A stretch of DNA of 64,000 bases from Anaerolineae bacterium (GTDB lineage: Bacteria > Chloroflexota > Anaerolineae > JAAYZQ01), in the NCBI GenBank assembly GCA_016929795.1, contig JAFGIA010000231.1:23434-87433 (forward strand), in the 5' to 3' direction. Shown one piece after another: positions 1 through 64,000 of the stretch (position 1 is the stretch's first letter; the number at the start of each line of letters is the position of its first letter). The notes under the pieces are model-generated. The model was not told the origin of the DNA. It did not search any database and saw only the letters and a list, made by a program, of their open reading frames with translations. The translations under genes were made by a program, and so were the position numbers.

Positions 1-2
1 GT

Positions 3-614
3 GCTGGCATGGTTGGGTCGACCATTCTTCATAGGGTCCTGTCTCACTACCAGGTGACAACAGGGCGTACTATGTACCCCGTTGCCACCGCATTGGCGGT
101 GCTCATCGTCCTGCCACTCGCTGGCTGGTTCCTCGTCGGCGCGCCACCTCTCAGCAGGACAGTGCCAGAGATGGGGCGTTTTAATTTTCAAGGTGGTATG
201 GCCCTCACCCCCGAGTTTACCGCACTTCTGACCGGGCTCGTCGTCTATACGGGCGCGTTTATCGCCGAGGTGGTGCGGGCTGGCATCCTGGCGGTGAGCA
301 GGGGCCAGTTCGAGGCGGCGCGTGCCGTCGGCCTCACCCAGATTCAGACGCTGCGCCTGGTCGTCTTTCCGCAGGCGATGCGCGTCATCATCCCCCCCCT
401 CATCAGCCAGTACCTCAACCTGACCAAAAACTCGAGCCTGGCTGTATTGATCGGCTATCCCGACCTCTTTTTCGTGGGCAAGACGACGATCAACCAGGCG
501 GGGCGCGCAGTGCCGGTGTTCGTCCTGATGATGGCTGCCTACCTGGCTATGAGCCTTTTGACATCGGGGATCATGAACATCTATAACCGCCGCGTGCGGC
601 TGGTGGAGCGTTAG
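3..614 (+). CDS. aapQ: Amino-acid ABC transporter permease, AapQ/BztB type (5' end outside window)
   Basis: C-terminal ~200 residues of an inner-membrane permease that moves polar amino acids delivered by a periplasmic binding protein. The frame is open to the left window edge, so the N-terminal half (family about 400 residues) is missing. Visible are hydrophobic segments and the EAA loop (EAARAVGLTQIQTLRLVVFP) that contacts the ATPase, followed by 'PLISQYLNLTKNSSLAVLIGYPDL', a stretch typical of AapQ. The stop is 2 bases before the next permease gene, so the two are translated together and probably form the membrane heterodimer. Family assignment is firm; the substrate (general L-amino acids) is inferred from family resemblance. 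Confidence 0.9.
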   Translation, partial: AGMVGSTILHRVLSHYQVTTGRTMYPVATALAVLIVLPLAGWFLVGAPPLSRTVPEMGRFNFQGGMALTPEFTALLTGLVVYTGAFIAEVVRAGILAVSRGQFEAARAVGLTQIQTLRLVVFPQAMRVIIPPLISQYLNLTKNSSLAVLIGYPDLFFVGKTTINQAGRAVPVFVLMMAAYLAMSLLTSGIMNIYNRRVRLVER

Positions 615-616
615 CG

Positions 617-1846
617 ATGAGTGCGACGGCCGAGCAGATCGACTCCTCCCGCCCGCCAGCGCCACCGGGTGTGGCCCTGTGGCTGAAAAGGAACCTGTTC
701 AGCAACTGGTACAATTCGATTCTCACACTGATCGCGCTGGCCGTCATCGTGTTGGTCATCCGGGGTATCGTCACCTGGACGATTCTTGATGCGGACTGGA
801 CGCCAGTCACGAGCAATCTGCGGCTCTTTGCGGTGGGGCAATATCCAACAGATGAGCTGTGGCGTGTGGGCGCCATTTTGGCGATCGTGTCGCTGCTCAT
901 GGGGCTGAGCTGGGGACAGTGGGGTGGCATGATCCGCACCTTTGCCATCACGCTCGGCGTGGGCCTGGCTGTGGTTGCTTTTTTGCCGATCGACCTCTAT
1001 CGTATCAACGACGACCCCACCGACCTCGTGATCCGGCTCGGGTTTCTGGCCTACCCGGCACTGATCCTCGCCGGCTACCGGCTCGGCCGGCTGCCCTTCC
1101 TGTCGAGCCGTGTGCTGACCATCCTCTGGATCGCCAGCCTGGTTCTCACCTTTGTGCTCCTCTCGGGCTTTGGAGCGAGCGAGGCTTTGCCCAGGGTGGA
1201 GACAGGGCTGTGGGGCGGGCTGCTGCTCACCTTCCTGCTGGCCCTGGTCGGCATCGTGGCCTCTTTTCCCATTGGCGTGCTGCTCGCACTGGGCCGGCAG
1301 AGTTCCTTGCCCGTGGTCAAGGTCTTTTGCACGGTATTTATCGAAGCCGTGCGCGGCGTGCCGCTGGTCACCATCCTCTTTATGTTCTCGCTCATTCTGC
1401 CCCTCTTTTTGCCTCCCGAGGTGCGCGTCGACCGGGTGCTGCGCGCGATGATGGCCATGACCTTCTTTGCTGCCGCGTACATGGCCGAGAATATTCGTGG
1501 GGGCCTGCAGGCGATCCCAAAGGGGCAGGTGGAAGCGGCCAAGGCGGTGGGACTGAACGGCTTCCAGACCACGGCCCTGATCGTGCTGCCGCAGGCGCTC
1601 CGGGCCGTGATCCCGGCGATTGTCGGCCAATTTATCGCGCTTTTTATGGACACTACGCTGGCGATCATTGTCGGGCTGGTCGAGCTGCTCGCCATCGGCA
1701 AGGCGGTGCTGAACATGAACGTCGAGTGGCTGTTGCTCGACAAAGAGGTGTATGTGTTCATTGCGCTGGTGTTCTGGATCTTTACCTATTCGATGTCCTA
1801 CGCGAGCCGCCAGTTGGAGCGCGCCTTGGGTGTAGGCGAACGATAG
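617..1846 (+). CDS. aapM: Amino-acid ABC transporter permease, AapM type
   Basis: Second permease of the amino-acid importer, 409 residues. The N-terminal half has several hydrophobic segments (for example around residues 35-60 and 95-130). The C-terminal half is the transport domain with the EAA loop ([20 protein letters not shown]) and the ending '[14 protein letters not shown]' usual in AapM. It starts with ATG two bases after the upstream permease stop and is followed at once by the ATPase gene, giving the classic permease-permease-ATPase order. The binding-protein gene is not in the window and presumably lies to the left. Function from family; specificity inferred. Confidence 0.92.
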
Positions 1847-1865
1847 CTTGGAAGGAAGCGATCAG

Positions 1866-2627
1866 ATGCAAGACGTAGGCCGTCCCGACGGCGATGACAT
1901 CATCGTCTGCCGCAATGTGGAAAAGTGGTTTGGCGATTTTCACGTGCTCAAGGGGATTACCATCACCGTGAAAAAGGGCGAAGTGGTGGTGATCTGTGGA
2001 CCGTCGGGCTCGGGCAAGTCGACCTTTATCCGCACCATCAACCGCCTGGAGGAGCACCAGAAGGGCGATATCATTGTCGACGGCATTGAGTTGAGCAACG
2101 ACGTGCGCAACATTGCCGCCATCCGCAGCGAGATCGGCATGGTGTTCCAGTCATTCAACCTTTTTCCCCATCTGACCGTGCTGCAGAACATCACGCTGGC
2201 GCCGATCTGGGTGCGCAAGTGGCCCAAGGCGCGGGCGGAAGAGAGTGCGCACAGGCTGCTAGAGCGCGTGGGCATCCCCGAGCAGGCAGCCAAATACCCG
2301 GGCCAGCTCTCGGGCGGGCAGCAGCAGCGCGTCGCCATTGCGCGCGCCCTGGCGATGGAGCCCAAGATCATGCTCTTTGACGAGCCGACGTCGGCCCTCG
2401 ACCCTGAGATGATCAAAGAAGTGCTCGACGTGATGCGCGAGCTGGCACGCTCGGGCATGACGATGCTGGTGGTGACACATGAGATGGGCTTTGCGCGCGA
2501 GGTGGCAGACCGAATCGTCTTTTTCGATGACGGGGTGATCGTCGAGCAGGCGCCGCCGCGCGAGTTTTTCGCCAACCCCAAGGAGGAGCGCACCAAGCTC
2601 TTCTTGAGCCAGATTTTGACGCACTAG
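1866..2627 (+). CDS. aapP: Amino-acid ABC transporter ATP-binding protein
   Basis: Cytoplasmic ATPase that powers the preceding permease pair, 253 residues, the usual length for the GlnQ/HisP/AapP family. Walker A is GPSGSGKS, the Q-loop follows at '[11 protein letters not shown]', the signature is LSGGQQQ, Walker B with catalytic Glu is [14 protein letters not shown], and the switch His is in 'VVTHEMGFA'. The ATG at 1866 is chosen over an in-frame TTG at 1848 because GGAAGG lies about ten bases before it and the protein then begins just ahead of the conserved core. The stop codon lies only two bases before a palindromic repeat element that may act as the operon end. Confidence 0.95.
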
Positions 2628-2629
2628 CC

Positions 2630-2708
2630 GGTATCTGCTCAATGGTCGGGGGTTGGGGTGTGTGCGGGCACCGCACACACCCCAACCCCCCAATATTGAA
2701 AAGATGCC
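2630..2708. repeat. Palindromic repeat element, copy A
   Basis: Short element with imperfect terminal inverted repeats (GGTATCTGCTCAAT at left, ATTGAAAAGATGCC at right) enclosing a perfect 20-bp inverted repeat (2648-2667 and 2671-2690, arm GGGGGTTGGGGTGTGTGCGG) with a GCA loop. The same core and the same ends recur at 41315-41398. Related ends with a different core occur at 3548-3628. This copy begins two bases after the ABC ATPase stop codon and could serve as a 3' stabiliser or terminator. Confidence 0.85.
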
Positions 2709-2737
2709 ACTAGCCACGGAAAATCACAAGGTACAAG

Positions 2738-3562
2738 TTGAAATTAAGCGTATCAACAGGAACGTTGTACGTCTACCCATTGAGGACTGTGTTTCGCTGG
2801 GCGCGAGAGGCCGGGTTTGACGGCGTTGAGGTGGTCGTGAACCCGGAGGTCATTGCGCGCGGTGGCAAGGGGGTGAACTGCCTGGTCGCCGACGCAGGGC
2901 TCTCTCTCTTTTCGGTGCACCCGACGGTGGTTCCGCTACCTGGCTGGCGCGAGCGGCACGGCGGTGCCGGGCCGACGATCCGGCTGGCACGTGAGGCCGG
3001 CGCGGGGATGGTGGTGATGCACACCCCCCACGCTGCGTCGCTCGACGCCGGCGAGGGCCTGGCTTTTCGCTGCCGGATAGAGACCTGGGGAAAGTGGCTG
3101 GCCGACACTGGCACACGCCTGGCTGTGGAGAACGTGGCGGTACGGAGGGCCACCGACCTCGACTATGCTCTGACACCGCTCGATCGGCTGCGCGCGTTTG
3201 CCGACCGGTACGACGTGGACCTGGTGCTTGACACAACCCACGCGGGGAGCGCAGGGGAGGACCTGCTCGACGCGCGCCGCACGTTCGATGGGCGACTGGT
3301 CAATGTGCATCTGAGTGACCTGGGATCCCGCCTGCCGCTGGTGCCAGGGCAATTGGCCGGAGCTGTGACCGATCACCTTTTTCCCGGTGCCGGCAGCCTG
3401 CCTCTGGCACACTTTATGGCCGACCTGGCGCGCAGCGGCTACGGGGGACCGGTGACGCTGGAGCTAAACCCCCTTGCGCTCCGCTTCTGGTGGCCACCTG
3501 CCGTCCGCCGTCACCTCGCCCGCGCCGTGCACTGGATGCGCGGGAATGTATCATCTCAATAA
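2738..3562 (+). CDS. Sugar phosphate isomerase/epimerase-like TIM-barrel protein
   Basis: 274-residue protein of the xylose-isomerase-like TIM barrel (AP-endonuclease 2) superfamily. It shows the opening strand 'LSVSTGTLYVYPL', the 'REAGFDGVEVV' helix-strand unit, acidic/His positions along the barrel such as 'LAVENVA', 'LVLDTTHAG' and 'LVNVHLSDLG', and a final 'PVTLELNP' strand, all typical metal-ligand sites of this fold. The start is TTG at 2738 with AAGG upstream; no better ATG exists. Its true substrate cannot be told from sequence. Oddity: the last codons (Val-Ser-Ser-Gln-stop) are supplied by the palindromic element at 3548-3628. Confidence 0.8.
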   Translation: MKLSVSTGTLYVYPLRTVFRWAREAGFDGVEVVVNPEVIARGGKGVNCLVADAGLSLFSVHPTVVPLPGWRERHGGAGPTIRLAREAGAGMVVMHTPHAASLDAGEGLAFRCRIETWGKWLADTGTRLAVENVAVRRATDLDYALTPLDRLRAFADRYDVDLVLDTTHAGSAGEDLLDARRTFDGRLVNVHLSDLGSRLPLVPGQLAGAVTDHLFPGAGSLPLAHFMADLARSGYGGPVTLELNPLALRFWWPPAVRRHLARAVHWMRGNVSSQ

Positions 3563-3628
3563 CCTGGGGGATGTAGGGCGGATTGGCAATCTGCCCTACA
3601 TCCCACCCCGACCTTTTTGAGGTGATAC
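3548..3628. repeat. Palindromic repeat element, copy B
   Basis: Ends GTATCATCTCAATA and (reverse complement) GTATCACCTCAAAA match the family seen at 2630 and 41315, but the central hairpin is different: GGGATGTAGGGCGGATTG (3568-3585) pairs with 3587-3604 with one G-U. The left end overlaps and terminates the epimerase gene. The element lies between convergent genes and may work as a bidirectional transcript end. Confidence 0.8.
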
Positions 3629-3661
3629 GCAGGAATACAGAGAACACATCTCTCTGTGTAA

Positions 3662-3877
3662 CTACTCCCCCTCTCTCTCCCCCTCTGCCTCTGCCGTCTC
3701 CGGTTCGGGCAGCCGCACGCGTTTGAGCGACACCTTGTTCGACTGGCGGCACTGCGGGCATTCCGCGATATAGTGCGCCGGCTTGCCCTCGACGCCCTCC
3801 GCCGCCAGCGCGTTCGCCACATACTGCTCGGTCAATTGAAACGCATGGCCACACTTGAAACAACGAACCTTAATCAT
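3662..3877 (-). CDS. Small zinc-ribbon protein, unknown function
   Basis: 71-residue protein starting 'MIKVRCFKCGHAFQL' with two CxxC pairs (CFKC and CPQC about 35 residues apart), the pattern of a zinc ribbon, and an acidic/Glu-rich tail. The ATG at 3877 has a strong ribosome-binding site (GCAGGAGGAAGCC); an upstream in-frame start at 3922 would lie inside a hairpin and is not used. It follows the dynamin-like GTPase gene on the same strand. Function unknown; nucleic-acid or protein binding is only a guess from the fold. Confidence 0.7.
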   Translation of the reverse strand: MIKVRCFKCGHAFQLTEQYVANALAAEGVEGKPAHYIAECPQCRQSNKVSLKRVRLPEPETAEAEGEREGE

Positions 3878-3890
3878 GGCTTCCTCCTGC

Positions 3891-3924
3891 AAGTGCAACG
3901 CACCATCCGAGGTGCATTGCACTT
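3891..3924 (-). promoter_or_regulatory. Hairpin just upstream of the zinc-ribbon gene
   Basis: AAGTGCAACGCACC (3891-3904) and GGTGCATTGCACTT (3911-3924) form a 14-bp stem with one mismatch and a 6-nt loop. It sits between the GTPase stop (3932) and the ribosome-binding site of the zinc-ribbon gene. There is no T-run, so a processing or translation-control structure is more likely than a terminator. Confidence 0.5.
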
Positions 3925-3931
3925 GGCTTCG

Positions 3932-5677
3932 TCATAGGTCCTCAATCCGTGCCTGAACCTGGTCGAGTTCCGCGGCGACGGCGGCCAGCTCGTCCTCGAT
4001 CCGCCCCAGCTTTTGCCGCTCGGCGCGCACAAAGCGGGTGTAGGGCGCGATCGCCTCGCGCAGGCGCTCCAGGCTACGCCCCAGCTCGCGTTCGAACGCC
4101 TCGGTCATGGCGCTCACCAGCCGCTGGCGCAGGTTCTCCAGCCTTTCGCGCAGGTCGTTCTTGGCCTTGCGCCGCCGGGCCGGGATGATCAGCAGGCCGA
4201 CCACAGCCAACGCACTGGCTGACAGGATGCCGGTAAAGTCGAGCAGCGCGCCGTGCAGGATGGCGACGAGGAGCGCGCCGAGGCCGACGGCGCTCACCTC
4301 GATCACCGCGGCACCTGCCACGGAATCACGCACGCTCTCTGCCAGCTTTTTCGCCTCTGCTTCCTTGTCGTAGCTGATCACCACGTCCTTGGCGGCCCGC
4401 CCCACCGAGTCGAGCAGCGCCTGGCGGTTGTATTGGAATGGCCCGCCTACCTGGCCGATGACCTTCTCTTCCTCGATGCCCGCGCGGTGGCGGTCGAGGT
4501 ATTGCAGCGTCGTCTGCCACTGGCGCAGGTCGCGCTCCACCAGCCAGTCGATCAGGCCACTCACCTCGTGCTCGATCTCGTACGGTGTGTCTCCCACCAC
4601 CTGGCGCTCGAACTCGCCCTGGATCCGCTGTGTGTTCACCAGGTCGAGTACACGGGCGATGCGCAGCGTGTCGTCAAAATAAGCCATTCCCCTGTTTTCC
4701 ATCGCCAGCAGGATCTTTTCCACATCGGCCAGGCGGTAACGAAAGTCACTCCGCATGTCGGCGCGATAGACGTCGAGCTGCTCCTCGATATTGTCGATCG
4801 CGCGCACGTCGTCCGCCAGCAGGCCCAGGCGGCCCTGCACCGTGTCGCGGTATCTCGTCACCAGGCGCTGCCCCACGCCAAGCGGGTTGCGTAGCTTCAG
4901 GCTGATCCGGCTCTTCTCGTCGAGTGTCTTGTGGATATACTGCTCCACGTGCTCGAACCGGCTTGCCTCCCATAGGGCGCCGCCCTCCCGCTTGCTCTCC
5001 GCGAGCTTGGCCTTGAGCGCCAGGCGCGACGATACGCTAAACACCTCCGGCGCAAACCCCAGGAGGGCCAGCGTATTCTCGCGGATAAAGTCAGTCACCT
5101 GCGCTACCTCGTCGTCCTCCAGCAGGTCGATCTTGTTCAGGACGACGATCACCTTCTTGCCCCACTGGCGGATGCGCTCCATAAAGGCGCGCTCGCTCTC
5201 TGTAAAGGGGCGGTCGGCCGACGTGCAAAAGATCACCAGGTCGCTGCGCGGCACAAACTCCTGGGTGAGCTGCTCGTGGTGGCGGATGATGGCGTTGGTG
5301 CCCGGCGTATCGACGATGCTGATCTGCTGGAGAAAGTCGGCTGGATAGGTGAGCGACACGACCCCTTCCTCGCCCACCTCGCGCTCTGACGTCGGGCCAT
5401 ACTCCAGCACATAGATCCTGTCCGTCGTCGGCGTCACCCCTTCCGCCAGGAACCGGTCGCCGAGCAGGGCGTTGATGAATGCCGACTTGCCGCTGTTGAA
5501 TTCGCCGACGATGACCAGCAGAAAGAGGCTGTCGAGCTGCTGGATCGATTTGTGCAGGGTGCGCTGATCCTCCGGCTCCACATCGAACCCCGCCAGCACT
5601 GCCTGCAAGCGCTGCAGCGCACTTTTCTCGTCCTTGAGAAGCTGCGTCTCTTTTCTGTTTAAAATGGCTCGTAGCAC
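3932..5677 (-). CDS. Dynamin-family GTPase with C-terminal membrane anchor
   Basis: 581-residue large GTPase. G1/P-loop is GEFNSGKS (about residue 58), switch threonines 'TPTTDR', G3 is DTPG, G4 is NKID. The middle and C-terminal regions are helical, with coiled-coil-like heptads near 270-300 and 520-580. A hydrophobic pair of segments near residues 455-500 ends in 'PARRRKAK', resembling the membrane-insertion paddle of bacterial dynamin-like proteins. GTG start at 5677 with GAGGAG six bases upstream. It lies 25 bases after the radical SAM gene. Bacterial dynamins remodel or guard membranes; the specific role here is unknown. Confidence 0.85.
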   Translation of the reverse strand: MLRAILNRKETQLLKDEKSALQRLQAVLAGFDVEPEDQRTLHKSIQQLDSLFLLVIVGEFNSGKSAFINALLGDRFLAEGVTPTTDRIYVLEYGPTSEREVGEEGVVSLTYPADFLQQISIVDTPGTNAIIRHHEQLTQEFVPRSDLVIFCTSADRPFTESERAFMERIRQWGKKVIVVLNKIDLLEDDEVAQVTDFIRENTLALLGFAPEVFSVSSRLALKAKLAESKREGGALWEASRFEHVEQYIHKTLDEKSRISLKLRNPLGVGQRLVTRYRDTVQGRLGLLADDVRAIDNIEEQLDVYRADMRSDFRYRLADVEKILLAMENRGMAYFDDTLRIARVLDLVNTQRIQGEFERQVVGDTPYEIEHEVSGLIDWLVERDLRQWQTTLQYLDRHRAGIEEEKVIGQVGGPFQYNRQALLDSVGRAAKDVVISYDKEAEAKKLAESVRDSVAGAAVIEVSAVGLGALLVAILHGALLDFTGILSASALAVVGLLIIPARRRKAKNDLRERLENLRQRLVSAMTEAFERELGRSLERLREAIAPYTRFVRAERQKLGRIEDELAAVAAELDQVQARIEDL

Positions 5678-5702
5678 AGGTTACTCCTCAAGTATAGTTC
5701 CC

Positions 5703-6647
5703 TCATCTCCATCCCCACACCAGCCGCGGCCTCCGCTCGTCCAGTCTCAGCCCTGCCTCGCGCGCCAGGTGTACTGCTTCGGCATACTCCTCGCCCGTGA
5801 TCGGCCGGTCCAGCGGTGGCAGGTCGTGGGCGCGGTAGTAGGGCCGGTACTGGGCCATGACGTTGAGGTACGTGTGGCGCGACACTTTTTCCGCCAGAAA
5901 GCGCACGATCGCGCCTGTGCCCGCCAATCCTTCCGGCAGTACCAGGTGCCTCACCAGCAGGCCGCGCTGCGCGACCCCGCGCTCGTCCATCGTCAGGTCG
6001 CCCACCTGGCGGTGCATCTCTTTCACCGCCGCCTGGTTCACCGCCGGGTAGTTGCGCACGCCCGACAGCCGCCGGCCCACGTCCGCGTCGGCGTATTTCA
6101 TGTCGGGCATATAGATGTCGACCACGCCGTCGAGCAGCGCCAGCGTGTCGAGCGCGTCGTAGCCCCCTGTATTATATACGAGCGGCACCCGCAATCCGTC
6201 GCGCGCCGCCAGTGCCAGCGCTGCCAGGATCTGGGGCACCACGTGGCTGGGTGAGACCAAGTTGATGTTGTGGCAGCCCTGCTTCTGCAGGCTGAGCATC
6301 ATCTCCGCCAGGTCATCGGGGTCCACCGGGCGCCCCTGCCCCATCTGGCTGATCTCGGCATTTTGACAAAAGCGGCAGCTCAGGTTGCACCACGCGAAAA
6401 AGATCGTGCCCGACCCGCCGCGGCCGACCAGCGGGTCCTCCTCGCCAAAGTGCGGGCCGTAGCTCGATACGAGCGCGCGGTCGGCTGTGTGGCAGCCCGC
6501 CCCCTCGCTGCTCACCAGGCGGTTCGCGCCGCACGCCTGCGCGCAGAGATCGCACGCTTCCAGCCGCGCCCACGCCGCCTCCGCGCGCCGTGCCAGCTCA
6601 CCCGATTCGAGCAGGGCCACGTAGGCCGGTTCGAAGTGGCTGCTCAC
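5703..6647 (-). CDS. PflX-like radical SAM protein (COG1313 family)
   Basis: 314-residue radical S-adenosylmethionine enzyme. An N-terminal cysteine cluster (CDLCAQACGANR) is followed by 'HFGEEDPLVGRGGSGTIFFAWC' features and the SAM/4Fe-4S motif CNLSCRFCQN, as in the 'putative pyruvate-formate-lyase activating enzyme homologue' PflX group. The start is taken as GTG at 6647 (Val-Ser-Ser-His), with GAGAGAGGG upstream. Upstream in-frame ATGs would overlap the exonuclease gene. It sits 14 bases after that gene's stop, same strand. No glycyl-radical enzyme is encoded nearby, so the substrate is unknown. Confidence 0.85.
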   Translation of the reverse strand: MSSHFEPAYVALLESGELARRAEAAWARLEACDLCAQACGANRLVSSEGAGCHTADRALVSSYGPHFGEEDPLVGRGGSGTIFFAWCNLSCRFCQNAEISQMGQGRPVDPDDLAEMMLSLQKQGCHNINLVSPSHVVPQILAALALAARDGLRVPLVYNTGGYDALDTLALLDGVVDIYMPDMKYADADVGRRLSGVRNYPAVNQAAVKEMHRQVGDLTMDERGVAQRGLLVRHLVLPEGLAGTGAIVRFLAEKVSRHTYLNVMAQYRPYYRAHDLPPLDRPITGEEYAEAVHLAREAGLRLDERRPRLVWGWR

Positions 6648-6661
6648 GATTGCCCTCTCTC

Positions 6662-7192
6662 TCACCAATTGACCGGGCAGGTGCGCACCTGGTAGCGCTT
6701 GTCGCGATACTTGACGTGCTTGTGCTTGCGGCCATAGTCGTACAACTGCCACGTCACGTTCACGTCCTGCTGGCAATAGTCGAGGATCTCCTGGAGGCGC
6801 CCCTCACGGTACCACTGCACTGCCTGCAAGCCATCCGCCGACTTTTTCGCGCCGAGCGTCGCCCCCGCCAGGCCGTCGAGGCCGACTCGAAAGCCGAGCG
6901 CGCGATAGACGTGGTCGAGCATGTCCACCGTCGGCAGCCGCTCCAACCGCTCGTCGGTGTAGGCACGCAGCACCTCATAGTCAAAACTGAGGCAGTTGAA
7001 TCCGACCACCAGGTCGGCCGCCTGGAGCTGCGCGATCAGGTCGGCGACCGTGTCCTCGGTATAGTGGCGGAAGGTGCCGTCGGCCGGCGTGTAGGTCACC
7101 GCCGCCGACAGGCCCATCTTGCGGATATTCTGCCGCCCGCCCACCTCGTCAAAGGTGTGCTGCGTCTCCACGTCGAACACGACGATGTTCAT
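6662..7192 (-). CDS. Predicted 3'-5' exonuclease, RNase H-like fold
   Basis: 176-residue protein with the DEDD exonuclease layout: 'VVFDVETQ' (Asp and Glu of Exo I), 'VVGFNCLSFDYEVL' (Exo II Asp), and 'ILDYCQQDVNVTWQLY' (Exo III, Tyr/Asp). This resembles the stand-alone PolB-exonuclease-like/YprB family. ATG at 7192 begins directly with the Exo I strand. First gene of a minus-strand operon with the radical SAM and dynamin genes, behind a good promoter at 7236-7264. Likely acts on DNA or RNA ends; substrate unknown. Confidence 0.8.
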   Translation of the reverse strand: MNIVVFDVETQHTFDEVGGRQNIRKMGLSAAVTYTPADGTFRHYTEDTVADLIAQLQAADLVVGFNCLSFDYEVLRAYTDERLERLPTVDMLDHVYRALGFRVGLDGLAGATLGAKKSADGLQAVQWYREGRLQEILDYCQQDVNVTWQLYDYGRKHKHVKYRDKRYQVRTCPVNW

Positions 7193-7235
7193 CGATCTGA
7201 CTTTTCGATCTCCCTTCTATCGATTCATCCTCCCC

Positions 7236-7264
7236 ATTCTATCACGAACAGGGCCAGCGTGCAA
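7236..7264 (-). promoter_or_regulatory. Sigma-70-like promoter of the exonuclease operon
   Basis: On the minus strand TTGCAC (7259-7264), 17-bp spacer, TAGAAT (7236-7241), about 45 bases before the exonuclease ATG. Confidence 0.65.
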
Positions 7265-7322
7265 ACGGTGGCTTTTCTGTCCCTGGGGCGGTTCTTTTCC
7301 TTCCCTGCAAGCGTAAATCGAA

Positions 7323-7351
7323 TTGACGCCTGCTTGACTTTGCGGTATACT
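7323..7351 (+). promoter_or_regulatory. Sigma-70-like promoter of the amphi-Trp/murE operon
   Basis: TTGACG (7323-7328), 17-bp spacer, TATACT (7346-7351), about 30 bases before the ATG of the amphi-Trp gene. The match to consensus is close. Confidence 0.8.
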
Positions 7352-7381
7352 GAGCGTGATCAGCCACGAGGAGGGCACAGG

Positions 7382-7693
7382 ATGGCGAAACTTGAAAAGC
7401 GGATCGTCAAGCAGAAGGCCAAGGCGAAAAAGCGCGCGGCCAAGGCTGAGCGTAAACAGCACGAGCGCAAGGCGCAGGCCGTGCTCACCCGTGCCCAGAT
7501 CGCCGACCAGCTTCGCGCGCTCGCAGCCCAGATCGAAGAGGGTACCTTTGTCCTGGGCGACAAGGAAGTAGCGCTGCCCGAAGAGGCAGAGTACGAGATC
7601 GGCTATCGCCTGCAAAGGCGGGGTGGCCACGAGATCGAGGTCGAGATCGAGTGGGGCGGCCGCCAGAAAACCTCACTGCTTCTCACCGGCTAG
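7382..7693 (+). CDS. amphi-Trp domain protein
   Basis: 103 residues. The first ~40 are highly basic (repeated Lys-Ala/Arg, likely a helical or nucleic-acid-contacting tail). The rest is 'LTRAQIADQLRALAAQIEEG' followed by alternating strands ending 'EIEVEIEWGG', the amphi-Trp domain pattern with its aromatic near the end. ATG at 7382 has GAGGAGGGC upstream; a longer frame reaching back to 6590 is rejected because it ignores the promoter at 7323-7351. It is followed 6 bases later by murE. Function of the domain is unknown. Confidence 0.8.
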   Translation: MAKLEKRIVKQKAKAKKRAAKAERKQHERKAQAVLTRAQIADQLRALAAQIEEGTFVLGDKEVALPEEAEYEIGYRLQRRGGHEIEVEIEWGGRQKTSLLLTG

Positions 7694-7699
7694 ACCTGC

Positions 7700-9247
7700 A
7701 TGACCCTGCCACTGCCCGATCTCCTCGCTGCCCTGCCGCATGCCACCGTTCACGGCGATCCCGCCGTGGTGGTGCGTGCCATCGTCTCCGATTCGCGCCG
7801 GGCAGAGCCGGGCAGTCTCTTTGTCGCCTACCGGGGCGTGATGGTGGATGGCCACGACTATATCCCCCAGGCGGTGGCTTGTGGAGCCACCGCCGTCGTC
7901 GCCGAGCGACAGGTTGCGGATCTCCCCGTGCCGCTCGTCGTCGTGCCCGACGGGCGCGAGGCACTCGCCTACCTGTCGGCGGCCTGGTTTGGCTTCCCCG
8001 CCCGGCGCCTGATCGTCGTCGGCATCACCGGCACCGATGGCAAGACCACGACGAGTAACTTGCTGCACACCATCCTCACCGCGGCCGGGCGGCGCGCCGG
8101 CCTGGTGACCACCGTCAACGCCGTCATCGGCGGCCGCGTGCTCGACACCGGCCTGCACACCACCACACCCGACGCGCCCGACGTCCAGCGCTACCTGGCC
8201 GAGATGGTGGATGCTGGCCTGGAGATCGCCATCCTCGAGTCGACCTCGCACGGGCTGGCGCAGCACAGGGTCACCGCGTGCGACTTGGACGTGGCGGTGG
8301 TCACCAACGTGACCCACGAGCACCTCGACATCCACGGCAGCCTCGAAGCCTACCGCCAGGCCAAGGCGATCCTCTTCCGCCACCTCGCCACGGGCGCCCG
8401 CAAGGCGGGGCCCCACGGCTCGGGGGTGCCCAAGGTGGCGGTGCTCAACGCCGACGACCATTCCTACACTTACCTCAACCAGATCCCGGCGGACCGGCAC
8501 CTGGCCTACGGCCTGGCTGGTGCGCAGGCCCACGCACAGGCGGACGTGGCGGCGGCCGACATCCACTCCACACCCGGCGGCACCCGCTTTACTGTGCACT
8601 CGCCCGCCGGTACCTTCCCGCTGCGCACGATGCTGGTGGGGAACTATAACGTGTCGAACATCCTGGCGGCGACGAGCGCCGCGCTCGCCCTCGACGTGCC
8701 GATCGAGGCCATCCAGGCGGGGGTATGGGCGGTGCGCGGCATTGTCGGGCGCATGGAGCGGATCGACGAAGGGCAGGATTTCACCGCGGTCGTCGACTTT
8801 GCGCACACGCCGAACGCGCTGGAGCGGGCGCTGGAGGCCGCGCGCACCCTGACCGGGGGGCGCGTCATCGCCGTGTTTGGCTGCGCCGGCGAGCGCGACA
8901 GGCAAAAGCGGGCGTGGATGGGTGAGATCGCTGGCCGGCTGGCCGACGTGACGGTCATGACCGCCGAGGATCCACGCACCGAGTCGTTGGACACCATCCT
9001 CGACGAGATGGCGCGCGGTGCGCACCAGGCGGGGGCGGTCGAAGGCGAGAGCTACCACCGCGTGCCCGATCGCGCCGAGGCGATCCAGTTCGCCGTCGAC
9101 CTGGCAGGGCCGGGCGACCTGGTCATTACCCTCGGCAAGGGGCACGAACAGTCGATGTGCTACGGCACGGTCGAGACGCCATGGAGTGAACACGACGCGC
9201 TGCGGCAGGCACTGCAGCGGCGCGGGGAGGACAAGGGAGCCCTATGA
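7700..9247 (+). CDS. murE: UDP-N-acetylmuramyl-tripeptide synthetase (MurE-type Mur ligase)
   Basis: 515 residues, the usual MurE length. This ATP-dependent cytoplasmic ligase adds the third amino acid to UDP-MurNAc-L-Ala-D-Glu. Seen: N-terminal domain (about 1-95), P-loop GTDGKTTT (about 112), 'TTPDAPDVQRYLAEM', 'NVTHEHLDIHGS', 'VDFAHTPNALERAL' in the C-terminal domain, and 'GKGHEQSM'. The substrate-selecting region reads 'AEDPRTES' rather than the diaminopimelate-type DNPR. The residue added (diaminopimelate, ornithine or lysine) therefore cannot be called. ATG at 7700; the stop overlaps the next gene by ATGA. No other Mur genes are adjacent. Confidence 0.92.
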   Translation: MTLPLPDLLAALPHATVHGDPAVVVRAIVSDSRRAEPGSLFVAYRGVMVDGHDYIPQAVACGATAVVAERQVADLPVPLVVVPDGREALAYLSAAWFGFPARRLIVVGITGTDGKTTTSNLLHTILTAAGRRAGLVTTVNAVIGGRVLDTGLHTTTPDAPDVQRYLAEMVDAGLEIAILESTSHGLAQHRVTACDLDVAVVTNVTHEHLDIHGSLEAYRQAKAILFRHLATGARKAGPHGSGVPKVAVLNADDHSYTYLNQIPADRHLAYGLAGAQAHAQADVAAADIHSTPGGTRFTVHSPAGTFPLRTMLVGNYNVSNILAATSAALALDVPIEAIQAGVWAVRGIVGRMERIDEGQDFTAVVDFAHTPNALERALEAARTLTGGRVIAVFGCAGERDRQKRAWMGEIAGRLADVTVMTAEDPRTESLDTILDEMARGAHQAGAVEGESYHRVPDRAEAIQFAVDLAGPGDLVITLGKGHEQSMCYGTVETPWSEHDALRQALQRRGEDKGAL

Positions 9248-10794
9248 ATATCATGGCCGTTCTGCTGGCCCTATCTCCGATCGTCGTCATCTTTTTGCTC
9301 CTCGCGCTGCGCCGCACCCCCGCGGATATCGCGGGCGTGATCGGCTGGGTGTTCACCCTGATCGTCGCCTGGCTCTACTTTCGCACGCCGCCCTCCGTGC
9401 TCCTGCTGTCGAGCCTGTCGGGCGTGGTCGCCTCGCTGCCAATTGCGCTCGTCGTCGCTACCTCCATCCTGCAGGTGACAGTCATGATCGAGACGGGGGC
9501 CATCGCGCGCATCGTGGCGCTGATCAAGACCGTGGCGCCAGGCAACCGCGTCGTCCAGATCATGCTGATCAACGTCGGCTTTGGCACGCTGCTGACGGCA
9601 CTCGGCGCCGTGCCTGTGTCGATCCTGCCGCCGATCCTGATCGCCCTCGGCTACTCTTCTTTTACCGCTATCGCCCTGCCGGCGCTCGGTTACGACGCGC
9701 TAACCACCTACGCGCTGCTGGGCATCCCTGTCGTCGTGTTTGCCTCGTTTGTCGGCTTGCCCGTCGATGAGGCCGGCAACTATTTTGCACGTTTTATGCC
9801 GGTGATCAGCACGTGCATCGCGCTCGGCATGTTGTGGCTGGCCGGCGGGTGGGCGTTGCTGCGGCGCGGGGTGGTGCCGGCCCTGCTGGCAGGGCTCACC
9901 GCAGGGCTGACGTGCGTGGGCATGAACGCGCTGGGGCTGGTCACGCTGACCGGCATCGCCGCCGGGCTGGCAGTGGTGATCGTGATGCTTGTCTACCTGC
10001 GCATCACGGGCAAGCCGCTCAGCGACAGGGGTGGGTTGCAGGCCGGCGACCTGGAGGCGGAGCGGCGGGTGCCGCTCTGGGCGGCGCTGTCGCCGTGGCT
10101 GATCCTCACCTTCTTTGCCCTGGTCGTGAACGCACCCTTTCTTCCCTTCTTCGATCTGACCTTTGGCCGGTGGGCGATGCCTGTGGAGCTGATCCCCGGC
10201 GCGCCCGAGCGGGTGCGGCCCTTCTGGCAGGCCTACTTCTGGATCCTGGTCAGCACCGTGCTGGCGCTGCCTTTTCTGCGCGCCACCCGCGCGCAGCTTG
10301 GCACGTCGCTGCACAAATGGCTGCAGCGTGCGCCGCGACCGGTGCTGGCGGCAGCGGTCTTTTTCGCCATCGCCTACGTGATCAACCATTCGGGCAAGGC
10401 GGCTGATTGGACGCTCGTCGAGCCGGCGCGCAACATGGTCTACGTCGTCGCCACCGCGTCGGCCGCGGCCTTTGGGCGCTTCTATCCCGCGGTGGCGCCT
10501 TTCTTGGGGCTGCTCGGTGGCTTTATCAGCGGCTCCGAAACGTCGTCGATTGCCATGCTGACGGCGCTCCACCTGGAGACGGCGGGGCAGATCGGCGCCA
10601 ACGGGCTGCTCATCTCGGCGGCGAGTGGCATCGGCGGCGGGCTGGCGAGTGCCATCTCGCCCGCCAAGCTGCAGAACGCGTCGGCGGCCATCGACCGTAT
10701 CGGCGAAGAGGCGACGGTGCTCCGGCGGACGGTGGGCGTGGTGGTGGTGATTACGGCGGTGTGTGCACTATTCGCGCTGCTGTGGACACAATGA
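9244..10794 (+). CDS. L-lactate permease family transporter
   Basis: 516-residue polytopic membrane protein with about 12-13 hydrophobic segments, resembling the LctP/LldP lactate permease family (similar length). Conserved-looking stretches include 'VTVMIETGAIARI', 'GFGTLLTALGAVPVSILPP', 'GYDALTTYALLGIPVV' and the late 'FLGLLGGFISGSETSS'. It would import lactate or glycolate with protons. Its ATG overlaps the murE stop (ATGA), so it is translated with murE, though no metabolic link is obvious. It converges on the DUF1786 gene with only four bases between the stops. Confidence 0.8.
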   Translation: MNIMAVLLALSPIVVIFLLLALRRTPADIAGVIGWVFTLIVAWLYFRTPPSVLLLSSLSGVVASLPIALVVATSILQVTVMIETGAIARIVALIKTVAPGNRVVQIMLINVGFGTLLTALGAVPVSILPPILIALGYSSFTAIALPALGYDALTTYALLGIPVVVFASFVGLPVDEAGNYFARFMPVISTCIALGMLWLAGGWALLRRGVVPALLAGLTAGLTCVGMNALGLVTLTGIAAGLAVVIVMLVYLRITGKPLSDRGGLQAGDLEAERRVPLWAALSPWLILTFFALVVNAPFLPFFDLTFGRWAMPVELIPGAPERVRPFWQAYFWILVSTVLALPFLRATRAQLGTSLHKWLQRAPRPVLAAAVFFAIAYVINHSGKAADWTLVEPARNMVYVVATASAAAFGRFYPAVAPFLGLLGGFISGSETSSIAMLTALHLETAGQIGANGLLISAASGIGGGLASAISPAKLQNASAAIDRIGEEATVLRRTVGVVVVITAVCALFALLWTQ

Positions 10795-10798
10795 CCTG

Positions 10799-11902
10799 CT
10801 ATGCAGCGCGCAGCGCCCCCTCGATCTCTTCCGCCGCCCAGGGCAGCACGCTTGCGCACGCGCGCACCAGGCCCCAGCAGCCGGCCATCATCATGTCGCC
10901 GTAGGGCACGGCGAGGTAGGGGCGCAGCTCGGAGCCGGCGAGCATGCCGCGGCGCGGCCCGGTGATGGCGAGAAAGTCCATCTGGTTGCACTCGATGTCG
11001 CGATCGAGCAGCAGCGCGCCGTGCCCGTGGTGGGCAAAGAGCGCTTCGTGGTCGAGGGTGCCGGCGGTGAGCTCCACGAGCAACCACTCCAGCTCCTCGC
11101 GGTTGAGCAGGCCTGTGTGGTGCTCGAACAAGCCGGCGATCTGTCCGTTGCACAGGTGAAAGGCGAGCGTGTGCATGTTGCCCACGTTGGCCACCACGAT
11201 GGCCCCCTGCTGCCTGCGCACGACAGGGTCCTCGGTGGCTCCCAGCACTGCTGCCGGTGCTGTGTCCATCACCACCAGCATGCGGTCTGACGGGGCGGTG
11301 GCGGCGACGGCTTGCAGGCGGGTCATGCTCGGCGGGATCTCGTCGCGGGGAAAGGCAAATGCGGCCAGGCCACGGCCGGTGTCGATCCGTTGTGCCAGGT
11401 ACTTGAAGCGGAAGAGGCGATCACTGACGCCAGGCGGGGCGGCACCATGGTCAAAGACGGCGAGAGCCAGGACGTCGACGGCATCGAGGTCGACGTCAAA
11501 GTTGGCAAAGGCGCGGGCCAGCGCCCTGTAGTCAAAATCGCGCATCTCCAGGCGGCGCACCCCGGTGAGGCCTGCTGCCTCGTCCTCACTCACGACCTGC
11601 ACGCCCATCTCGCCTACCTCGTCCAGATCGTCGTTGAAGGTGCGGGCGGCGTTGGGGGTGGCGTACACGCGCCGGCCGGCTGCCAGGTGCTCGTCGACAG
11701 CCCAGGTGGACGGCCCGCCGCCCATCGTCACGCCAGTGAGCAGCACATCCTCACCTGCGCGGGTGGCGGCGCGCACGCTTGCCGCCAGGAGGCGGGTGGG
11801 CGAGGGCACGACCATTTTGAGGGCGTTTTCGGGCTCTTTGCTCGTGTCAAAGAGGAGTATGTCTTCTGTCCCTGTACCGATATCTACAGCCAAGATTTGC
11901 AT
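10799..11902 (-). CDS. DUF1786 family protein (actin-like ATPase fold suspected)
   Basis: 367 residues beginning 'MQILAVDIGTGTEDILLFD', the phosphate-1-like loop of sugar-kinase/actin ATPases and the hallmark of DUF1786. A second loop, 'VVANVGNMHTLAFHL', follows near residue 240. ATG at 11902 (GGAGCGAGAC upstream) is preferred over an ATG 33 codons earlier, since the core starts here. Known members are uncharacterised and sometimes annotated as activating-enzyme related; I infer only nucleotide binding. It stands alone, convergent with the lactate permease gene. Confidence 0.75.
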   Translation of the reverse strand: MQILAVDIGTGTEDILLFDTSKEPENALKMVVPSPTRLLAASVRAATRAGEDVLLTGVTMGGGPSTWAVDEHLAAGRRVYATPNAARTFNDDLDEVGEMGVQVVSEDEAAGLTGVRRLEMRDFDYRALARAFANFDVDLDAVDVLALAVFDHGAAPPGVSDRLFRFKYLAQRIDTGRGLAAFAFPRDEIPPSMTRLQAVAATAPSDRMLVVMDTAPAAVLGATEDPVVRRQQGAIVVANVGNMHTLAFHLCNGQIAGLFEHHTGLLNREELEWLLVELTAGTLDHEALFAHHGHGALLLDRDIECNQMDFLAITGPRRGMLAGSELRPYLAVPYGDMMMAGCWGLVRACASVLPWAAEEIEGALRAA

Positions 11903-12028
11903 GTCTCGCTCCGTTGCCAGAGTCTCAGTTTCTGCCCATCTGTCCTGGCGGGGTTGAGTGACGGCTTGCCAGTCAGCCAGCCGCGAGTGCACAGCGCGCA
12001 CTGGCGGCAGAACGGACGGCTGAAAAGG

Positions 12029-14260
12029 CTATTCGGACATGGGGAGGACGAGAAGGTAGAGATTCTGGCCGCTGAGGACAAATGCCTGCCCCTCGATCTC
12101 GTCGACAAAGATGCTCGATACCTGGGCCAGGGCATCGCCATTTTCTTCAGCCAGCGTATTGCCCAGGCGGAACTGCTGCTTGAAAACCCCTTCCTTGCTT
12201 GCCTGCACGATCCGGCTGTTGCCCCGGTCTGCCAGGTAGAGCCATTGTGTCTCATCCGGCGGGCGCGTAAAGAGGGCAGTGGGGTTGGCAGGGGGCACGT
12301 CCCAGCCGGTAAGCTGGAAGGTGTCGGGTAAACCGGTCGTCAGCTTGAGGATGCTGCCGTCGGCATAAAGTAGATAGATGCTGTCGCCGATGCTTATGTC
12401 GATCACGCCCGCGAGGTCCACCGGTTCCTGGAGCCATTCGTCGGGCGGCACGGCATAGCCGTCGGGGGTGGGGGCGTAACGCCAGATCTGGTTGGCGTTT
12501 GAATCGAGCACGTAAAAGCGGCCCGAGTGACCACCCACCAGTGCCGGGAACTGCCAGGCGTCGGTGCTGGATACCTTCAGGGGCACTAGCTGGCCTGTCG
12601 CCGGGTCATAGTCGAGGAGGCTGCCGCCGCTTTCCAGAATGACCAGGCTCGCCTTCTGGCGGCTGGGGCCAATCGGCATCCACGTCATGTCCACCATGTC
12701 ACCCACCAGCACGCTGCCCACCTGCATTCCACGCTGGACGAGCACCGTCTCGCGTGTGTCGGGATCGAGTGTGCGGCCGAGCGCTTGGTCGAGGCGGTGG
12801 TAATATACCTTGCCATTCTGGCGATCCATGACAAAGACGTGTACCCCCTGAACGATCACGCGCGACAGGTCGGCGTTGGTTGGGTAGCTGTTCAGGATAC
12901 CGCTCCAGGTGATGCGCTGCACATTGTTGATCACGTCGAGGCGCGTGCGGATGCTCTGCCGCAGGTTGGTGGCGCCTGGATAGTCGGGCTCGCGCGCGAT
13001 GAGGTCGTCGAGCGCCTGCTCGGCGCCCGTCAGGTAGGTGCGGGATAGGGCTGGATCTGTGGTAGTTTCTGCTTCTTGCCACTGGGCCTGAGCCTGAGCC
13101 CACAGTGCATCCAGCTCGGATCGGACTGCGTGCCCACGGCGGAGGAGTGTGGTGACGACGATCACCGCGATGATGAGGGGAATGAGCAGCGCCACGGCGA
13201 TGAGCGCCTTTTGTACTTGGTCACTCGGGCCACTTGGGCGTGTGGCCTCGCGCTTGGAGGGTGGCGCGGCGGCGGCCGTCGCAGGCGCAGCACCAGCCGA
13301 CGACGTGGGCGAGGTACCGCGCGCGGGCACCATGCGAGCCAATAGGGTCTTGATGCCGCCGCCGACGGCGGCGCTGGCGGCACGTAGTGTGTCGCTTGTG
13401 GCAGCCGCCAGGCGCTGGCCGGTGTCGCCGATGCGCTGCACGACCCCTCCATCTTGCCCTGCCTGCACAGCGCGCGGCGTGGGAACCGGCCCTGGGGGTG
13501 TTTCATGTACGGGCGCAGTGGGCACGTGGGCCGGCAACCGATCGAGCGTGTCCTCAGAAGCCGGCTCCTGGCCGATGTGTACGACGAGGGCGGAGAGGTC
13601 ACTGCCGTGCGCTTCAGAGAGCAGTCCCTCCAGGGTAGCCTCGATGGGCCGCCGGCTCAGCAGATCGCGCCACGCCTGGGGCGCGACGAGGCGTGGCAGC
13701 ACGTCGCCCGTGAGGAGGATGGTGTCTCCCTGGCGGACGGTGGTGTGGGCAAGGGCAATGTTGATGTCGTGGCGCTCGCCGAGTGCCCAGGCGTCCACCT
13801 CTTCGCGCGGAACGCCGTCGAGCCATGGTGACACGTCAGGGTAGCGCTCCACCTGGCCATCGCGCTCGATGAATATCGCAGTGGGTCCGGCCTGCGCGAT
13901 GAACAGATCATCGTGGCGCAGCACTGCACACGAGATGCCGGCTGTACGCCGTTCGCCGGGCAGCGAGTCGCGGTTCTCTGTGAAAATGGTTGTGTTTACG
14001 CGGCGCAAGGCTTGCTGCAGGCCGGCGGTGACGCTACCGCGCTGTGCATAATAGACATCACGCACGATCTCGGCCAGCTCCCTCTCTCGCACATCGCGAT
14101 CTCGGATTGCACCGCCAACCTCGACGATGACATAGAGGTTGCCACGGCTGCGGCCTCGTGACAGGCGCGTGGCACGCTCGTCAGCGAGGATGCCGTGCGC
14201 CTGCGCGTCGCGACTGCCACCTCGAAGCGCAACCTGGCCCACCGTCGTCTTGACGCCCAT
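12029..14260 (-). CDS. Membrane protein with PP2C-like pseudophosphatase domain and beta-propeller
   Basis: 743 residues. Residues ~1-230 follow the PP2C/PPM phosphatase fold ('AGISCAVLRHDDLFIAQAGPTAIFIER', 'DTILLTGDVLPRLV'). The metal-binding Asp positions of the family (GDS, SDG) read GPT and GDV here, so catalysis is unlikely. A Pro/Ala-rich linker follows, then one transmembrane helix ('ALIAVALLIPLIIAVIVV', about 350). Next is a ~70-residue helical stretch like a tetratricopeptide-type linker, then a C-terminal propeller with repeats such as 'HVFVMDRQNGKVYYHRL' and 'GRFYVLDSNANQIWRY'. ATG with AGGAGGAAG upstream. Role unknown; a sensor or scaffold is inferred. Confidence 0.7.
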   Translation of the reverse strand: MGVKTTVGQVALRGGSRDAQAHGILADERATRLSRGRSRGNLYVIVEVGGAIRDRDVRERELAEIVRDVYYAQRGSVTAGLQQALRRVNTTIFTENRDSLPGERRTAGISCAVLRHDDLFIAQAGPTAIFIERDGQVERYPDVSPWLDGVPREEVDAWALGERHDINIALAHTTVRQGDTILLTGDVLPRLVAPQAWRDLLSRRPIEATLEGLLSEAHGSDLSALVVHIGQEPASEDTLDRLPAHVPTAPVHETPPGPVPTPRAVQAGQDGGVVQRIGDTGQRLAAATSDTLRAASAAVGGGIKTLLARMVPARGTSPTSSAGAAPATAAAAPPSKREATRPSGPSDQVQKALIAVALLIPLIIAVIVVTTLLRRGHAVRSELDALWAQAQAQWQEAETTTDPALSRTYLTGAEQALDDLIAREPDYPGATNLRQSIRTRLDVINNVQRITWSGILNSYPTNADLSRVIVQGVHVFVMDRQNGKVYYHRLDQALGRTLDPDTRETVLVQRGMQVGSVLVGDMVDMTWMPIGPSRQKASLVILESGGSLLDYDPATGQLVPLKVSSTDAWQFPALVGGHSGRFYVLDSNANQIWRYAPTPDGYAVPPDEWLQEPVDLAGVIDISIGDSIYLLYADGSILKLTTGLPDTFQLTGWDVPPANPTALFTRPPDETQWLYLADRGNSRIVQASKEGVFKQQFRLGNTLAEENGDALAQVSSIFVDEIEGQAFVLSGQNLYLLVLPMSE

Positions 14261-14330
14261 GCACTCTTCCTCCTATGGCCTAGAACCGGCACTCTGGTGG
14301 CGGCGCACCTCACACGGCCCGGCAGCACGG

Positions 14331-14380
14331 AAAAGAAATGCGGGGCGGTCGACCACCTCCGGTGGCGAAACAGCCCCGCA
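14331..14380 (-). terminator. Probable intrinsic terminator
   Basis: On the minus strand TGCGGGGC (14373-14380) pairs with GCCCCGCA (14339-14346), with an inner CCACC/GGTGG stem, followed by TTTCTTTT. It lies after the 14423-15427 gene and before the pseudophosphatase gene. Confidence 0.6.
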
Positions 14381-14422
14381 CCTGCTTGACTGGCAGGGAC
14401 AACCCGCAATACAGGACGCGGC

Positions 14423-15427
14423 CTAGGCCTGTTTTATGTTCGCCACCATCTCCACTTTCAACCGGGCAAAATAGCTCCTGGGCGGCGCCTCTCCGCCGTT
14501 GCCGTAGAGCAGCTCCTCGACAGAACATTGCACCTGGAGCCCGGTAGTCTCGAGCGAGAAGGTCTGGCCTGGCTGGGCGAGCACGGCCTCGCCCTTCGAC
14601 GCCAGCTTGGCACGTAGCACGCTATCGTTGTAGGCATACTCGCTCATCAGCACCTTGGTCACGGTCCGGATGTCGCTCTTGTCAAAGAGCCATACTTCAA
14701 AGGCCGTCACCTTGTCGGGGGCTCCGCCGGCACCCACAGTCTCAGAGATACCGACCCCGCACTCGCCCAGGAACTCGCCCATGGGCGTCTCGATGCTGAA
14801 GGACTCGTCATAGGTGTCCTCGCCCAGCTCGTACGTGGTGATAAAGTGGCCAAGTGGCGGCTGGCCGACACCTTCCCACTCTTCAGCCATCGTCACCGCG
14901 GCAGCCGGGCGCGCAGGCGCTGCCTGCTCAGGGCGCGTGCCGCGTCGGCGCAGCGCGACCCGCAGGCCGATCCAGCCGAGCACAAAGACGAGGAGGACGC
15001 CCAAAAAGACAAAGCAGGGCAGCATAAAGCGCTCCAAGAACCCTTTCTCTGCTTCGGCCGGTTCAGCCGGCAGTGGGGCGGCGGCCGGCTCGATCCCAAG
15101 GACCGTTGCCAGGTCCTCGATGTTCTGCACCTTCTCAGCTTGGCCGTCCGCCTCATAGCGCTGGATGGCGGTCGCGACGGCTTCCGACATTTCCTCCTGG
15201 CTCCAGACCTCGAGATAGCTGGCAGCGAGGTCGACGTCGTTGTAGAGTGCAAAGTTGTCGGCAACCAGGCCAATGTACTCGGCACGCTCGTCGGGCACCA
15301 GGTCGTAGGAGTGAGCTCCCTCGTATTTGGCAGGGAACAGTTGCCAGAAGAAGAGCATCCCCAGCAGGAGACCCAGTACCACGCCTACGATGCCGATGAT
15401 CAGGCTTTTGCGGTCAAACAATCCCAT
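14423..15427 (-). CDS. Two-helix membrane protein of unknown function
   Basis: 334 residues starting 'MGLFDRKSLIIGIVGVVLG' with an N-terminal transmembrane helix (about 8-30), a ~100-residue extracytoplasmic segment rich in acidic residues ('LVPDERAEYIGLVADNFALY'), a second helix near 135-158 ('FVFLGVLLVFVLGWIGL'), a basic stop ('RRRGTRP'), and a cytoplasmic globular domain ending 'VEMVANIKQA'. I recognise no known domain. Two-helix topology implies both termini are in the cytoplasm. ATG start with a nearby GGAGG-like site; own promoter at 15522-15550. The next gene downstream is the pseudophosphatase, after a likely terminator. Confidence 0.65.
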   Translation of the reverse strand: MGLFDRKSLIIGIVGVVLGLLLGMLFFWQLFPAKYEGAHSYDLVPDERAEYIGLVADNFALYNDVDLAASYLEVWSQEEMSEAVATAIQRYEADGQAEKVQNIEDLATVLGIEPAAAPLPAEPAEAEKGFLERFMLPCFVFLGVLLVFVLGWIGLRVALRRRGTRPEQAAPARPAAAVTMAEEWEGVGQPPLGHFITTYELGEDTYDESFSIETPMGEFLGECGVGISETVGAGGAPDKVTAFEVWLFDKSDIRTVTKVLMSEYAYNDSVLRAKLASKGEAVLAQPGQTFSLETTGLQVQCSVEELLYGNGGEAPPRSYFARLKVEMVANIKQA

Positions 15428-15521
15428 TGTGCGCCTCCCTTTCTCCCTCGTTCATCATCGCAACGGTGGCCAACCGTTCGCCGTGCGATAGTGCGGGCCT
15501 CCATAGGCCGTGACTTGACTT

Positions 15522-15550
15522 ATTTTATCACAACGTCTGATTTTGCACAA
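15522..15550 (-). promoter_or_regulatory. Sigma-70-like promoter for the two-helix membrane protein
   Basis: Minus strand TTGTGC (15545-15550), 17-bp spacer, TAAAAT (15522-15527), leaving a leader of roughly 90 bases before the ATG at 15427. Confidence 0.5.
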
Positions 15551-15567
15551 GTCGCAAGGGGTTATGT

Positions 15568-16629
15568 TCAATGCACCACGGGCTGCTTGGGCGTTTGGGT
15601 CAGGATGTCGACCCCGTCATCACGGATCAAGACCAGATCTTCGATGCGCACGCCAAACTCGCCGGGCAGGTAGATGCCGGGCTCGACGGTGAGCGTCATG
15701 CCCGCCTGCAAGGTGTCCTGCGACAGGCGGCCTGCGCGCGGTGCTTCGTGCACGGCGAGGCCGACGCCATGGCCCAGCCCGTGTCCAAAATAGTCGCCAT
15801 AACCCGCTTGCGTGATTACGTCGCGCGCAATGGCGTCTGCTTCCCGACCTGTCGTGCCGGCACGGATGGCCGCCTCGGCCGCTTCCTGGGCGCGCAGCAC
15901 GATCTGCCATACCTCCAAGTATTTCGCTGCGGGCTCGCCGAGGCACACGGTGCGCGTCATGTCCGAGGCATAGCCGTCGACGACGGCACCGATGTCGACG
16001 ACGATCGGCTCGCCCGCGACGATCTCGCGGTCGCCGGGGCGGGCATGGGGCAGCGCGCCGTTCGGCCCGGCGGCGACGATCAGGTCAAAGGCGACCTTGC
16101 TCGCGCCATGCTCGCGCATATACTTTTCGATCTCCCACGCTGCCTGGCGCTCGGTCATGCCTGGCTCAAGCACCTCGAGAAAGTGGGCCAAGGCCGCGTC
16201 GGTAAGCGCCACCGAGCGACGGATCGCCTCGATCTCGTCCCCATCCTTCACGGCGCGCACCTTTTCGACTACCTGCTTGACTGGCACCCAGGCCAGGCCG
16301 TCCGTCGCGCTGCTGAGCGTGCGCAGCTCGTCCACGGTGACGTGTTCTGCCTCGAACCCGAGCCGCTCGATGCCGAGGTCTTGCACGAGGCCGGGCAGCA
16401 GATCGGCGAACCGGTCGGTGATGCGGGCCAGCTCAAAGTTGGGCGCCTGGTGCCTCACTTGCTCATAGTAACGAAAGTCGGTGGCAAGCAACGCCGCGCC
16501 TGGCAAGATGAGCAGGTAGCCGGCAGAGCCGGTAAAGCCCGACAGGTAGCGGCGGTTCTCCGGCTGCGATATGAGCAGGGCGTCCACCCCATGCTCGCCT
16601 AGTGCCTCGCGTACTCGATCTAGTCTCAT
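15568..16629 (-). CDS. pepQ: Xaa-Pro aminopeptidase/dipeptidase (M24B metallopeptidase)
   Basis: 353-residue cytoplasmic peptidase that cleaves X-Pro bonds. The N-terminal creatinase-like domain ('GVDALLISQPENRRYLSGFTG') is followed by the pita-bread catalytic domain with the dimetal ligands: Asp in 'VVDIGAVVDGYASDMTRTV', His in 'GHGLGHGVGLAVHE', Glu in 'LTVEPGIYLP' and 'VRIEDLVL'. ATG at 16629 is chosen because GGAGG lies eight bases upstream; ATG 16635 is too close to it. Last gene of the minus-strand operon from ffh. PepQ versus PepP naming is uncertain. Confidence 0.9.
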   Translation of the reverse strand: MRLDRVREALGEHGVDALLISQPENRRYLSGFTGSAGYLLILPGAALLATDFRYYEQVRHQAPNFELARITDRFADLLPGLVQDLGIERLGFEAEHVTVDELRTLSSATDGLAWVPVKQVVEKVRAVKDGDEIEAIRRSVALTDAALAHFLEVLEPGMTERQAAWEIEKYMREHGASKVAFDLIVAAGPNGALPHARPGDREIVAGEPIVVDIGAVVDGYASDMTRTVCLGEPAAKYLEVWQIVLRAQEAAEAAIRAGTTGREADAIARDVITQAGYGDYFGHGLGHGVGLAVHEAPRAGRLSQDTLQAGMTLTVEPGIYLPGEFGVRIEDLVLIRDDGVDILTQTPKQPVVH

Positions 16630-16662
16630 GGTCATCTCCTCCGTGCCTCTCTGTAACCGCAT

Positions 16663-18960
16663 TTATTCCGATTCGGGCTGCGGCTCTTTCCACGTTGTCC
16701 ATGGGCACGATGTCTCGTCGTCGGCGCGATAGTTGGCGCATCCCCAGAAGCGGCGGCCCTTGCGCGTCCGCCGCTCGATCACCGCGCCGCCGCACAGCGG
16801 GCACACCACGTCGGGCAGGGGGATGGGCTGTGTGTAGCGACATGTGGGCCAGCCACTGCAGCCGATGAACTTGCCATAGCGCCCCAGCCGGATGAGGAGC
16901 GGCTTGCCACACTCGGGGCAGAGCTCGCCTGTCGGCTCGGGCTCAAAGGTGACCTCGGGCATTTCCGCGCGCGCGACATCGACCCGGGCCGAGAAGGGTG
17001 CGTAGAAATGGCGGAGCATGGGCACCCACTCGACCTCGCCGGTGGCGATCGCGTCAAGCTTTTCTTCCATGTCGGCGGTAAAGCCGACGTCGAGCACGTC
17101 GGGAAAGAACTCGACGAGTAGATCGTTCACCGTAAAGCCCAGGGGGGTGGGCACGAGCCTTTTCTGCTCGCGCGCGATATAGTGGCGCGCCAGAAGTGTC
17201 TGGAGCGTCGGGGCATAGGTGCTTGGCCGGCCAATGCCATTCTCCTCCAACGCCCGGATCAGCGACGCATCGGTGTAACGCGGCGGCGGTTGGGTAAAAT
17301 GCTGGGCCGGGATCAGGCGCAGCAGCGCCAGCATCTCGCCCTGGGCCAGGCTCGGCAGATCTATCCCCTCACCCTCTTCCGTCTCGTCCTCTTCCTCGCG
17401 TCCTTCTTCGTACACAGCCAGGAAGCCCATGAACTTGATGACCGATCCGGTGGCGCGAAAGAGATAGGGTTTGGATGCTCCCCGTGGGCCGGCGACAATG
17501 TCGACCGACGTCTGATTGAGAATGGCGGGGGCCATTTGACTGGCGATAAATCGCTGCCAGATCAGGGTGTAGAGCCGGTATTCGTCCCGCGACAAATATT
17601 CCTTGAGAGATTCTGGGGCGCGGCTGACACCGGTGGGACGGATCGCCTCGTGCGCCTCCTGGGCGCCCTTGGCGCGCGACTTGTACACGGGCGGCTTTTC
17701 AGGCAGGTAGCCGGGGCCATAGCGCTCGCGGATGACGGTGCGCGCCTCTTCCTGGGCAGAGGTGGCGACGTTGAGCGAGTCGGTGCGCATGTAGGTGATC
17801 AGGCCGGTGCGTTCGCCGCCCCCCACGTCCTTGCCCTCGTACAGCGCCTGGGCAATCGCCATCGTCTTGCCAGCGGAAAAGCGCAGTTTGCGGCTGGCCT
17901 CTTGCTGCATGGTGCTCGTCATAAAGGGGGGCGCTGGGTTGCGCCTGCGCTCGCGGCGGGTGACCGCTTCGACGATGTATTCGGCGCCCTCCAGGTCGTC
18001 GACAACCGCCTGGGCGTCGGCCTGGTTCTTCAGGTCGGGATCCTCACCCCGGATCTTGAATAGGCGTGCAGTGAAGGGGCGCGCGTCCCCCCGTATGCCA
18101 GGGGCCTTGTCCTGAATGTCCTGCGCCAGCTTTTGCAGCTCCGCCTCGATCGTCCAATATTCGACTGGCACGAACGCCTCGATCTCGCGCTCGCGCTCGC
18201 AGATCAGGCGCAGTGTCACCGACTGGACGCGCCCGGCCGACAGGCCGCGGCGACCCAGCTTGTCGCGGAGGAGCGGGCTGAGTGTAAAGCCGACGACGCG
18301 GTCCAGGATGCGCCGGGCCTGCTGCGAGTCGACACGCAGCTCGTCGATCGGGCGCGGATGGCCAAACGCATGCGCCACTGCCTGCTGGGTGATCTCGTGG
18401 AACTCGACACGGTGGACCGGGATGCCGCGCAGCTCGCGCATCAACGCCGCCTTCAGGTGCCAGGCGATCGCCTCTCCTTCGCGGTCGGGGTCGGTGGCGA
18501 GATATACCTCGGACGCCTTGCTGGCCTCGTGGCGCAGCTTGTCGACGACCTCCTTTTTCTTGACCGGGATGACGTAGCGCGGCTGAAAATCGTGCTCGAT
18601 GTCGACGCCCATCCGGTTCGAGGGCAGGTCGCGGATGTGGCCCACCGACGCCTCGACGCTGTATCCGCGGCCAAGAAAGCGGCCGACGGTGCGTGCCTTG
18701 GCGGGCGACTCGACGATGACCATCCTGGGGCCGTGGGCCTTGCGCTCCTGGGTTGCCCTTGTTTCCACCGTGTGCCTGGCAGGGTCGAGTTCCTCGTGGG
18801 CCGGCGTGGCGCCAAAGCGCACGATCTTGGTTCCACACTCGGGACACGTGCCCTGCGTTGCCGGGCGGTGGCTGGCGCCGAGAAAGACGGCCTGGGCGCC
18901 CGAAATTGGCCGCTTTTCTCGGCATTTGACGCAGTAGCCTACCATGTGCTCGTCGGCCAT
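16663..18960 (-). CDS. topA: DNA topoisomerase I with extra N-terminal zinc ribbon
   Basis: 765-residue type IA topoisomerase that relaxes negative supercoils. Residues 1-~50 ('YCVKCREKRPI', 'GTCPECGTKIVRF') form a DUF5679-like zinc ribbon fused in front. The Toprim domain starts at about residue 80 ('MVIVESPAKARTVGRFL') with acidic triad 'ATDPDREGEAIAWHL'; the catalytic Tyr lies in 'GLITYMRTDS'. Two C-terminal zinc fingers end the protein (CPECGK...CSGWPTC and CPLCGG...CANY...). It starts three bases after the manC stop and is co-translated. The N-terminal ribbon is unusual among well-studied TopA proteins; its job is unknown. Confidence 0.95.
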   Translation of the reverse strand: MADEHMVGYCVKCREKRPISGAQAVFLGASHRPATQGTCPECGTKIVRFGATPAHEELDPARHTVETRATQERKAHGPRMVIVESPAKARTVGRFLGRGYSVEASVGHIRDLPSNRMGVDIEHDFQPRYVIPVKKKEVVDKLRHEASKASEVYLATDPDREGEAIAWHLKAALMRELRGIPVHRVEFHEITQQAVAHAFGHPRPIDELRVDSQQARRILDRVVGFTLSPLLRDKLGRRGLSAGRVQSVTLRLICEREREIEAFVPVEYWTIEAELQKLAQDIQDKAPGIRGDARPFTARLFKIRGEDPDLKNQADAQAVVDDLEGAEYIVEAVTRRERRRNPAPPFMTSTMQQEASRKLRFSAGKTMAIAQALYEGKDVGGGERTGLITYMRTDSLNVATSAQEEARTVIRERYGPGYLPEKPPVYKSRAKGAQEAHEAIRPTGVSRAPESLKEYLSRDEYRLYTLIWQRFIASQMAPAILNQTSVDIVAGPRGASKPYLFRATGSVIKFMGFLAVYEEGREEEDETEEGEGIDLPSLAQGEMLALLRLIPAQHFTQPPPRYTDASLIRALEENGIGRPSTYAPTLQTLLARHYIAREQKRLVPTPLGFTVNDLLVEFFPDVLDVGFTADMEEKLDAIATGEVEWVPMLRHFYAPFSARVDVARAEMPEVTFEPEPTGELCPECGKPLLIRLGRYGKFIGCSGWPTCRYTQPIPLPDVVCPLCGGAVIERRTRKGRRFWGCANYRADDETSCPWTTWKEPQPESE

Positions 18961-18963
18961 GTT

Positions 18964-20064
18964 TTACAGGTACTTGTCGATGCCGCGCGACTCGATCGCT
19001 TTGACCACGTCGCGCACATCCTGTGCATGCTTCTTGGGGCAGACGAGAACGGCATCGTGCGTGACGACGACGATAAAGCCGTCGAGGCCGATGGTGGCGA
19101 CCAGTCGACCGTCGCCGGCGTACACGTAGGTATCCGACGTGTCGATCAGGACGGCCTCACCGCCACCCCGCGTCGCATTGCCGCCGGCGCCAGCGGGCAA
19201 AAGGGCCGACAAGGTGGCCCAATTGCCCACGTCGTCCCACCCGATATCGACAGGCACCGTGGCGACCCGTGCCGCGCTCTCCATGACGCCATAGTCGATG
19301 GAGGTGCGTGGCACCCTCTGCCACGCGGCCGCCAGCGTCTCGGCGCGGCGTGGCGTATCCCAGGCGTGCGCCAGGGTCACCAGCTCGTCGTGCAGGGCCG
19401 GCATCTGGCGCGCGATTTCACGCAGGATGGTGTCGGCTTGCCAGACAAAGATGCCGCCGTTCCAGTAATAGTCGCCGCTCGCGACGAACCGTTCGGCGGT
19501 GGCGGCATCGGGCTTTTCCGTAAAACGTACGACGCGATAGATGGGGATGCTGTCCGCGCGGCCATCGCCGGTATCGAGCAGCTCGCCGCGCTGGATGTAG
19601 CCATAGCCCGTGTGCGCGTGGTCGGGGGTGATCCCGAGCGTGACCAGGTAATCATCCCTGGCAACGCGCGCGGCTGCCGAAATGGCGGCGCGAAAGCCGG
19701 CGCCGTCGGCGATGCGGTGATCGGCCGGAAAGACGGCCATCAGGCCGTGTGGGTTGCGCTCGCGTACGGCGACGGTGGCGAGGCCGATAGCCGGTGCGGT
19801 GTTGCGCGGTCCTGGCTCGCACAGCACGTTCTCTGCTGGCAGGCCTGGCACCTGCTCCCTTACAGTGGTAGCATGATCGTCGCCGACGACGACCAATACA
19901 CGCTCCATCGGCACGAGGGGCTCAATTCGATCGACGGTCTCTTGCAGCATCGTGCGCTCGCCGATGAGGTCGAGGAACTGCTTGGGCGTGGCCCCGCGGC
20001 TGCGTGGCCAGAGCCGCGAGCCAATGCCACCGGCCATGATCACTGCATACAGGTCTTTAGTCAA
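18964..20064 (-). CDS. manC: Mannose-1-phosphate guanylyltransferase
   Basis: 366 residues, a single nucleotidyltransferase domain that makes GDP-mannose from GTP and mannose-1-phosphate for glycans. Seen: 'YAVIMAGGIGSRLWPRSR' with the GTP-binding pyrophosphorylase loop, 'TPKQFLDL', 'EPGPRNTAPAIGLA', 'FPADHRI' and 'EKPD'. The start is taken as TTG at 20064 (Met-Thr-Lys-Asp-Leu-Tyr) with GGGAGG five bases upstream; an ATG nine codons earlier is possible but lacks a site. The usual phosphomannose isomerase domain of the fused enzymes is absent. Sits between dprA and topA in the operon. Confidence 0.9.
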   Translation of the reverse strand: MTKDLYAVIMAGGIGSRLWPRSRGATPKQFLDLIGERTMLQETVDRIEPLVPMERVLVVVGDDHATTVREQVPGLPAENVLCEPGPRNTAPAIGLATVAVRERNPHGLMAVFPADHRIADGAGFRAAISAAARVARDDYLVTLGITPDHAHTGYGYIQRGELLDTGDGRADSIPIYRVVRFTEKPDAATAERFVASGDYYWNGGIFVWQADTILREIARQMPALHDELVTLAHAWDTPRRAETLAAAWQRVPRTSIDYGVMESAARVATVPVDIGWDDVGNWATLSALLPAGAGGNATRGGGEAVLIDTSDTYVYAGDGRLVATIGLDGFIVVVTHDAVLVCPKKHAQDVRDVVKAIESRGIDKYL

Positions 20065-20103
20065 GATCGCCTCCCGTAGGGATCGAGTCATGGATGGAGG
20101 GGG

Positions 20104-21282
20104 TCAGTCGATGGTATAGTCAACACCGCCCTCGCGGGCAATTACGTAGCTCATGCCACCCACCTGGCGGACCATGCCTTTTAGCTCCATCAGGGCGAGG
20201 GTGCTTGTAACCTCGGCGATGGGCAGGCTAACCGAGCGGCCGAGGGCGTCGACGTGCACGGGATCGGCCGACAGGTGCTCGAGCAAAAGCGCTTCGGTGG
20301 GGTTCTCGGGCAGGACGGTGCGCGCCTTGGCCTGCTCGCTGACCATGGTCAGGTTCAGCTCCTCAAGGATGTCGGTCACGTTGCGCACCAGCTTGGCGCC
20401 CTGCTGGATCAGATTGTTGGTGCCCTCGCTCGTGCGGGCAAAGATGGGACCGGGCACGGCGAATACTTCGCGCCCCTGCTCGGCACCAAAGTCGGCCGTG
20501 ATCAATGCACCACTCGACGCACCTGCCTCCACCACGACGGTGCCCAGGCTCAGGCCGCTGACGATCCGGTTACGCGGTGGAAAGTTGTGTGCTTCGGGCT
20601 GGGTACTGAGGGGGTACTCACTCACAAGTGCGCCCACTCCTGGGGTGCCAGGGTCCGCCCCAGAGATACTGGGGTCCGCCCCGGGGATACCAGGGTCCGC
20701 CCCCACGATCCGGTGGGCGAGGCGGCGGTTTTCGGCGGGGTAAATAATGTCGAGCCCCGAGCCGAGGACGGCGATGGTGCGCCCACCTGCCTCCAATGCG
20801 CCCAGGTGCGCCACCGTGTCGATGCCGCGTGCCAGGCCACTGACCACCGTCACACCTGCTTTGGCCAACCCGGCCGAGAGGAAGCGCGCTACTTCCTTGC
20901 CATACGCCGAGGCGCGCCGCGTGCCGACGACCGCCACTGCCCACTCGTCTCGCTCTTGCAGGGTGCCTCGCACATAGAGCACGGGCGGGGCATTGTATAC
21001 GTGGCGCAAGTTTGCAGGGTACTCGGGCTCGTCCCAGATGAGTACGTGCACCCCTGCGTGCTCCAGCCGCGCCAGCTCGGCCTCGAGGTCGAGCTGCTCG
21101 CGTGCCTTGAGCAGGTTGGCCAATGACCGGCGGTCGAGGCCGGCTTGCTGCAGGCTGAAGGCCGGTGCCGACCAGGCAGTCGCCACATCGCCAAAGTAGT
21201 CGAGCAAGGTGCGCAGCCTGGTAGCACCGATGCCCGAAACCCTGCTAAAGCCAACCCAGTAGCCCAGATCGTCCCTGGCCAT
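20104..21282 (-). CDS. dprA: DNA-processing protein DprA
   Basis: 392 residues. DprA loads RecA on incoming single-stranded DNA during natural transformation. An N-terminal helix-hairpin-helix-like region ('LGYWVGFSRVSGIGATRLR') precedes the Rossmann fold with 'VAVVGTRRASAYG', 'SGLARGIDTVAHLGAL', 'VLGSGLDIIYPAENRRLAHRI' and 'GTVVVEAGASSGALITADFG'. A C-terminal winged-helix-like domain follows. ATG 21282 has GGAGAGGCT upstream. Oddity: three tandem 7-residue repeats (GADPGIP, GADPSIS, GADPGTP) are inserted between 'LAHRIV' and 'GALVSEYPL', encoded by 21-bp DNA repeats. Confidence 0.93.
   Translation of the reverse strand: MARDDLGYWVGFSRVSGIGATRLRTLLDYFGDVATAWSAPAFSLQQAGLDRRSLANLLKAREQLDLEAELARLEHAGVHVLIWDEPEYPANLRHVYNAPPVLYVRGTLQERDEWAVAVVGTRRASAYGKEVARFLSAGLAKAGVTVVSGLARGIDTVAHLGALEAGGRTIAVLGSGLDIIYPAENRRLAHRIVGADPGIPGADPSISGADPGTPGVGALVSEYPLSTQPEAHNFPPRNRIVSGLSLGTVVVEAGASSGALITADFGAEQGREVFAVPGPIFARTSEGTNNLIQQGAKLVRNVTDILEELNLTMVSEQAKARTVLPENPTEALLLEHLSADPVHVDALGRSVSLPIAEVTSTLALMELKGMVRQVGGMSYVIAREGGVDYTID
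20651..20713. repeat. Three tandem 21-bp repeats in frame within dprA
   Basis: Units at 20651, 20672 and 20693 share GGGTCCGCCCC followed by a variable AGAGATACTG/GGGGATACCA/CACGATCCGG. Each adds seven codons in frame. A degenerate flank continues left to about 20636. A related copy lies in rimM at 21911-21942. Confidence 0.8.
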
Positions 21283-21340
21283 AGCCTCTCCTCTAGACAG
21301 CCATGACAGTGGCACATTCCCGATGGCGATGGGACGCCCG

Positions 21341-21991
21341 CTAAATCAGCCCTTCCATCAGATCTACCACGATGCGTCCGGCTTCCAGGTCGATCGAGCG
21401 CACTACCGAGTCGATAGCGGGGATGAGCATCTCGGAGCCGCCATCCGTCTGGACTATGTACACTTCATTGGCCCCGGTGTACAGGATCTCGACTACCGAG
21501 CCGAGCTGCTCGCCGCCACTCGTCCACACTTCCAGGTCGACGATCTGGTGCTCATAGTACTCGTCGTCCTTGAGCGGTGCAGTTTCTTCTATTGGGATCT
21601 GTACCAGTTGGCCGCGCATCGTCTCGGCACAGGTACGATCGTCACACCCCCCGAGCTTTAGAAGAGCGCGCCCTTTGTGCAGGCGATAGCCTTCTAGCGG
21701 CCATGGAATAGGCTCCTGGTCCATGACACCGATCAGAACGTGGCGTAGCGTCTGAAAGCAATCCGGATCGTCGGTGAGAAGATCGACCTTGATCTCGCCG
21801 CGGATACCGTGGACACCGATCACCTGGCCCACTGCTAAAAAACGAGGCTCAGAGGTCTCTGTGCTCGCCTCTGAGCCTCGTTCGTAATCTGTTTCCGGTG
21901 CCTGCCTCGAGGATACTGGGGTTCGCCCCCGTGATATCGAGGTTGGACCGGTTGACTGTTTCTCGGCTAACGGTTTGTCAGCCGCTGGCAC
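21341..21991 (-). CDS. rimM: Ribosome maturation factor RimM
   Basis: 216 residues; binds S19 and helps mature the 30S head. The RimM core starts at about residue 51 ('FLAVGQVIGVHGIRGEIKV') and continues through the PRC-barrel ('DDEYYEHQIVDLEVWTSGG', 'IPAIDSVVRSIDLEAGRIVV'). The start is GTG at 21991, overlapping the khpA stop (TAGTG) and preceded by CTGGAG. No start codon exists between it and the core except a GTG inside the core. This gives a ~50-residue extension coded by a repeat (21911-21942) and a terminator-like hairpin (21837-21882). The usual partners trmD and rplS do not follow; dprA does. Confidence 0.9.
   Translation of the reverse strand: MPAADKPLAEKQSTGPTSISRGRTPVSSRQAPETDYERGSEASTETSEPRFLAVGQVIGVHGIRGEIKVDLLTDDPDCFQTLRHVLIGVMDQEPIPWPLEGYRLHKGRALLKLGGCDDRTCAETMRGQLVQIPIEETAPLKDDEYYEHQIVDLEVWTSGGEQLGSVVEILYTGANEVYIVQTDGGSEMLIPAIDSVVRSIDLEAGRIVVDLMEGLI
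21837..21882 (-). terminator. Terminator-like hairpin inside the rimM coding region
   Basis: Perfect 15-bp arms AACGAGGCTCAGAGG (21841-21855) and its complement (21868-21882), 12-nt loop. On the minus strand the stem is followed by TTTTTT. It covers codons 37-51 of rimM, just before the conserved core, and may act as a translation-dependent attenuator. Confidence 0.65.
21911..21942. repeat. Copy of the dprA-type repeat in the rimM 5' coding extension
   Basis: GATACTGGGGTTCGCCCCCG with following TGATATCGAGG resembles the GATACTGGGGTCCGCCCCGG unit at 20666-20692. In frame it encodes Thr-Ser-Ile-Ser-Arg-Gly-Arg-Thr-Pro-Val-Ser-Ser. Confidence 0.65.
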
Positions 21992-22224
21992 TAAACGATC
22001 TCCAGAGTAACACGCCGGCCCTGGCGCGCAGCAGCGGCGCGCAGAAGCGTCCGCATGGCGTTGGCCACACGTCCCTGCTTACCGATGACGCGGCCCATAT
22101 CGTCGGGAGACACGCGCAGTTCGTAGATGGTTGCGCTCGTCCCTTCGATCTCTTCGACGTACACCTGGTCGGGATCATCGACCAGTGCTTTAGCCATGTA
22201 CTCGATCAATTCCTTCAGGTTCAT
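21991..22224 (-). CDS. khpA: KH-domain RNA-binding protein KhpA
   Basis: 77 residues, a single KH domain with the GXXG loop in 'MGRVIGKQGRVANAMRTLL'. Length and position between rpsP and rimM match KhpA (YlqC) of other bacteria, an RNA chaperone-like protein that can pair with KhpB and affects cell division and translation. ATG at 22224 with GAGAGGCAAAAC upstream. Its TAG overlaps the rimM GTG by one base, indicating translational coupling. A 107-base gap separates it from rpsP. Confidence 0.93.
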   Translation of the reverse strand: MNLKELIEYMAKALVDDPDQVYVEEIEGTSATIYELRVSPDDMGRVIGKQGRVANAMRTLLRAAAARQGRRVTLEIV

Positions 22225-22331
22225 GTTTTGCCTCTCTTTCTAGTCTCGTTTCAGGTTAGACCGGTCCCAAGCTATCCGATGTCGTAGAGTGAATCTCAGG
22301 ACGTTTCTGTTTCTTCGGTCTCTGTCTCGCC

Positions 22332-22928
22332 CTAGTCGTCGTCCTCTTCGTCGTCCTCTTCGTCGTCCTCGTCCTCTTCGTCGTCCTCGTCGTAGTCCTC
22401 GTCCTCTTCGTAGTCCTCTTCGTCGAGTTCTACCGGGATGGCTTCTTCTTCCAACTCGGCAACGTCGACTGTCACTTCCTCGGCCTCGGCAGCCAGAGTG
22501 ATAGCGCCTGGTTCGGCGGGCATCTGCTCTTCAGCAGGTGCCGGTTCTTCTGGTTCGGCTTCTTCCCGGCCCAGGAACGCGGGCTCCAGTATCGCGGCAG
22601 CGCCTGCTTCCTCTTCGACCTGGGCCTGGCGGAACTCGGCCGCCAGCTCCTGGATCGACACTTCTCCCTTGCGCACCGCGCCCACCTGTGCCATGATGTT
22701 CTCGCGGTCGAGCAACCGCTTGACAGCAGCGCTCGGCTGGGCGCCAACACTCAGCCAGTAGAGAGCGCGCGCGGCGTCAATCTCTACCGTCGGCGGGTCT
22801 GTGCGCGGATTGTAGTGTCCAATCGTCTCGATAAATCTCCCGTCGCGCGGTGCCTTGGAATCGGTGACCACCACGCGATAGTGTGGTTGCTTCTTCGCGC
22901 CGGTGCGGCGCAGTCGAATTTTTACCAT
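22332..22928 (-). CDS. rpsP: 30S ribosomal protein S16 with long acidic tail
   Basis: 198 residues, about twice the usual S16. Residues 1-~85 are the S16 domain ('[20 protein letters not shown]', '[20 protein letters not shown]', '[14 protein letters not shown]'). Then comes a Glu/Ala/Pro-rich spacer and a final ~40 residues almost entirely Asp and Glu, coded by GAA/GAC/GAG triplet runs. The core packs 16S rRNA in the 30S body; the tail would be solvent-exposed and its function is unknown. Operon member downstream of ffh, with AGGAGGGAATAAAAT-like site before the ATG. Confidence 0.92.
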
Positions 22929-22992
22929 ATTTTATTCCCTACCTCCTTCTCGTCTGGCTCGTCGTGATGTTGTAGTCAATGCAGGACAGGCC

Positions 22993-24339
22993 CTACTTCA
23001 TGCCACCCAGCATACCCATCAGACCGCGCATACCACGGCCCCGCTTGCCGCCGCCAGTTAGTTGCTTCATCATCTTTTGCATCTGGCGGAATTGAGTGAG
23101 CAGGTCGTTGATCTCGGTCACCGTCGTGCCCGAGCCGCGTGCGATGCGGCGCTTGCGGCTGGCGTTGATGATGCGCGGATTGCGGCGCTCCTCAATCGTC
23201 ATCGAGTTGATCACCGCCTCGATTACTTTCATCTGCTGATCGGTCACGTCTGGCGAGAGATCGCTCGTCAACTGCGACATGCCCGGGATCATGTCCAATA
23301 ACTGGCCGATCGGCCCCATCTTTTTGATCTGCTGGAGCTGATCGCGAAAGTCTTCCAGGTTGAATTCGCCCTTTACCAGGCGCTGGCCCATCTTTATCGC
23401 CTGGTCCTGGTCCATCACTTCCTGTGCCTTTTCAATGGCAGTCAGGACGTCACCCATGCCCAGGATGCGTCCCGCCAGGCGATCGGGATGGAACACTTCC
23501 AGTGCGTCTGGCTTTTCACCGGTGCCCAGGAACTTGATGGGCACGCCTGTCACCGACCGCACCGAGATGGCGGCACCGCCACGGGCGTCACCATCTACCT
23601 TGGTCAGGATCAAGCCTGTGATGCCGACTCGCTTGTTGAACTCGTCGGCGACACGCACAGCATCCTGGCCTGTCATCGAGTCGACGACCAAGAGCACTTC
23701 CTGTGGCGTCGTTTTGGCCTTAATCTGCTCCAGCTCGTGCATCATCTGGTCATTGATGTGCAGGCGCCCTGCCGTGTCCATGATGACGACGGTGTAGGCC
23801 GCCTCGCGTGCGCGCTTGAGCGCGTTGGTGCAGATCGACGGCGGTGGCACCTTGGTGCCCTCGGAGTGGACTGGAATGTCGAGCTGCTTGCCCAGGATTT
23901 CGAGCTGGGTGACCGCCGCAGGGCGATAGGTGTCGGCGGCGACCATCAGCGGGCGCTGGCCATTCTTGCGCAAATTCAGCGCCAGCTTGGCCGCCATGGT
24001 CGTCTTGCCCGAGCCCTGCAGGCCGACGAGCATTACCACGTGGGGCGCGGGGCCCGACAGGTTGAGGTGATCGGCGGCGCCGAGTGTGGCGATCAGCTCT
24101 TCGTGCACGATCTTGACCACCTGCTGCGCCGGTGTCAGGCTGCGCATCACCTCGGCCCCGACGGCCCGCTCGCGCACCCGGGCGATCAGGTCCTTGACGA
24201 CCTTGAAGTTGACGTCCGCTTCGAGCAGCGCGAGGCGCACCTCGCGCATCGCGGCGTCGACGTCGGCTTCCGTCAGCTTGCCGCGGTTCGAGAGCTTGTC
24301 AAATACGCCCTGTAGTTTGTCCGACAGATTCTCAAACAC
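22993..24339 (-). CDS. ffh: Signal recognition particle protein Ffh (SRP54)
   Basis: 448-residue GTPase of the signal recognition particle, which targets nascent membrane proteins. N domain at 1-~90 ('MFENLSDKLQGVFDKL'); G domain with G1 GLQGSGKT, 'DTAGRLHIN', 'TKVDGDARGG', 'GTGEKPDALEVF'; C-terminal M domain with Met-rich segments and RNA-binding 'RRIARGSGTTVTEINDLL', ending 'MRGLMGMLGGMK'. First gene of the long minus-strand operon behind a clear promoter. No SRP RNA gene was recognised in the window. Confidence 0.97.
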   Translation of the reverse strand: MFENLSDKLQGVFDKLSNRGKLTEADVDAAMREVRLALLEADVNFKVVKDLIARVRERAVGAEVMRSLTPAQQVVKIVHEELIATLGAADHLNLSGPAPHVVMLVGLQGSGKTTMAAKLALNLRKNGQRPLMVAADTYRPAAVTQLEILGKQLDIPVHSEGTKVPPPSICTNALKRAREAAYTVVIMDTAGRLHINDQMMHELEQIKAKTTPQEVLLVVDSMTGQDAVRVADEFNKRVGITGLILTKVDGDARGGAAISVRSVTGVPIKFLGTGEKPDALEVFHPDRLAGRILGMGDVLTAIEKAQEVMDQDQAIKMGQRLVKGEFNLEDFRDQLQQIKKMGPIGQLLDMIPGMSQLTSDLSPDVTDQQMKVIEAVINSMTIEERRNPRIINASRKRRIARGSGTTVTEINDLLTQFRQMQKMMKQLTGGGKRGRGMRGLMGMLGGMK

Positions 24340-24398
24340 ATCCAGTCCTTACGGCCATGTGTGCTTGTATGCAACAAGTGCACAAGCATCGAATATTT

Positions 24399-24427
24399 AT
24401 TGTACGCGAATCGAACGATTTCGTCAA
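24399..24427 (-). promoter_or_regulatory. Sigma-70-like promoter of the ffh operon
   Basis: Minus strand TTGACG (24422-24427), 17-bp spacer, TACAAT (24399-24404). The -35 abuts the fmt stop codon. The ~50-base leader contains a 7-bp stem (TGCTTGT/ACAAGCA). Confidence 0.75.
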
Positions 24428-24429
24428 GC

Positions 24430-25371
24430 TCAGGCCTCCGGCTGACCCAACATGCTTCCGACGAATTCGCGTTGTCCGTGCGTAAACAGTGCGATATCCA
24501 TCGGTTTTTTGCCGGCGAGCTGGACCTCAAGCAGCTCGAGCGCACCCTCGCCTGCAACGACGCCGATACCAGGTTCGAGCTCGACCACCTGTCCTGGCAC
24601 GGTGTCGCCGCGCCAGTCGGGGCGGGGGCAGGCGCGGAGCACTTTGAGGCGCCGGCCCTGCCACGTGGTGTATGCGCCGGGCCACGGGGCGGTGGCACGC
24701 ACCTGGCGGTCGATCAAGGCGGCAGGGGCAGACCAGTCGATCTCACCATCCTCTTTGGTGAGCACGTGGCAGTAGGTCGCCGATGCCTCCTCCTGGACCC
24801 GCGCCTCGGCTTGGCCTGCGATCCAGGCGGGCAGTGTCCCGGTCAGGAGCCGGGCGCCAAGATGTGCCAATGAGATGGTGAGCGAGCCAGTCGTCTCCTT
24901 CGGTCCGATCGGCTGCCGCGCTTGCGAAAGGATCGGCCCTGTATCGATACCTGCGTCCATGAGCATGATCGTCACGCCTGTTACGTCGTCGCCTGCGAGG
25001 ATCGCCGCGCTGATCGGCGCTGGCCCACGGTAGCGCGGCAATAGCGAGGCATGCACATTCAGGCAGCCGTGTGGCGGCAGGTCGAGAATATCAGGCGGCA
25101 GGATCTGCCCAAATGCAGCGACGACAATGACGTCCGGTTGCCATGCAACCAGGTGGGCCACCACGTCTGGCGGGCGCAGCGACCTGGGCTGCAAAACCTC
25201 GATCCCCAGTCGCTGCGCTGCTTCCTTCACGGGCGGCGGTTTGCACTCGCGGCCCCTGCCGGCAGGACGATCTGGCTGAGTGACGGCGCCGGTGACCTGG
25301 TGCTCCTCTGCGAGCGCTTCCAGCGTCGGCACGGCGAACTCGGGTGTTCCCATAAAGACGATGCGTGCCAT
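24430..25371 (-). CDS. fmt: Methionyl-tRNA formyltransferase
   Basis: 313 residues. Formylates initiator Met-tRNA using 10-formyl-tetrahydrofolate. Signature features: 'IVFMGTPEFAVPTLEAL' start, 'VVAAFGQILP', the catalytic Asn-His stretch 'LNVHASLLPRYRGPAPI' with 'GVTIMLMDAGIDTGPI', and the C-terminal OB-like domain ('KEDGEIDW', 'RATAPWPGAYT'). ATG at 25371. It has its own promoter (25429-25457). The usual partner def is not adjacent. The gene lies immediately upstream of the ffh promoter on the same strand. Confidence 0.96.
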   Translation of the reverse strand: MARIVFMGTPEFAVPTLEALAEEHQVTGAVTQPDRPAGRGRECKPPPVKEAAQRLGIEVLQPRSLRPPDVVAHLVAWQPDVIVVAAFGQILPPDILDLPPHGCLNVHASLLPRYRGPAPISAAILAGDDVTGVTIMLMDAGIDTGPILSQARQPIGPKETTGSLTISLAHLGARLLTGTLPAWIAGQAEARVQEEASATYCHVLTKEDGEIDWSAPAALIDRQVRATAPWPGAYTTWQGRRLKVLRACPRPDWRGDTVPGQVVELEPGIGVVAGEGALELLEVQLAGKKPMDIALFTHGQREFVGSMLGQPEA

Positions 25372-25428
25372 CGGACTCTATCCTCGCCCGGCACGTCGTG
25401 CCAGGCAGTGCTAGCGATCACGGCGCCC

Positions 25429-25457
25429 ATTTTAACACATGTCGGAGCCACTGCCAA
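25429..25457 (-). promoter_or_regulatory. Sigma-70-like promoter of fmt
   Basis: Minus strand TTGGCA (25452-25457), 17-bp spacer, TAAAAT (25429-25434). The leader contains the palindrome GGCACGACGTGCC (25391-25403 on plus). Confidence 0.65.
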
Positions 25458-25490
25458 ACTGCGCACGCCTCGTCAAGCCCCTGGCTTGCT

Positions 25491-27275
25491 CTATTCCAGT
25501 GCGTCGGCAAGAAAGGAAATGCGGCGGCGCTCCGCGTCGACGACATTTTCTGTTTTCAGAAATGAATGCCCCTCGTCCTCATACAGCACGAGCTCACAGG
25601 GCTTGCCCCGGGCGATGAGGGCGTCGCGCGCCTGGATCGATTCGCTTGCAGGGCAGCGTGGATCGTGGGCACCGCAGATAAGCTGCACGGGGGCGGTGAC
25701 ATTGTCGAGAAAAAAGAAGGGCGAGCGCTCGTAGTAGAGATCGCGGTCACGCTCTGGGTGGCCGAAATTCTCCAGGTCCCAGTGTTGCAAGTCCGCGCGC
25801 GAGTTGGCGTGGCCGGTGAACCAGTTGAGAAAGGGGACGACGGCCGAGCCGGCTGCCCAGCGGCCGGGGTAGGCTGTCATGCTGGTCATGGTCAGGTACC
25901 CTCCCCAACTGCGCCCGGTGAGGGCGATGCGCTGCGGATCGGCAAGGCCCTCGCGCACCAAATAGTCGGCCCCCGCGACGACATCGCGCGTGTCGCCGCC
26001 GCCCAGGTCGAACCGGTTGGCGATCTGCCAGGCGCGGCCATAACCTGTCGAGCCGCGATAGTTGGGCGCCAGGACAGCCCAGCCACGCGAGACCATATGT
26101 TGCACGACAGGGTCCCACGTCACCTGGGTGAGCCAGTTGGGGCCCCCGTGGATGGTTATGACGGCAGGCGGTGCCTCTACGCCCGGCTGCGGCGGCCTGT
26201 AGAGGAGGGCCGGCACCTCGGTGCCATCAAGGCTCGGATAGCTGACGACGTCTGGCATGGCCCACGGAACACCCTGCAATTCTTCAGGCAGCGAGTGCGT
26301 GACCTGGCCTAGATCGCCGCTCACAATGTCGAGGAGCCACAGATCGGCGGGATGGGCCGGGTTGTCAAAGGCGAACACGACGTGCCGGTCGCCGGTGAAC
26401 CGCGGCCGGTGGTGGACGCCAGGGGCTACCTGGAACGTGCGGACGCGCCGTGAGAAAAGATCCAGGAGGGCGATCTCGGTGAGCGCACCGTGCGAAACGA
26501 CGTAGGCCAGTGTGCGCCCGTCTGGCGCCCAGTCGGCCTGGTTCGCATCCGTGTCCTCGCCTGTCAGCCACTCGATGGTGCCGCTCGCCAGGTCATAGAT
26601 TCCGATCCGGTGCCGCTCGCCTGCGTTCGATGAAAAAGCCAGGCGCTTGCCGTTTGGCGACCAGGCCGGGTCACAGGCGGGGATCGGCTCGTTTCCATGC
26701 CCGATGGGCTGGGCGTCGCCCCCTGCGATGCCGGTGACATAGATCGCCGTATCCTGTCCCCCTGCCTCGACGACGACAGCCAGATGGCGCCCGTTGGGCG
26801 ACCAGCGGGCGCCCCAGTGTGGGCGCGGGCTGGCCCACACACATCGTGCCACACCGCCGCTTGACGGCATGGCGTACGTATCAAAGCTGCCGCCGCGGTC
26901 AGAGGCAAAGGCGATCTCACCACCATCAGGTGACCAATCGATCTCAGGCTGGATCGAGTCGGGTGTGCCAGGGGTGATGTTGACCGTTTCTCCGGCAGGC
27001 ACGTCGTGCACCTCGACGTCAAACACCTCGCCGCCGTCGATGTCGACCACCCAGGCGAGGCGGTCGCCGGCAGGCGCCCACTGTGGGCCAAAGTGGGCCC
27101 CGGGTCCCATGCTGAGCCGGCGCATCGTACGTGCCTCCACCAGGGAGGCGGCATAGATCTCCCACTGGCCGCTCTGATTGTGGCTAAAGGCCACTTCACA
27201 GCCATCAGGGGAAGGGCCGAACCCGATCCACGGGTCCACGTGTGGCACGCGCAGGAGTGTTTCCAGGTCTATCAT
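25491..27275 (-). CDS. S9 family prolyl oligopeptidase-like peptidase
   Basis: 594 residues. The N-terminal ~340 are a TolB/WD-like beta-propeller with repeated 'WSPDGGEIAFASDR', 'WSPNGKRLAFSSN' and 'WAPDGRTLAYV'. The C-terminal alpha/beta-hydrolase has the nucleophile Ser in 'GRSWGGYLTMT' (about 455), Asp in 'CGAHDPRCP' and His in 'YEDEGHSF', the S9C acylaminoacyl-peptidase order. There is no signal peptide, so it is cytoplasmic. The start is ATG 27275 ('MIDLETLLRVPHVDP'); the longer upstream frame overlaps the DUF2085 gene and is not protein-like. The ribosome site is weak; the 37-base gap suggests cotranscription. Confidence 0.88.
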   Translation of the reverse strand: MIDLETLLRVPHVDPWIGFGPSPDGCEVAFSHNQSGQWEIYAASLVEARTMRRLSMGPGAHFGPQWAPAGDRLAWVVDIDGGEVFDVEVHDVPAGETVNITPGTPDSIQPEIDWSPDGGEIAFASDRGGSFDTYAMPSSGGVARCVWASPRPHWGARWSPNGRHLAVVVEAGGQDTAIYVTGIAGGDAQPIGHGNEPIPACDPAWSPNGKRLAFSSNAGERHRIGIYDLASGTIEWLTGEDTDANQADWAPDGRTLAYVVSHGALTEIALLDLFSRRVRTFQVAPGVHHRPRFTGDRHVVFAFDNPAHPADLWLLDIVSGDLGQVTHSLPEELQGVPWAMPDVVSYPSLDGTEVPALLYRPPQPGVEAPPAVITIHGGPNWLTQVTWDPVVQHMVSRGWAVLAPNYRGSTGYGRAWQIANRFDLGGGDTRDVVAGADYLVREGLADPQRIALTGRSWGGYLTMTSMTAYPGRWAAGSAVVPFLNWFTGHANSRADLQHWDLENFGHPERDRDLYYERSPFFFLDNVTAPVQLICGAHDPRCPASESIQARDALIARGKPCELVLYEDEGHSFLKTENVVDAERRRISFLADALE

Positions 27276-27312
27276 GATCGCTGTCGTGAGCAGGAGGAAC
27301 GCGGCCGCCGGT

Positions 27313-28005
27313 TCATTCGGCCTTGCCGGGCGGCGTGCGCGGGGCCAGCTTGCGGTCGAGGATGTGGCGCATGTCGGTAAAGGATTCTTGGAGATAGGGG
27401 TAGGCGAACACGACGGCGCCAAAGCCAAAGAGTGCCCCGGTGATGCTTCGTGCCAGCCAGGTGCTCTCGTAAGGTGTGACAAGCTGGATCGCCCCATCGA
27501 GGCCCATGGGCACCAGCCACAGAAGAAAGTAGCGGAAGCGCATCTTCCAGCCGCCCAGCCGGTGGCGCACCAGGCCATAGGCGAGGCCGGCGAGGAACAT
27601 GGTGCCATAAATTGCAACGTCACGCTGGCAAAAGGCCACTTTCCAGCCCACCTGCTCGTTGCCGATATCGCGGGAAAAGACGCCGATGTCGACGCCTGCC
27701 GCGTCCAGCTCCTCAAGGGTGTAGACGGCCTGAGGGCCGTTGAGAAAGTAGGAGCGCTCGGGGCGCTGGTGGCAGGCGGGGCGGTAGAGGAGATAGATCG
27801 CCTTGGCCGGGGTCTCGAACCCGGCGTTCATCAGGACCGGTGCCAGGAAGGGTAGGCCGACGTACAGGCCCCAGAAGAGATTCGCCAGGAAGAGCCAGTG
27901 GGTGGCGAGTTGCCAGATGGCCCTATCGGCAAATATCACAAAATCACGGGTGCGGCCGGTGACGGGCTGCCTGGTGACACGCGGTGTGGTCTGTTCTGGT
28001 TCCAA
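27313..28005 (-). CDS. DUF2085 membrane protein
   Basis: 230 residues with about five hydrophobic segments and the DUF2085 hallmarks 'YRPACHQRPERSYFLNG' (Cys-His pair) and 'FCQRDVAIYGTMFLAGLAYGL'. TTG at 28005 with AAGGAAG eight bases upstream is the only plausible start. It follows ccdA by 56 bases in the same direction, at the end of the cytochrome maturation operon. The function of DUF2085 is unknown; the invariant Cys/His residues suggest metal or redox work, which would suit the context (inference). Confidence 0.85.
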   Translation of the reverse strand: MEPEQTTPRVTRQPVTGRTRDFVIFADRAIWQLATHWLFLANLFWGLYVGLPFLAPVLMNAGFETPAKAIYLLYRPACHQRPERSYFLNGPQAVYTLEELDAAGVDIGVFSRDIGNEQVGWKVAFCQRDVAIYGTMFLAGLAYGLVRHRLGGWKMRFRYFLLWLVPMGLDGAIQLVTPYESTWLARSITGALFGFGAVVFAYPYLQESFTDMRHILDRKLAPRTPPGKAE

Positions 28006-28061
28006 CGGTACACTTCCTTATCCAGCCTACGGTAAAAGATCGTCCAGGTAGCGGTTTCTTT

Positions 28062-29060
28062 TCATAGTTCTATATCCAGAAACGTTCCATACTGAGCCAA
28101 AAAGCTCAGGCTGTCGGTAAAGATCAGGACGCCCATGAGGATGAGGAGCACGCCGCTGACGATGGAGACGAGGCCAAGATAGCGGTTGGCGCGGCGCAGC
28201 CAGCGCGACAGGGGGCCAAAGGCGAGGCCGACAACCAGGAAGGGGATGCCGAGGCCAAGGGAGTAGGCGGTCAGGAGCAGGATGCCCTGGCCGACGGTGT
28301 TGAGCTGGCTGGCGACGAACAGGATGCCCGCCAGGATCGGCCCGACGCACGGTGTCCAGCCGGCGGCGAATACAAAGCCAAAGAGGAGTGAGCGCCAGTA
28401 GCCACCAGCGCCCGATCTCGACTCGGCTCTGCCTGTGTGCTGGATCTCGATTTTTTTCTCAGAGTAAAAGAACTCGGCCTGATTCATAAAGTAGGCGGAC
28501 AGGGCGATGAGCAGGCTGGCGACGAGCTTGGGCACTGTCGCGTCATAGCTCGATAAAAAGTTGAGCAAGCCGGCGAGCATGGCCAGGCCGGCCTGTACCG
28601 GCGTGGCGAACCCGGCGCCAGCCAGAATTACGGCGGCCATGAGCACGCCCTCTTCGAGCCGGCCGAAGAGTGTGTTGCTGCTGAGCAGCAGGGTGGCGAG
28701 GCCCGTGAGGGTGGCGGCGGCGATCCAGCGGTCGCGGTTCCAGCCAATGGCCATCAAGCGCATGCCAAACACGACGAGCAGCGCGCCGCCAACTCGCTGC
28801 AGCAGGAGCGCATAGTCGCGCAGCAATCGCCCGATAAAGGTGGCCGAAGCGCCGAGCAGGATAAAAATGAGGGCAAATCCGACGACAAAAAGGAGGGCGT
28901 GCACGAAGGTGCGCCACGTGTTCCCCTCCTCCCCCGACGCCACGGCCGTGCCGCCGAGGTAGCCCATGTAGGCGGGCACCAGCGGCAGCACGCACGGCGA
29001 GACGAACGAAAGCAGCCCGGCCAGGAAGGCCAGCGGCAACGTAATGGTTTCGGTCTCCAT
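28062..29060 (-). CDS. ccdA: CcdA-type cytochrome c biogenesis thiol-reductant transporter
   Basis: 332-residue inner-membrane protein of the CcdA/DsbD-beta family, which carries electrons from cytoplasmic thioredoxin to extracytoplasmic thiols. The paired cysteines are in 'SFVSPCVLPLVPAYMGYLGG' (helix 1) and 'GWTPCVGPILAGIL' (later helix). It is longer than the ~240-residue minimal CcdA because of a hydrophilic insert around residues 170-205. ATG 29060 is used rather than TTG 29063. It follows ccmD by four bases, so it is part of the maturation operon and is the likely reductant source for apocytochrome thiols. Confidence 0.9.
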   Translation of the reverse strand: METETITLPLAFLAGLLSFVSPCVLPLVPAYMGYLGGTAVASGEEGNTWRTFVHALLFVVGFALIFILLGASATFIGRLLRDYALLLQRVGGALLVVFGMRLMAIGWNRDRWIAAATLTGLATLLLSSNTLFGRLEEGVLMAAVILAGAGFATPVQAGLAMLAGLLNFLSSYDATVPKLVASLLIALSAYFMNQAEFFYSEKKIEIQHTGRAESRSGAGGYWRSLLFGFVFAAGWTPCVGPILAGILFVASQLNTVGQGILLLTAYSLGLGIPFLVVGLAFGPLSRWLRRANRYLGLVSIVSGVLLILMGVLIFTDSLSFLAQYGTFLDIEL

Positions 29061-29064
29061 CAAA

Positions 29065-29211
29065 CTAGCGATCGATACCAGGCTCGTCGTCGACCATCAA
29101 GCGCAGCGCGTCGAGCTCCTCGCGCAACTGGTGCTGGCGCAGGACCATGCTGATCACGAGTCCGAAGGAAATTGCCCACAAGACCGCATACGCGGCGGCG
29201 AGATAAGCCAT
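29065..29211 (-). CDS. ccmD: CcmD-like small membrane protein
   Basis: 48 codons: 'MAYLAAAYAVLWAISFGLV' forms one transmembrane helix, followed by a charged tail with 'RQHQLREELDAL'. This is the size and pattern of CcmD, which helps release heme-loaded CcmE from CcmABC. ATG at 29211 has a strong site (GGATAGGAGGAGAGC). It lies between ccmC and ccdA exactly where ccmD is expected. Too short for most gene finders; similarity is in pattern rather than strict sequence. Confidence 0.75.
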   Translation of the reverse strand: MAYLAAAYAVLWAISFGLVISMVLRQHQLREELDALRLMVDDEPGIDR

Positions 29212-29220
29212 GCTCTCCTC

Positions 29221-29916
29221 CTATCCAAGAATCCGCTCTTTGATCGCCGCGACGTCGTCGCGCAACTGCTCCAGGCGGATGCGATGCCACATCAGGGTGA
29301 CATACCAGATCGTAAAGGTGATCAGGCAGAAAAAGAACGCGAACATCATCTCCGGCGCCAGGCCGCCCGATTCCGTGCCGAACATGAGCGGGTGCTGGGT
29401 GCGCCACAGGCGGATGGCGATAAAGTTGATCGGCACCGAGATAAAGGCGACGATGCCATACACGGCGGCAAAGCGCGCGCGGCGTGCCGGGTCCTCGACG
29501 GTGCTGCGCAGCATCAGGTAGCCGAGGTAGACGAGGAACTGGATGAGCGAGATGGTCAGTCGCTCGTCCCACACCCACCACACGCCCCAGGCGGGTTTGG
29601 CCCAGATCGAGCCGCTGACGAGGACCCCGAGCATAAAGACGGTGCCGATCTCGGCCGACGCCAGTGCGAGGATGTCCCAGATGCGGCGCTGGGTGCGCAG
29701 GTAGCCGACGCCGCCGACAAAGGTGACGAAAAAGGCGAGAAAGCCGACCCATGCGGTGGCGATATGAAAGTAGATGATGCGCTGTGCATAGCGCCCTGTC
29801 TCGCTGCGCAGATTGGCATCTGGCGCGCCGAGGAGCGCCAGATAGAGGGCGACGAGCACCAGGAGGCCGCTCAGCACGGTGAGGGCCAGCAGAGGCATGT
29901 TTCGTTTCTGTGTCAT
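29221..29916 (-). CDS. ccmC: Heme exporter/handling protein CcmC
   Basis: 231 residues, six predicted transmembrane helices. Heme-handling signature WGVWWVWDERL (tryptophan-rich WWD motif, about residue 120) and flanking histidines in 'YFHIATAWVG' and 'MWHRIRLEQL' match CcmC, which passes heme to CcmE on the outer face of the membrane. ATG 29916 starts two bases after the ccmB stop. Part of the ccmABCD block. Confidence 0.95.
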   Translation of the reverse strand: MTQKRNMPLLALTVLSGLLVLVALYLALLGAPDANLRSETGRYAQRIIYFHIATAWVGFLAFFVTFVGGVGYLRTQRRIWDILALASAEIGTVFMLGVLVSGSIWAKPAWGVWWVWDERLTISLIQFLVYLGYLMLRSTVEDPARRARFAAVYGIVAFISVPINFIAIRLWRTQHPLMFGTESGGLAPEMMFAFFFCLITFTIWYVTLMWHRIRLEQLRDDVAAIKERILG

Positions 29917-29918
29917 CG

Positions 29919-30599
29919 TTATTCCTTCACCACGTAATCGAACACCATAAAGGCGACGGCGGGATAGATGACATCGAACGCGACGAGCAGCCGCAGCCAC
30001 ACCGCCAGGTCCGCCAGCGGCAGCCCGTCGAGGATGCCGGCGGTGGCCTTGACGGCAAAGATCAGCACCGGCGCGACGACAGGCAGGAGCAGGATCGGCA
30101 GCAGCACTTCTCTCGCGCGCGTCTGGGCCGTCATGGCCGACAGGATGGTGCCCACCCCGGCAAAGCCGAGCGTGCCGAGCACGACGACGATCAGCAGCAC
30201 CGGATTAAACAGGTTGACGCCGAGAAAAACGGTGAACACGAACAGCGTCACCGCCTCGACGATGAGCATAAAGAGCACCGTCGACGCCAGTTTGCCGAAA
30301 TAGATGGCCGTGTGGTCGACGGGCGCCAGCAGCAGGCCCTCCAGGCAGCCGCGGTCCTTCTCGAGCGCAAAGGCGCGGTTCAGGCCGAGCACGCCGGCAA
30401 AGGCGAACGCCACCCACAGAGTGCCGGGCGCTACCTCGCGCACGCGTTCGGCGCCGGTCACGCGGAACTCGAATGCAAAGACAAAGATGACGATGACGAG
30501 CACCGAAAAGACAAACATGGCGCTGAACATCTCTTTGGTGCGCAGCTCGGCGACGATGTCCTTCCAGATGATGGCGGACACTTTGCGTAGGTAGGTCAT
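29919..30599 (-). CDS. ccmB: CcmB, membrane subunit of the CcmABCD complex
   Basis: 226 residues with six hydrophobic segments; 'FAFEFRVTGAERVREVAPGTLWVAFAFAG' and 'EKDRGCLEGLLLAPVD' are typical CcmB stretches. Together with CcmA it forms the ABC part that drives release of heme-charged CcmE. ATG 30599 overlaps the ccmA stop (ATGA), indicating translational coupling. Length matches the family. Confidence 0.95.
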   Translation of the reverse strand: MTYLRKVSAIIWKDIVAELRTKEMFSAMFVFSVLVIVIFVFAFEFRVTGAERVREVAPGTLWVAFAFAGVLGLNRAFALEKDRGCLEGLLLAPVDHTAIYFGKLASTVLFMLIVEAVTLFVFTVFLGVNLFNPVLLIVVVLGTLGFAGVGTILSAMTAQTRAREVLLPILLLPVVAPVLIFAVKATAGILDGLPLADLAVWLRLLVAFDVIYPAVAFMVFDYVVKE

Positions 30600-31327
30600 G
30601 CGCCCCTCGTCACGTCGCGATAGATCTCTTTCATCGTTTCTAGGTTGACGCTGGCGCGGTCGCCCATCCACGCAATGCGCCCGCGGGCCAGGATGGCGGC
30701 ACGGTCACACACCTCGAGGCCCTGCTCCAGGCTGTGTGTTGTAAGAATGACGGTGCGGTTGGTGGTGGCAAGATCCTGGAGAAAGCCGCGCAGCATGTCA
30801 GCCGCCTGCAGATCGAGGCCGGTGTAGGGCTCGTCGAGGAGGAGGAGGCGCGGATCGTGCAGGATGGCACGCGCGATCGACAGTCGCTGCACCATGCCGC
30901 GCGAGAAGGTGCGCACGGGGTCGCGGCGGCGAGCGGTGAGGCCGACCTGGTCGAGCACGGCCGCGACACGCGCCTCGTCGATCCGTCTGTTCTCCGGCAC
31001 GTCGTACATGCGCGCAAAGAAGCGCAGATTCTCCTCAGCGGTCAGGTCGCCGTACAGGAGCGGGTCGTGGGAGATAAGGCCGATATCGCGCCGCAGCGAT
31101 GTGGCGCCCTTGCCAATTTCCTTGCCCCACAGCCGCACGCTGCCCCCAGTCGGGCGGGTCAGCGTGGCGACGATGCGCATCAGCGTCGTCTTGCCGGCGC
31201 CGTTCGGGCCAAAAAGCGCCAGGAATTCACCTTCCGCCAGCGCCAGGTCGACGCCGCGCAGCGCGGCGTGGTGGCCAAACGCCTTGGTCAGCTTTTTGGC
31301 TTCGACGGCAGGTGGGGCAGCCGTCAT
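30596..31327 (-). CDS. ccmA: CcmA, ATP-binding subunit of the CcmABCD complex
   Basis: 243 residues. Walker A GPNGAGKTTL, Q-loop 'IGLISHDPLLYGDLTAEEN', signature 'FSRGMVQRLSIARAIL' (FSRGM in place of LSGGQ, as often in CcmA), Walker B 'LLLLDEPYTGLD', switch His 'TTHSLEQG'. ATG overlaps the upstream gene's stop (ATGA) and its own stop overlaps ccmB, so the genes are tightly coupled. Confidence 0.95.
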   Translation of the reverse strand: MTAAPPAVEAKKLTKAFGHHAALRGVDLALAEGEFLALFGPNGAGKTTLMRIVATLTRPTGGSVRLWGKEIGKGATSLRRDIGLISHDPLLYGDLTAEENLRFFARMYDVPENRRIDEARVAAVLDQVGLTARRRDPVRTFSRGMVQRLSIARAILHDPRLLLLDEPYTGLDLQAADMLRGFLQDLATTNRTVILTTHSLEQGLEVCDRAAILARGRIAWMGDRASVNLETMKEIYRDVTRGA

Positions 31328-32571
31328 GCGCGCGGCCCCCGGCCGTGGGGCTGCGACTTGAGTGCGGTGTAGAGCCTGTCACGCTCGCGCGCATATTCGT
31401 CGTCGACGATGGTGCCCGCGTCGCGGGCGTCTTCCAGGCTTGCCAGATCCTGAAGGAGGGCGCGGGTGCGTGGGTTGGCACTCAGGTCCGTGGCAGGTGC
31501 GCGGGCGGGCACCCGGCGTCGCGCCACGCTGGGATAGATAAAGGCAGCGGCCACTGCCGCCAGCGACAGGGCAAAGCCGATCCAGCGCAGCGCCTCCTGG
31601 GTGCTATCTGACGGGCCACCGCTGGAAGCGGGCGCAGCCGGCTCGCCCCCAGATGTAGCCGGTGCAGCCTCGGCGCCGGCAACGGGGATCAGGTCCATTG
31701 AGAGTGCCGTACCGGCGGGCAGGCCGCGGATCTCGTACATGTCGTACTGGCGTCCCTGGATCGATTGCAGCCCCAACGCTTCCAGTTGCTCGCTCTCGAG
31801 CCCAAGCCCGGGCTGGACGACGAGGACGTTGAGGGTATCTACCGGGTAGTCGAACGCGCGATCGATCTGGACTCGGTCGCCGGCAACCATCAGGTGGTAA
31901 GAAAAGAAAACCATGCTGGTAGATTGCCCCGGTGCCACCGGGTCGGTGTCCAGCAGGCCGCCTTCCACCTGCACGAAACGATCCTCCGCCATGCCTTCGT
32001 CAAAGGAAATGCCGACGGCGCCTTCCGGAAGCGGGATCGAGAGGGTGAAGCGGGTACCGCCCTCACCAGGCTGACCGACAAATGCGCGGTCGCCGGTGTT
32101 GGACAGCAGGTGGATTTCCGTCACGCGCAGCGCCTGGCCAAACGACTCGGCGATCATGTGTACCGAGCTGATGCGGATCGCCGCGTCAGCGTCAGTGGTT
32201 TCAAAGACGTTTGCCACAGCCTGGAGTGTCGTCTCGCCCTCGGCAAAGAGATAGGGCTCCTGGGCGGTGTAGGTCACATCCTGGTACGTGGCCTCGATCC
32301 AGTATTCGAGCGTGAGGTCGGTGTCGAGGCCCTCAAAACGGAAGGCGCCACCGGGGCCGGTCGTTGTCTCTTGAGTGTCGATCTCGGCGCCACCCTGAAA
32401 GACGTGGAGTGTGACAGAGATGCCCGCGTCGATGGCAGGGCCGCCCTGGGTGCCGTTCACCACCTGCCCTTCGATCGCACCAGAGCCCTGCGCAGTGACA
32501 TGAGGGGCGACAAGCAAGAGTGCGAGCAGGGCCAGTGCGGCGATGACTGCCCTGTACGATAAAGAGCACAT
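31324..32571 (-). CDS. Secreted/anchored protein with carboxypeptidase-regulatory-like domain and CcmI-like tail
   Basis: 415 residues starting 'MCSLSYRAVIAALALLALLL' (signal peptide, cleavage near 'VTAQGSG'). A beta-sandwich of the carboxypeptidase-regulatory kind follows ('GAIEGQVVNGT', 'FRFEGLDTDLTLEYWIEATY'), then a second extracytoplasmic region. One transmembrane helix lies near residues 335-355, and a cytoplasmic tail carries 'LLQDLASLEDARDAGTIVDDEYARERDRLYTAL' features that resemble the N-terminal helical unit of CcmI. ATG overlaps the zinc-ribbon gene's stop by one base (TGATG); its stop overlaps ccmA. Probably an apocytochrome or complex-assembly factor (inference). Confidence 0.7.
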   Translation of the reverse strand: MCSLSYRAVIAALALLALLLVAPHVTAQGSGAIEGQVVNGTQGGPAIDAGISVTLHVFQGGAEIDTQETTTGPGGAFRFEGLDTDLTLEYWIEATYQDVTYTAQEPYLFAEGETTLQAVANVFETTDADAAIRISSVHMIAESFGQALRVTEIHLLSNTGDRAFVGQPGEGGTRFTLSIPLPEGAVGISFDEGMAEDRFVQVEGGLLDTDPVAPGQSTSMVFFSYHLMVAGDRVQIDRAFDYPVDTLNVLVVQPGLGLESEQLEALGLQSIQGRQYDMYEIRGLPAGTALSMDLIPVAGAEAAPATSGGEPAAPASSGGPSDSTQEALRWIGFALSLAAVAAAFIYPSVARRRVPARAPATDLSANPRTRALLQDLASLEDARDAGTIVDDEYARERDRLYTALKSQPHGRGPRA

Positions 32572-32933
32572 CAGCTTTCCTCCCCGGCGGCCACTCGATG
32601 GCCGCATTTGCTGCAAAAGACGTCGCCAGGGCGCAGCGCCGTGCCACACTGGGGGCAGATGGTCGCTGCCGGCGACGGCGTAGCAGCCGGGCTGCCGGCA
32701 GGCAGGTCCGCACCGCATTTGACGCAAAAACGGTCTCCTACCCTGTAGGCACGGCCGCAGGTGGGACATTCGAGATCGCCCCCGCGTGCCGCGCGCAGCC
32801 GGCGCACCGCTCTTTCGATGTCGCGATCTGTCACTCCCGCCGTCGCTGCGATGGATGCCTGTCGCGAGAGGAGCGGATAGACGATGACAGCAGCAGCGAC
32901 GACGAACAGGAGTGCTAACACAACGATCGCCAT
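32571..32933 (-). CDS. Membrane-anchored double zinc-ribbon protein in ccm operon
   Basis: 120 residues: an N-terminal transmembrane helix ('MAIVVLALLFVVAAAVIVY'), a short charged linker containing 'DIERAVRRLRAARG', then two zinc ribbons (CPTCGRAY...FCVKCGADL and CPQCGTAL...FCSKCGHRV). Topology puts the ribbons in the cytoplasm if the linker is inside. It sits between ccmF (4 bases) and the CcmI-like gene (1-base overlap), so it is part of the pathway by context. Exact role unknown. Confidence 0.75.
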   Translation of the reverse strand: MAIVVLALLFVVAAAVIVYPLLSRQASIAATAGVTDRDIERAVRRLRAARGGDLECPTCGRAYRVGDRFCVKCGADLPAGSPAATPSPAATICPQCGTALRPGDVFCSKCGHRVAAGEES

Positions 32934-32937
32934 GGTC

Positions 32938-34929
32938 CTAACTCTCCTCTTGCTGCTGTCCCGGGTATCCCGTAGATCGGGCACTCGAGGTGGGCCAGGC
33001 AGCGATCAAGGTACCCACGAGGAGCACCACGCCGCCGATCCAGAGCCATACGACGAGGGGGGTGATCAGCACCTGGAAAGCGGCCAGGCCGTCTGGCTCC
33101 AAGCTGGAGAGCACCACGTACAGGTCCTCCTTCAGGTTGGAGCGGAGGGCGACCTCGCTGACGGCGCCCTGCACATTGCTGTGCAGGTTGCGCTCGGGGC
33201 GCATGGTGGCGACCAGGCGGTCGTCGCGGTAGACGTCAACCACTGCCTGGTTCAGCACCTTGTTCCCCTCTTCCTCAATGCGCCGGTAGGTATAGTCCTC
33301 GTAGGCAATCGTGTAGCCACCCACTTCTACTTCCTCACCCTGCGCCAGGGCGACCTGGACCTCGGTCTGGTACGCCTGCGAGCCGGTGATGCCGGCGACG
33401 ATGAGCAGGATAGAAAAGTGGATGATCTGCCCACCGTAGCGGCGGCGGTTCTTGCCGATGGCGCGGGCAAGGGCAGTGAAAGGGTTCTCGCCGGTGGTGC
33501 GCATACGCGCCGCGGCGCCCTGGACGAACTGCAACACGATGGTGGCAGCGACAAAAGCGACGACGGCAAAAGAGATCACGGCCCACATCTCGCTGACGCC
33601 GAGGAGGAGCAGGACGACAGCCGTGACGGCGGCGACGACCGCCTGCACCCACATGTTGCGCAGCAGGCGCTCGGCTTCGATGTGCCGCCAGTCGACCAGC
33701 GGGCAGACGCCGATGAGCACGGTGAGAATCAAGCCCAGCGGGCCCATGAAGCGGTTATAGTTCTCGGGTCCCAGGCTGGTGGGCACATCGCGCACCGCCT
33801 CTGTGAAGGTGGGCCACAACGTGCCGAGGAGCACGGCTGCTGCCGAGCCGAGAAAGAGCAAGTTGGTGAGGAGAAAGACAAACTCGCGCGACAGCAGATC
33901 GCCGAGCTGGCCTTCGCCCTCCATCTCTCGCCTGCGGGCAAGCATCAGCCCGACGGTGGCGACAAGGACGACGAGCATGTAGCCCAGGTAGTAGTAGCCG
34001 ATGGGCGACTGGGCAAAGGCGTGCACCGACTGGATCAGGCCCGAACGGGTGACAAAGGTGGCAAACACGGTCAGCACAAAGGTGACCATGGCGAGCAAGA
34101 TGTTCCATCCACGGAACATGTCGCGCCGCTGTTGGATGATTGCCGAGTGAACAAATGCCGTGCTGACGAGCCACGGGATGAGCGACGAGTTCTCCACAGG
34201 GTCCCATCCCCAGTAGCCGCCCCAGCCCAGCTCCAGGTAGGCCCACCAGGCTCCGACGAGGATGCCGATGCCGAGCGACGCCCACGCCGCCAGTGTCCAG
34301 CGGCGCGAGCCGGACAGCCATGTGGCGTCGAGGCGGCCGGTGACCAGGGCGGCAAAGGCATAGGCAAACGGAATGGTCCACAGCGCATAGGCGGCAAAGA
34401 TGATGGGCGGGTGGATGATCATCCAAAAGTTCTGGAGCAGCGGGTTCAGACTGATGCCCTCGGCCGGGGTCGTGGGCATCAGCTCGAACGGGTTGGTGAG
34501 CGTCACGAGGAGCAACGCGAAAAAGGACTGCGTGATGGCCAGGATCACCATGGCGTAGGGCCGCAGCTCTCGATCCCAGGTGGGCGGCCGGAGCAGGAGC
34601 AGGGCGCTAAAGAGGGTGAGCATCCACAGCCACAGCAGTTGCGAGCCCTCCAGGCCTGCCCAGAAGGCAGACAGGACATAGGGGGCAGCCAGGTAGGTGC
34701 TGACGTGCTCATAGACGTAGCGCACCTGAAACTCGTGTGTGAAAAGCAGCGCTAACAAAATAGCCGACGCCAGCGTAGACAGGCCGGCTGTGACGAACAG
34801 TGCGTTGCGGGCGCTGGCGACCATCTCGGGCCGGCGGCGAGCTGCCCCGACGAGGGCGGCAAACGCCGACCAGAGCCCCACCGCCATGGTCAGGACCAAC
34901 GTCCCATATCCGATATCAGCAAGGATCAA
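32938..34929 (-). CDS. ccmF: Cytochrome c heme lyase subunit CcmF
   Basis: 663 residues, the usual CcmF length, with about 14-15 membrane segments. The WWD heme-handling motif is in 'WGGYWGWDPVENSSLIPWL', and the family stretches 'NPLLQNFWMIIHPPIIF', 'FVTRSGLIQSVHAF' and a periplasmic C-terminal loop are present. CcmF takes heme from CcmE and attaches it to apocytochrome CxxCH sites, normally with CcmH. The start is TTG 34929 with GGAGG eight bases upstream, three bases after ccmE. Confidence 0.96.
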   Translation of the reverse strand: MILADIGYGTLVLTMAVGLWSAFAALVGAARRRPEMVASARNALFVTAGLSTLASAILLALLFTHEFQVRYVYEHVSTYLAAPYVLSAFWAGLEGSQLLWLWMLTLFSALLLLRPPTWDRELRPYAMVILAITQSFFALLLVTLTNPFELMPTTPAEGISLNPLLQNFWMIIHPPIIFAAYALWTIPFAYAFAALVTGRLDATWLSGSRRWTLAAWASLGIGILVGAWWAYLELGWGGYWGWDPVENSSLIPWLVSTAFVHSAIIQQRRDMFRGWNILLAMVTFVLTVFATFVTRSGLIQSVHAFAQSPIGYYYLGYMLVVLVATVGLMLARRREMEGEGQLGDLLSREFVFLLTNLLFLGSAAAVLLGTLWPTFTEAVRDVPTSLGPENYNRFMGPLGLILTVLIGVCPLVDWRHIEAERLLRNMWVQAVVAAVTAVVLLLLGVSEMWAVISFAVVAFVAATIVLQFVQGAAARMRTTGENPFTALARAIGKNRRRYGGQIIHFSILLIVAGITGSQAYQTEVQVALAQGEEVEVGGYTIAYEDYTYRRIEEEGNKVLNQAVVDVYRDDRLVATMRPERNLHSNVQGAVSEVALRSNLKEDLYVVLSSLEPDGLAAFQVLITPLVVWLWIGGVVLLVGTLIAAWPTSSARSTGYPGQQQEES

Positions 34930-34932
34930 TGC

Positions 34933-35322
34933 TTATTCCTCCGCCTCGTACTTGGACGGGCACTTCATCAACAGCTCGTCCGCTTCGAATACATGTACGT
35001 CGGGGTCGTAGCGACCGATGGCCACGGCCTCTACGGCGTCGACCAACATGTCCGGCTGTGGCCCGTGGTACGAGATGGCGAGCTGGCCCGTGTCATCCTC
35101 GATGGCGAATGTCAGGTGCATGTCGCGCGTGCTCCATTGCACCGAGTCGGGCACGATGGCCCCTGCCACGCGCGAGTCGCGGGCCTGATCGGGGCCGAGG
35201 GCCTTGATCTGGGCGATGGTTAAGTAATCGCTCGTGGAGCCGGAAAAGCTGGTGGCGATCAACACGGCAATGACGGCGACGACCACGGCTCCGCCGACGA
35301 AAAACTTGGCTGTCGAAGACAC
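34933..35322 (-). CDS. ccmE: Heme chaperone CcmE, cysteine (CxxxY) variant
   Basis: 129 residues: one N-terminal transmembrane helix ('FFVGGAVVVAVIAVLI') and the OB-like CcmE domain ('VAGAIVPDSVQW', 'LTFAIEDDTGQLAISYHGPQPDMLVDAVEAVAIGRYD' features). The site that in classical CcmE holds the covalent-heme His (HxxxY) reads 'LMKCPSKYEAEE', that is CxxxY. Natural CxxxY CcmE proteins are known from sulfate reducers and archaea, in Ccm systems lacking CcmG and CcmH. Start GTG 35322, AGGAGG close upstream. Stop lies three bases before ccmF. Confidence 0.93.
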   Translation of the reverse strand: MSSTAKFFVGGAVVVAVIAVLIATSFSGSTSDYLTIAQIKALGPDQARDSRVAGAIVPDSVQWSTRDMHLTFAIEDDTGQLAISYHGPQPDMLVDAVEAVAIGRYDPDVHVFEADELLMKCPSKYEAEE

Positions 35323-35341
35323 ATTTCCTCCTGATATCCTG

Positions 35342-36256
35342 TTACTCGCGACGCACCGCCGCGCCACAACGGTGGCAAAAGTGGGAATCGTCGCGGATTT
35401 CGGCGCCACACTTGTGGCAGTAGTAAGCTTGGCGGTCGCGCTTGCGGCGCGCCGGCTCTACCGGGGCGGGTGTCTTGCGCGATGCAGGAGACTGCGTGCG
35501 CTGGCCCAGCCAGTAAGCGGCCACCCCCACGCCGAGGAGCGCGACAAAGGCAACGACAAAGATGGCAACAGTGGAGCTGCTCTCGGGTACAGCGGCAGGC
35601 TGCGTGGGAGCCGGTGCGGGCGTTGGCTGCTGGAAGAAAGCGACCGTGAGACGATCGTCTTCTTTGGTGTAGTGGAAAGTCCATCTCTGCCTCTCACCCT
35701 GCTCCAGGCTGCCAGCCTGAGAGACGTGGTAGCGCAGACCGTCACCCGCAACAGAGGACGAGTTGGCAGCAGGTTCTAGCTGAAAATCTTGAGCAAGCGG
35801 TGGCTCCTGGACCTCGATCAGCAGGGCGCGGAGCGCATAGTCGGCCGTGTAGGTAAAGGAGTACTCGCGTGCACCGGCGTCCGAAACCGGCAGATCGTCA
35901 TAGTATTCGAGCTGAAAGCTGGGAGTTGGTAGATCGAAAGCGACGATCAAAAGATCGCCTTCGATGCGGGTGGTGTGCTGCAGATTAAACCGGCCCCCAT
36001 CCTCGCCAATGTACGCCACCGCATGGGGTGAGCCAGCTTTTGCCGGGATGGCGAGTTCGACGGGCAATGGGTAGGTGACAGCCGCGTCGAACTGTCCACG
36101 ATAGATCACCAGGGCGCCCGGCCGGTCGTACTCGGGCCAGATCGAGATTTCGAGTGTTTCCAGGATCGGGGAATCTTGCGCGCCTGCCACAGGCAAGACC
36201 AGAGATCCCAGGCACAAAAAAAGCGCCAGCCATAATCGCTTTATTGCCACAACCAC
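35342..36256 (-). CDS. Exported protein with C-terminal cytoplasmic double zinc ribbon, ccm operon leader
   Basis: 304 residues. Signal peptide 'LWLALFLCLGSLVLPVAGAQ', a ~190-residue extracytoplasmic beta-rich domain ('LEISIWPEYDRPGALVIYRGQ', 'YSFTYTADYALRALLIEVQ'), a Pro-rich linker, one transmembrane helix near 225-245, and a basic cytoplasmic tail ending in a zinc ribbon (YCHKCGAEIRDDSHFCHRCGAAV). GTG start at 36256 with AGGAGG about 12 bases upstream. First gene before ccmE; it shares the zinc-ribbon theme with the 32571-32933 protein. Not a recognised family; an assembly or sensing role is inferred from position. Confidence 0.7.
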   Translation of the reverse strand: MVVAIKRLWLALFLCLGSLVLPVAGAQDSPILETLEISIWPEYDRPGALVIYRGQFDAAVTYPLPVELAIPAKAGSPHAVAYIGEDGGRFNLQHTTRIEGDLLIVAFDLPTPSFQLEYYDDLPVSDAGAREYSFTYTADYALRALLIEVQEPPLAQDFQLEPAANSSSVAGDGLRYHVSQAGSLEQGERQRWTFHYTKEDDRLTVAFFQQPTPAPAPTQPAAVPESSSTVAIFVVAFVALLGVGVAAYWLGQRTQSPASRKTPAPVEPARRKRDRQAYYCHKCGAEIRDDSHFCHRCGAAVRRE

Positions 36257-36312
36257 TCTGCTTTATTGCCTCCTGTGCCCCATCAAACCGGGCATTTACC
36301 CACTTTGATAGC

Positions 36313-36345
36313 CGGGTGCACCCTCGCCTGGCAAGGGCGCACCCG
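36313..36345 (-). terminator. Intergenic hairpin after the DsbA-like gene
   Basis: CGGGTGCACCCT (36313-36324) pairs with AGGGCGCACCCG (36334-36345) with one mismatch and a 9-nt loop, eleven bases after the DsbA-like stop. No T-run, so it may be a weak terminator or processing site separating that gene from the ccm genes. Confidence 0.4.
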
Positions 36346-36355
36346 AGTCTTCCTG

Positions 36356-38194
36356 CTACTGACCTGTGATCGACTCGATGATCGTCTGGAAATCCTCAAA
36401 ACTGACCGAGCCCTGCTCGCCCTGGCCATTGTTAAAGAGAAAGACCGGGCTTCCGGGCACACCATAAAGCGCGGCGACGACGTTGCCCGACCGGGCTTCC
36501 AGCCGCGCTTCGTCCGAGGTCAGGCACGACTCGAACTGAGCTTGGTCGAGGCCGAGTGACCCGGCATATTCAACGAGGGTACTGTCGACGTCCGTCGCGG
36601 CTGTCCACGCTTCCTGATTTTCAAAGAGGAACGTGTGCATCGCCAGAAAGCTGTCCTGCCTGCCAGCACACAACGCGGCCGTAGTTGCCTCGGCAGCAGG
36701 GCTGTCCGCTTCTCCGAACAGAGGGTGTACCACGTAGACGAGCTGGCCGGGGTCAATGTACGTCTCTTTTAGCTGTGGCCACACCTTGAGCACATGGTTG
36801 GCCGACTCGGGGTCGGCATAGTTCAGGAAGGCGATGGTGATGGCGTTGGCGGTGCCGCCCATTGGGTTGCCCTGCACACGCCAGTCGCCCTGCGTCTGGG
36901 GCAGGATGTTTGGCGGGGGGCCGCCGTCGGCAACGTACTCGATCACCTGGCCGAGCTGCTCGATTGGCAGACCACCGCGAATGGGCAGGTCTCCGACAAA
37001 GAAGTAGGGCGTGGCGTTCACCCCCATCTCCTGGCCGGCGAGCATGTCGCTCTGCACAAAGACCTTCGCCTCGTCCGAGTCGATGCACGCTGTCAGAGCG
37101 GTTGGGTTTAGGCCAAGGTCTGATGCGTACTGGGCGAACAGGGTGATCGGATCGTCGGAGCCGTTCCACTGGTCTTTGTTGGCAAAGAGCGAACCGTGCA
37201 TTTCCCAGTAGCCACCCTGTTGACCCGCGCAATAGGCAGCCCTGGATGCTGCGGGTGCGTTGGGGTGGAGCGACTCGAGCGGGAACTGGCGGTAGACAAA
37301 ACGCACCATGCCCGTGTCGACGTAGCGCTCGATCATCTCGGGAATCACGATCTGCTCTACCTGGCCACACGCAGGGCACCCATAGTCAGAGAACTCGGTG
37401 ACGACCACAGGGGCATCGGCATCGCCCATGCTGCGGAAACTATCGGCTGCCACTTCCATGATCGGTGCCTGGCCGCCGGCAAGATAGTAGTCGATTTGCT
37501 GCTGGAAGGCGCTGAAAGGCTGTGCGCCTGACAGTAGTGCTCCATTGATGAGAAATCCGGGCGTGCCGGTAATGCCCGCCGCCTGGCCTGCCGCCAGATC
37601 GGCCCGCACCTCGTCGGCGAACTCGCCATCTGTGAGGCACGCCTCGAACTGGCCCTCGTCGAGGCCCAGCTCGCCGGCCATGTCGACGAATACCTGCACG
37701 GCGCCTTCGTTGCTGGCCCACCTGTCCTGTGCTTCAAAGAGCACGTCGTGCATCTCCCAGAAAGCGCCCTGCACGCCGGCGCATTCCGTTGCCTCTGCCG
37801 CCTTTTGCGCCTGCGCGTGAAAGCTCAGTGGAAAGTGCCGGAATTCGTAGCGAACCTGCCCCGTCTCGACATACTGACTCAGGATCTGCGGAAACGTCTC
37901 ACGGACGTATTTAGCGCAGTACGGTCATTGAAAGTCAGAGTATTCGACGATGGTCACGGGCGCGGCTGGCTCGCCCAGGACATGATAGTCGTCAGGATCG
38001 ACGGCTTGGCCTGGCTCGGGCGCTGGCCCTTCCGGTGCCAAAGTGGCGGGTGCCGGCGTATCGGCGTCCGCTGGTGCCTGGGTTGGCGTGCCGATCTCTG
38101 CCGGGGTGGCCGAATCGGTCGGCATCGGGCCACAAGCCCCTACCAGCAGTACGACCAGGACCAGAACAATCAGACTGCTATGTCTCCAGCTCAT
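36356..38194 (-). CDS. Three-domain DsbA-like lipoprotein with in-frame UGA, probable selenoprotein
   Basis: Read through the TGA at 37925-37927 this is 612 residues. The lipoprotein signal peptide ends in lipobox 'LVGAC', followed by a Pro/Thr/Ala linker. Domain 1 (about 68-245) reads 'VTIVEYSDFQ' then TGA (codon 90) then 'PYCAKYV', so the TGA replaces the first Cys of the DsbA CPYC site. Domain 2 (about 255-425) has the normal 'YSD'-like 'FSDYGCPACGQ' (C273, C276). Domain 3 (about 450-612) has 'NYADPES' and no CxxC. ATG 38194 with GGGGAGA upstream. The frame is open on both sides and a SECIS-like hairpin follows. Alternative: a stop mutation or sequence error giving two fragments. Neighbours are copA and the ccm operon. 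Confidence 0.8.
37886..37919 (-). promoter_or_regulatory. Candidate bacterial SECIS hairpin
   Basis: On the minus strand, just 3' of the TGA: outer stem CTGCG/CGCAG (37915-37919 with 37886-37890), an asymmetric internal loop, inner stem ACGTC/GACGT (37904-37908 with 37894-37898), and apical loop CGTGA. The loop begins 21 bases after the TGA and has G at position 2, in keeping with the bacterial SECIS pattern as I know it. Confidence 0.6.
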
Positions 38195-38208
38195 TCTCTC
38201 CCCTTATC

Positions 38209-38305
38209 GATTTACGATTTACGATTTACGATTTACGATTGCCGGTTTGACTGCGATTGTGCTTCTGGAGCCCAATCGTAAATCGTCAATCATCAATCGT
38301 AAATC
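38209..38305. repeat. GATTTAC tandem/inverted repeat at the copA 3' end
   Basis: Left arm 38209-38241 is four and a half copies of the 7-mer GATTTAC. The right arm 38273-38305 is its inverted, slightly diverged copy (three mismatches over 33 bases), separated by 31 bases. The right arm supplies the last codons and stop of copA. It could form a long hairpin between copA and the DsbA-like gene. Confidence 0.75.
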
Positions 38306-40754
38306 CTTTGAGTCGCAGCGAGTTGCTGACGACGAATATGCTGCTAAAGGCCATGGCCCCGGCAGCGATGATCGGGTGCAGGCGCAGGCCAAAGGCCGGG
38401 TAAAAGGCGCCGGCCGCGAGCGGGATCAAGATGACGTTGTAGAAAAACGCCCAGAACAGGTTCTGCTTGATCGTGCGCATTGTGACCCGGCTCAAGCCGA
38501 TGGCACGCGCCACCCCTGACAGGTCGCCGCTCATCAGCGTCACATCGGCCGTAGCGATGGCGACGTCGGTGCCAGTACCGATGGCAATGCCGACGTCTGC
38601 CTGGGCCAGCGCCGGGGCGTCGTTGATGCCGTCGCCTACCATGCCTACGACCGTGCGGTGCTCGGAGCCGCGGCCGTTTTCCTGCAGCGCGCGCACCCTG
38701 TCCGCCTTTTCACCCGGCAGTACCTCGGCCATGACACGGCTGACGCCGACCTGGCGGCCAATCTCCTCGGCCGTGCGCTCGTTGTCGCCGGTGATCATTA
38801 CCACCTCGAGACCGAGGGCCTGGAGGCGGCGGATCGCTTCTGCCGAGCCTTCCTTGACCGTGTCGGCGACGGCCACCACGCCGGCAGGTTGGCCATCGAC
38901 GGCGACGAGCATCGCTGTTTTCGCCTCGATCTCTAGCGCCGTGGCAGGGTCCGCCAGACCGTCAAGCGCCACACCGTGGCTCTGCAGCAGCCGGCGGGAG
39001 CCGACGAGTACCTGCCGTCCCTCGACCGTGGCGACGATGCCCTGCCCGGTGACCGCTTCGAACCGCTCCGGCTCGCTCAGCACGAGCCCTTTGTCGATAG
39101 CGGCACGGACGATGGCCTCACCCAGCGGATGCTCCGAGCCCCGCTCGGCCGAAGCGGCCAGGTGGAGCAAGGACTCGGCTCCCAACGAGCTCGCCCCGTC
39201 CGTCACCAGGCCTGCTGGCACGACGTCGGTGACCGAAGGCGCGCCGTGAGTGATGGTCCCTGTCTTGTCGAGCACGATGACATCGAGCTCATGGGCGCGC
39301 TCCAGAGCAGCACTGTTCTTGAACAGGATGCCGTGCTCGGCCCCCTTCCCGGTGCCCACCATGATCGCCGTTGGTGTCGCCAGGCCCAGCGCACAGGGAC
39401 AGGCGATGACCAGAACGGCGACCATAAAGATCATGGCCTGGGTAAAGCCTACGCCACCAACGATCAGCCACCCAAGAAAGGTAAGCAGCGCCGCGCCGAT
39501 GACGGCTGGCACAAAGATGCTCGATACCCTGTCGGCGAGACGCTGAATGGGCGCCTTGGAGCCCTGGGCTTCTTCTACCAGGCGGATGATCTGTGCCAGG
39601 GCTGTCTGGGCGCCGACGCGCGTCGCCTCAAAGCGCAGCAGGCCCTGCTTGTTGATGGTGCCACCCACCACCTCATTGCCCGGCCTCTTGTCGACAGGCA
39701 GGCTCTCGCCGGTGAGCATCGACTCGTCGACGGCCGAGTGCCCCTCGACCACGACGCCGTCTACCGGGATCCGCTCGCCGGGGCGTACCAGGACGATGTC
39801 GCCGAGCACTACCGCTTCGATCGGGACGTCGATCTCCTGGCCGTCGCGCACGATGCGCGCGGTTTTGGGGCGCAGCCCCATCAGCTTTTTGATCGCCTCT
39901 GACGTGCGCCCCTTTGCCCGTGCCTCGAGCATCTTGCCCAGCTTGATCAGAGTAATGATCGCAGCCGACGTCTCAAAGTAGACGTGCCCCCCGATCCCCG
40001 GAAATAGCAACACTGCTAAACTGTAAAAGTACGCCGCCGACGAGCCCATGGCGACCAACACGTCCATGTTGGCCGACCCGGCGCGCAGGCTTTTCCACCC
40101 CCCTACGTAATAGTCCCAGCCGACATAAAATTGCACTGGCGTGGCCAGGACCAGAAAGAGCCAGTTCACCCACGGCGCGTGGGCCCACATGCCGAGCAGC
40201 CCCACGTCGCGCCCCATGCTGAGCAGGAAGAGCGGCAGTGCAAAGGCCACGCCCACCCAGAACTTGCGCGTCTGGTCGCGGATCTCGGCCTCGCGCGCGG
40301 CCCGCTCCACATCCTCCGCCACCTCGCCCTCACCCGGCACAATCACATCGTAGCCGAGATCACGGATGGTGTGCTGGATGGCCGCCAGGCTGGTCACACC
40401 CGGCAGGTACTGCACACTCGCGTGCTCACTGGCCAGGTTGACGTTGACCTCGACCACCCCTTCCATCCGGCCCAGGCCGCGCTCGATGGCCATGGCACAG
40501 TTGGCGCACGTCATACCTGTGATCGGCAGTTCAGCTTTGGCCGTCGGAACATCATACCCGATGTCGCGGATCAACGCAAAAAAGTCCTTCTCCTTGACGA
40601 GCGAAGGATCATAGACGACCGATGCCTTTTCCGTCGCCAGGTTGACCGCTGCCGCCTCGACGCCCTCCAGGCGTCGCAGGTTACGCTCGATGGTGAGCGA
40701 GCAGTTGGCGCACGTCATGCCGGTGACGGGCAGGTTGATCTGCTTCTTTTCCAT
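38286..40754 (-). CDS. copA: Copper-exporting P-type ATPase CopA
   Basis: 822-residue P1B-ATPase that pumps Cu(I) out of the cytoplasm. Two N-terminal heavy-metal-binding domains ([12 protein letters not shown] and [12 protein letters not shown]), eight membrane helices with ion-binding CPC in '[13 protein letters not shown]', phosphorylation site DKTGT, '[10 protein letters not shown]' (HP motif), hinge '[10 protein letters not shown]'. ATG 40754 preferred to TTG 40757. Follows copZ by six bases. The C-terminal 'GFTIDD' and stop are encoded by the GATTTAC repeat. Copper export to the periplasm may also feed cytochrome oxidase assembly (inference). Confidence 0.96.
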
Positions 40755-40760
40755 CAAGCT

Positions 40761-40967
40761 CTACCCAGCCGGCGGATAGCCGATTTCGGTCAGCGCTTCC
40801 TTGAGTGCCGTGAGCACCGCGTCATCCTCAACCCGGACGACGACCTTTTTGGCGCTGACGTCGCCACTGACAAACTCGGCGCCGTCGACGGTCGCCGTTT
40901 CGCGCTTGATACTCATGACGCAGTGATTGCAGCTAATGTTCGGAATCTCTAGCGTAACGGTTTGCAT
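40761..40967 (-). CDS. copZ: Copper chaperone CopZ-like, single HMA domain
   Basis: 68 residues, one heavy-metal-associated domain with CNHC in 'IPNISCNHCVMSIKRETATV' and the typical beta-alpha-beta length. Delivers Cu(I) to CopA. ATG 40967 with a strong site (AAGGGAGGAAAC); behind a near-consensus promoter at 41039-41067. The usual 'GMTC' glycine-methionine pair is replaced by 'NISC', a mild deviation. Confidence 0.92.
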   Translation of the reverse strand: MQTVTLEIPNISCNHCVMSIKRETATVDGAEFVSGDVSAKKVVVRVEDDAVLTALKEALTEIGYPPAG

Positions 40968-41038
40968 GTTTCCTCCCTTGACACAGTTCTTGTCCAACCC
41001 TTGGGCGGAACCAGAGCCGCCTCCTCTAACAGCCCGCT

Positions 41039-41067
41039 AGTATACCACCAAGCACGCTGTATGTCAA
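41039..41067 (-). promoter_or_regulatory. Near-consensus promoter of copZ-copA
   Basis: Minus strand TTGACA (41062-41067), 17-bp spacer, TATACT (41039-41044), leader of about 65 bases before the copZ ATG. Spacing is 17, not the 19 expected for a MerR/CueR-type activated promoter; a repressor such as CsoR would fit better (inference). Confidence 0.85.
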
Positions 41068-41314
41068 ATTTATTTCATCCTTACTAATAAAAATCGAGTG
41101 TGTCGTGCCCACGTGCCGTGACAAGGGCGGTGACACGACAGAGCCGACGGAAACACCAGCCACCGTCGGCTCTGCACCTTTAATCTTAACCAGGGACATC
41201 GGTTTTGTCTGTAGGCTGACTCACTCCTCTGTCATCCCGCACGCGATCTGCATGCCGACCTGCTGACAATGCCGGGCATTGTCGCCCGGCCGGTTGATCG
41301 CATGTGATGGAGAT
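41068..41314. other. Intergenic region with several hairpins
   Basis: Non-coding stretch between copZ and the beta-helix gene. It contains TGTCGTG (41101-41107)/CACGACA (41134-41140), a perfect 12-bp stem CAGAGCCGACGG (41139-41150) with 41163-41174, and the palindrome ACAATGCCGGGCATTGT near 41266-41282. None has a clear T-run on the minus strand; together they may end the beta-helix transcript. No gene is visible. Confidence 0.5.
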
Positions 41315-41398
41315 GGTATCGGCTCAATAATCGGGGGTTGGGGTGTGTGCGGGCACCGCACACACCCCAACTTCCCCCCCCTTTATTGAGATGATACC
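41315..41398. repeat. Palindromic repeat element, copy C
   Basis: Ends GGTATCGGCTCAATAA (left) and the complement of GGTATCATCTCAATA (41384-41398). The core GGGGGTTGGGGTGTGTGCGG/GCA/CCGCACACACCCCAAC is identical to copy A at 2630-2708. The right end provides the Val-Ser-Ser-Gln-stop of the beta-helix gene. Confidence 0.85.
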
Positions 41399-43893
41399 GG
41401 AGGTGCTTCTATACGCCAAACGTGGATCAACGGCTTGTCGTCGTCGACGAGCGGCTCGAGGACATAGAGGAACCCCCGCTCGGGGTCAAAGCTCGCCGCT
41501 GCCAGGTGGTGTTTTTGCTGCGCCGACGTGACATGGTAGAGGAACGGGTCGACGTCGAGGGTCGCGTATGGCTGTGGCGTCCACGCTTCTGCCTGCCCGG
41601 CGGCGACGGCAGCCAGGTCCGCCGGGTCGTAGAAGAGGAATCGGCCCACAAAGCCGCTGCTCCACCACCCACGTCCGCTGCCGTCGGGGCACTCGGGAGG
41701 GTAGGGCGGCTCCCACACGGTGCCGTCGGCGCAGCCATACCAGCAGTCGCCGGTACCCTTGGTGCCCACGAACAGCACGGCGGCAAGGTCGCCTGTCGTC
41801 AGCCAGGCGGCACCGGTCCACTCGTCCGAGTGGTGGTAGCCGTCGAGGGTGTGCTGCTCGAGGTCGGTTACCGCCGTGTAGAGGAGCAGCGGCGTGGCGG
41901 GCAGTGTGATACCGGGCGCCGGTGGATTGCCAGCCAGCCACGGCGCGACAGCAAAGAGGGATGGTCCCTGCGCACCTTGCCCGCCGTCGCGGTAGCGGCC
42001 GGTGGCCAGGGTCCTGCCCTCCGTGTGGGCATCGGCCCATGCCTCGGGGATGGGAAAGAGGTAGTCACCGGTGACATAGTTGGGGTAGTCGCCAATGCGC
42101 CAGGTGCCTTCCGGCTGCGCGTTGGATAGGTCCAGGTCACACCAGCCGTGTGATGGATCCGAGGCATCCTGGTTCAAGTGAGGCGCCCACGCAAAGTAGA
42201 GCTTGTCCGCATCCTGCGCGCCCTGGGGGGGCAGGTAGGCCAGGCCGACACGCGGCATCTCCATCGGCTCGAACAGGCCACCCCGGATATCGGCGAAGGG
42301 TTGGAGCGTCAGCGCACTGTTCAGGTCACCCAGCTCCTTCTCGGTGGAGATGATCGGGACGGGGATGCTCACTTCGGACACCCACTGGTTCCAATCGTGC
42401 CCGGTACCAAAGAGGGAACCGGGGTAGCCATCGGTTGGGCCGCCAGGGTCGCCGCCAAGGTAGTAGGCAAGGGCCGACGACCAGTTGGCCCATTTCCAAG
42501 AAACCTCGTCGGCGCCGGCGACGTCGGGCAGGCGAAAAGCGCCCTGGTAGACGAGGGCGGACGGGTCGAGGCGGCTGGTTGGTTGGTTTGTTGGTTGGGT
42601 CGTAGGTTGGGCGGTGGGCCACGTCTTGAGGACAAGGGGCAGGTAGACGGCATAGGCGGGGGGCGGCACCACGCGGTATTCGTCGGCGCCCACGTCGGGG
42701 GCAGGGCCAATGGGGCGCGGGTCGCCATCGACGTCGGCGGGCACGGCGGCAAGCGGCATGGCCTGATCGATCGCGCCTGTGGCGCCGGCAGCGAGGTGGA
42801 GATCGCCCGCACCGGCGCCGGCGAACCAGCCCACAGCGGCGGTGGTAACATTCCCGGTCAACGTAGCGCTGGCGCCGTCGCGGTTGATGACGGCGAGGTT
42901 GGTCAGGTTGTAGGCCAAGATACCCTCGGTGTCGTCAAAGCGAGCTTCCATGCCCCACGTCAGGCCCGGCGCCGGATCGAGGAGCAGGGCCGTGTTGTGG
43001 GCCACGAGCCAGCCGGTAGCGTGCACCATCTCGACGACCGAGTCGTGGGGCAGCGAGGCATAGATCAGGTTATTGCGCACAATGCCGCCCGTGTGGTTGA
43101 TGCCCTCCTGGCTCGAATTGCCAAAGGCGATGCCCTGGTAGCAGTCGACCAGCCGGTTGCGCTCTACGACAGTGCCCGACGAGCCGGACCAGAAGAGGAT
43201 GGTGGGCACGGGGGCACCACCCGGGGTGCGGATGCGCCGCCATTCGTTGTCGCGCACGACCCAATCATGGGCATTGTGGGCGCTAATGCCATTTGTGTAC
43301 TCGTCAGGCGCCGCCGTGGTGTATTCCAGGCGCGAGCAGGCGAGCAGGCCATCGTCGCTGCCATTGCTGCCGTCGGCGGGCGGATTGACCTTGATGAGTT
43401 GGTCGCCGACATCGATCACGTGCAGGTTGTAGAGGACTGGCCGGTCAGTGCCCTGGATCGACACGCCGTGATCAGCAGCGTTGCGGATGGTCAGGTCGGC
43501 AATGGTGACGTCGTGCCCCTCGACGAGGATCCCAAAGTGGCCGCCGACCATGCCGCCAAAGTCGAGGATCACGTCGTCGCGGTTGCCTGTGGCGCCGCGC
43601 AGGCCCACGCCGTCGTTGACGACGTGGAGCAAGCCTTGCATGGCATAGACGCCCGGGGCGATGAGCAGGGTGGTGCCGGGGGCGGCGTGTAGGGCCTGGG
43701 CGCGCAGGTCTGCCTCCGAGTTGATCTGAAGGGTGGGCTCACCCGGCGCAGGCAGGGGGGGGCAAAAAGCTGCTGTCCGGAGGGCGCTGGTTTTCGCGGG
43801 CGCAGCCGGCGTCTCACCGGCTGCACACGCCACAATCCCCATAGCCAATAGGAGAGTGAAGACAAGGAGGGGGCTGGGTATCGATCGTTTCAT
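41383..43893 (-). CDS. Secreted two-part protein: parallel beta-helix plus C-terminal unknown domain
   Basis: 836 residues. Lipoprotein-like signal peptide ('PLLVFTLLLAMGIVACAAG'). Residues ~45-370 are a right-handed parallel beta-helix of the pectate-lyase/PbH1 kind ('GVGLRGATGNRDDVILDFGG', 'DHGVSIQGTDRPVLYNLHV', 'NNLIYASLPHDSVVEMV'). This half ends with 'YAVYLPLVLKTWP', the motif that closes other secreted proteins here. A Thr/Gln/Pro linker (TQPTTQPTNQPTS) then joins a second ~400-residue domain of unknown fold. The last residues VSSQ and stop come from repeat copy C. ATG 43893 is chosen; ATGs a few codons upstream are possible. Promoter at 44002-44029. Confidence 0.7.
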   Translation of the reverse strand: MKRSIPSPLLVFTLLLAMGIVACAAGETPAAPAKTSALRTAAFCPPLPAPGEPTLQINSEADLRAQALHAAPGTTLLIAPGVYAMQGLLHVVNDGVGLRGATGNRDDVILDFGGMVGGHFGILVEGHDVTIADLTIRNAADHGVSIQGTDRPVLYNLHVIDVGDQLIKVNPPADGSNGSDDGLLACSRLEYTTAAPDEYTNGISAHNAHDWVVRDNEWRRIRTPGGAPVPTILFWSGSSGTVVERNRLVDCYQGIAFGNSSQEGINHTGGIVRNNLIYASLPHDSVVEMVHATGWLVAHNTALLLDPAPGLTWGMEARFDDTEGILAYNLTNLAVINRDGASATLTGNVTTAAVGWFAGAGAGDLHLAAGATGAIDQAMPLAAVPADVDGDPRPIGPAPDVGADEYRVVPPPAYAVYLPLVLKTWPTAQPTTQPTNQPTSRLDPSALVYQGAFRLPDVAGADEVSWKWANWSSALAYYLGGDPGGPTDGYPGSLFGTGHDWNQWVSEVSIPVPIISTEKELGDLNSALTLQPFADIRGGLFEPMEMPRVGLAYLPPQGAQDADKLYFAWAPHLNQDASDPSHGWCDLDLSNAQPEGTWRIGDYPNYVTGDYLFPIPEAWADAHTEGRTLATGRYRDGGQGAQGPSLFAVAPWLAGNPPAPGITLPATPLLLYTAVTDLEQHTLDGYHHSDEWTGAAWLTTGDLAAVLFVGTKGTGDCWYGCADGTVWEPPYPPECPDGSGRGWWSSGFVGRFLFYDPADLAAVAAGQAEAWTPQPYATLDVDPFLYHVTSAQQKHHLAAASFDPERGFLYVLEPLVDDDKPLIHVWRIEAPPVSSQ

Positions 43894-44001
43894 ACCGGGC
43901 ATATATATACGCAACATCCGGTTCACCACCCTTTGCCACTCCGCCTGTGGCCTGTATGCAATTGAAGAAAAACGATCTAGCTGACCGTCCGGGTTGTGCT
44001 C

Positions 44002-44029
44002 AGTATATCACAACCGCTCGCCAAGTCAA
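44002..44029 (-). promoter_or_regulatory. Promoter of the beta-helix gene
   Basis: Minus strand TTGACT (44024-44029), 16-bp spacer, TATACT (44002-44007), about 105 bases before the ATG at 43893. Confidence 0.6.
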
Positions 44030-44085
44030 CCATCCCGCCGCTGCCTCAGCCAGTGTGCCAGCACACTGCCAGGTGATCTCCGCCG

Positions 44086-44931
44086 TTATGTTTCGATCAC
44101 CACCAGGCGGTCTAGTCCTGCGTAATCCTGCTCGACGTGCACGCGTGCCTGGGGAAACTGCTCATGCGCTGCCGCCCTCGCCGCCTCGCCCTGCTCCGCG
44201 CCGATCTCCAACATCACCGTGCCGCCGGGCTCCAGCCGCGGACCGGCACTCGCCAGCAGGCCGCGCACCAGGTCGAGCCCGTCCTCCCCACCGTCCAGCG
44301 CCTGCCGTGGCTCGTGGTCGCGGATCTCGGGCATCAGCTCCGCCCACTCTGCCGTCGTGACGTACGGAAGGTTCGCGACGATCAAGTGCACGCGTTCGGG
44401 CAGAGGCTCGAGCAGGTAGCCCTGCAGGCAGTGCACCCGGATGGTGACGCCATGGCGCCGTGCGTTCTCGCCGGTCATTTCCAGCGCTCCAGCCGAGGCG
44501 TCGACGGCGTACACCGTCGACGCCGGAAGCTGCACTGCCAGCGTGACGGCAATCGCCCCACTGCCGGCGCCCACGTCGGCAATGCGCGGCGCCGGCACCT
44601 GCCGTGCGAATGCCACTGCACGCTCCACCAGCAGTTCTGTCTCAGGGCGGGGAATGAGCACGCGCTGGTCGACGGCGAAATCGAGGCCGTAAAACTCCCG
44701 GTGGCCCACGATGTAGGCCAGCGGCTCGCGGCTGGCGCGCCGTTCCACCAGCGCCCGGTAGTGCGTCAGATCTTTGGGCGTCAGGCGCCGTTCGGGATGG
44801 GCGAGCACGAGGGCACGCGTGGCACCAAGCACGTGTGCCAACAACAATTCGGCGTCGAGCCGTGGCGACTCGACGCCTTCACTTTTCAATTGGAGGCGGG
44901 CTTGCTCCACTGCTGTCCCAATCGGGATCAC
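44086..44931 (-). CDS. prmC: Release-factor glutamine methyltransferase PrmC (HemK)
   Basis: 281 residues. Methylates the Gln of the GGQ motif of RF1/RF2. N-terminal helical domain (1-~85), then SAM motif I 'IADVGAGSGAIAVTLAVQL'. The substrate-Gln motif reads NLPY in 'IVANLPYVTTAEW' instead of the common NPPY; such variants occur. GTG at 44931 is the likely start. Lies directly downstream of prfA on the same strand, the standard pairing of enzyme and substrate. Confidence 0.94.
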   Translation of the reverse strand: MIPIGTAVEQARLQLKSEGVESPRLDAELLLAHVLGATRALVLAHPERRLTPKDLTHYRALVERRASREPLAYIVGHREFYGLDFAVDQRVLIPRPETELLVERAVAFARQVPAPRIADVGAGSGAIAVTLAVQLPASTVYAVDASAGALEMTGENARRHGVTIRVHCLQGYLLEPLPERVHLIVANLPYVTTAEWAELMPEIRDHEPRQALDGGEDGLDLVRGLLASAGPRLEPGGTVMLEIGAEQGEAARAAAHEQFPQARVHVEQDYAGLDRLVVIET

Positions 44932-44980
44932 GTGCCGCTCCTAATACATCGGTAGATTGGCAGGTCAATCTGCCAGTCTC

Positions 44981-46051
44981 CTACTCCCCCAAGCTCTGCA
45001 GCCGCTCCGCCTCGTCCGTCGTCGCCAGCTCGTCAATGATCTCATCCAGGTCGCCATTCACGATCGCTTCCAGCCGGTACAGCGTCAGGTTGATGCGGTG
45101 GTCGGTAAAGCGGTTCTGCGGATAGTTGTACGTCCGGATCTTTTCACTCCGCTCGCCCGAGCCAACCTGCAGCCGCCGTGTCTCGCCACGCTCCTCGAGC
45201 TGCCGCTCGCGCTCGGCCTCGTACAGGCGCGAGCGGAGGATGGACATGGCCCGCTCCCGGTTCTGTGTCTGGCTGCGCTCGCTCTCGCACGACACGACCA
45301 GGCCCGTCGGCTTGTGCACAATGCGCACCGCGGTGGCATTCTTTTGCATGTGCTGCCCGCCGGGGCCCGACGAGATATAGACGTCCACGTCGAGGTCCGA
45401 TGGGTCGATCTCGATCTCCACATCATCGATCTGCGGCAACACCGCGACGGTGGCCGTGGACGTGTGAATGCGGCCCTGCGATTCTGTAGCCGGCACGCGC
45501 TGCACACGGTGCACACCGCTCTCGTACTTCAGGCGCGAGTAGGCCCCCTTGCCTGCGATCTCGAATATGATCTCTTTGAGCCCACCGACGCCGGTGTCGT
45601 GGCTGCTCAAAATGCCGGTCTTCCAACGGTGCGCTTCGGCGTAGCGTGTGTACATGCGGTATAGGTCGGCGGCGAACAGGCCGGCCTCGTCGCCGCCTGT
45701 CCCTGCCCGGATCTCCATGATTACATTCTTGGCATCGGCGGGGTCGCGCGGCAGGAGCAGCTTGCGCATCTGCGCATACAGCCCTTCCATCTCGGCTTCG
45801 ATGCGCTCCACCTCGGCGAGGCCCATCTCGTACATCTCGTCTTCCTCGCCCATCTCCATCAGGGCGCGCGTGTCGGCGAGCTCTTTTTCCAATTTTCGGT
45901 AGTGGCGGTACGTTTGTACCAACTCCTCGATCTCGGACTGCTCCTGCGCGTGCTCTGCCATGAGCATGTGGTCGGCGACCGTCTCGGGGTCCGCCATGAG
46001 CTGGTTCAGCTCTTCGTATCGGTCTTCAACCAGTTGTACCTTGTCCAGCAC
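44981..46051 (-). CDS. prfA: Peptide chain release factor 1
   Basis: 356 residues, typical for RF1, which ends translation at UAA and UAG. Stop-codon-reading tripeptide PAT in 'HRVQRVPATESQGRIHTS', catalytic GGQ in 'SSGPGGQHMQKNATAV'. GTG at 46051 with GAGGAG upstream; promoter at 46085-46113. A separate RF2 (reading UGA) is not in the window, which matters because UGA may encode selenocysteine in the DsbA-like gene. Confidence 0.97.
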   Translation of the reverse strand: MLDKVQLVEDRYEELNQLMADPETVADHMLMAEHAQEQSEIEELVQTYRHYRKLEKELADTRALMEMGEEDEMYEMGLAEVERIEAEMEGLYAQMRKLLLPRDPADAKNVIMEIRAGTGGDEAGLFAADLYRMYTRYAEAHRWKTGILSSHDTGVGGLKEIIFEIAGKGAYSRLKYESGVHRVQRVPATESQGRIHTSTATVAVLPQIDDVEIEIDPSDLDVDVYISSGPGGQHMQKNATAVRIVHKPTGLVVSCESERSQTQNRERAMSILRSRLYEAERERQLEERGETRRLQVGSGERSEKIRTYNYPQNRFTDHRINLTLYRLEAIVNGDLDEIIDELATTDEAERLQSLGE

Positions 46052-46084
46052 GGGTCAAAACTCCTCACATTTCTAGCTACTGCC

Positions 46085-46113
46085 ATAATACGGGAAAAAA
46101 GGCGTGTCGTCAA
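46085..46113 (-). promoter_or_regulatory. Promoter of prfA-prmC
   Basis: Minus strand TTGACG (46108-46113), 17-bp spacer, TATTAT (46085-46090), about 35 bases before the prfA GTG. Confidence 0.65.
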
Positions 46114-46156
46114 AAAGGGGGGCCGCCAAGAATGGGCGGAAGAGAGGAGCCGGCGT

Positions 46157-46218
46157 CAGGAATCGGGTATCTGGTATCGGGAAGCGAGTCGAATCCCGAT
46201 TCCTGGTTCCTGATACCC
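46157..46218. repeat. Imperfect inverted repeat with GGAATC/GGTATC units
   Basis: CAGGAATCGGGTATC and GGTATCGGGA on the left are mirrored by TCCCGATTCCTG and CCTGATACCC on the right (46194-46218). It lies between the divergent prfA and GT-C genes, upstream of the latter's promoter, and is probably a degenerate palindromic repeat. Confidence 0.55.
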
Positions 46219-46258
46219 GCTCCCCGCTCTCCGAATACGACGGCACCCGCCACCAAAG

Positions 46259-46287
46259 TGGACGATCTCGCCCTTCGCAGGTATAAT
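46259..46287 (+). promoter_or_regulatory. Promoter with short leader for the first GT-C gene
   Basis: TGGACG (46259-46264), 17-bp spacer, consensus TATAAT (46282-46287). The ATG follows 18 bases later with no ribosome-binding site, so the transcript leader would be about 12 bases. Confidence 0.6.
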
Positions 46288-46305
46288 CGACCTGGTCGAG
46301 TCATC

Positions 46306-48777
46306 ATGCGCAAAACAATTCTTGCGGCGCTGCTGGTTTTCTGCATCCTGAGCTTGGTGCTCACCTATCCCCTGTCGCTCCACCTCGCCACGGCCGTGGA
46401 GGACAGGCAGGACGCGCTGCTCAATGTCTGGATCACAGCCTGGGGGGGGCACCAGCTCCTGGCCGATCCACTCCACCTCTTTGACGCCAACATCTTTTCC
46501 CCCTACCCGCGTACCCTCGCCTATTCGGAACTGCTGCTCGGTAATGCGCTGTTCGCGCTGCCCATCACGGCGCTCGCGGGCAACCCAGTCCTCGGCTACA
46601 ACATCGCCCTCCTCTTTTCCTTTGTGCTGTCGGCCCTCGGCGTCTTCCTGCTCACCTTGCACCTGACGCGCTCGCCAGGCGCCGGGTTGGTGGCGGGCAT
46701 TGCCTTTGCTTTTTCGTCGTACCGGTTGACCAACCTCGCCCAGGCTCAGCTCCTCACCACGCAGTGGCTGCCTTTTGCCCTCCTCTCCTTGCACCTCCTG
46801 CTCCACGAACCCGAGTCCACCTCCGCCACCACCCGCCGCCGCCACGCCATCGCCTTCGTCCTCTTTTCCTCCCTCCAGATCCTCAGCTCCTTTTACTATG
46901 GACTCCTCCTCGCGCTGGCCATGTTTGGATACCTCGTGTTTGATGTATCGTCTTGGATGAAATCCAAGACGATACATCAAACACAAAATATCAAATACCT
47001 CGTGCTCGCAACCGTCGCCATGGCCGCCATCCTCCTCCCCTTCGTCCTCCCCTACTTTCGGGTGCAGGTAGAGATGGGGTTCGAGCGAACGCTGGCCGAT
47101 AGTGAGCCTTTCTCGGCGAGTTTACAGCAGTATGTGATGGTGCCGCCGGGGAGTGTCGTCTACCATGGGGTGCTCCCGAGTGATGACACTCCGGTGGCCG
47201 GGGGGTATCCAGTGGACGCGCTCTTCCCCGGCGCAACCGTCTTGACCCTGGCGGCGTGGGGCACGATCCGTGGCGGCCGGCTTGTTGCAGGCCGGGCGCG
47301 CTGGTTCTTTGTGCTGCTTGCTTTCGCCGCGCTGCTCCTCTCCTTTGGCCCGCGCCTCTACCTGGCGCCGGGTGAGCCGGCGGGGCTCGACGCCCCGCTG
47401 CCCTATACATGGCTCTATGCCATCGTGCCGGGGTTCAAAGCACTGCGCGCCCCTGTCCGCTTTGACGTCCTTGTCAGCCTGGCGCTCGCGGTGCTCGCCG
47501 GATATGGGATCGCCGGGCTCACAGCGCGCCGGCAGCGGGCTGGCGCGGCGCGCTTTTCGTGGCTGGCACCGGTGCTTGCCGCCCTCGTCGCGGTTGAGGC
47601 GCTCGTGTGGCCCGCGGCGATCGCAGAGCCTGTGCCCGTCGGTGAGGATGTGCCAGAAGTCTACCGCTGGCTCGCCGACCAACCGCCGGGCGTTGTCCTG
47701 GAGCTGCCGATGGCCTTCACGCCCGGCGGCCCACAGCTCGAGTATCAATACTTTTCTACTTATCATTGGCACCCGACGTCCGACGGCTACAGCGGGTTCG
47801 TGCCGCCCAGGCATGGTGAGATCGTCTACGAGATGGCGCGCTTTCCTTCGGAGCGCAGCGTGCGCCTGCTCCAGGCGCTGGATGTGCGCCACGTCGTTGT
47901 CCATACAGATCGCTTCCCGGAAGAACGGTGGCAGGGAATAGAATCGGCGCTGGGTGCGACCAGTGCCCTGGCGCCCGTCGTCGCGTTTGGCACTGACAGG
48001 GTCTACCGCGTGGCTCCGGGGCAGTTCGACCCTGCTTCCGTCGAGGTGAATGCCTACCTGCCGCCTGCGGCTGTCGTGGGGCAGCCCTACACGGCGTACG
48101 TGCTGCTCTTGAATCGGGGTGGGGAGAGCTATGCTGTGGCGCCGACGGAAGTGCTGGAGGCATCGGTGGTTTGGCAGGGGCCAGAGGCTGAGGTCGTGGG
48201 CATCGCGTGGGGGGAAGTGCCGCTCGTGATCTCGCCCGGCGGCGCCGCCATGGTGCCCATCGAGATAGAGGCGCCTGCTGTGCCAGGCGCGTACCGCGTC
48301 GCGCTGGCTGGCACCCAATGGTCTGATGGTGCGTGGTCCGCGGCGGGCGATGTCGTGTTGGGTGCCGGTCGCCAGGCCGGTGCCGCCTTTCCGATCCCGG
48401 CCCGGTTGGCCGCTTGGTCGTTGCCCGGGGAGATCAGGGCGGGCGAGGATCTGGAGGTCGATCTAACGTGGCAGGCCCTCGGCAAGATCAACGCATACTA
48501 TAGCATCTATGTCAAGCTCTTCGACGCGGCGGGCAATGCCGTAGTGGGCTGGGATGGCGAGCCGGGCAACGGTGCGCAGCCGACCTTGCTCTGGGTGCCT
48601 GGTGAGATGGTGGAGGACCATGTCACCCTCCAGGTGCCGGCTGGCCTGGAGGCCGGGGAGTATCGGGTCGAGGTCGGCATGTATCGCGCCGCCGACCTGG
48701 CCCGCTGCCTGACATTGGACCGGGATGGCCGCCTCATACACAGTATCACCCTGGGCACGGTGCGCGTCGCGCCCTGA
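46306..48777 (+). CDS. GT-C type membrane glycosyltransferase-like protein with C-terminal beta-sandwich
   Basis: 823 residues. An N-terminal membrane helix is followed by an acidic first loop ('AVEDRQDALLNVW'), then about ten more helices to residue ~430. The extracytoplasmic part has a Gly/Pro-rich segment ('QPPGVVLELPMAF', 'STYHWHPTSDGYSGFVPP') and a final beta-sandwich ('EDLEVDLTWQALGKINAYYS', 'GEYRVEVGMY'). This layout is that of polyprenyl-phosphate-sugar-dependent GT-C enzymes; the acceptor is unknown. ATG 46306 is chosen by the promoter and hydrophobic start. Oddity: a 22-residue in-frame insertion coded by a perfect palindrome (46929-47004). Confidence 0.7.
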   Translation: MRKTILAALLVFCILSLVLTYPLSLHLATAVEDRQDALLNVWITAWGGHQLLADPLHLFDANIFSPYPRTLAYSELLLGNALFALPITALAGNPVLGYNIALLFSFVLSALGVFLLTLHLTRSPGAGLVAGIAFAFSSYRLTNLAQAQLLTTQWLPFALLSLHLLLHEPESTSATTRRRHAIAFVLFSSLQILSSFYYGLLLALAMFGYLVFDVSSWMKSKTIHQTQNIKYLVLATVAMAAILLPFVLPYFRVQVEMGFERTLADSEPFSASLQQYVMVPPGSVVYHGVLPSDDTPVAGGYPVDALFPGATVLTLAAWGTIRGGRLVAGRARWFFVLLAFAALLLSFGPRLYLAPGEPAGLDAPLPYTWLYAIVPGFKALRAPVRFDVLVSLALAVLAGYGIAGLTARRQRAGAARFSWLAPVLAALVAVEALVWPAAIAEPVPVGEDVPEVYRWLADQPPGVVLELPMAFTPGGPQLEYQYFSTYHWHPTSDGYSGFVPPRHGEIVYEMARFPSERSVRLLQALDVRHVVVHTDRFPEERWQGIESALGATSALAPVVAFGTDRVYRVAPGQFDPASVEVNAYLPPAAVVGQPYTAYVLLLNRGGESYAVAPTEVLEASVVWQGPEAEVVGIAWGEVPLVISPGGAAMVPIEIEAPAVPGAYRVALAGTQWSDGAWSAAGDVVLGAGRQAGAAFPIPARLAAWSLPGEIRAGEDLEVDLTWQALGKINAYYSIYVKLFDAAGNAVVGWDGEPGNGAQPTLLWVPGEMVEDHVTLQVPAGLEAGEYRVEVGMYRAADLARCLTLDRDGRLIHSITLGTVRVAP
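46929..47004. repeat. In-frame palindromic insertion with flanking 10-bp direct repeats
   Basis: Arms of 21 bases (46938-46958 and 46962-46982) are perfectly complementary around a GAA loop. Core arm: TTTGATGTATCGTCTTGGAT. The direct repeat ATACCTCGTG occurs at 46929-46938 and again at 46995-47004. Removing 66 bases would restore one copy and keep the frame; the insert adds 22 residues between two membrane helices. Confidence 0.85.
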
Positions 48778-48859
48778 TGGTGGCTGGCTGTTCGCCCGGC
48801 ATCAAGGCGCGACGCGCACCACGCCCGCTGGTTCATTTTTCGTTTCCCCGCCGTGGGGG

Positions 48860-48865
48860 TATAAT
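48860..48865 (+). promoter_or_regulatory. TATAAT box close to the second GT-C gene start (leaderless)
   Basis: TATAAT ends nine bases before ATG 48875 and no ribosome-binding site intervenes, so the RNA should begin at or within a few bases of the start codon. The -35 region is poor. Confidence 0.5.
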
Positions 48866-48874
48866 ACGCGCTCC

Positions 48875-51217
48875 ATGGAAGAGTCGGGAGTGCAGGGGCA
48901 GTTGAATAGAGCGCGGTGGGTGACGTGGGCTCTCTGGGCCATTGCGTTGGCCGCCCTCTTCTACCTGGCGGGCCTGACGGCGTGGCTCGGCCTCGCCGGG
49001 CTCAACTTCCCCTACCAGCTCGACTATGGCGAGGGGTTCCTGCTCCACTTTGTAAGGGAGTGGGCCAACGGGCGGTCGATCTACAAAGCGGCCGAGGGCT
49101 ACCCGTACGTCATGGCCAACTACCCCCCGCTGCCCATTGCCCTTGCGCTGGCGCTCACCCCGGTCACCGGCATTGCCTACGCTGCGGGCCGGATCTGGAC
49201 ATTGATCGCGTTGGTGGCGATCGGCGCGATCTCGGTTGCCTGGGTGCGGCAAGGGAGAGCGGGCTGGCTGCCTGCTGTGGCCGCGGCGCTCCTCTTTCTT
49301 GGATCGCCATACGTCTATGACTGGGCGCCGCTCTTTCGCGTCGACCTGATTGGGTTAGCGCTGACGTTGGGCGGACTCTATGTCATCGCGCATCTTTCAC
49401 CTCCCGCCTGCCGCCCCCTCAAAGGAGGGCTGAACCATCTCCCCCGCCTAGAGGGGGGAGGGAGGCTTTTGCTCCTGGCGGCTCTTCTCTTTGTCGCGGC
49501 CCTCTATGCCAAACAATCCTTCCTCTTTGCACCCGCCGCTGCCGTCGCCTATCTATTTTTCTTCCGCAGCAGGCGCCAGGCGATCCTGCTCGCTGCCCTC
49601 ACCGGCGCGCTCGGCGGGGTACTCTTTCTCCTGGTCAACGCCCTCACCCGCGGCGGCTTCTGGTACGGACTGGTCGCCAGCAACGTCAACCCGTTCGTCT
49701 GGCCCGAGTTCTGGAAGCAGCAGGCCGACTTTTTCGGCACCTTTTTTGTACTGGTGCTGCTCGCCGGGTGGTACGCTATCGACAAGTTTGCGCGCCACAG
49801 GCAGGTGGCGCTGCGCGATAAGGTGGGCCTCCTCGATCTCTACCTGCCGGCTGCGCTTGCCTCGGTACTGATGGCAGGCAAGGCCGGCGCATGGGAGAAC
49901 TATTTTTTCGAGGCGCTGCTTGCGCTTGCGCTTGCCGCCGGGTTAGGCCTGGCGCGCCTGGAGAGGGGGGGCGCTGGGATCGCACGAGTCGCCGCCCCAC
50001 TGCTGGTTCTTGCTCAGGTGGCCATCATGTGGCACACGCCGCGCACGGCCGAGCGCTACCTTGACCTCACGCGTCGCTCCAATGAAGGGATGGCACCCGT
50101 GCTGGCCGCCGCGCCCGATCCGATTGCGTCGGAGGACATGGGCCTGCTGGTGACCAACGGACGGACCATGGAGTATTGCTCGTTCCAGTATAGCCAGCTT
50201 GCACGCGCCGGGCGGTGGGATCAGGCGTGGGAGCTGGGCCGCCTGCGTGACGGCGCCTGGTCGCTCGTTATCCTGGAGCGTGGCACGCGGCTGGACGTTG
50301 ACCGCTACGGGCGTTTTACGCGCGAGTTCCTGTCAGAGCTTGACCGGAACTACCGGCACGACGCCACGGTGGGCAAGTATGAGGTGTACCGGCCTGACTC
50401 ACTGGCCCACGAGCGGCGCGCCGATTTTGGCGAGGCGCTGTCGCTCGCCGGCTGGACCCTGCATGCCGATCCACCGCTGGTGCCGGGCGACACGGTCAAG
50501 CTGACGGTGGTGTGGCAGGCGCAGGGGGCACTGGCCAAGGATTATACCGCTTTTGCCCACCTCGTGGATGAAACGGGCCAGGGCTGGGCCGGCGACGATC
50601 ACGCGCCCTACGAGGGCCTATACCCGACGAGCCAGTGGGGTGCCGGAGAGATGGTGCGCGACACCTTTACGCTGACCATCCCGATGGATGCGCCAGCGGA
50701 GTTGTACGACGTGCACGTTGGCTGGTATGATCCGGTCACGGGCGAGCGGCTGCCGGTGGCGGGCGCAACGAGCGCCAGGGTCGCCGTGCTGCCCGTTGGT
50801 GAACAGCCGGTGCCGGCGGGCGACGTCCAGCCGGTGGACATACGCTTTGAGGGCGGTGTTGCGCTCGACGGCTACCGCTGGCAGCTAGAGGGGGACGAGA
50901 TCGTACTGCGCCTGCGCTGGCACACCGAGACGCCGCTCGACGCAGACTATACGGTCTTTGTTCACCTGGTGGAAGCCGGGGGCGGCGGTGCGCCACTGAG
51001 CCAGGGCGACGCGCCGCCTGTGGGTGGCCGCTGGCCCACCTACCTGTGGCTGCCAGGCATCGCCGTGGATGATATGCACAGGGTGCCCCTGCCGGCCAGC
51101 CTTGCGCCCGGCGCCTACGACCTGCTCGTCGGCCTCTACGATCCCGAAACCGGCACGCGCCTGCCCCTCGCCGCTGGGGGCGACGCTGTGCGCATCCAGG
51201 CCATTCCGATCCGGTAG
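48875..51217 (+). CDS. GT-C type membrane glycosyltransferase-like protein with two C-terminal beta-sandwich modules
   Basis: 780 residues. First helix at about 15-40; the first outside loop has the acidic 'QLDYGEGFLLHF' motif typical of GT-C enzymes; about ten helices to residue ~380. It then carries a soluble stretch and two beta-sandwich repeats ('VKLTVVWQAQGALAKDYTAF' and 'EIVLRLRWHTETPLDADYTV') each ending 'Y-D-P-T/E-G-RLP', like the single module in the previous gene. It likely decorates surface glycans or proteins. Oddity: residues 176-197 (PPACRPLKGGLNHLPRLEGGGR is the inserted region, in two parts: PPACRPLKGGL and NHLPRLEGGGR) come from a palindromic 66-bp element. Confidence 0.7.
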   Translation: MEESGVQGQLNRARWVTWALWAIALAALFYLAGLTAWLGLAGLNFPYQLDYGEGFLLHFVREWANGRSIYKAAEGYPYVMANYPPLPIALALALTPVTGIAYAAGRIWTLIALVAIGAISVAWVRQGRAGWLPAVAAALLFLGSPYVYDWAPLFRVDLIGLALTLGGLYVIAHLSPPACRPLKGGLNHLPRLEGGGRLLLLAALLFVAALYAKQSFLFAPAAAVAYLFFFRSRRQAILLAALTGALGGVLFLLVNALTRGGFWYGLVASNVNPFVWPEFWKQQADFFGTFFVLVLLAGWYAIDKFARHRQVALRDKVGLLDLYLPAALASVLMAGKAGAWENYFFEALLALALAAGLGLARLERGGAGIARVAAPLLVLAQVAIMWHTPRTAERYLDLTRRSNEGMAPVLAAAPDPIASEDMGLLVTNGRTMEYCSFQYSQLARAGRWDQAWELGRLRDGAWSLVILERGTRLDVDRYGRFTREFLSELDRNYRHDATVGKYEVYRPDSLAHERRADFGEALSLAGWTLHADPPLVPGDTVKLTVVWQAQGALAKDYTAFAHLVDETGQGWAGDDHAPYEGLYPTSQWGAGEMVRDTFTLTIPMDAPAELYDVHVGWYDPVTGERLPVAGATSARVAVLPVGEQPVPAGDVQPVDIRFEGGVALDGYRWQLEGDEIVLRLRWHTETPLDADYTVFVHLVEAGGGGAPLSQGDAPPVGGRWPTYLWLPGIAVDDMHRVPLPASLAPGAYDLLVGLYDPETGTRLPLAAGGDAVRIQAIPIR
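49400..49465. repeat. In-frame 66-bp palindromic element in the second GT-C gene
   Basis: Begins CCTCCC and ends GGGAGG, with internal complementary C-rich and G-rich blocks (CCCCCTC, AGGAGGG, CTCCCCC, GGGGGGAG). It interrupts a hydrophobic run (...YVIAHLS / LLLLAALL...) in frame and adds 22 codons, the same size as the insert at 46929. Confidence 0.7.
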
Positions 51218-51265
51218 CCGGCAGGGCCAGCGTCCCAAAAGCCTGTCGTGGGAGAATCATCGACT

Positions 51266-52150
51266 ATGCACCAAGATATGTCTGGCATTCGGTGTAATCT
51301 GTGTGGCGGGAGCGATGCCTACCGCATGTTCCGCAAGAACGGCGTTGACTTTATCCGGTGCCGTGGCTGCGGCCTGGAGTTCGTGCACCCCCTGCCCGAC
51401 ATGGCAGCCATGCGTGCCCTCTATTCGAGCGAGCGTTACTACAGCACCGACAACATCTCGCAGTACGGCTATGACGATTACGTGCGCAACAAGCACCTGA
51501 CCATCAACCTCTTCAACCGGCGCCTGGACGACATCCTGCTCTACACCAATGGACAGCGCGGCCGGCTGCTCGACGTCGGCTGTGCTACCGGTGTGCTGCT
51601 CGAATTGGCTCGCCTGCGCGGCTGGGAGGGGCACGGTGTCGATGTGTCCGAGTATGCCACCGGCATCGCGCGTAACTATTACAACCTCGACGTCGTGACC
51701 GGCGACCTGGCGGAGGCCGCCTACCCTGACGGCTACTTTGACGTGGTAGTGATGGATGACGTGATCGAGCACGTCGCCGACCCCACGGCACTGGTAGTGG
51801 AGGCGCACCGCGTCCTCAAGCCTGGCGGCTTGCTGACGATCAACACCCCCAATCGCGCGGGCATCTGGCACCTGCTGATGGGCAGGCGCTGGTTCCACTA
51901 CAAGCAGACAGAGCACACCTACTTTTTTTCGCCGCGCGTCATCACCCGCCTGCTGGAAGAGCACGGGTTCCAGGTGCTCGATGCCCATCCGAGCAGCAAG
52001 ATCATCGACTTGAGCTATGCCTTTGGCCGCCTGCGCTACTACAACGGTACCCTGTCCAGCCTGCTCCAGCGCACCATCGGCCGCTTGATGCTGGCCAGCA
52101 TCACCTTCCCCATCCGCGTCGGCGAGATGGCCGTCTTTGCGCGCAAGTAG
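51266..52150 (+). CDS. Class I SAM-dependent methyltransferase with N-terminal zinc-binding motif
   Basis: 294 residues. The N-terminal part has Cys pairs (CNLCGG and CRGCGLEF) forming a small zinc knuckle, as in many sugar- and glycan-modifying methyltransferases. SAM motif I is 'RLLDVGCATGVLLELA', followed by 'GHGVDVSEYA', 'FDVVVMDDVIEHVADP' and 'HRVLKPGGLLTINTPN'. ATG 51266 chosen (GGGAGA upstream). It follows the GT-C gene by 48 bases and probably modifies the same glycans (inference). Substrate unknown. Confidence 0.8.
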   Translation: MHQDMSGIRCNLCGGSDAYRMFRKNGVDFIRCRGCGLEFVHPLPDMAAMRALYSSERYYSTDNISQYGYDDYVRNKHLTINLFNRRLDDILLYTNGQRGRLLDVGCATGVLLELARLRGWEGHGVDVSEYATGIARNYYNLDVVTGDLAEAAYPDGYFDVVVMDDVIEHVADPTALVVEAHRVLKPGGLLTINTPNRAGIWHLLMGRRWFHYKQTEHTYFFSPRVITRLLEEHGFQVLDAHPSSKIIDLSYAFGRLRYYNGTLSSLLQRTIGRLMLASITFPIRVGEMAVFARK

Positions 52151-52155
52151 AGAGC

Positions 52156-52764
52156 CTATCCCACCAGCGCCAGCGCCGCCGCGATATCCTCGGCGATCAT
52201 CTGGCGCTTGCTCTTTTCGATGAAAAAGCTCGGCCCGGCCTGCACGTAGGATGGGAAGGCGCGTCGCCCCTGAAAGTAGTACTCACCACCGCGGATCTTG
52301 TACGTCGAGCCCGACGGGATGACCCTGCCTGCCCCTCGCCGCTTGGCGAGATAGTTGATCGCCTTGATGGCCACGTCTCCCATCAGCAAAAAGGCCTGCA
52401 CGTTTGGAAAGAGGGCGATCTCTGGCTCCAGGAGCAGCGAACACTCCTGGATCGTCGCGGCCTTGATCCCATACCCTGTCTTGCCGCACTTGACCGCCGT
52501 AGTCAGGTACACGCCCAGGCCGAGGATGTCATGGATCGAGGATACCTCCGCGCCGGCATCCCTGAAGGCCTGTACCGTGGTTTGCTCGAACAGCGATTCG
52601 CCGCCGGCATAGTAATGATCGGCAGGTTCGGTGGGCGCGGCTTCGGAGATCAGAATGATCGACACATCCTCAGGGGCCAGGTCGATGCCGGGAATGACAT
52701 AACTGTCGTGCCTGGCATCGACACACGGAAAGTGACTGCACTTTACGTGATCGCTTACCTTCAT
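52156..52764 (-). CDS. Uracil-DNA glycosylase superfamily protein
   Basis: 202 residues. Features of the UDG fold: 'IILISEAAPTEPADHYYAGG' (motif 1-like, with an unusual Ser-Glu-Ala-Ala), the core around 'VYLTTAVKCGKTGYGIKAATIQEC', and 'NVQAFLLMGDVAIKAINYL' with a late Gly/Ser loop. It lacks the four-Cys Fe-S pattern of family 4 UDGs as far as I can see. ATG 52764 with GGAGGCTGAA upstream. Repair of uracil or another damaged base is likely but not proven. Confidence 0.6.
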   Translation of the reverse strand: MKVSDHVKCSHFPCVDARHDSYVIPGIDLAPEDVSIILISEAAPTEPADHYYAGGESLFEQTTVQAFRDAGAEVSSIHDILGLGVYLTTAVKCGKTGYGIKAATIQECSLLLEPEIALFPNVQAFLLMGDVAIKAINYLAKRRGAGRVIPSGSTYKIRGGEYYFQGRRAFPSYVQAGPSFFIEKSKRQMIAEDIAAALALVG

Positions 52765-52787
52765 TTCAGCCTCCATCCCTCGCGTTT

Positions 52788-52815
52788 GTCATTGCGAGCG
52801 AAGCGAAGCAATCCC
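52788..52815. repeat. REP-like repeat GTCATTGCGAGCGAAGCGAA
   Basis: GTCATTGCGAGCGAAGCGAA followed by GCAATCCC, a palindromic motif seen between genes in many bacteria. It lies between the glycosylase-like gene and the nucleotidyltransferase gene. Confidence 0.7.
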
Positions 52816-52828
52816 CTCCCCGCCCCTT

Positions 52829-53383
52829 TCACGGCCCTAGCGGCCGTGTGGTCGAATCGGGAACCTCGACGCCAAACCGCTCGCGCAGCCGCTTCACGTC
52901 TTGCTGGTGCGCGGACGGCAGGTCGTAGCCGGTGTGGCACACCATCTGCATTTCGGGAGTAACGCAGCGGACAGTCATGCCCCCGATCGAGCCCTCGCCG
53001 CCAAGGTCTCCAGTCCTGAAGAGAAACCCCGCCGCCTCCCACGCCGGAATTCCATTCCCCCCATCGTCGAAGCGCAACGCGTGCACGTCGATCTCACGCC
53101 CCTCCGAATCGCTCAGGACAAAGGCGGTTTCGACCTCGACGCCAAGGGCATCGAGCGTGCGACGGTTCTCGGACCAGAGCTCTTTCAGGCCGTACCCGTC
53201 GTGGGCCAGGAGCTCGCACAAAGGGGCCACGTCGTCCACCAGGACGAGGACGTCGAGGTCCTTGTGGGGACGGGTCTGCTCGCCGAGCAGCGCGTCGATC
53301 CCCCAGCCGCCGATCAGCCAAACTGGGATGCCGTGATCCAGAAGATGGCGGTAGATACGAATGGCGTCTTGCGCATGAATCAT
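52829..53383 (-). CDS. Nucleotidyltransferase, aminoglycoside/lincosamide adenylyltransferase-like
   Basis: 184 residues starting 'MIHAQDAIRIYRHLLDHGIP'. The nucleotidyltransferase core is 'VWLIGGWGIDALLGEQTRPHKDLDVLV', with Gly-Gly-Trp-Gly and the metal-binding DxD (DLDV), then a third acidic residue in 'EGREIDVHALRF'. It resembles ANT(2'')/LinB-type antibiotic nucleotidyltransferases in size and order, but whether it inactivates a drug is unknown. ATG overlaps the upstream GNAT stop (ATGA), so the two are coupled. Confidence 0.75.
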   Translation of the reverse strand: MIHAQDAIRIYRHLLDHGIPVWLIGGWGIDALLGEQTRPHKDLDVLVLVDDVAPLCELLAHDGYGLKELWSENRRTLDALGVEVETAFVLSDSEGREIDVHALRFDDGGNGIPAWEAAGFLFRTGDLGGEGSIGGMTVRCVTPEMQMVCHTGYDLPSAHQQDVKRLRERFGVEVPDSTTRPLGP

Positions 53384-54315
53384 CTCGCCTCCTGATCCGG
53401 CGACACGGGCCTGGAAAAACAGATCGACGCCGACTGTACCCGAAACCCAACCGACTGCGCCACGCGCTGCATCGCTACATTTTCACTGCTCGTGCCAAGC
53501 AGGGCCACGTCGATGCCACGCTGCTTGAGCACGGCGAGCCCTGCCCACAACAGCGCCCGGGCGAGCCCACGCCGTCGAAACTCGGGATGGGTAGCCACAG
53601 GATCGGTATATCCTTCGTTACGACCGGTGCACTCGTTCTCTTCCTGGTCGATCGAACAGATGCAGTACGCAGCCAGCCTGCCGTCGGGCGCGGTGACGAG
53701 CAAGTCCAGGTCCGGGTCATAGCCGGGCACGCGCATCATCGCCAGCCGCTCTTCGAGGGTCATTTGCTCGGTGCCAAACGCGGCGCGGTGGAGCGCCACG
53801 AGTGCTGGTGCCTCCTCCTCGCCCACCACAGGGCGGATAAGAAAGCCTGCCGGCACTCGGGGCTCGGGGATCGGCTCGTGGAGCGAGCGGGCCAGGTGGA
53901 GCGTGCGCTCGGCCTGGCGCTCAAAGCCGTGCCGCCCCAGCATCGCCATCCGTTCGGCGTCATCCTCGCGGCAACTGGCTTCGAGCGCCAGCGGCTTGCC
54001 GCTCTCCCGCATTGCACGCCGGATGCACTCGACTCCCCAGCCGACGATCTCTGGCTCGACCTTGGGCGGTGCAGCTCGGCGGTCGACTTCCCAGCGCAGA
54101 TTCTGATATGGATCGACGTAGGCGAATGCAACCAGCTCGCCGTTCGCCTGGAACCAGAGACGGGTATTCTCCTGGACAGCGCGCAGGGCAAGCGCTTCGC
54201 GCAGGTCGACAGGAGCGGGAAAATCGGCGATGCGGCTTGCCGGCCTGGCCCGGAGCAGCAGATCGAGCATCGATTCCAGGTCGTGCGGTCCGGAGTATGT
54301 GCGGCTGTTGTTCAT
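53380..54315 (-). CDS. GNAT-family N-acetyltransferase, two-domain
   Basis: 311 residues, twice a single GNAT. The N-terminal half is a degenerate GNAT-like region ('RLWFQANGELVAFAYVDPYQ', 'AMLGRHGFERQ'). The C-terminal half has the acetyl-CoA loop in 'DPVATHPEFRRRGLARALLWAGL' and the 'NVAMQRVAQSVGFRV' helix. The ATG at 54315 lies behind a promoter at 54353-54381. Coupled to the nucleotidyltransferase gene; both could modify small molecules or antibiotics (inference). Confidence 0.8.
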   Translation of the reverse strand: MNNSRTYSGPHDLESMLDLLLRARPASRIADFPAPVDLREALALRAVQENTRLWFQANGELVAFAYVDPYQNLRWEVDRRAAPPKVEPEIVGWGVECIRRAMRESGKPLALEASCREDDAERMAMLGRHGFERQAERTLHLARSLHEPIPEPRVPAGFLIRPVVGEEEAPALVALHRAAFGTEQMTLEERLAMMRVPGYDPDLDLLVTAPDGRLAAYCICSIDQEENECTGRNEGYTDPVATHPEFRRRGLARALLWAGLAVLKQRGIDVALLGTSSENVAMQRVAQSVGFRVQSASICFSRPVSPDQEAR

Positions 54316-54352
54316 CGCGCTCCCTGATAAGGATGGTTACACTTGTCGTCAC

Positions 54353-54381
54353 ATTCTATCACGGCTGTGCAAGCCGGTCAA
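54353..54381 (-). promoter_or_regulatory. Promoter of the GNAT-nucleotidyltransferase pair
   Basis: Minus strand TTGACC (54376-54381), 17-bp spacer, TAGAAT (54353-54358), about 38 bases before the ATG. Confidence 0.65.
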
Positions 54382-54393
54382 GTGATTGTCGAA

Positions 54394-54422
54394 TTGTCAT
54401 CCTATCTGTTCGGTGGTATACT
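54394..54422 (+). promoter_or_regulatory. Promoter of the two-gene secreted-protein operon
   Basis: TTGTCA (54394-54399), 17-bp spacer, TATACT (54417-54422), about 45 bases before ATG 54468. Divergent and back to back with the GNAT promoter. Confidence 0.7.
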
Positions 54423-54467
54423 GTAGGCTGTCTGGCACCCAAGATATCTTTTGAAGGAGGGGAGAAG

Positions 54468-57407
54468 ATGAAACACACAAACTGGCTGATTGGAATCCTG
54501 CTCGTGGCGCTGTTTTTGCCCTGGTCGTTGGCCGGGGCCCAAAACCCGGCGAACCCTTCCTCAGAGCCGATTGACGACCAAACACCCGCACTGGCCGCTC
54601 CGGTGGGCAAAGTGGACCCCTCGGACACGCTCCGCATCCCCGAGGACTATTTCTACGCCACTGGCGGCCCCGACCGCTTTGGCTATACCTACGCCGACAG
54701 CGACGCCGCGGCATGCGCCTACGATTGGATCGAAACAGGCGGGTCGCCACTGGCGCTGATCGGTGACGATGAATCGCTGGCCATCCCCATTGGCTTCCCC
54801 TTCCCCTTCTATGGCCAGACCTACACACAGCTAACCGTAGATAGCAACGGCGCGCTCCTGCTGGCCGATGGGCCGTCGGCGTGGGCCAACCAACCCCTCG
54901 GCCCGGACGGGTCGGCGCCCCGCCTGGCGCCCTTCTGGGATGATCTGATCGTCGAGGCGGTGCAGGTCCAGGTCACGGGCACAGCGCCCCATCGAGCCCT
55001 GGTCGTTACTTATCAGGCGCGGCTCGTCGACGGCGGCTCGGTCCACCTCCATGCCCAGTTGCGCGAGGATGGCCACGTCACCTTCCTCTATGACTCTCTC
55101 ACCGGCGAGCGCAGCAACGGCGAGGGCGCGACGGTCGGCATCCAGGGGCCAACCGCCGGCCTCGGCTACCTCTTTAACGGCTATCCCCGCCAAAATCGCC
55201 TGCACGCCGGCCTGGCCGTCTGTTTCACGCCACCTGACGGGCTGTATCTCAGTCCCGGCTTCCAGGCAGAGTCTGCCTCGGCGGGCCAGGAGGCTACGTT
55301 CCTCCTATGGGCCGTCAACCAGACCGGCGCGCCGGCGGCCTTTGAGCTGGGGATCGACTCGCCCTGGCCCGCCACGGTGACGCCGCGGCATCTCTCCCTG
55401 GCCGCCGGCCAGGTCCAGCCCGCGACCGTCGCCGTTCGCGTGCCGGCCGGCTCACCCGGCGAGCGGGCCGACATCGTCGTCCACTTGGTCGGTCCGGAAG
55501 CTTCCACCTCGGCCCGGCTGCAAGTGGTGCGCACCTCCGGGCAGTATGGCTACACCGGCGCCAGCACCACCGACGAAGCGGCCGTCTTTGATCTGCAAAC
55601 CGCGACCTGGGTCACCAACTTGAGCCTCCTGCCCGAGGGCAACTACCCCTACGACGCCACGGTGACGCCCGACGGCGGCGAGGTCTGGATCCCGGGCGCC
55701 AGTGGTGACGGCGTGGTGGTCATTGACACGACCACCAATCAGATCGCGCAGCGCGTCCTCGTCGGCGAATACCCTGTCAGCGTCGCTTTCCGCCAGGACG
55801 GCGCCTATGCCTTTGTCGCCAACCGCGACACCGAGGATGTGACGGTCGTGGATACCACCAGCTACACCGTCGTGAACACCATCCCCATCCCCACCCACTA
55901 CCTGGGCGCCGGCAACCTGGCGCTCAACCCGGTGAGTGGCGCCATCTATGTCGTGGATTGGTACGGCGACTACTTCTGGGTGCTCGACAGCGAGGCGTTT
56001 ACCGTCACCCAGGAAGTACAATTAGGTGATAGCCTGTGGCAGCTCGTGGTCGGCCCCATGGGCGACCGTCTGTACCTCACCGACCGGGGTCTGGACGTGG
56101 TCCACGTCCTCGACACCGCCGACCTGTCGGTTGTGACGGCCGTCCCGGTCGGCGACGACCCGTGGGGCATCGACGTCACGCCCGACGGCACGCTGATCTA
56201 TGTCACCAACGAGGACAGCCACGACGTGACCGTGATTGATGCCACAGGCAACAGCGTCATCACTACCGTCACTCTGCCTCATGGCGCCGACTCGGAACCC
56301 CGCGACATCGATTTCAGCGCCGACGGCCGCTACGCCTACGTCACCAGCGGCAGCGTCACCGGCGACGACGAAGTGTACGTCCTCGAGACTGACACACACA
56401 CGGTCGCCGCGCGCATCAACGTGGCCCCGGCGAGCAACCCCAACGTGGTGGCCGTCGCCCCCCAGGTAAACCTGGGCCTGGAACTGCTGGCCGACAAGCA
56501 AGCCGACCCCGAGCCGGTCATCCTCGGCGATCTGTTGACCTACACTCTCTCCTTCACTTACACCGGCCTCGTCTCGGCCACGAACGTGCTCGTCACCGAC
56601 ACCCTGCCGGCTGGCGTCGAATACCTCACCAGCACCGGCGGCCTGGGCAGTGCCTACGACCCGGACCACCATCGCATCGTCTGGGACCTGGGCGAGGTGC
56701 CTGCCGTCGCGACGGGCACTCTGACCGCCCTCGTCCAGCCGGCCGATTGGGCACTCGCCGGACAGGTCATCACCAATGAGGCGAAACTCGATTTCACCAG
56801 CTTTGCCAACTTTTCGGCCACGGTCCAGGCCACGAGCACAGTCCTGGCCCCCGAGCTGAGCATCCGCTACCCCGCTGGCGACGAGCCGCCTGACCCGCTC
56901 CTCCTGTGCGATGGGGATGAGGTGATCCTGGCCGCCGTCAGCAACCGGCCTGGCCCGCTGACCTACACCTGGGACCTGGGCGACGGCACACTGGCCGCTA
57001 CCCCTGTCGTTACTTATAGCTGGACCTACGGCGACTATACCCTGCTGCTTACCACGACCAATGGCTATGGCTGGGTCGAGACCGACACCCTTCGGGTGCA
57101 GGTCGGTCACCAACCTGTTGCCGGTTTTCTCTCCAATAGCCCGGTCACGCTGGGCCAGAACGCGATCCTGACTGATACTACTGCCTTTGACCCGGCGACC
57201 TGGGCGTGGGACCTGGGCGATGGCGTCGGCACGTCGAGCCAACCGGAAGTGGTTTACAGCTATTCCAACGCTGGCGACTATACCGTCGCCCTGACCGTCA
57301 CCAACCGCTGCGGGGTGGATGTCTATAGCGCGCTCTTTCGCGTCCAGGAGCCGCCGCCACCACTCTATTACGTCTACCTGCCGGTAGTCTTTCGGAACTA
57401 CCCGTAG
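54468..57407 (+). CDS. Large secreted protein: YVTN beta-propeller, DUF11 and PKD domains
   Basis: 979 residues. Signal peptide 'WLIGILLVALFLPWSLAGAQ'. A beta-rich domain at about 60-240 ('PFPFYGQTYTQLTVDSNGAL', 'LAPFWDDLIVEAVQVQV') resembles nidogen/peptidase-associated modules. A YVTN-type seven-bladed propeller follows at about 360-660 ('VTPDGTLIYVTNEDSHDVTV' style repeats), then a DUF11 domain at about 670-790 ('LGDLLTYTLSFTYTGLVSATNVLVTDTLP' features) and two PKD domains ('YTWDLGDGTLA', 'WAWDLGDGVG'). The C-terminus is 'YYVYLPVVFRNYP'. SD GAAGGAGGGGAG. Likely a cell-surface adhesion or scaffold protein (inference). Confidence 0.85.
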   Translation: MKHTNWLIGILLVALFLPWSLAGAQNPANPSSEPIDDQTPALAAPVGKVDPSDTLRIPEDYFYATGGPDRFGYTYADSDAAACAYDWIETGGSPLALIGDDESLAIPIGFPFPFYGQTYTQLTVDSNGALLLADGPSAWANQPLGPDGSAPRLAPFWDDLIVEAVQVQVTGTAPHRALVVTYQARLVDGGSVHLHAQLREDGHVTFLYDSLTGERSNGEGATVGIQGPTAGLGYLFNGYPRQNRLHAGLAVCFTPPDGLYLSPGFQAESASAGQEATFLLWAVNQTGAPAAFELGIDSPWPATVTPRHLSLAAGQVQPATVAVRVPAGSPGERADIVVHLVGPEASTSARLQVVRTSGQYGYTGASTTDEAAVFDLQTATWVTNLSLLPEGNYPYDATVTPDGGEVWIPGASGDGVVVIDTTTNQIAQRVLVGEYPVSVAFRQDGAYAFVANRDTEDVTVVDTTSYTVVNTIPIPTHYLGAGNLALNPVSGAIYVVDWYGDYFWVLDSEAFTVTQEVQLGDSLWQLVVGPMGDRLYLTDRGLDVVHVLDTADLSVVTAVPVGDDPWGIDVTPDGTLIYVTNEDSHDVTVIDATGNSVITTVTLPHGADSEPRDIDFSADGRYAYVTSGSVTGDDEVYVLETDTHTVAARINVAPASNPNVVAVAPQVNLGLELLADKQADPEPVILGDLLTYTLSFTYTGLVSATNVLVTDTLPAGVEYLTSTGGLGSAYDPDHHRIVWDLGEVPAVATGTLTALVQPADWALAGQVITNEAKLDFTSFANFSATVQATSTVLAPELSIRYPAGDEPPDPLLLCDGDEVILAAVSNRPGPLTYTWDLGDGTLAATPVVTYSWTYGDYTLLLTTTNGYGWVETDTLRVQVGHQPVAGFLSNSPVTLGQNAILTDTTAFDPATWAWDLGDGVGTSSQPEVVYSYSNAGDYTVALTVTNRCGVDVYSALFRVQEPPPPLYYVYLPVVFRNYP

Positions 57408-57434
57408 AGCTAGTTCCACGGAGATAGAGAGACA

Positions 57435-60400
57435 ATGAAAAAGCTTGCTTTAATCTCTAGCCTGCTGCTGATGGGCTGCCTGCTCCTCGCCCTGCCCGCT
57501 GCGGCCGGCAACGATCCTCCGCTCAACGAAAAGCTCCTGCCCAAAATCGACCCCGCGCTCCTGCGCACGCTGGAGCAGTCGCCCGATGGCACGGCCACCT
57601 TCCTCGTCTACCTGGGCGGCCAGGCTGACCTCAGCCCCGCCGCCAACCTCGAATCGCGCGCCGAGCAGGGCCGCTGGGTTTATGATGCCCTCCGTACCCA
57701 CGCCGGCCGCAGTCAGGCCGGCATCCGCGCCTACCTCGACGCTGCGCAGCGCGCGGGCCAGGTCCGCACCTACACTCCCTTCTGGATCGTCGATGGCCTG
57801 TCTGTCACCGCCGACGCCGCTGTCCTGTGGGACCTTGCCGCCCGCGATGAAGTGGATCACATCACCCTCGAGCGCTCCTACACGCTGACCGCGGGGGCCT
57901 CGGGCCGGGCACCCCTGCCGGAGGTTGTAGGGTGGAATATCACAAGGGTGAATGCCGACGCTGTCTGGGCCACGTACAATATCACCGGCACTGGCGTCCT
58001 GGTGGCTAGCATCGACAGTGGCGTCCTGGTCGACCACGCAGCCCTGGTGAACCAGTACGCTGGCAATAGCGGCGGCGGCTTTGACCACAATTACCACTGG
58101 TTCGACAGCGTCAACGATCAACTGGCACCCTACGACGACAATGGCCATGGCACCCACACCATGGGCACGATAGTCGGCGACGATGGCGGAACGAATCAGA
58201 TCGGCGTCGCCCCTGGTGCCCGCTGGATCGCCGTCAAGGCCTTTTCCGCCGGCGGCACCGGCACGACAACCGACCTCCATGAAGCCTTCCAGTGGGTGTT
58301 GGCCCCCTGCGACAGCAGCGGCGCCAACTGCGATCCGGCCCGCGCCCCACGCCTGGTCAGTAACTCGTGGGGCAGCTCCGACGGCAGCCGCACCGAGTTC
58401 CTGCCCGACGTGCTGGCCCTGCGTGCGGCAGGGATCTGGCCCGTCTTTTCGGCCGGCAACGAAGGGCCGGGCACCGGCACCATCGGCTCGCCGGCCAGCT
58501 TTGCCCAGTCCTTTGCCGTAGGTGCCACCGACAGCAGCGACGTCATCGCTACCTTTTCCAGCCGTGGTCCCTCGCCCCTGACCGCCGAGACCAAGCCCGA
58601 TGTCAGCGCCCCTGGCGTAGGTGTCCGCTCGGCCTACAACGACGGCGGCTACACGTCGCTCAACGGCACCAGCATGGCCTGCCCCCACGCCGCCGGCGCT
58701 GGGGCCCTCCTCCTCTCCGCCGAGCCAACCCTCAGCCCCGATCAGCTCGAAGAGATGCTCACCACCACCGCCCTCGACCTGGGCGATCCCGGCCCCGACA
58801 TGATCTATGGCTACGGCCGGCTCGACGTCCTGGCTGCCATGCAGCGCCTCCTCAGCTCCGGGCACCTCACCGGCGTGATCCGCGACGCGGGCACCGGCCA
58901 GCCCATCCCGGGCGCCGAGGTCAACGTCCAGGGCATGGGCTATAGCCTGGACTATGCCGCCGATGCAGGTGGCGTCTACAGCGCCACCTACCTGCTGGCC
59001 GGGACCTACACACTCACCGCCGGTTACTATGGCTACGAGCCCGGCGTGGTCGGCGGCGTGATCGTCGTCACCGGCAGCGTCACCGTCCAGGACCTGTCCC
59101 TCGTCGCCCTGCCCACCCACACCCTCTCTGGCTATGTCACCGAGGCGGGCACCGGCGATCCACTCACGGCCACAGTCCGCGTCCTGGGCACGCCCCTGGC
59201 TCCCGCCCCTACCGATGCCACCGGCTTTTACAGCCTGGTCGTCGCCGAAGGCGAGTACGATGTCGAGGCCCACAGCTTTGCCCACGCCACCGGCCTGCAA
59301 CACGTCGTCGTGGACCAGGACCGCACCCTCGATTTTGTCCTCGAGCCGCTGCCGCCCATTCTGCTGGTCGACGACGACGAGGGGAACCTGCGCGACTATT
59401 CGCCCCACGTTCAGGACTATTTCCTGGCGGCGCTGGCGGCCAACGACTACAACTATACCTACTGGGACATCGAGGCCCACGGCGGCGCGCCCGATTTCGA
59501 TACGGTGCGCCAGTACGCCGCCGTGGTCTGGTTCGGCGGCGAGTTTGGGCGCATCAAGGACATCAGCGATGCGGCCCAGGCCCAGACGATGATGGACTAT
59601 CTCGACCTGGGCGGACGGCTCTTCTATACTGCCCAGGAACACACTTTTTACTACGGTGACGACGCCATCTGCGACACCGACCCGGCGGCCTGCCCCTTTA
59701 CCTACCAGTACCTGAATCTGGGTGCTTTTGTCGAGGACCGCAAGGCCGAGACGGTGTATGGCGTGGCCGGCGACCCCGTGGGGGATGGCCTGGGGCCGTT
59801 CGCCAGCCAGTTCCCGCCCTTTGAGGCCGATTTCAGCGATGGAGTCACCCCCGGCATTAGCGCCAGCGCCGCCTTTACCGCGTCGTCCAACCTCAACCCC
59901 GATCATGTCATGGCTCACACCTATGTGAGCGCCACGACTGGCTACAAAGCCGTGTTCATGGCCTATCCCTTCGAAGCGCTGCCTGCCGTGGACGCTGCCG
60001 ACGTGCTGGTCGCGATCATGGACTGGTTCGGCATTCAGGGCGCTGTCGAGGGCGTGACCCTGGCCCCTGCCTACCAGCGCCAGGCGGTGTTGCCGGGCGA
60101 AGCGGCCGGTCACCTCTTCCGCATCCGCAACCTCAACGCCGGCCCCGAGATCTATAGCCTGGAGGTGCTCAGCACCACCCTCGGCTGGCCGGCGACCCTG
60201 ATGGATGCCGGCTTTACGACCCCCATCACCGGGCTGGGGCCCGTGCTCCCCGGCGCCACCGCCGACTTTGGGCTGCGCGTCGAGGTTCCTGCTGGCGCCA
60301 CACCCGGCGCCGCCGAGTTGGCCGCTGTCGAGGTCCGCACCCAGGGCCAGCCTGTCTATGCCGACCGTGGCCAGGCCGCCACCCATGCCCGCATGACCTA

Positions 60401-62456
60401 CTATCCCCTCGACGACGACGTGTGTGGCACCGGCGTCCATTTCAACTGGATGGACGCCACCTCCGGCGAGCGATACGACATCGGCGGCACGGGGGAGCCG
60501 GTCTACTTTTCGACGCCGCTGCCCGCGCCCTTTGTCTTTTACAACGAAACGTACGACCACGTCTATGTCAACGAGTGCGGCAGCCTGCTCTTTGGCGATG
60601 ACAACATCTATGACGACTGCTACCCTTCCGATCCACCCCTCCCCAACCCCACCATGACCGACCCCAATAACGCCATACACGCCACCTGGGGCACCCACTA
60701 CTGGAACCCCCACTATGACCCCGATCAGGCGGTGTACACCCGGCACGTGACCGGCGGCGGGCGCAACTGGTTCGTCGTCGAGTGGCATCACTGGGACGAC
60801 CTGTTGGGCGGGCCTGACGCCTTCGAGGTCATCCTCGACCTCGACAGCAGCGAGATTTACGTCCAATATCTGACCGTCACCCACCCCAACTATGCCGTCG
60901 CCGGCATCGAAAATGCCTTTGGCACCGAGGGCGTGCTCTATGTCAACGACGGGCCCCCGTCCGAGAACTGGCTTCACAACTGGCTGGCGGTCAAATATGG
61001 CGTGGGCCAGCCGCCCGAGGTCAACGAGGTCTTTGTGCTGCCCTGGTGGGACGAGCGCGCCGTCGAGCCGGGCACTGTCGTCACCTACCTGCTGACGATC
61101 AGTAACACCAGCAGCGTCAGCGACACATTCGCGCTGGAAGCCGGCGGCGCCGAATGGCCGGTGAGCTTCTGGGACCCAACTTTTGCCACCCCCCTATCCG
61201 ACACTGGGGTCATGGGCTCGTGCACCACGCGCGAGGTGGGTGCCCGCGTCGCGGTCCCGGCGGATGCCTGGGCCTACCACGCCGACCGCGTCGCCCTGGG
61301 TGCCCGCTCGCAACGAAATACACTCATCCTCGGCTCGGCGCCGGTCACGACCACGGTGCTCGCCGCGCCGGGTGTGGCCTGGCTGCCCACTTTCGCCGAG
61401 GAAGAAGCGGTCGGGCCACCCTCCTTGGGCCAGGAAGCCTGGTACACCTTCACAGTAAGCAACACCGGCAATGTCACCGATACCTTTGCCCTGAGCGTGA
61501 GCGATGCTGCCTGGGAGACGAGCTTTGTCCAGGCCGGCCGCGCCCCGATCATCACCCAGACCGAGCCCTTGCCGCCTTTCGGCAGCCAGGTAGTCAGGGT
61601 CCTGGTGCGCCCTCCGCTCTGGACCTATGCCGGCAGCCAAGACGTAGCAACCCTGCATGCGACCGGCCAGACTTTCGGTCAGGCCACCGCTTCGGCAACC
61701 ATCACGACCACCACGGTGGTGTATCCCGCCGTGGATTGGCAGCCGGAGGTGAGCAGCAAAGACGACGACCCAGGCCGCATTGTACCCTACCTGATCGAGG
61801 TGCGCAACCGGGGCAATGTGGACGACGTCTATACCCTGGCGGCCCTTGGTGCTGCGTGGACGACCACGCTCTGGAATGAGTCCTTCACTCTGCCGTTAGA
61901 CCAGAGCGCCCTACTGGCGCCAGGTGCAGTCCAGCGCGTCGGCGTACGGGTCCACATCCCCGCGTCGGCGGCCTCGCCTGGCCTGGATGCGGCGCTGCTG
62001 CGCGCCACCTCCACCTGCACGCCGGGCCTGTGGACCGATGCGCTGCTCGTCACCCGCGTCGCCCGGCCGTCGCCCGGAGAGTATGGGGTGAGCGTTTCCC
62101 CGGCGGGCTTGCTGAACAATGGGGCAGCATCGAATTGGGTGTTGTACAAATTCTTTGTGACCAACCAGGGGACTCGAACTGATACCTTCGCTCTCGACTT
62201 TCAGGGGGCCAGGTGGCCGATCATGCCTGTTACCAACCCTGGTCCGTTGGCCCCTGGGGAGAGCGCAACGATCCAGGCTGGCGTCTGGATCCCGGCAGGC
62301 ACACCTGCCGGCGACTGGGACGCGATGCGCGTGGTCATCACATCACAAAATGATGCTACGGCCCGAGATGCGCTGGCCGTCGTCACTGTCGCCCGGACGG
62401 GCGAGGCTGCCCAATTTCGCGTCTACCTGCCCCTCGTCGTCAGGGGTGCGCCATAA
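57435..62456 (+). CDS. Very large secreted S8 (subtilisin-like) serine protease
   Basis: 1673 residues. Signal peptide ('LISSLLLMGCLLLALPAAAG'), an I9-like propeptide region (about 30-170), then the S8 domain with Asp in 'VLVASIDSGVLVDH' (about 193), His in 'NGHGTHTMGT' (about 237) and Ser in 'LNGTSMACPHAAGAGALL' (about 413). After it come two carboxypeptidase-regulatory-like modules ('GHLTGVIRDAGTGQPIPGAE', 'LSGYVTEAGTGDPLTATV'). Further on are a ~200-residue domain beginning 'PILLVDDDEGNLRDY', several NEW3/CARDB-like repeats ('SDTFALEAGGAEWPVSFW' style), and the C-terminal 'FRVYLPLVVRGAP'. Lies 27 bases after the preceding gene, sharing its C-terminal motif. Confidence 0.92.
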   Translation: MKKLALISSLLLMGCLLLALPAAAGNDPPLNEKLLPKIDPALLRTLEQSPDGTATFLVYLGGQADLSPAANLESRAEQGRWVYDALRTHAGRSQAGIRAYLDAAQRAGQVRTYTPFWIVDGLSVTADAAVLWDLAARDEVDHITLERSYTLTAGASGRAPLPEVVGWNITRVNADAVWATYNITGTGVLVASIDSGVLVDHAALVNQYAGNSGGGFDHNYHWFDSVNDQLAPYDDNGHGTHTMGTIVGDDGGTNQIGVAPGARWIAVKAFSAGGTGTTTDLHEAFQWVLAPCDSSGANCDPARAPRLVSNSWGSSDGSRTEFLPDVLALRAAGIWPVFSAGNEGPGTGTIGSPASFAQSFAVGATDSSDVIATFSSRGPSPLTAETKPDVSAPGVGVRSAYNDGGYTSLNGTSMACPHAAGAGALLLSAEPTLSPDQLEEMLTTTALDLGDPGPDMIYGYGRLDVLAAMQRLLSSGHLTGVIRDAGTGQPIPGAEVNVQGMGYSLDYAADAGGVYSATYLLAGTYTLTAGYYGYEPGVVGGVIVVTGSVTVQDLSLVALPTHTLSGYVTEAGTGDPLTATVRVLGTPLAPAPTDATGFYSLVVAEGEYDVEAHSFAHATGLQHVVVDQDRTLDFVLEPLPPILLVDDDEGNLRDYSPHVQDYFLAALAANDYNYTYWDIEAHGGAPDFDTVRQYAAVVWFGGEFGRIKDISDAAQAQTMMDYLDLGGRLFYTAQEHTFYYGDDAICDTDPAACPFTYQYLNLGAFVEDRKAETVYGVAGDPVGDGLGPFASQFPPFEADFSDGVTPGISASAAFTASSNLNPDHVMAHTYVSATTGYKAVFMAYPFEALPAVDAADVLVAIMDWFGIQGAVEGVTLAPAYQRQAVLPGEAAGHLFRIRNLNAGPEIYSLEVLSTTLGWPATLMDAGFTTPITGLGPVLPGATADFGLRVEVPAGATPGAAELAAVEVRTQGQPVYADRGQAATHARMTYYPLDDDVCGTGVHFNWMDATSGERYDIGGTGEPVYFSTPLPAPFVFYNETYDHVYVNECGSLLFGDDNIYDDCYPSDPPLPNPTMTDPNNAIHATWGTHYWNPHYDPDQAVYTRHVTGGGRNWFVVEWHHWDDLLGGPDAFEVILDLDSSEIYVQYLTVTHPNYAVAGIENAFGTEGVLYVNDGPPSENWLHNWLAVKYGVGQPPEVNEVFVLPWWDERAVEPGTVVTYLLTISNTSSVSDTFALEAGGAEWPVSFWDPTFATPLSDTGVMGSCTTREVGARVAVPADAWAYHADRVALGARSQRNTLILGSAPVTTTVLAAPGVAWLPTFAEEEAVGPPSLGQEAWYTFTVSNTGNVTDTFALSVSDAAWETSFVQAGRAPIITQTEPLPPFGSQVVRVLVRPPLWTYAGSQDVATLHATGQTFGQATASATITTTTVVYPAVDWQPEVSSKDDDPGRIVPYLIEVRNRGNVDDVYTLAALGAAWTTTLWNESFTLPLDQSALLAPGAVQRVGVRVHIPASAASPGLDAALLRATSTCTPGLWTDALLVTRVARPSPGEYGVSVSPAGLLNNGAASNWVLYKFFVTNQGTRTDTFALDFQGARWPIMPVTNPGPLAPGESATIQAGVWIPAGTPAGDWDAMRVVITSQNDATARDALAVVTVARTGEAAQFRVYLPLVVRGAP

Positions 62457-62458
62457 CC

Positions 62459-63103
62459 ATGATCTATATAGATCCTGTTCTTGTTCGATATGCCAGGGCT
62501 GTGGCTCTGACGGGAGACGCTGCGACGGATGCGTCGAGCCTGCTCGTGGCCCACGGCCGGGCGGACACGGCAGAGCACTGCAGGCGGGTGGCGGCGGAGG
62601 CGGTGCGGCTGGCGCGGCATTGGGGCGTGCAGGAGGCGAGCGCGGCGGTGGCCGGGTGGCTGCACGACGTGAGTGCCATCGTGCCGCACGCCGACCGGCT
62701 GCGCGTGGCGGAGGCGCTCGGGCTGGAGGTGCTCGCCGAGGAGCGCGCCGCGCCGGTGCTCATTCATCAAAAACTGTCGGCGGCGATCGCCCGGCAGGTG
62801 CTGGGCGTCGTCGACGGGGCAGTGCTGAGCGCCATCGGCTGCCACACGACGCTAAAGGCGCACAGCTCGGCCCTGGACAAAATCGTGTTCGTGGCCGACA
62901 AGATCGCGTGGGATCAGCCGGGGGATGCCCCTTACCTGGCATCGATCCGATCCGCCGCCGGGCGGTCGCTGGACCTGGCGGCGCACGTTTACCTGGACTA
63001 TTTGTGGCAGCGGCGCGACACGCTGTCTGCAATGCACCCCTGGGCGGCGCAGGCCTATGAGGAGCTGTGTGCCACGGTGCAGTGGGAGGATGGGGGGAGA
63101 TGA
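62459..63103 (+). CDS. yqeK: YqeK-like HD hydrolase (diadenosine tetraphosphatase)
   Basis: 214 residues with the HD-domain metal residues: His in 'TAEHCRRVAAEA', HD in 'GWLHDVSAI', later His in 'IGCHTTLKAHSS' and Asp in 'DKIVFVADKI'. Size and order match YqeK, which hydrolyses Ap4A symmetrically to two ADP. Usually YqeK sits with nadD and rsfS, but neither is adjacent here. ATG 62459 overlaps nothing and lies two bases after the protease stop; the next GNAT overlaps by ATGA. Confidence 0.88.
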   Translation: MIYIDPVLVRYARAVALTGDAATDASSLLVAHGRADTAEHCRRVAAEAVRLARHWGVQEASAAVAGWLHDVSAIVPHADRLRVAEALGLEVLAEERAAPVLIHQKLSAAIARQVLGVVDGAVLSAIGCHTTLKAHSSALDKIVFVADKIAWDQPGDAPYLASIRSAAGRSLDLAAHVYLDYLWQRRDTLSAMHPWAAQAYEELCATVQWEDGGR

Positions 63104-63621
63104 GCGAACATGCCGTTTCAATCCGGCCTTTTGTCGAGGGGGACCTGGACGAGATTGTGCGCCTGTCGCTGGTGGCGTGGGCGCCCGTGTTCCACTCGTT
63201 CGAGGAGGTGTTGGGGCCCGAGGTCTACCTGCGGCTCTACCCTGACTGGCGCGCGCAGCAGAGGGAGAGCGTGATCAAGGTGTGTACGGAGGAGGGAGCG
63301 CACGTGCTGGTGGCAGAGGTCGACGGGGGCGTGGCCGGGTTCCTGGCCTACAAGCTGCGCGAAGAAGAGTCGACGGCGGAGGTATTGCTGCTGGCGGTGC
63401 ACCCTGACTTGCAGAATGGGGGGATCGGCACGGCGTTGAATGTGGCGGCGCTGGAAGAGATGAAGGCAGCCGGCATCCAGATGGCGGTGGTCGAGACGGG
63501 GGGCGAGGAGAGCCACGCGCCGGCGAGGCGCTCGTACGAGAAGACGGGCTATACGCCGCTGCCGCTGGTGCGCTATTTCAAGAGGCTCAAAACACCACTT
63601 GATATTCCCCACTCCAGGTAG
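63100..63621 (+). CDS. GNAT-family N-acetyltransferase
   Basis: 173 residues, single GNAT: 'ISIRPFVEGDLDEIVRLS'-type start, 'AEVLLLAVHPDLQNGGIGTALNVAAL' with the acetyl-CoA-binding Q/GxxGxG region, and 'ARRSYEKTGYTPLPLVRYFKRL' at the end. ATG 63100 overlaps the yqeK stop (ATGA), so it is translationally coupled. Substrate unknown. Confidence 0.88.
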   Translation: MSEHAVSIRPFVEGDLDEIVRLSLVAWAPVFHSFEEVLGPEVYLRLYPDWRAQQRESVIKVCTEEGAHVLVAEVDGGVAGFLAYKLREEESTAEVLLLAVHPDLQNGGIGTALNVAALEEMKAAGIQMAVVETGGEESHAPARRSYEKTGYTPLPLVRYFKRLKTPLDIPHSR

Positions 63622-63901
63622 TATACTGGGATCGTGGTAAGGCAAGCATCATAGTTGTCCATCTCAAGACCGATCGTTGGTTAACCAATCACACAACATC
63701 GGGGATCCGTCGTAGCCAGAGAACCCGTGGGATCGCACCCTGCTGCATTCGACTACTCTTGTGACCTGTGGCCAGCCGGATGATCGGCCCTTCAAGGAAG
63801 AAAGCCCCGCCGGTCCGGTGCGGTTCAGCGAGTATGCCGAGCCCAAGTATCAGGGAGATCTGATGACCACCTGGACGAGCTGGCAGAGTTGGCCTGGTAA
63901 T
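63622..63901 (+). other. Non-coding stretch, possible gene remnant
   Basis: No gene of normal shape. A plus-strand frame from about 63712 reads 'HSTTLVTCGQPDDRPFKE' and 'SEYAEPKYQGDLMTTW' before a stop near 63918. It looks protein-like, but has no start codon or upstream continuation because a stop lies just before. A 12-bp palindrome TTGGTTAACCAA is at about 63677. I do not recognise the remnant. Confidence 0.3.
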
Positions 63902-63930
63902 TTGCGAACTAGGGCCTAATGTGATACAAT
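63902..63930 (+). promoter_or_regulatory. Promoter of tRNA-Pro
   Basis: TTGCGA (63902-63907), 17-bp spacer, TACAAT (63925-63930), about 29 bases upstream of the tRNA. Confidence 0.6.
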
Positions 63931-63959
63931 AGCACGGTAGCAGTCTCGTTCATACTTAC

Positions 63960-64000
63960 CGGGGCGTAGCGCAGTCCGGTAGCGCACTTGAATGGGGTTC
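63960..64000 (+). tRNA. tRNA-Pro(GGG), 3' end outside window
   Basis: Acceptor start CGGGGCG, bases TA at 8-9, D-arm GCGC...GCGC (63969-63984) with the AGTCCGGTA loop, then anticodon stem CTTGA and loop ATGGGGT, giving anticodon GGG, with 'TC' of the 3' stem before the window ends. Starting C1 and this D-arm match bacterial tRNA-Pro. The remaining ~35 bases lie beyond the right edge. Confidence 0.85.

Follow-up and report, generated by a model that had tools for sequence, protein, structure and literature searches.

An in-frame UGA at the redox site of a three-domain DsbA-like lipoprotein gene is probably read as selenocysteine

Introduction

Is a gene that seems to be broken by a stop codon a relic, a pair of genes, or a single gene whose stop codon is read as an amino acid? 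The question is raised by a locus in a 64,000-nucleotide stretch of DNA from an Anaerolineae bacterium (the whole of which we call the window), where a minus-strand frame runs from an ATG at 38194 to a TAG at 36356 and its sole internal stop is a TGA at 37927-37925. An earlier note on this DNA had described one open frame with that single TGA, which frame reading confirms, and had taken it for a selenoprotein and not for two genes or a pseudogene. The analysis reported here supports that interpretation: the TGA is kept in two orthologues, and a survey of related genomes returned 61 comparable sites with TGA and none with TAA or TAG. On the sequence evidence assembled below, we put the probability that the UGA is read as selenocysteine (Sec), in a redox protein of the NCBIfam family NF041057, at roughly 0.93.

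Results

Read through its one UGA, the gene (36356..38194, minus strand) would encode a three-domain DsbA-like lipoprotein of 612 residues, a description that draws on the frame itself, on Pfam and NCBIfam matches and on the orthologues L086 (59% identity) and L087 (55%). The TGA is codon 90 and lies in the context EYSDFQ-TGA-PYCAKYV, at a DsbA-type CPYC site, where the proposed Sec90 (37925..37927, minus strand) would replace the first Cys and give UPYC. The second redox residue of the site, Cys93 (37916..37918, minus strand), is invariant in a nine-row alignment. When the window was scanned mechanically, 34 in-frame TGA codons lay beside motifs of the Cys, Ser or Thr type, and of these candidates we judged, by eye, the TGA at codon 90 to be the only convincing one.

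Of 8000 candidates scored in a protein search, 2196 proved to be relatives, and 120 of these were listed. The earlier note had expected Cys at this position in relatives, and all 63 of the listed relatives that cover the site have it (as aligned to the query). In the orthologues L086 and L087 the codon is a TGA as well, the sequence around it is similar, and domain 1 is undamaged before and after it. The other 57 listed proteins, the window's own included, begin after the UGA; their starts lie between residues 96 and 182, and 32 are at 105 or 148. They are at least 50% identical to the query over the aligned part, and their first letter is M, L or V, as gene callers do where a frame opens after a stop. 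Both of the closest listed relatives, P0002 (84% identity) and P0003 (83%), are of this kind. DNA evidence covers two of the 56 downstream-starting listed relatives that remain when the window's own protein is set aside: L086 is 95% identical to P0049 and L087 96% identical to P0068, which places the TGA in DNA near-identical to two downstream-starting proteins. On a tree of the 120 listed rows, built by a quick method from the part after residue 151, the 57 downstream-starting proteins and 19 Cys proteins form one clade of 76, and the 44 proteins outside it all have Cys; the label, downstream start or Cys, changes six times on this tree, against about 40 times in shuffles. One downstream-starting row, P0080 (residue 182), sits inside a Cys group and may be a simple fragment.

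Three loci have two Sec-type UGAs in one frame, each in its own UPxC site: L087 (1735 and 2287), L091 (reverse complement, 1771 and 2974) and L159 (1510 and 2731). The second TGA of L087 stands for the first Cys of domain 2, and in L091 and L159 the two U-P-x-C sites lie about 400 residues apart. In L105/L156 the first site has Cys and a later one has UGA.

L086 and L087 come from the two nearest genomes of the comparison set, G061 and G026, its only members of their order, and we surveyed 396 genomes of the class of G061 with the DNA pattern DF[Q/E]-TGA-P-[mostly Y or F]-C. The pattern occurs at 61 sites in 52 genomes and never in the backwards control; its TAA/TAG version occurs nowhere in the 396 genomes, and once in the backwards control. 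When 59 distinct TGA-bearing frames were cut from the loci, the window excluded, all 59 matched both NF041057 and Pfam Thioredoxin_4 (E up to 0.001). With a single strict pattern finding it in 52 of 396 genomes, UGA at the active site of this family appears to be common in the class. Seven of the 59 frames also match a cyclophilin-type peptidyl-prolyl isomerase family at the same threshold, hinting either at fusions of isomerase and DsbA-like selenoprotein or at read-in from a neighbouring gene.

The accessible part of PMC13188914 describes the bSECIS as lying 16-37 nt from the UGA and as having an apical loop of 3-9 nt with a G among its first two nucleotides. A SECIS-like hairpin that agrees with this description follows the window UGA (ACGUC-CGUGA-GACGU, 37894..37908, minus strand); its loop has 5 nt, starts 21 nt after the UGA and has G at position 2, and the element is identical in L086 and L087. 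The earlier note had claimed such a hairpin, and the element at 37908-37894 is right in kind, but it is weak when taken alone: in five folding windows the RNA after the UGA has an unremarkable energy (z between -0.97 and +0.97), and synonymous recoding of the context yields an equally long stem in 26% of trials (p 0.26). An Rfam scan of the window gave no match at the gathering score. By itself the window hairpin is not significant, and its weight rests on the comparison with relatives.

For that comparison a rule-based test was adopted, because folding energy, ordinary in the window, is only modestly shifted in the set as a whole (mean z -0.86 in 59 UGA contexts against -0.22 in 126 Cys contexts). 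The test requires an uninterrupted stem of 5 bp or more, in which G-U pairs count, with a loop of 3-7 nt that has G in its first two positions and starts 14-34 nt after the codon; it was applied to 59 distinct UGA contexts, the window included, and 126 distinct Cys contexts, other phyla included, after duplicates, contexts cut by the end of a locus and contexts with N had been dropped. A stem of this kind follows 42 of the 59 UGA contexts and is absent from 17, against 19 of the 126 Cys contexts with one; the contexts are mutually related and the lineages are unmatched, and the nominal Fisher value of 9e-14 therefore makes the difference look stronger than it is. Measured against synonymous recoding, only nine of the 59 UGA contexts and three of the 126 Cys contexts reach p 0.05. 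Covariation was assessed in a subgroup of 26 UGA contexts picked by peptide motif, the window not among them, in which 159 of the 182 cells of a stem at 22-38 nt are paired, where 2000 column shuffles average 134.6 +/- 2.3 and never exceed 143; slid registers give 41-98 paired cells, and the only two Cys counterparts of this subgroup have 4 of 14 cells paired. The window, L086 and L087 have the same five hairpin codons (TAC GTC CGT GAG ACG), whereas in the three pairwise comparisons over the gene different codons encode a shared residue in 181/349, 150/325 and 189/358 cases (46-53%).

Machinery for Sec insertion is present in the nearest relatives. In both G061 and G026 selA and selD are present, as is a tRNA-Sec whose anticodon is tca; G026 also has a complete selB, of which G061 shows a 124-bit fragment where a contig ends. 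Among the 28 genomes that contain the strongest relatives, matches over the cut-off were obtained for selA in 25, selB in 22, selD in 25 and tRNA-Sec in 25, and the tRNA-Sec scores reach at least 63 bits in 23 of the 28 and exceed the gathering score in 25. No tRNA gene was found within the 64-kb window. In the class sample 318 of 396 genomes, about 80%, have selA (E up to 1e-60); a tally by eye puts it in 45 of the 52 genomes that show the TGA pattern and in 273 of the 344 that do not, a co-occurrence that is weak evidence because selA is common in the class anyway. Under stricter filters tRNA-Sec is found in 42 of the 52 TGA-pattern genomes, and 50 of the 52 have selA or tRNA-Sec. Neither was detected in the other two, G188 and G400, perhaps because these genomes are incomplete. 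As a separate observation, a single in-frame TGA occurs in 27 of the 28 selD matches that exceed the cut-off (for example in G103, G044, G141 and G061), and G061 has one selD with such a codon and one without.

The predicted product begins with a signal peptide and a lipobox, LVGAC (38132..38194, minus strand), recognised by eye; its Cys21 is invariant in the nine alignment rows, and NF041057 is a lipoprotein family. Pfam Thioredoxin_4 matches the protein in three stretches, and DsbA-like domains 1 (37487..37993), 2 (36926..37447) and 3 (36362..36877), all on the minus strand, are likewise supported by the structure model and by an NF041057 scan of each domain, with fold matches in addition for the first two and the nine-row alignment for the third. 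Domain 1 has the Sec site. Domain 2 has a CPAC site (37367..37378, minus strand), whose first Cys is also the one replaced by TGA in L087; the sister-domain motif FSDYGCPACG of the earlier note is indeed there, with Cys273 and Cys276. Domain 3, absent from that note's description, has no CxxC.

The structure model was computed from the nine-row alignment with Cys placed at position 90. The predicted fold has a mean pLDDT of 86.5, and residue 90 immediately precedes a helix at 91-99; in thioredoxin folds the attacking residue usually sits just before such a helix. Among the best structural matches are DsbA, BdbD, TsdA and ScsC proteins (3f4r, 3eu4, 4pwp, 7unn, 7rgv), which share the fold of the single domains but differ from the window protein in having Cys and not Sec, in being single-domain structures and in their identity to it of 20-31%.

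The family itself is known. The window protein scores 404.3 bits against NF041057, the Rcas_1661 family of thioredoxin-like (seleno)lipoproteins, in three stretches and with a cut-off of 190; L086 scores 420 and L087 396. Scanned by domain, domain 1 gives 193.2 bits, domain 2 gives 120.4 and domain 3 gives 102.0, and only domain 1 exceeds the cut-off by itself, narrowly. The table in the accessible part of PMC13188914 lists NF041057 as a DsbG-like protein with UxxC and one Sec, and from this listing and the NF041057 match we conclude that the window protein joins an already known selenoprotein family. The earlier note had not placed the protein in this catalogued family. In the part of PMC1794560 that we could consult, a 2006 survey, DsbA-like and DsbG-like selenoproteins are reported, and the Chloroflexi have three selenoproteins in three families. 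The selenoproteins of these two sources, as far as the accessible portions describe them, share a thioredoxin-fold thiol oxidoreductase with Sec, as UxxC in the 2026 table (PMC13188914), and members of NF041057 resemble the window protein in being thioredoxin/DsbA-like lipoproteins with UxxC or CxxC at the same place. The NF041057 model, however, is a single domain of 247 positions, whereas the window protein has three copies per chain with Sec only in the first, and L087, L091 and L159 have two Sec-type UGAs per frame against the one Sec of the consulted part of the PMC13188914 table. Those portions of PMC1794560 and PMC13188914 do not mention three tandem domains or two-Sec chains of this family, and no literature was found under the family name Rcas_1661. 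The less ordinary features of the locus are its three tandem domains, its relatives with two Sec-type codons, and its setting among genes for copper export and cytochrome c maturation.

That setting is shared with the nearest relatives. All on the minus strand, the order in the window is a small HMA metal-binding protein (40761..40997), a CopA-like copper-exporting P-type ATPase identified by Pfam and NCBIfam (38286..40757), the UGA gene, a protein with a C-terminal zinc ribbon (35342..36256), CcmE-like (34933..35409), a CcmF/NrfE-like heme lyase (32938..34929), a 481-aa frame without a Pfam or NCBIfam match (31324..32769), a CcmA-like ABC ATPase (30596..31327), CcmB-like (29919..30671), CcmC-like (29221..30000) and a CcdA/DsbD-like membrane protein (28062..29063), so that the UGA gene sits inside a ccm gene cluster. 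L182, from G061, has counterparts of all of these in the same order. L183, from G026, keeps the order from HMA to CcmB except for the zinc-ribbon protein, and in a stretch that reaches 2.1 kb past CcmB no counterparts of CcmC, CcdA or the zinc-ribbon protein were found. Neither the window protein, which matches DsbA/Thioredoxin_4 instead, nor any scanned frame of the cluster has a Pfam or NCBIfam match to CcmG or CcmH.

Some details of this cluster may be recorded in their own right. The counterparts of the 481-aa frame between CcmF and CcmA are 52 and 45% identical to it. The small HMA protein that adjoins CopA has the motif CNHC, and CopA, in its N-terminal part, exceeds the cut-off of NF041115, a UxxU metal-binding (seleno)protein; in the window both the HMA protein and this part of CopA have Cys throughout.

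Discussion

We favour the reading of codon 90 as Sec because its TGA is conserved in both orthologues and its class-wide counterparts are never TAA or TAG, because SECIS-like hairpins favour UGA contexts and covary in a subgroup of 26 sequences, and because selA, selD and tRNA-Sec in G061 and G026, the NF041057 match, the shared neighbourhood and the confident fold all agree with it. A gene seemingly broken by a stop codon would thus almost certainly make an intact selenoprotein that handles disulfides outside the cytoplasm. The product is predicted to be a membrane-anchored extracytoplasmic lipoprotein of three tandem DsbA-fold domains. SelB and tRNA-Sec would decode the UGA at codon 90 as Sec, directed by the hairpin just 3' of it, and Sec90 and Cys93 would form the UPYC redox site of domain 1; domain 2 would keep an ordinary CPAC site, and domain 3 would lack a redox pair. 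Such a protein may act as a thiol-disulfide (selenol) oxidoreductase that serves the adjacent cytochrome c maturation and copper-export genes, with electrons perhaps supplied by the CcdA/DsbD-like protein of the same cluster.

What it would serve is less clear. In well-studied bacteria the cysteines of apocytochrome c that bind heme are reduced by CcmG and CcmH, and these draw their electrons from DsbD or CcdA. Given this route and the lack of a CcmG or CcmH match in the scanned frames of the cluster, one might suppose, as a rather unlikely proposal, that in this lineage the selenoprotein replaces CcmG/CcmH: the CcdA-like protein would hand electrons to one or two Sec-bearing tandem domains, and these would reduce apocytochrome c, or would load or protect copper sites. 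Judged by titles and the openings of abstracts, no report linking selenoproteins to cytochrome c maturation was found. Copper handling or general disulfide work is as likely as the CcmG/CcmH role. To a broader alternative, that the protein is a selenoprotein whose business is general disulfide isomerisation, peroxide defence or copper handling and not cytochrome c maturation, we would give nearly even odds: the family is related to DsbA and DsbG, the fold matches include ScsC, 'suppressor of copper sensitivity' proteins, CopA and the HMA protein lie directly upstream, and the cluster of L183 is shared without counterparts of CcmC and CcdA. Against it stands the order of ccmE, ccmF, ccmA and ccmB, which is the same in both relatives, together with ccmC and ccdA in L182.

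Because gene calling cuts the protein after the UGA, the redox centre is missing from database entries, both from the window's own and from those of 56 of the 119 other listed relatives. The covarying SECIS-like hairpins of the class could help to sharpen the model of the bacterial SECIS. Proteins with tandem domains or two UGAs, together with the position next to genes for cytochrome c maturation and copper, suggest a testable role of selenium in the assembly of heme or copper proteins, and chains with two Sec residues in separate domains would, if real, amount to an intramolecular selenium relay.

Explanations without Sec are far less probable. One could suppose a pseudogene or two genes, produced by a nonsense mutation within a Cys gene whose downstream part now makes a shorter protein; the window's own database protein, P0001 (462 aa), begins at residue 151, downstream of the UGA, as gene callers start after the TGA, and start codons are indeed available there in the frame. 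We regard this as very improbable, since the TGA has been kept at 55-59% identity with domain 1 intact on both sides of it, the class-wide count of TGA is unaccompanied by either of the other stops, and the five hairpin codons have stayed constant where about half of the codons for shared residues differ.

Less probable still is an opal suppressor tRNA, or an altered code, that puts Cys or some other residue at the UGA. UGA-to-Cys recoding does occur, and the relatives have Cys at the site. Yet TGA ends 12 of 39 mechanically chosen long frames in the window (a few of the 39 are spurious), and because the frames it ends include those of CopA, DprA, Fmt and CcdA, the genetic code has not changed as a whole; further, the nearest relatives have selA, selD and a tRNA-Sec (tca), and SECIS-like hairpins are far more frequent after UGA than after Cys codons. 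PMC5424206, which deals with Cys coding in Chloroflexi, does not mention UGA and gives no support to such recoding. A single-base sequencing or assembly error in a Cys codon is the least probable account of all, as the assemblies of L086 and L087 carry the same TGA and the closest listed relatives, P0002 and P0003, also start downstream.

Two further observations concern other parts of the window. The gap between CopA and the UGA gene (38195-38285, minus strand) contains several repeats of the ATCGTAA/TTACGAT type, in both orientations, just 5' of the start codon, and a release factor of the RF-1 type is encoded at 44981-46051 (minus strand), with PrmC beside it at 44086-44931.
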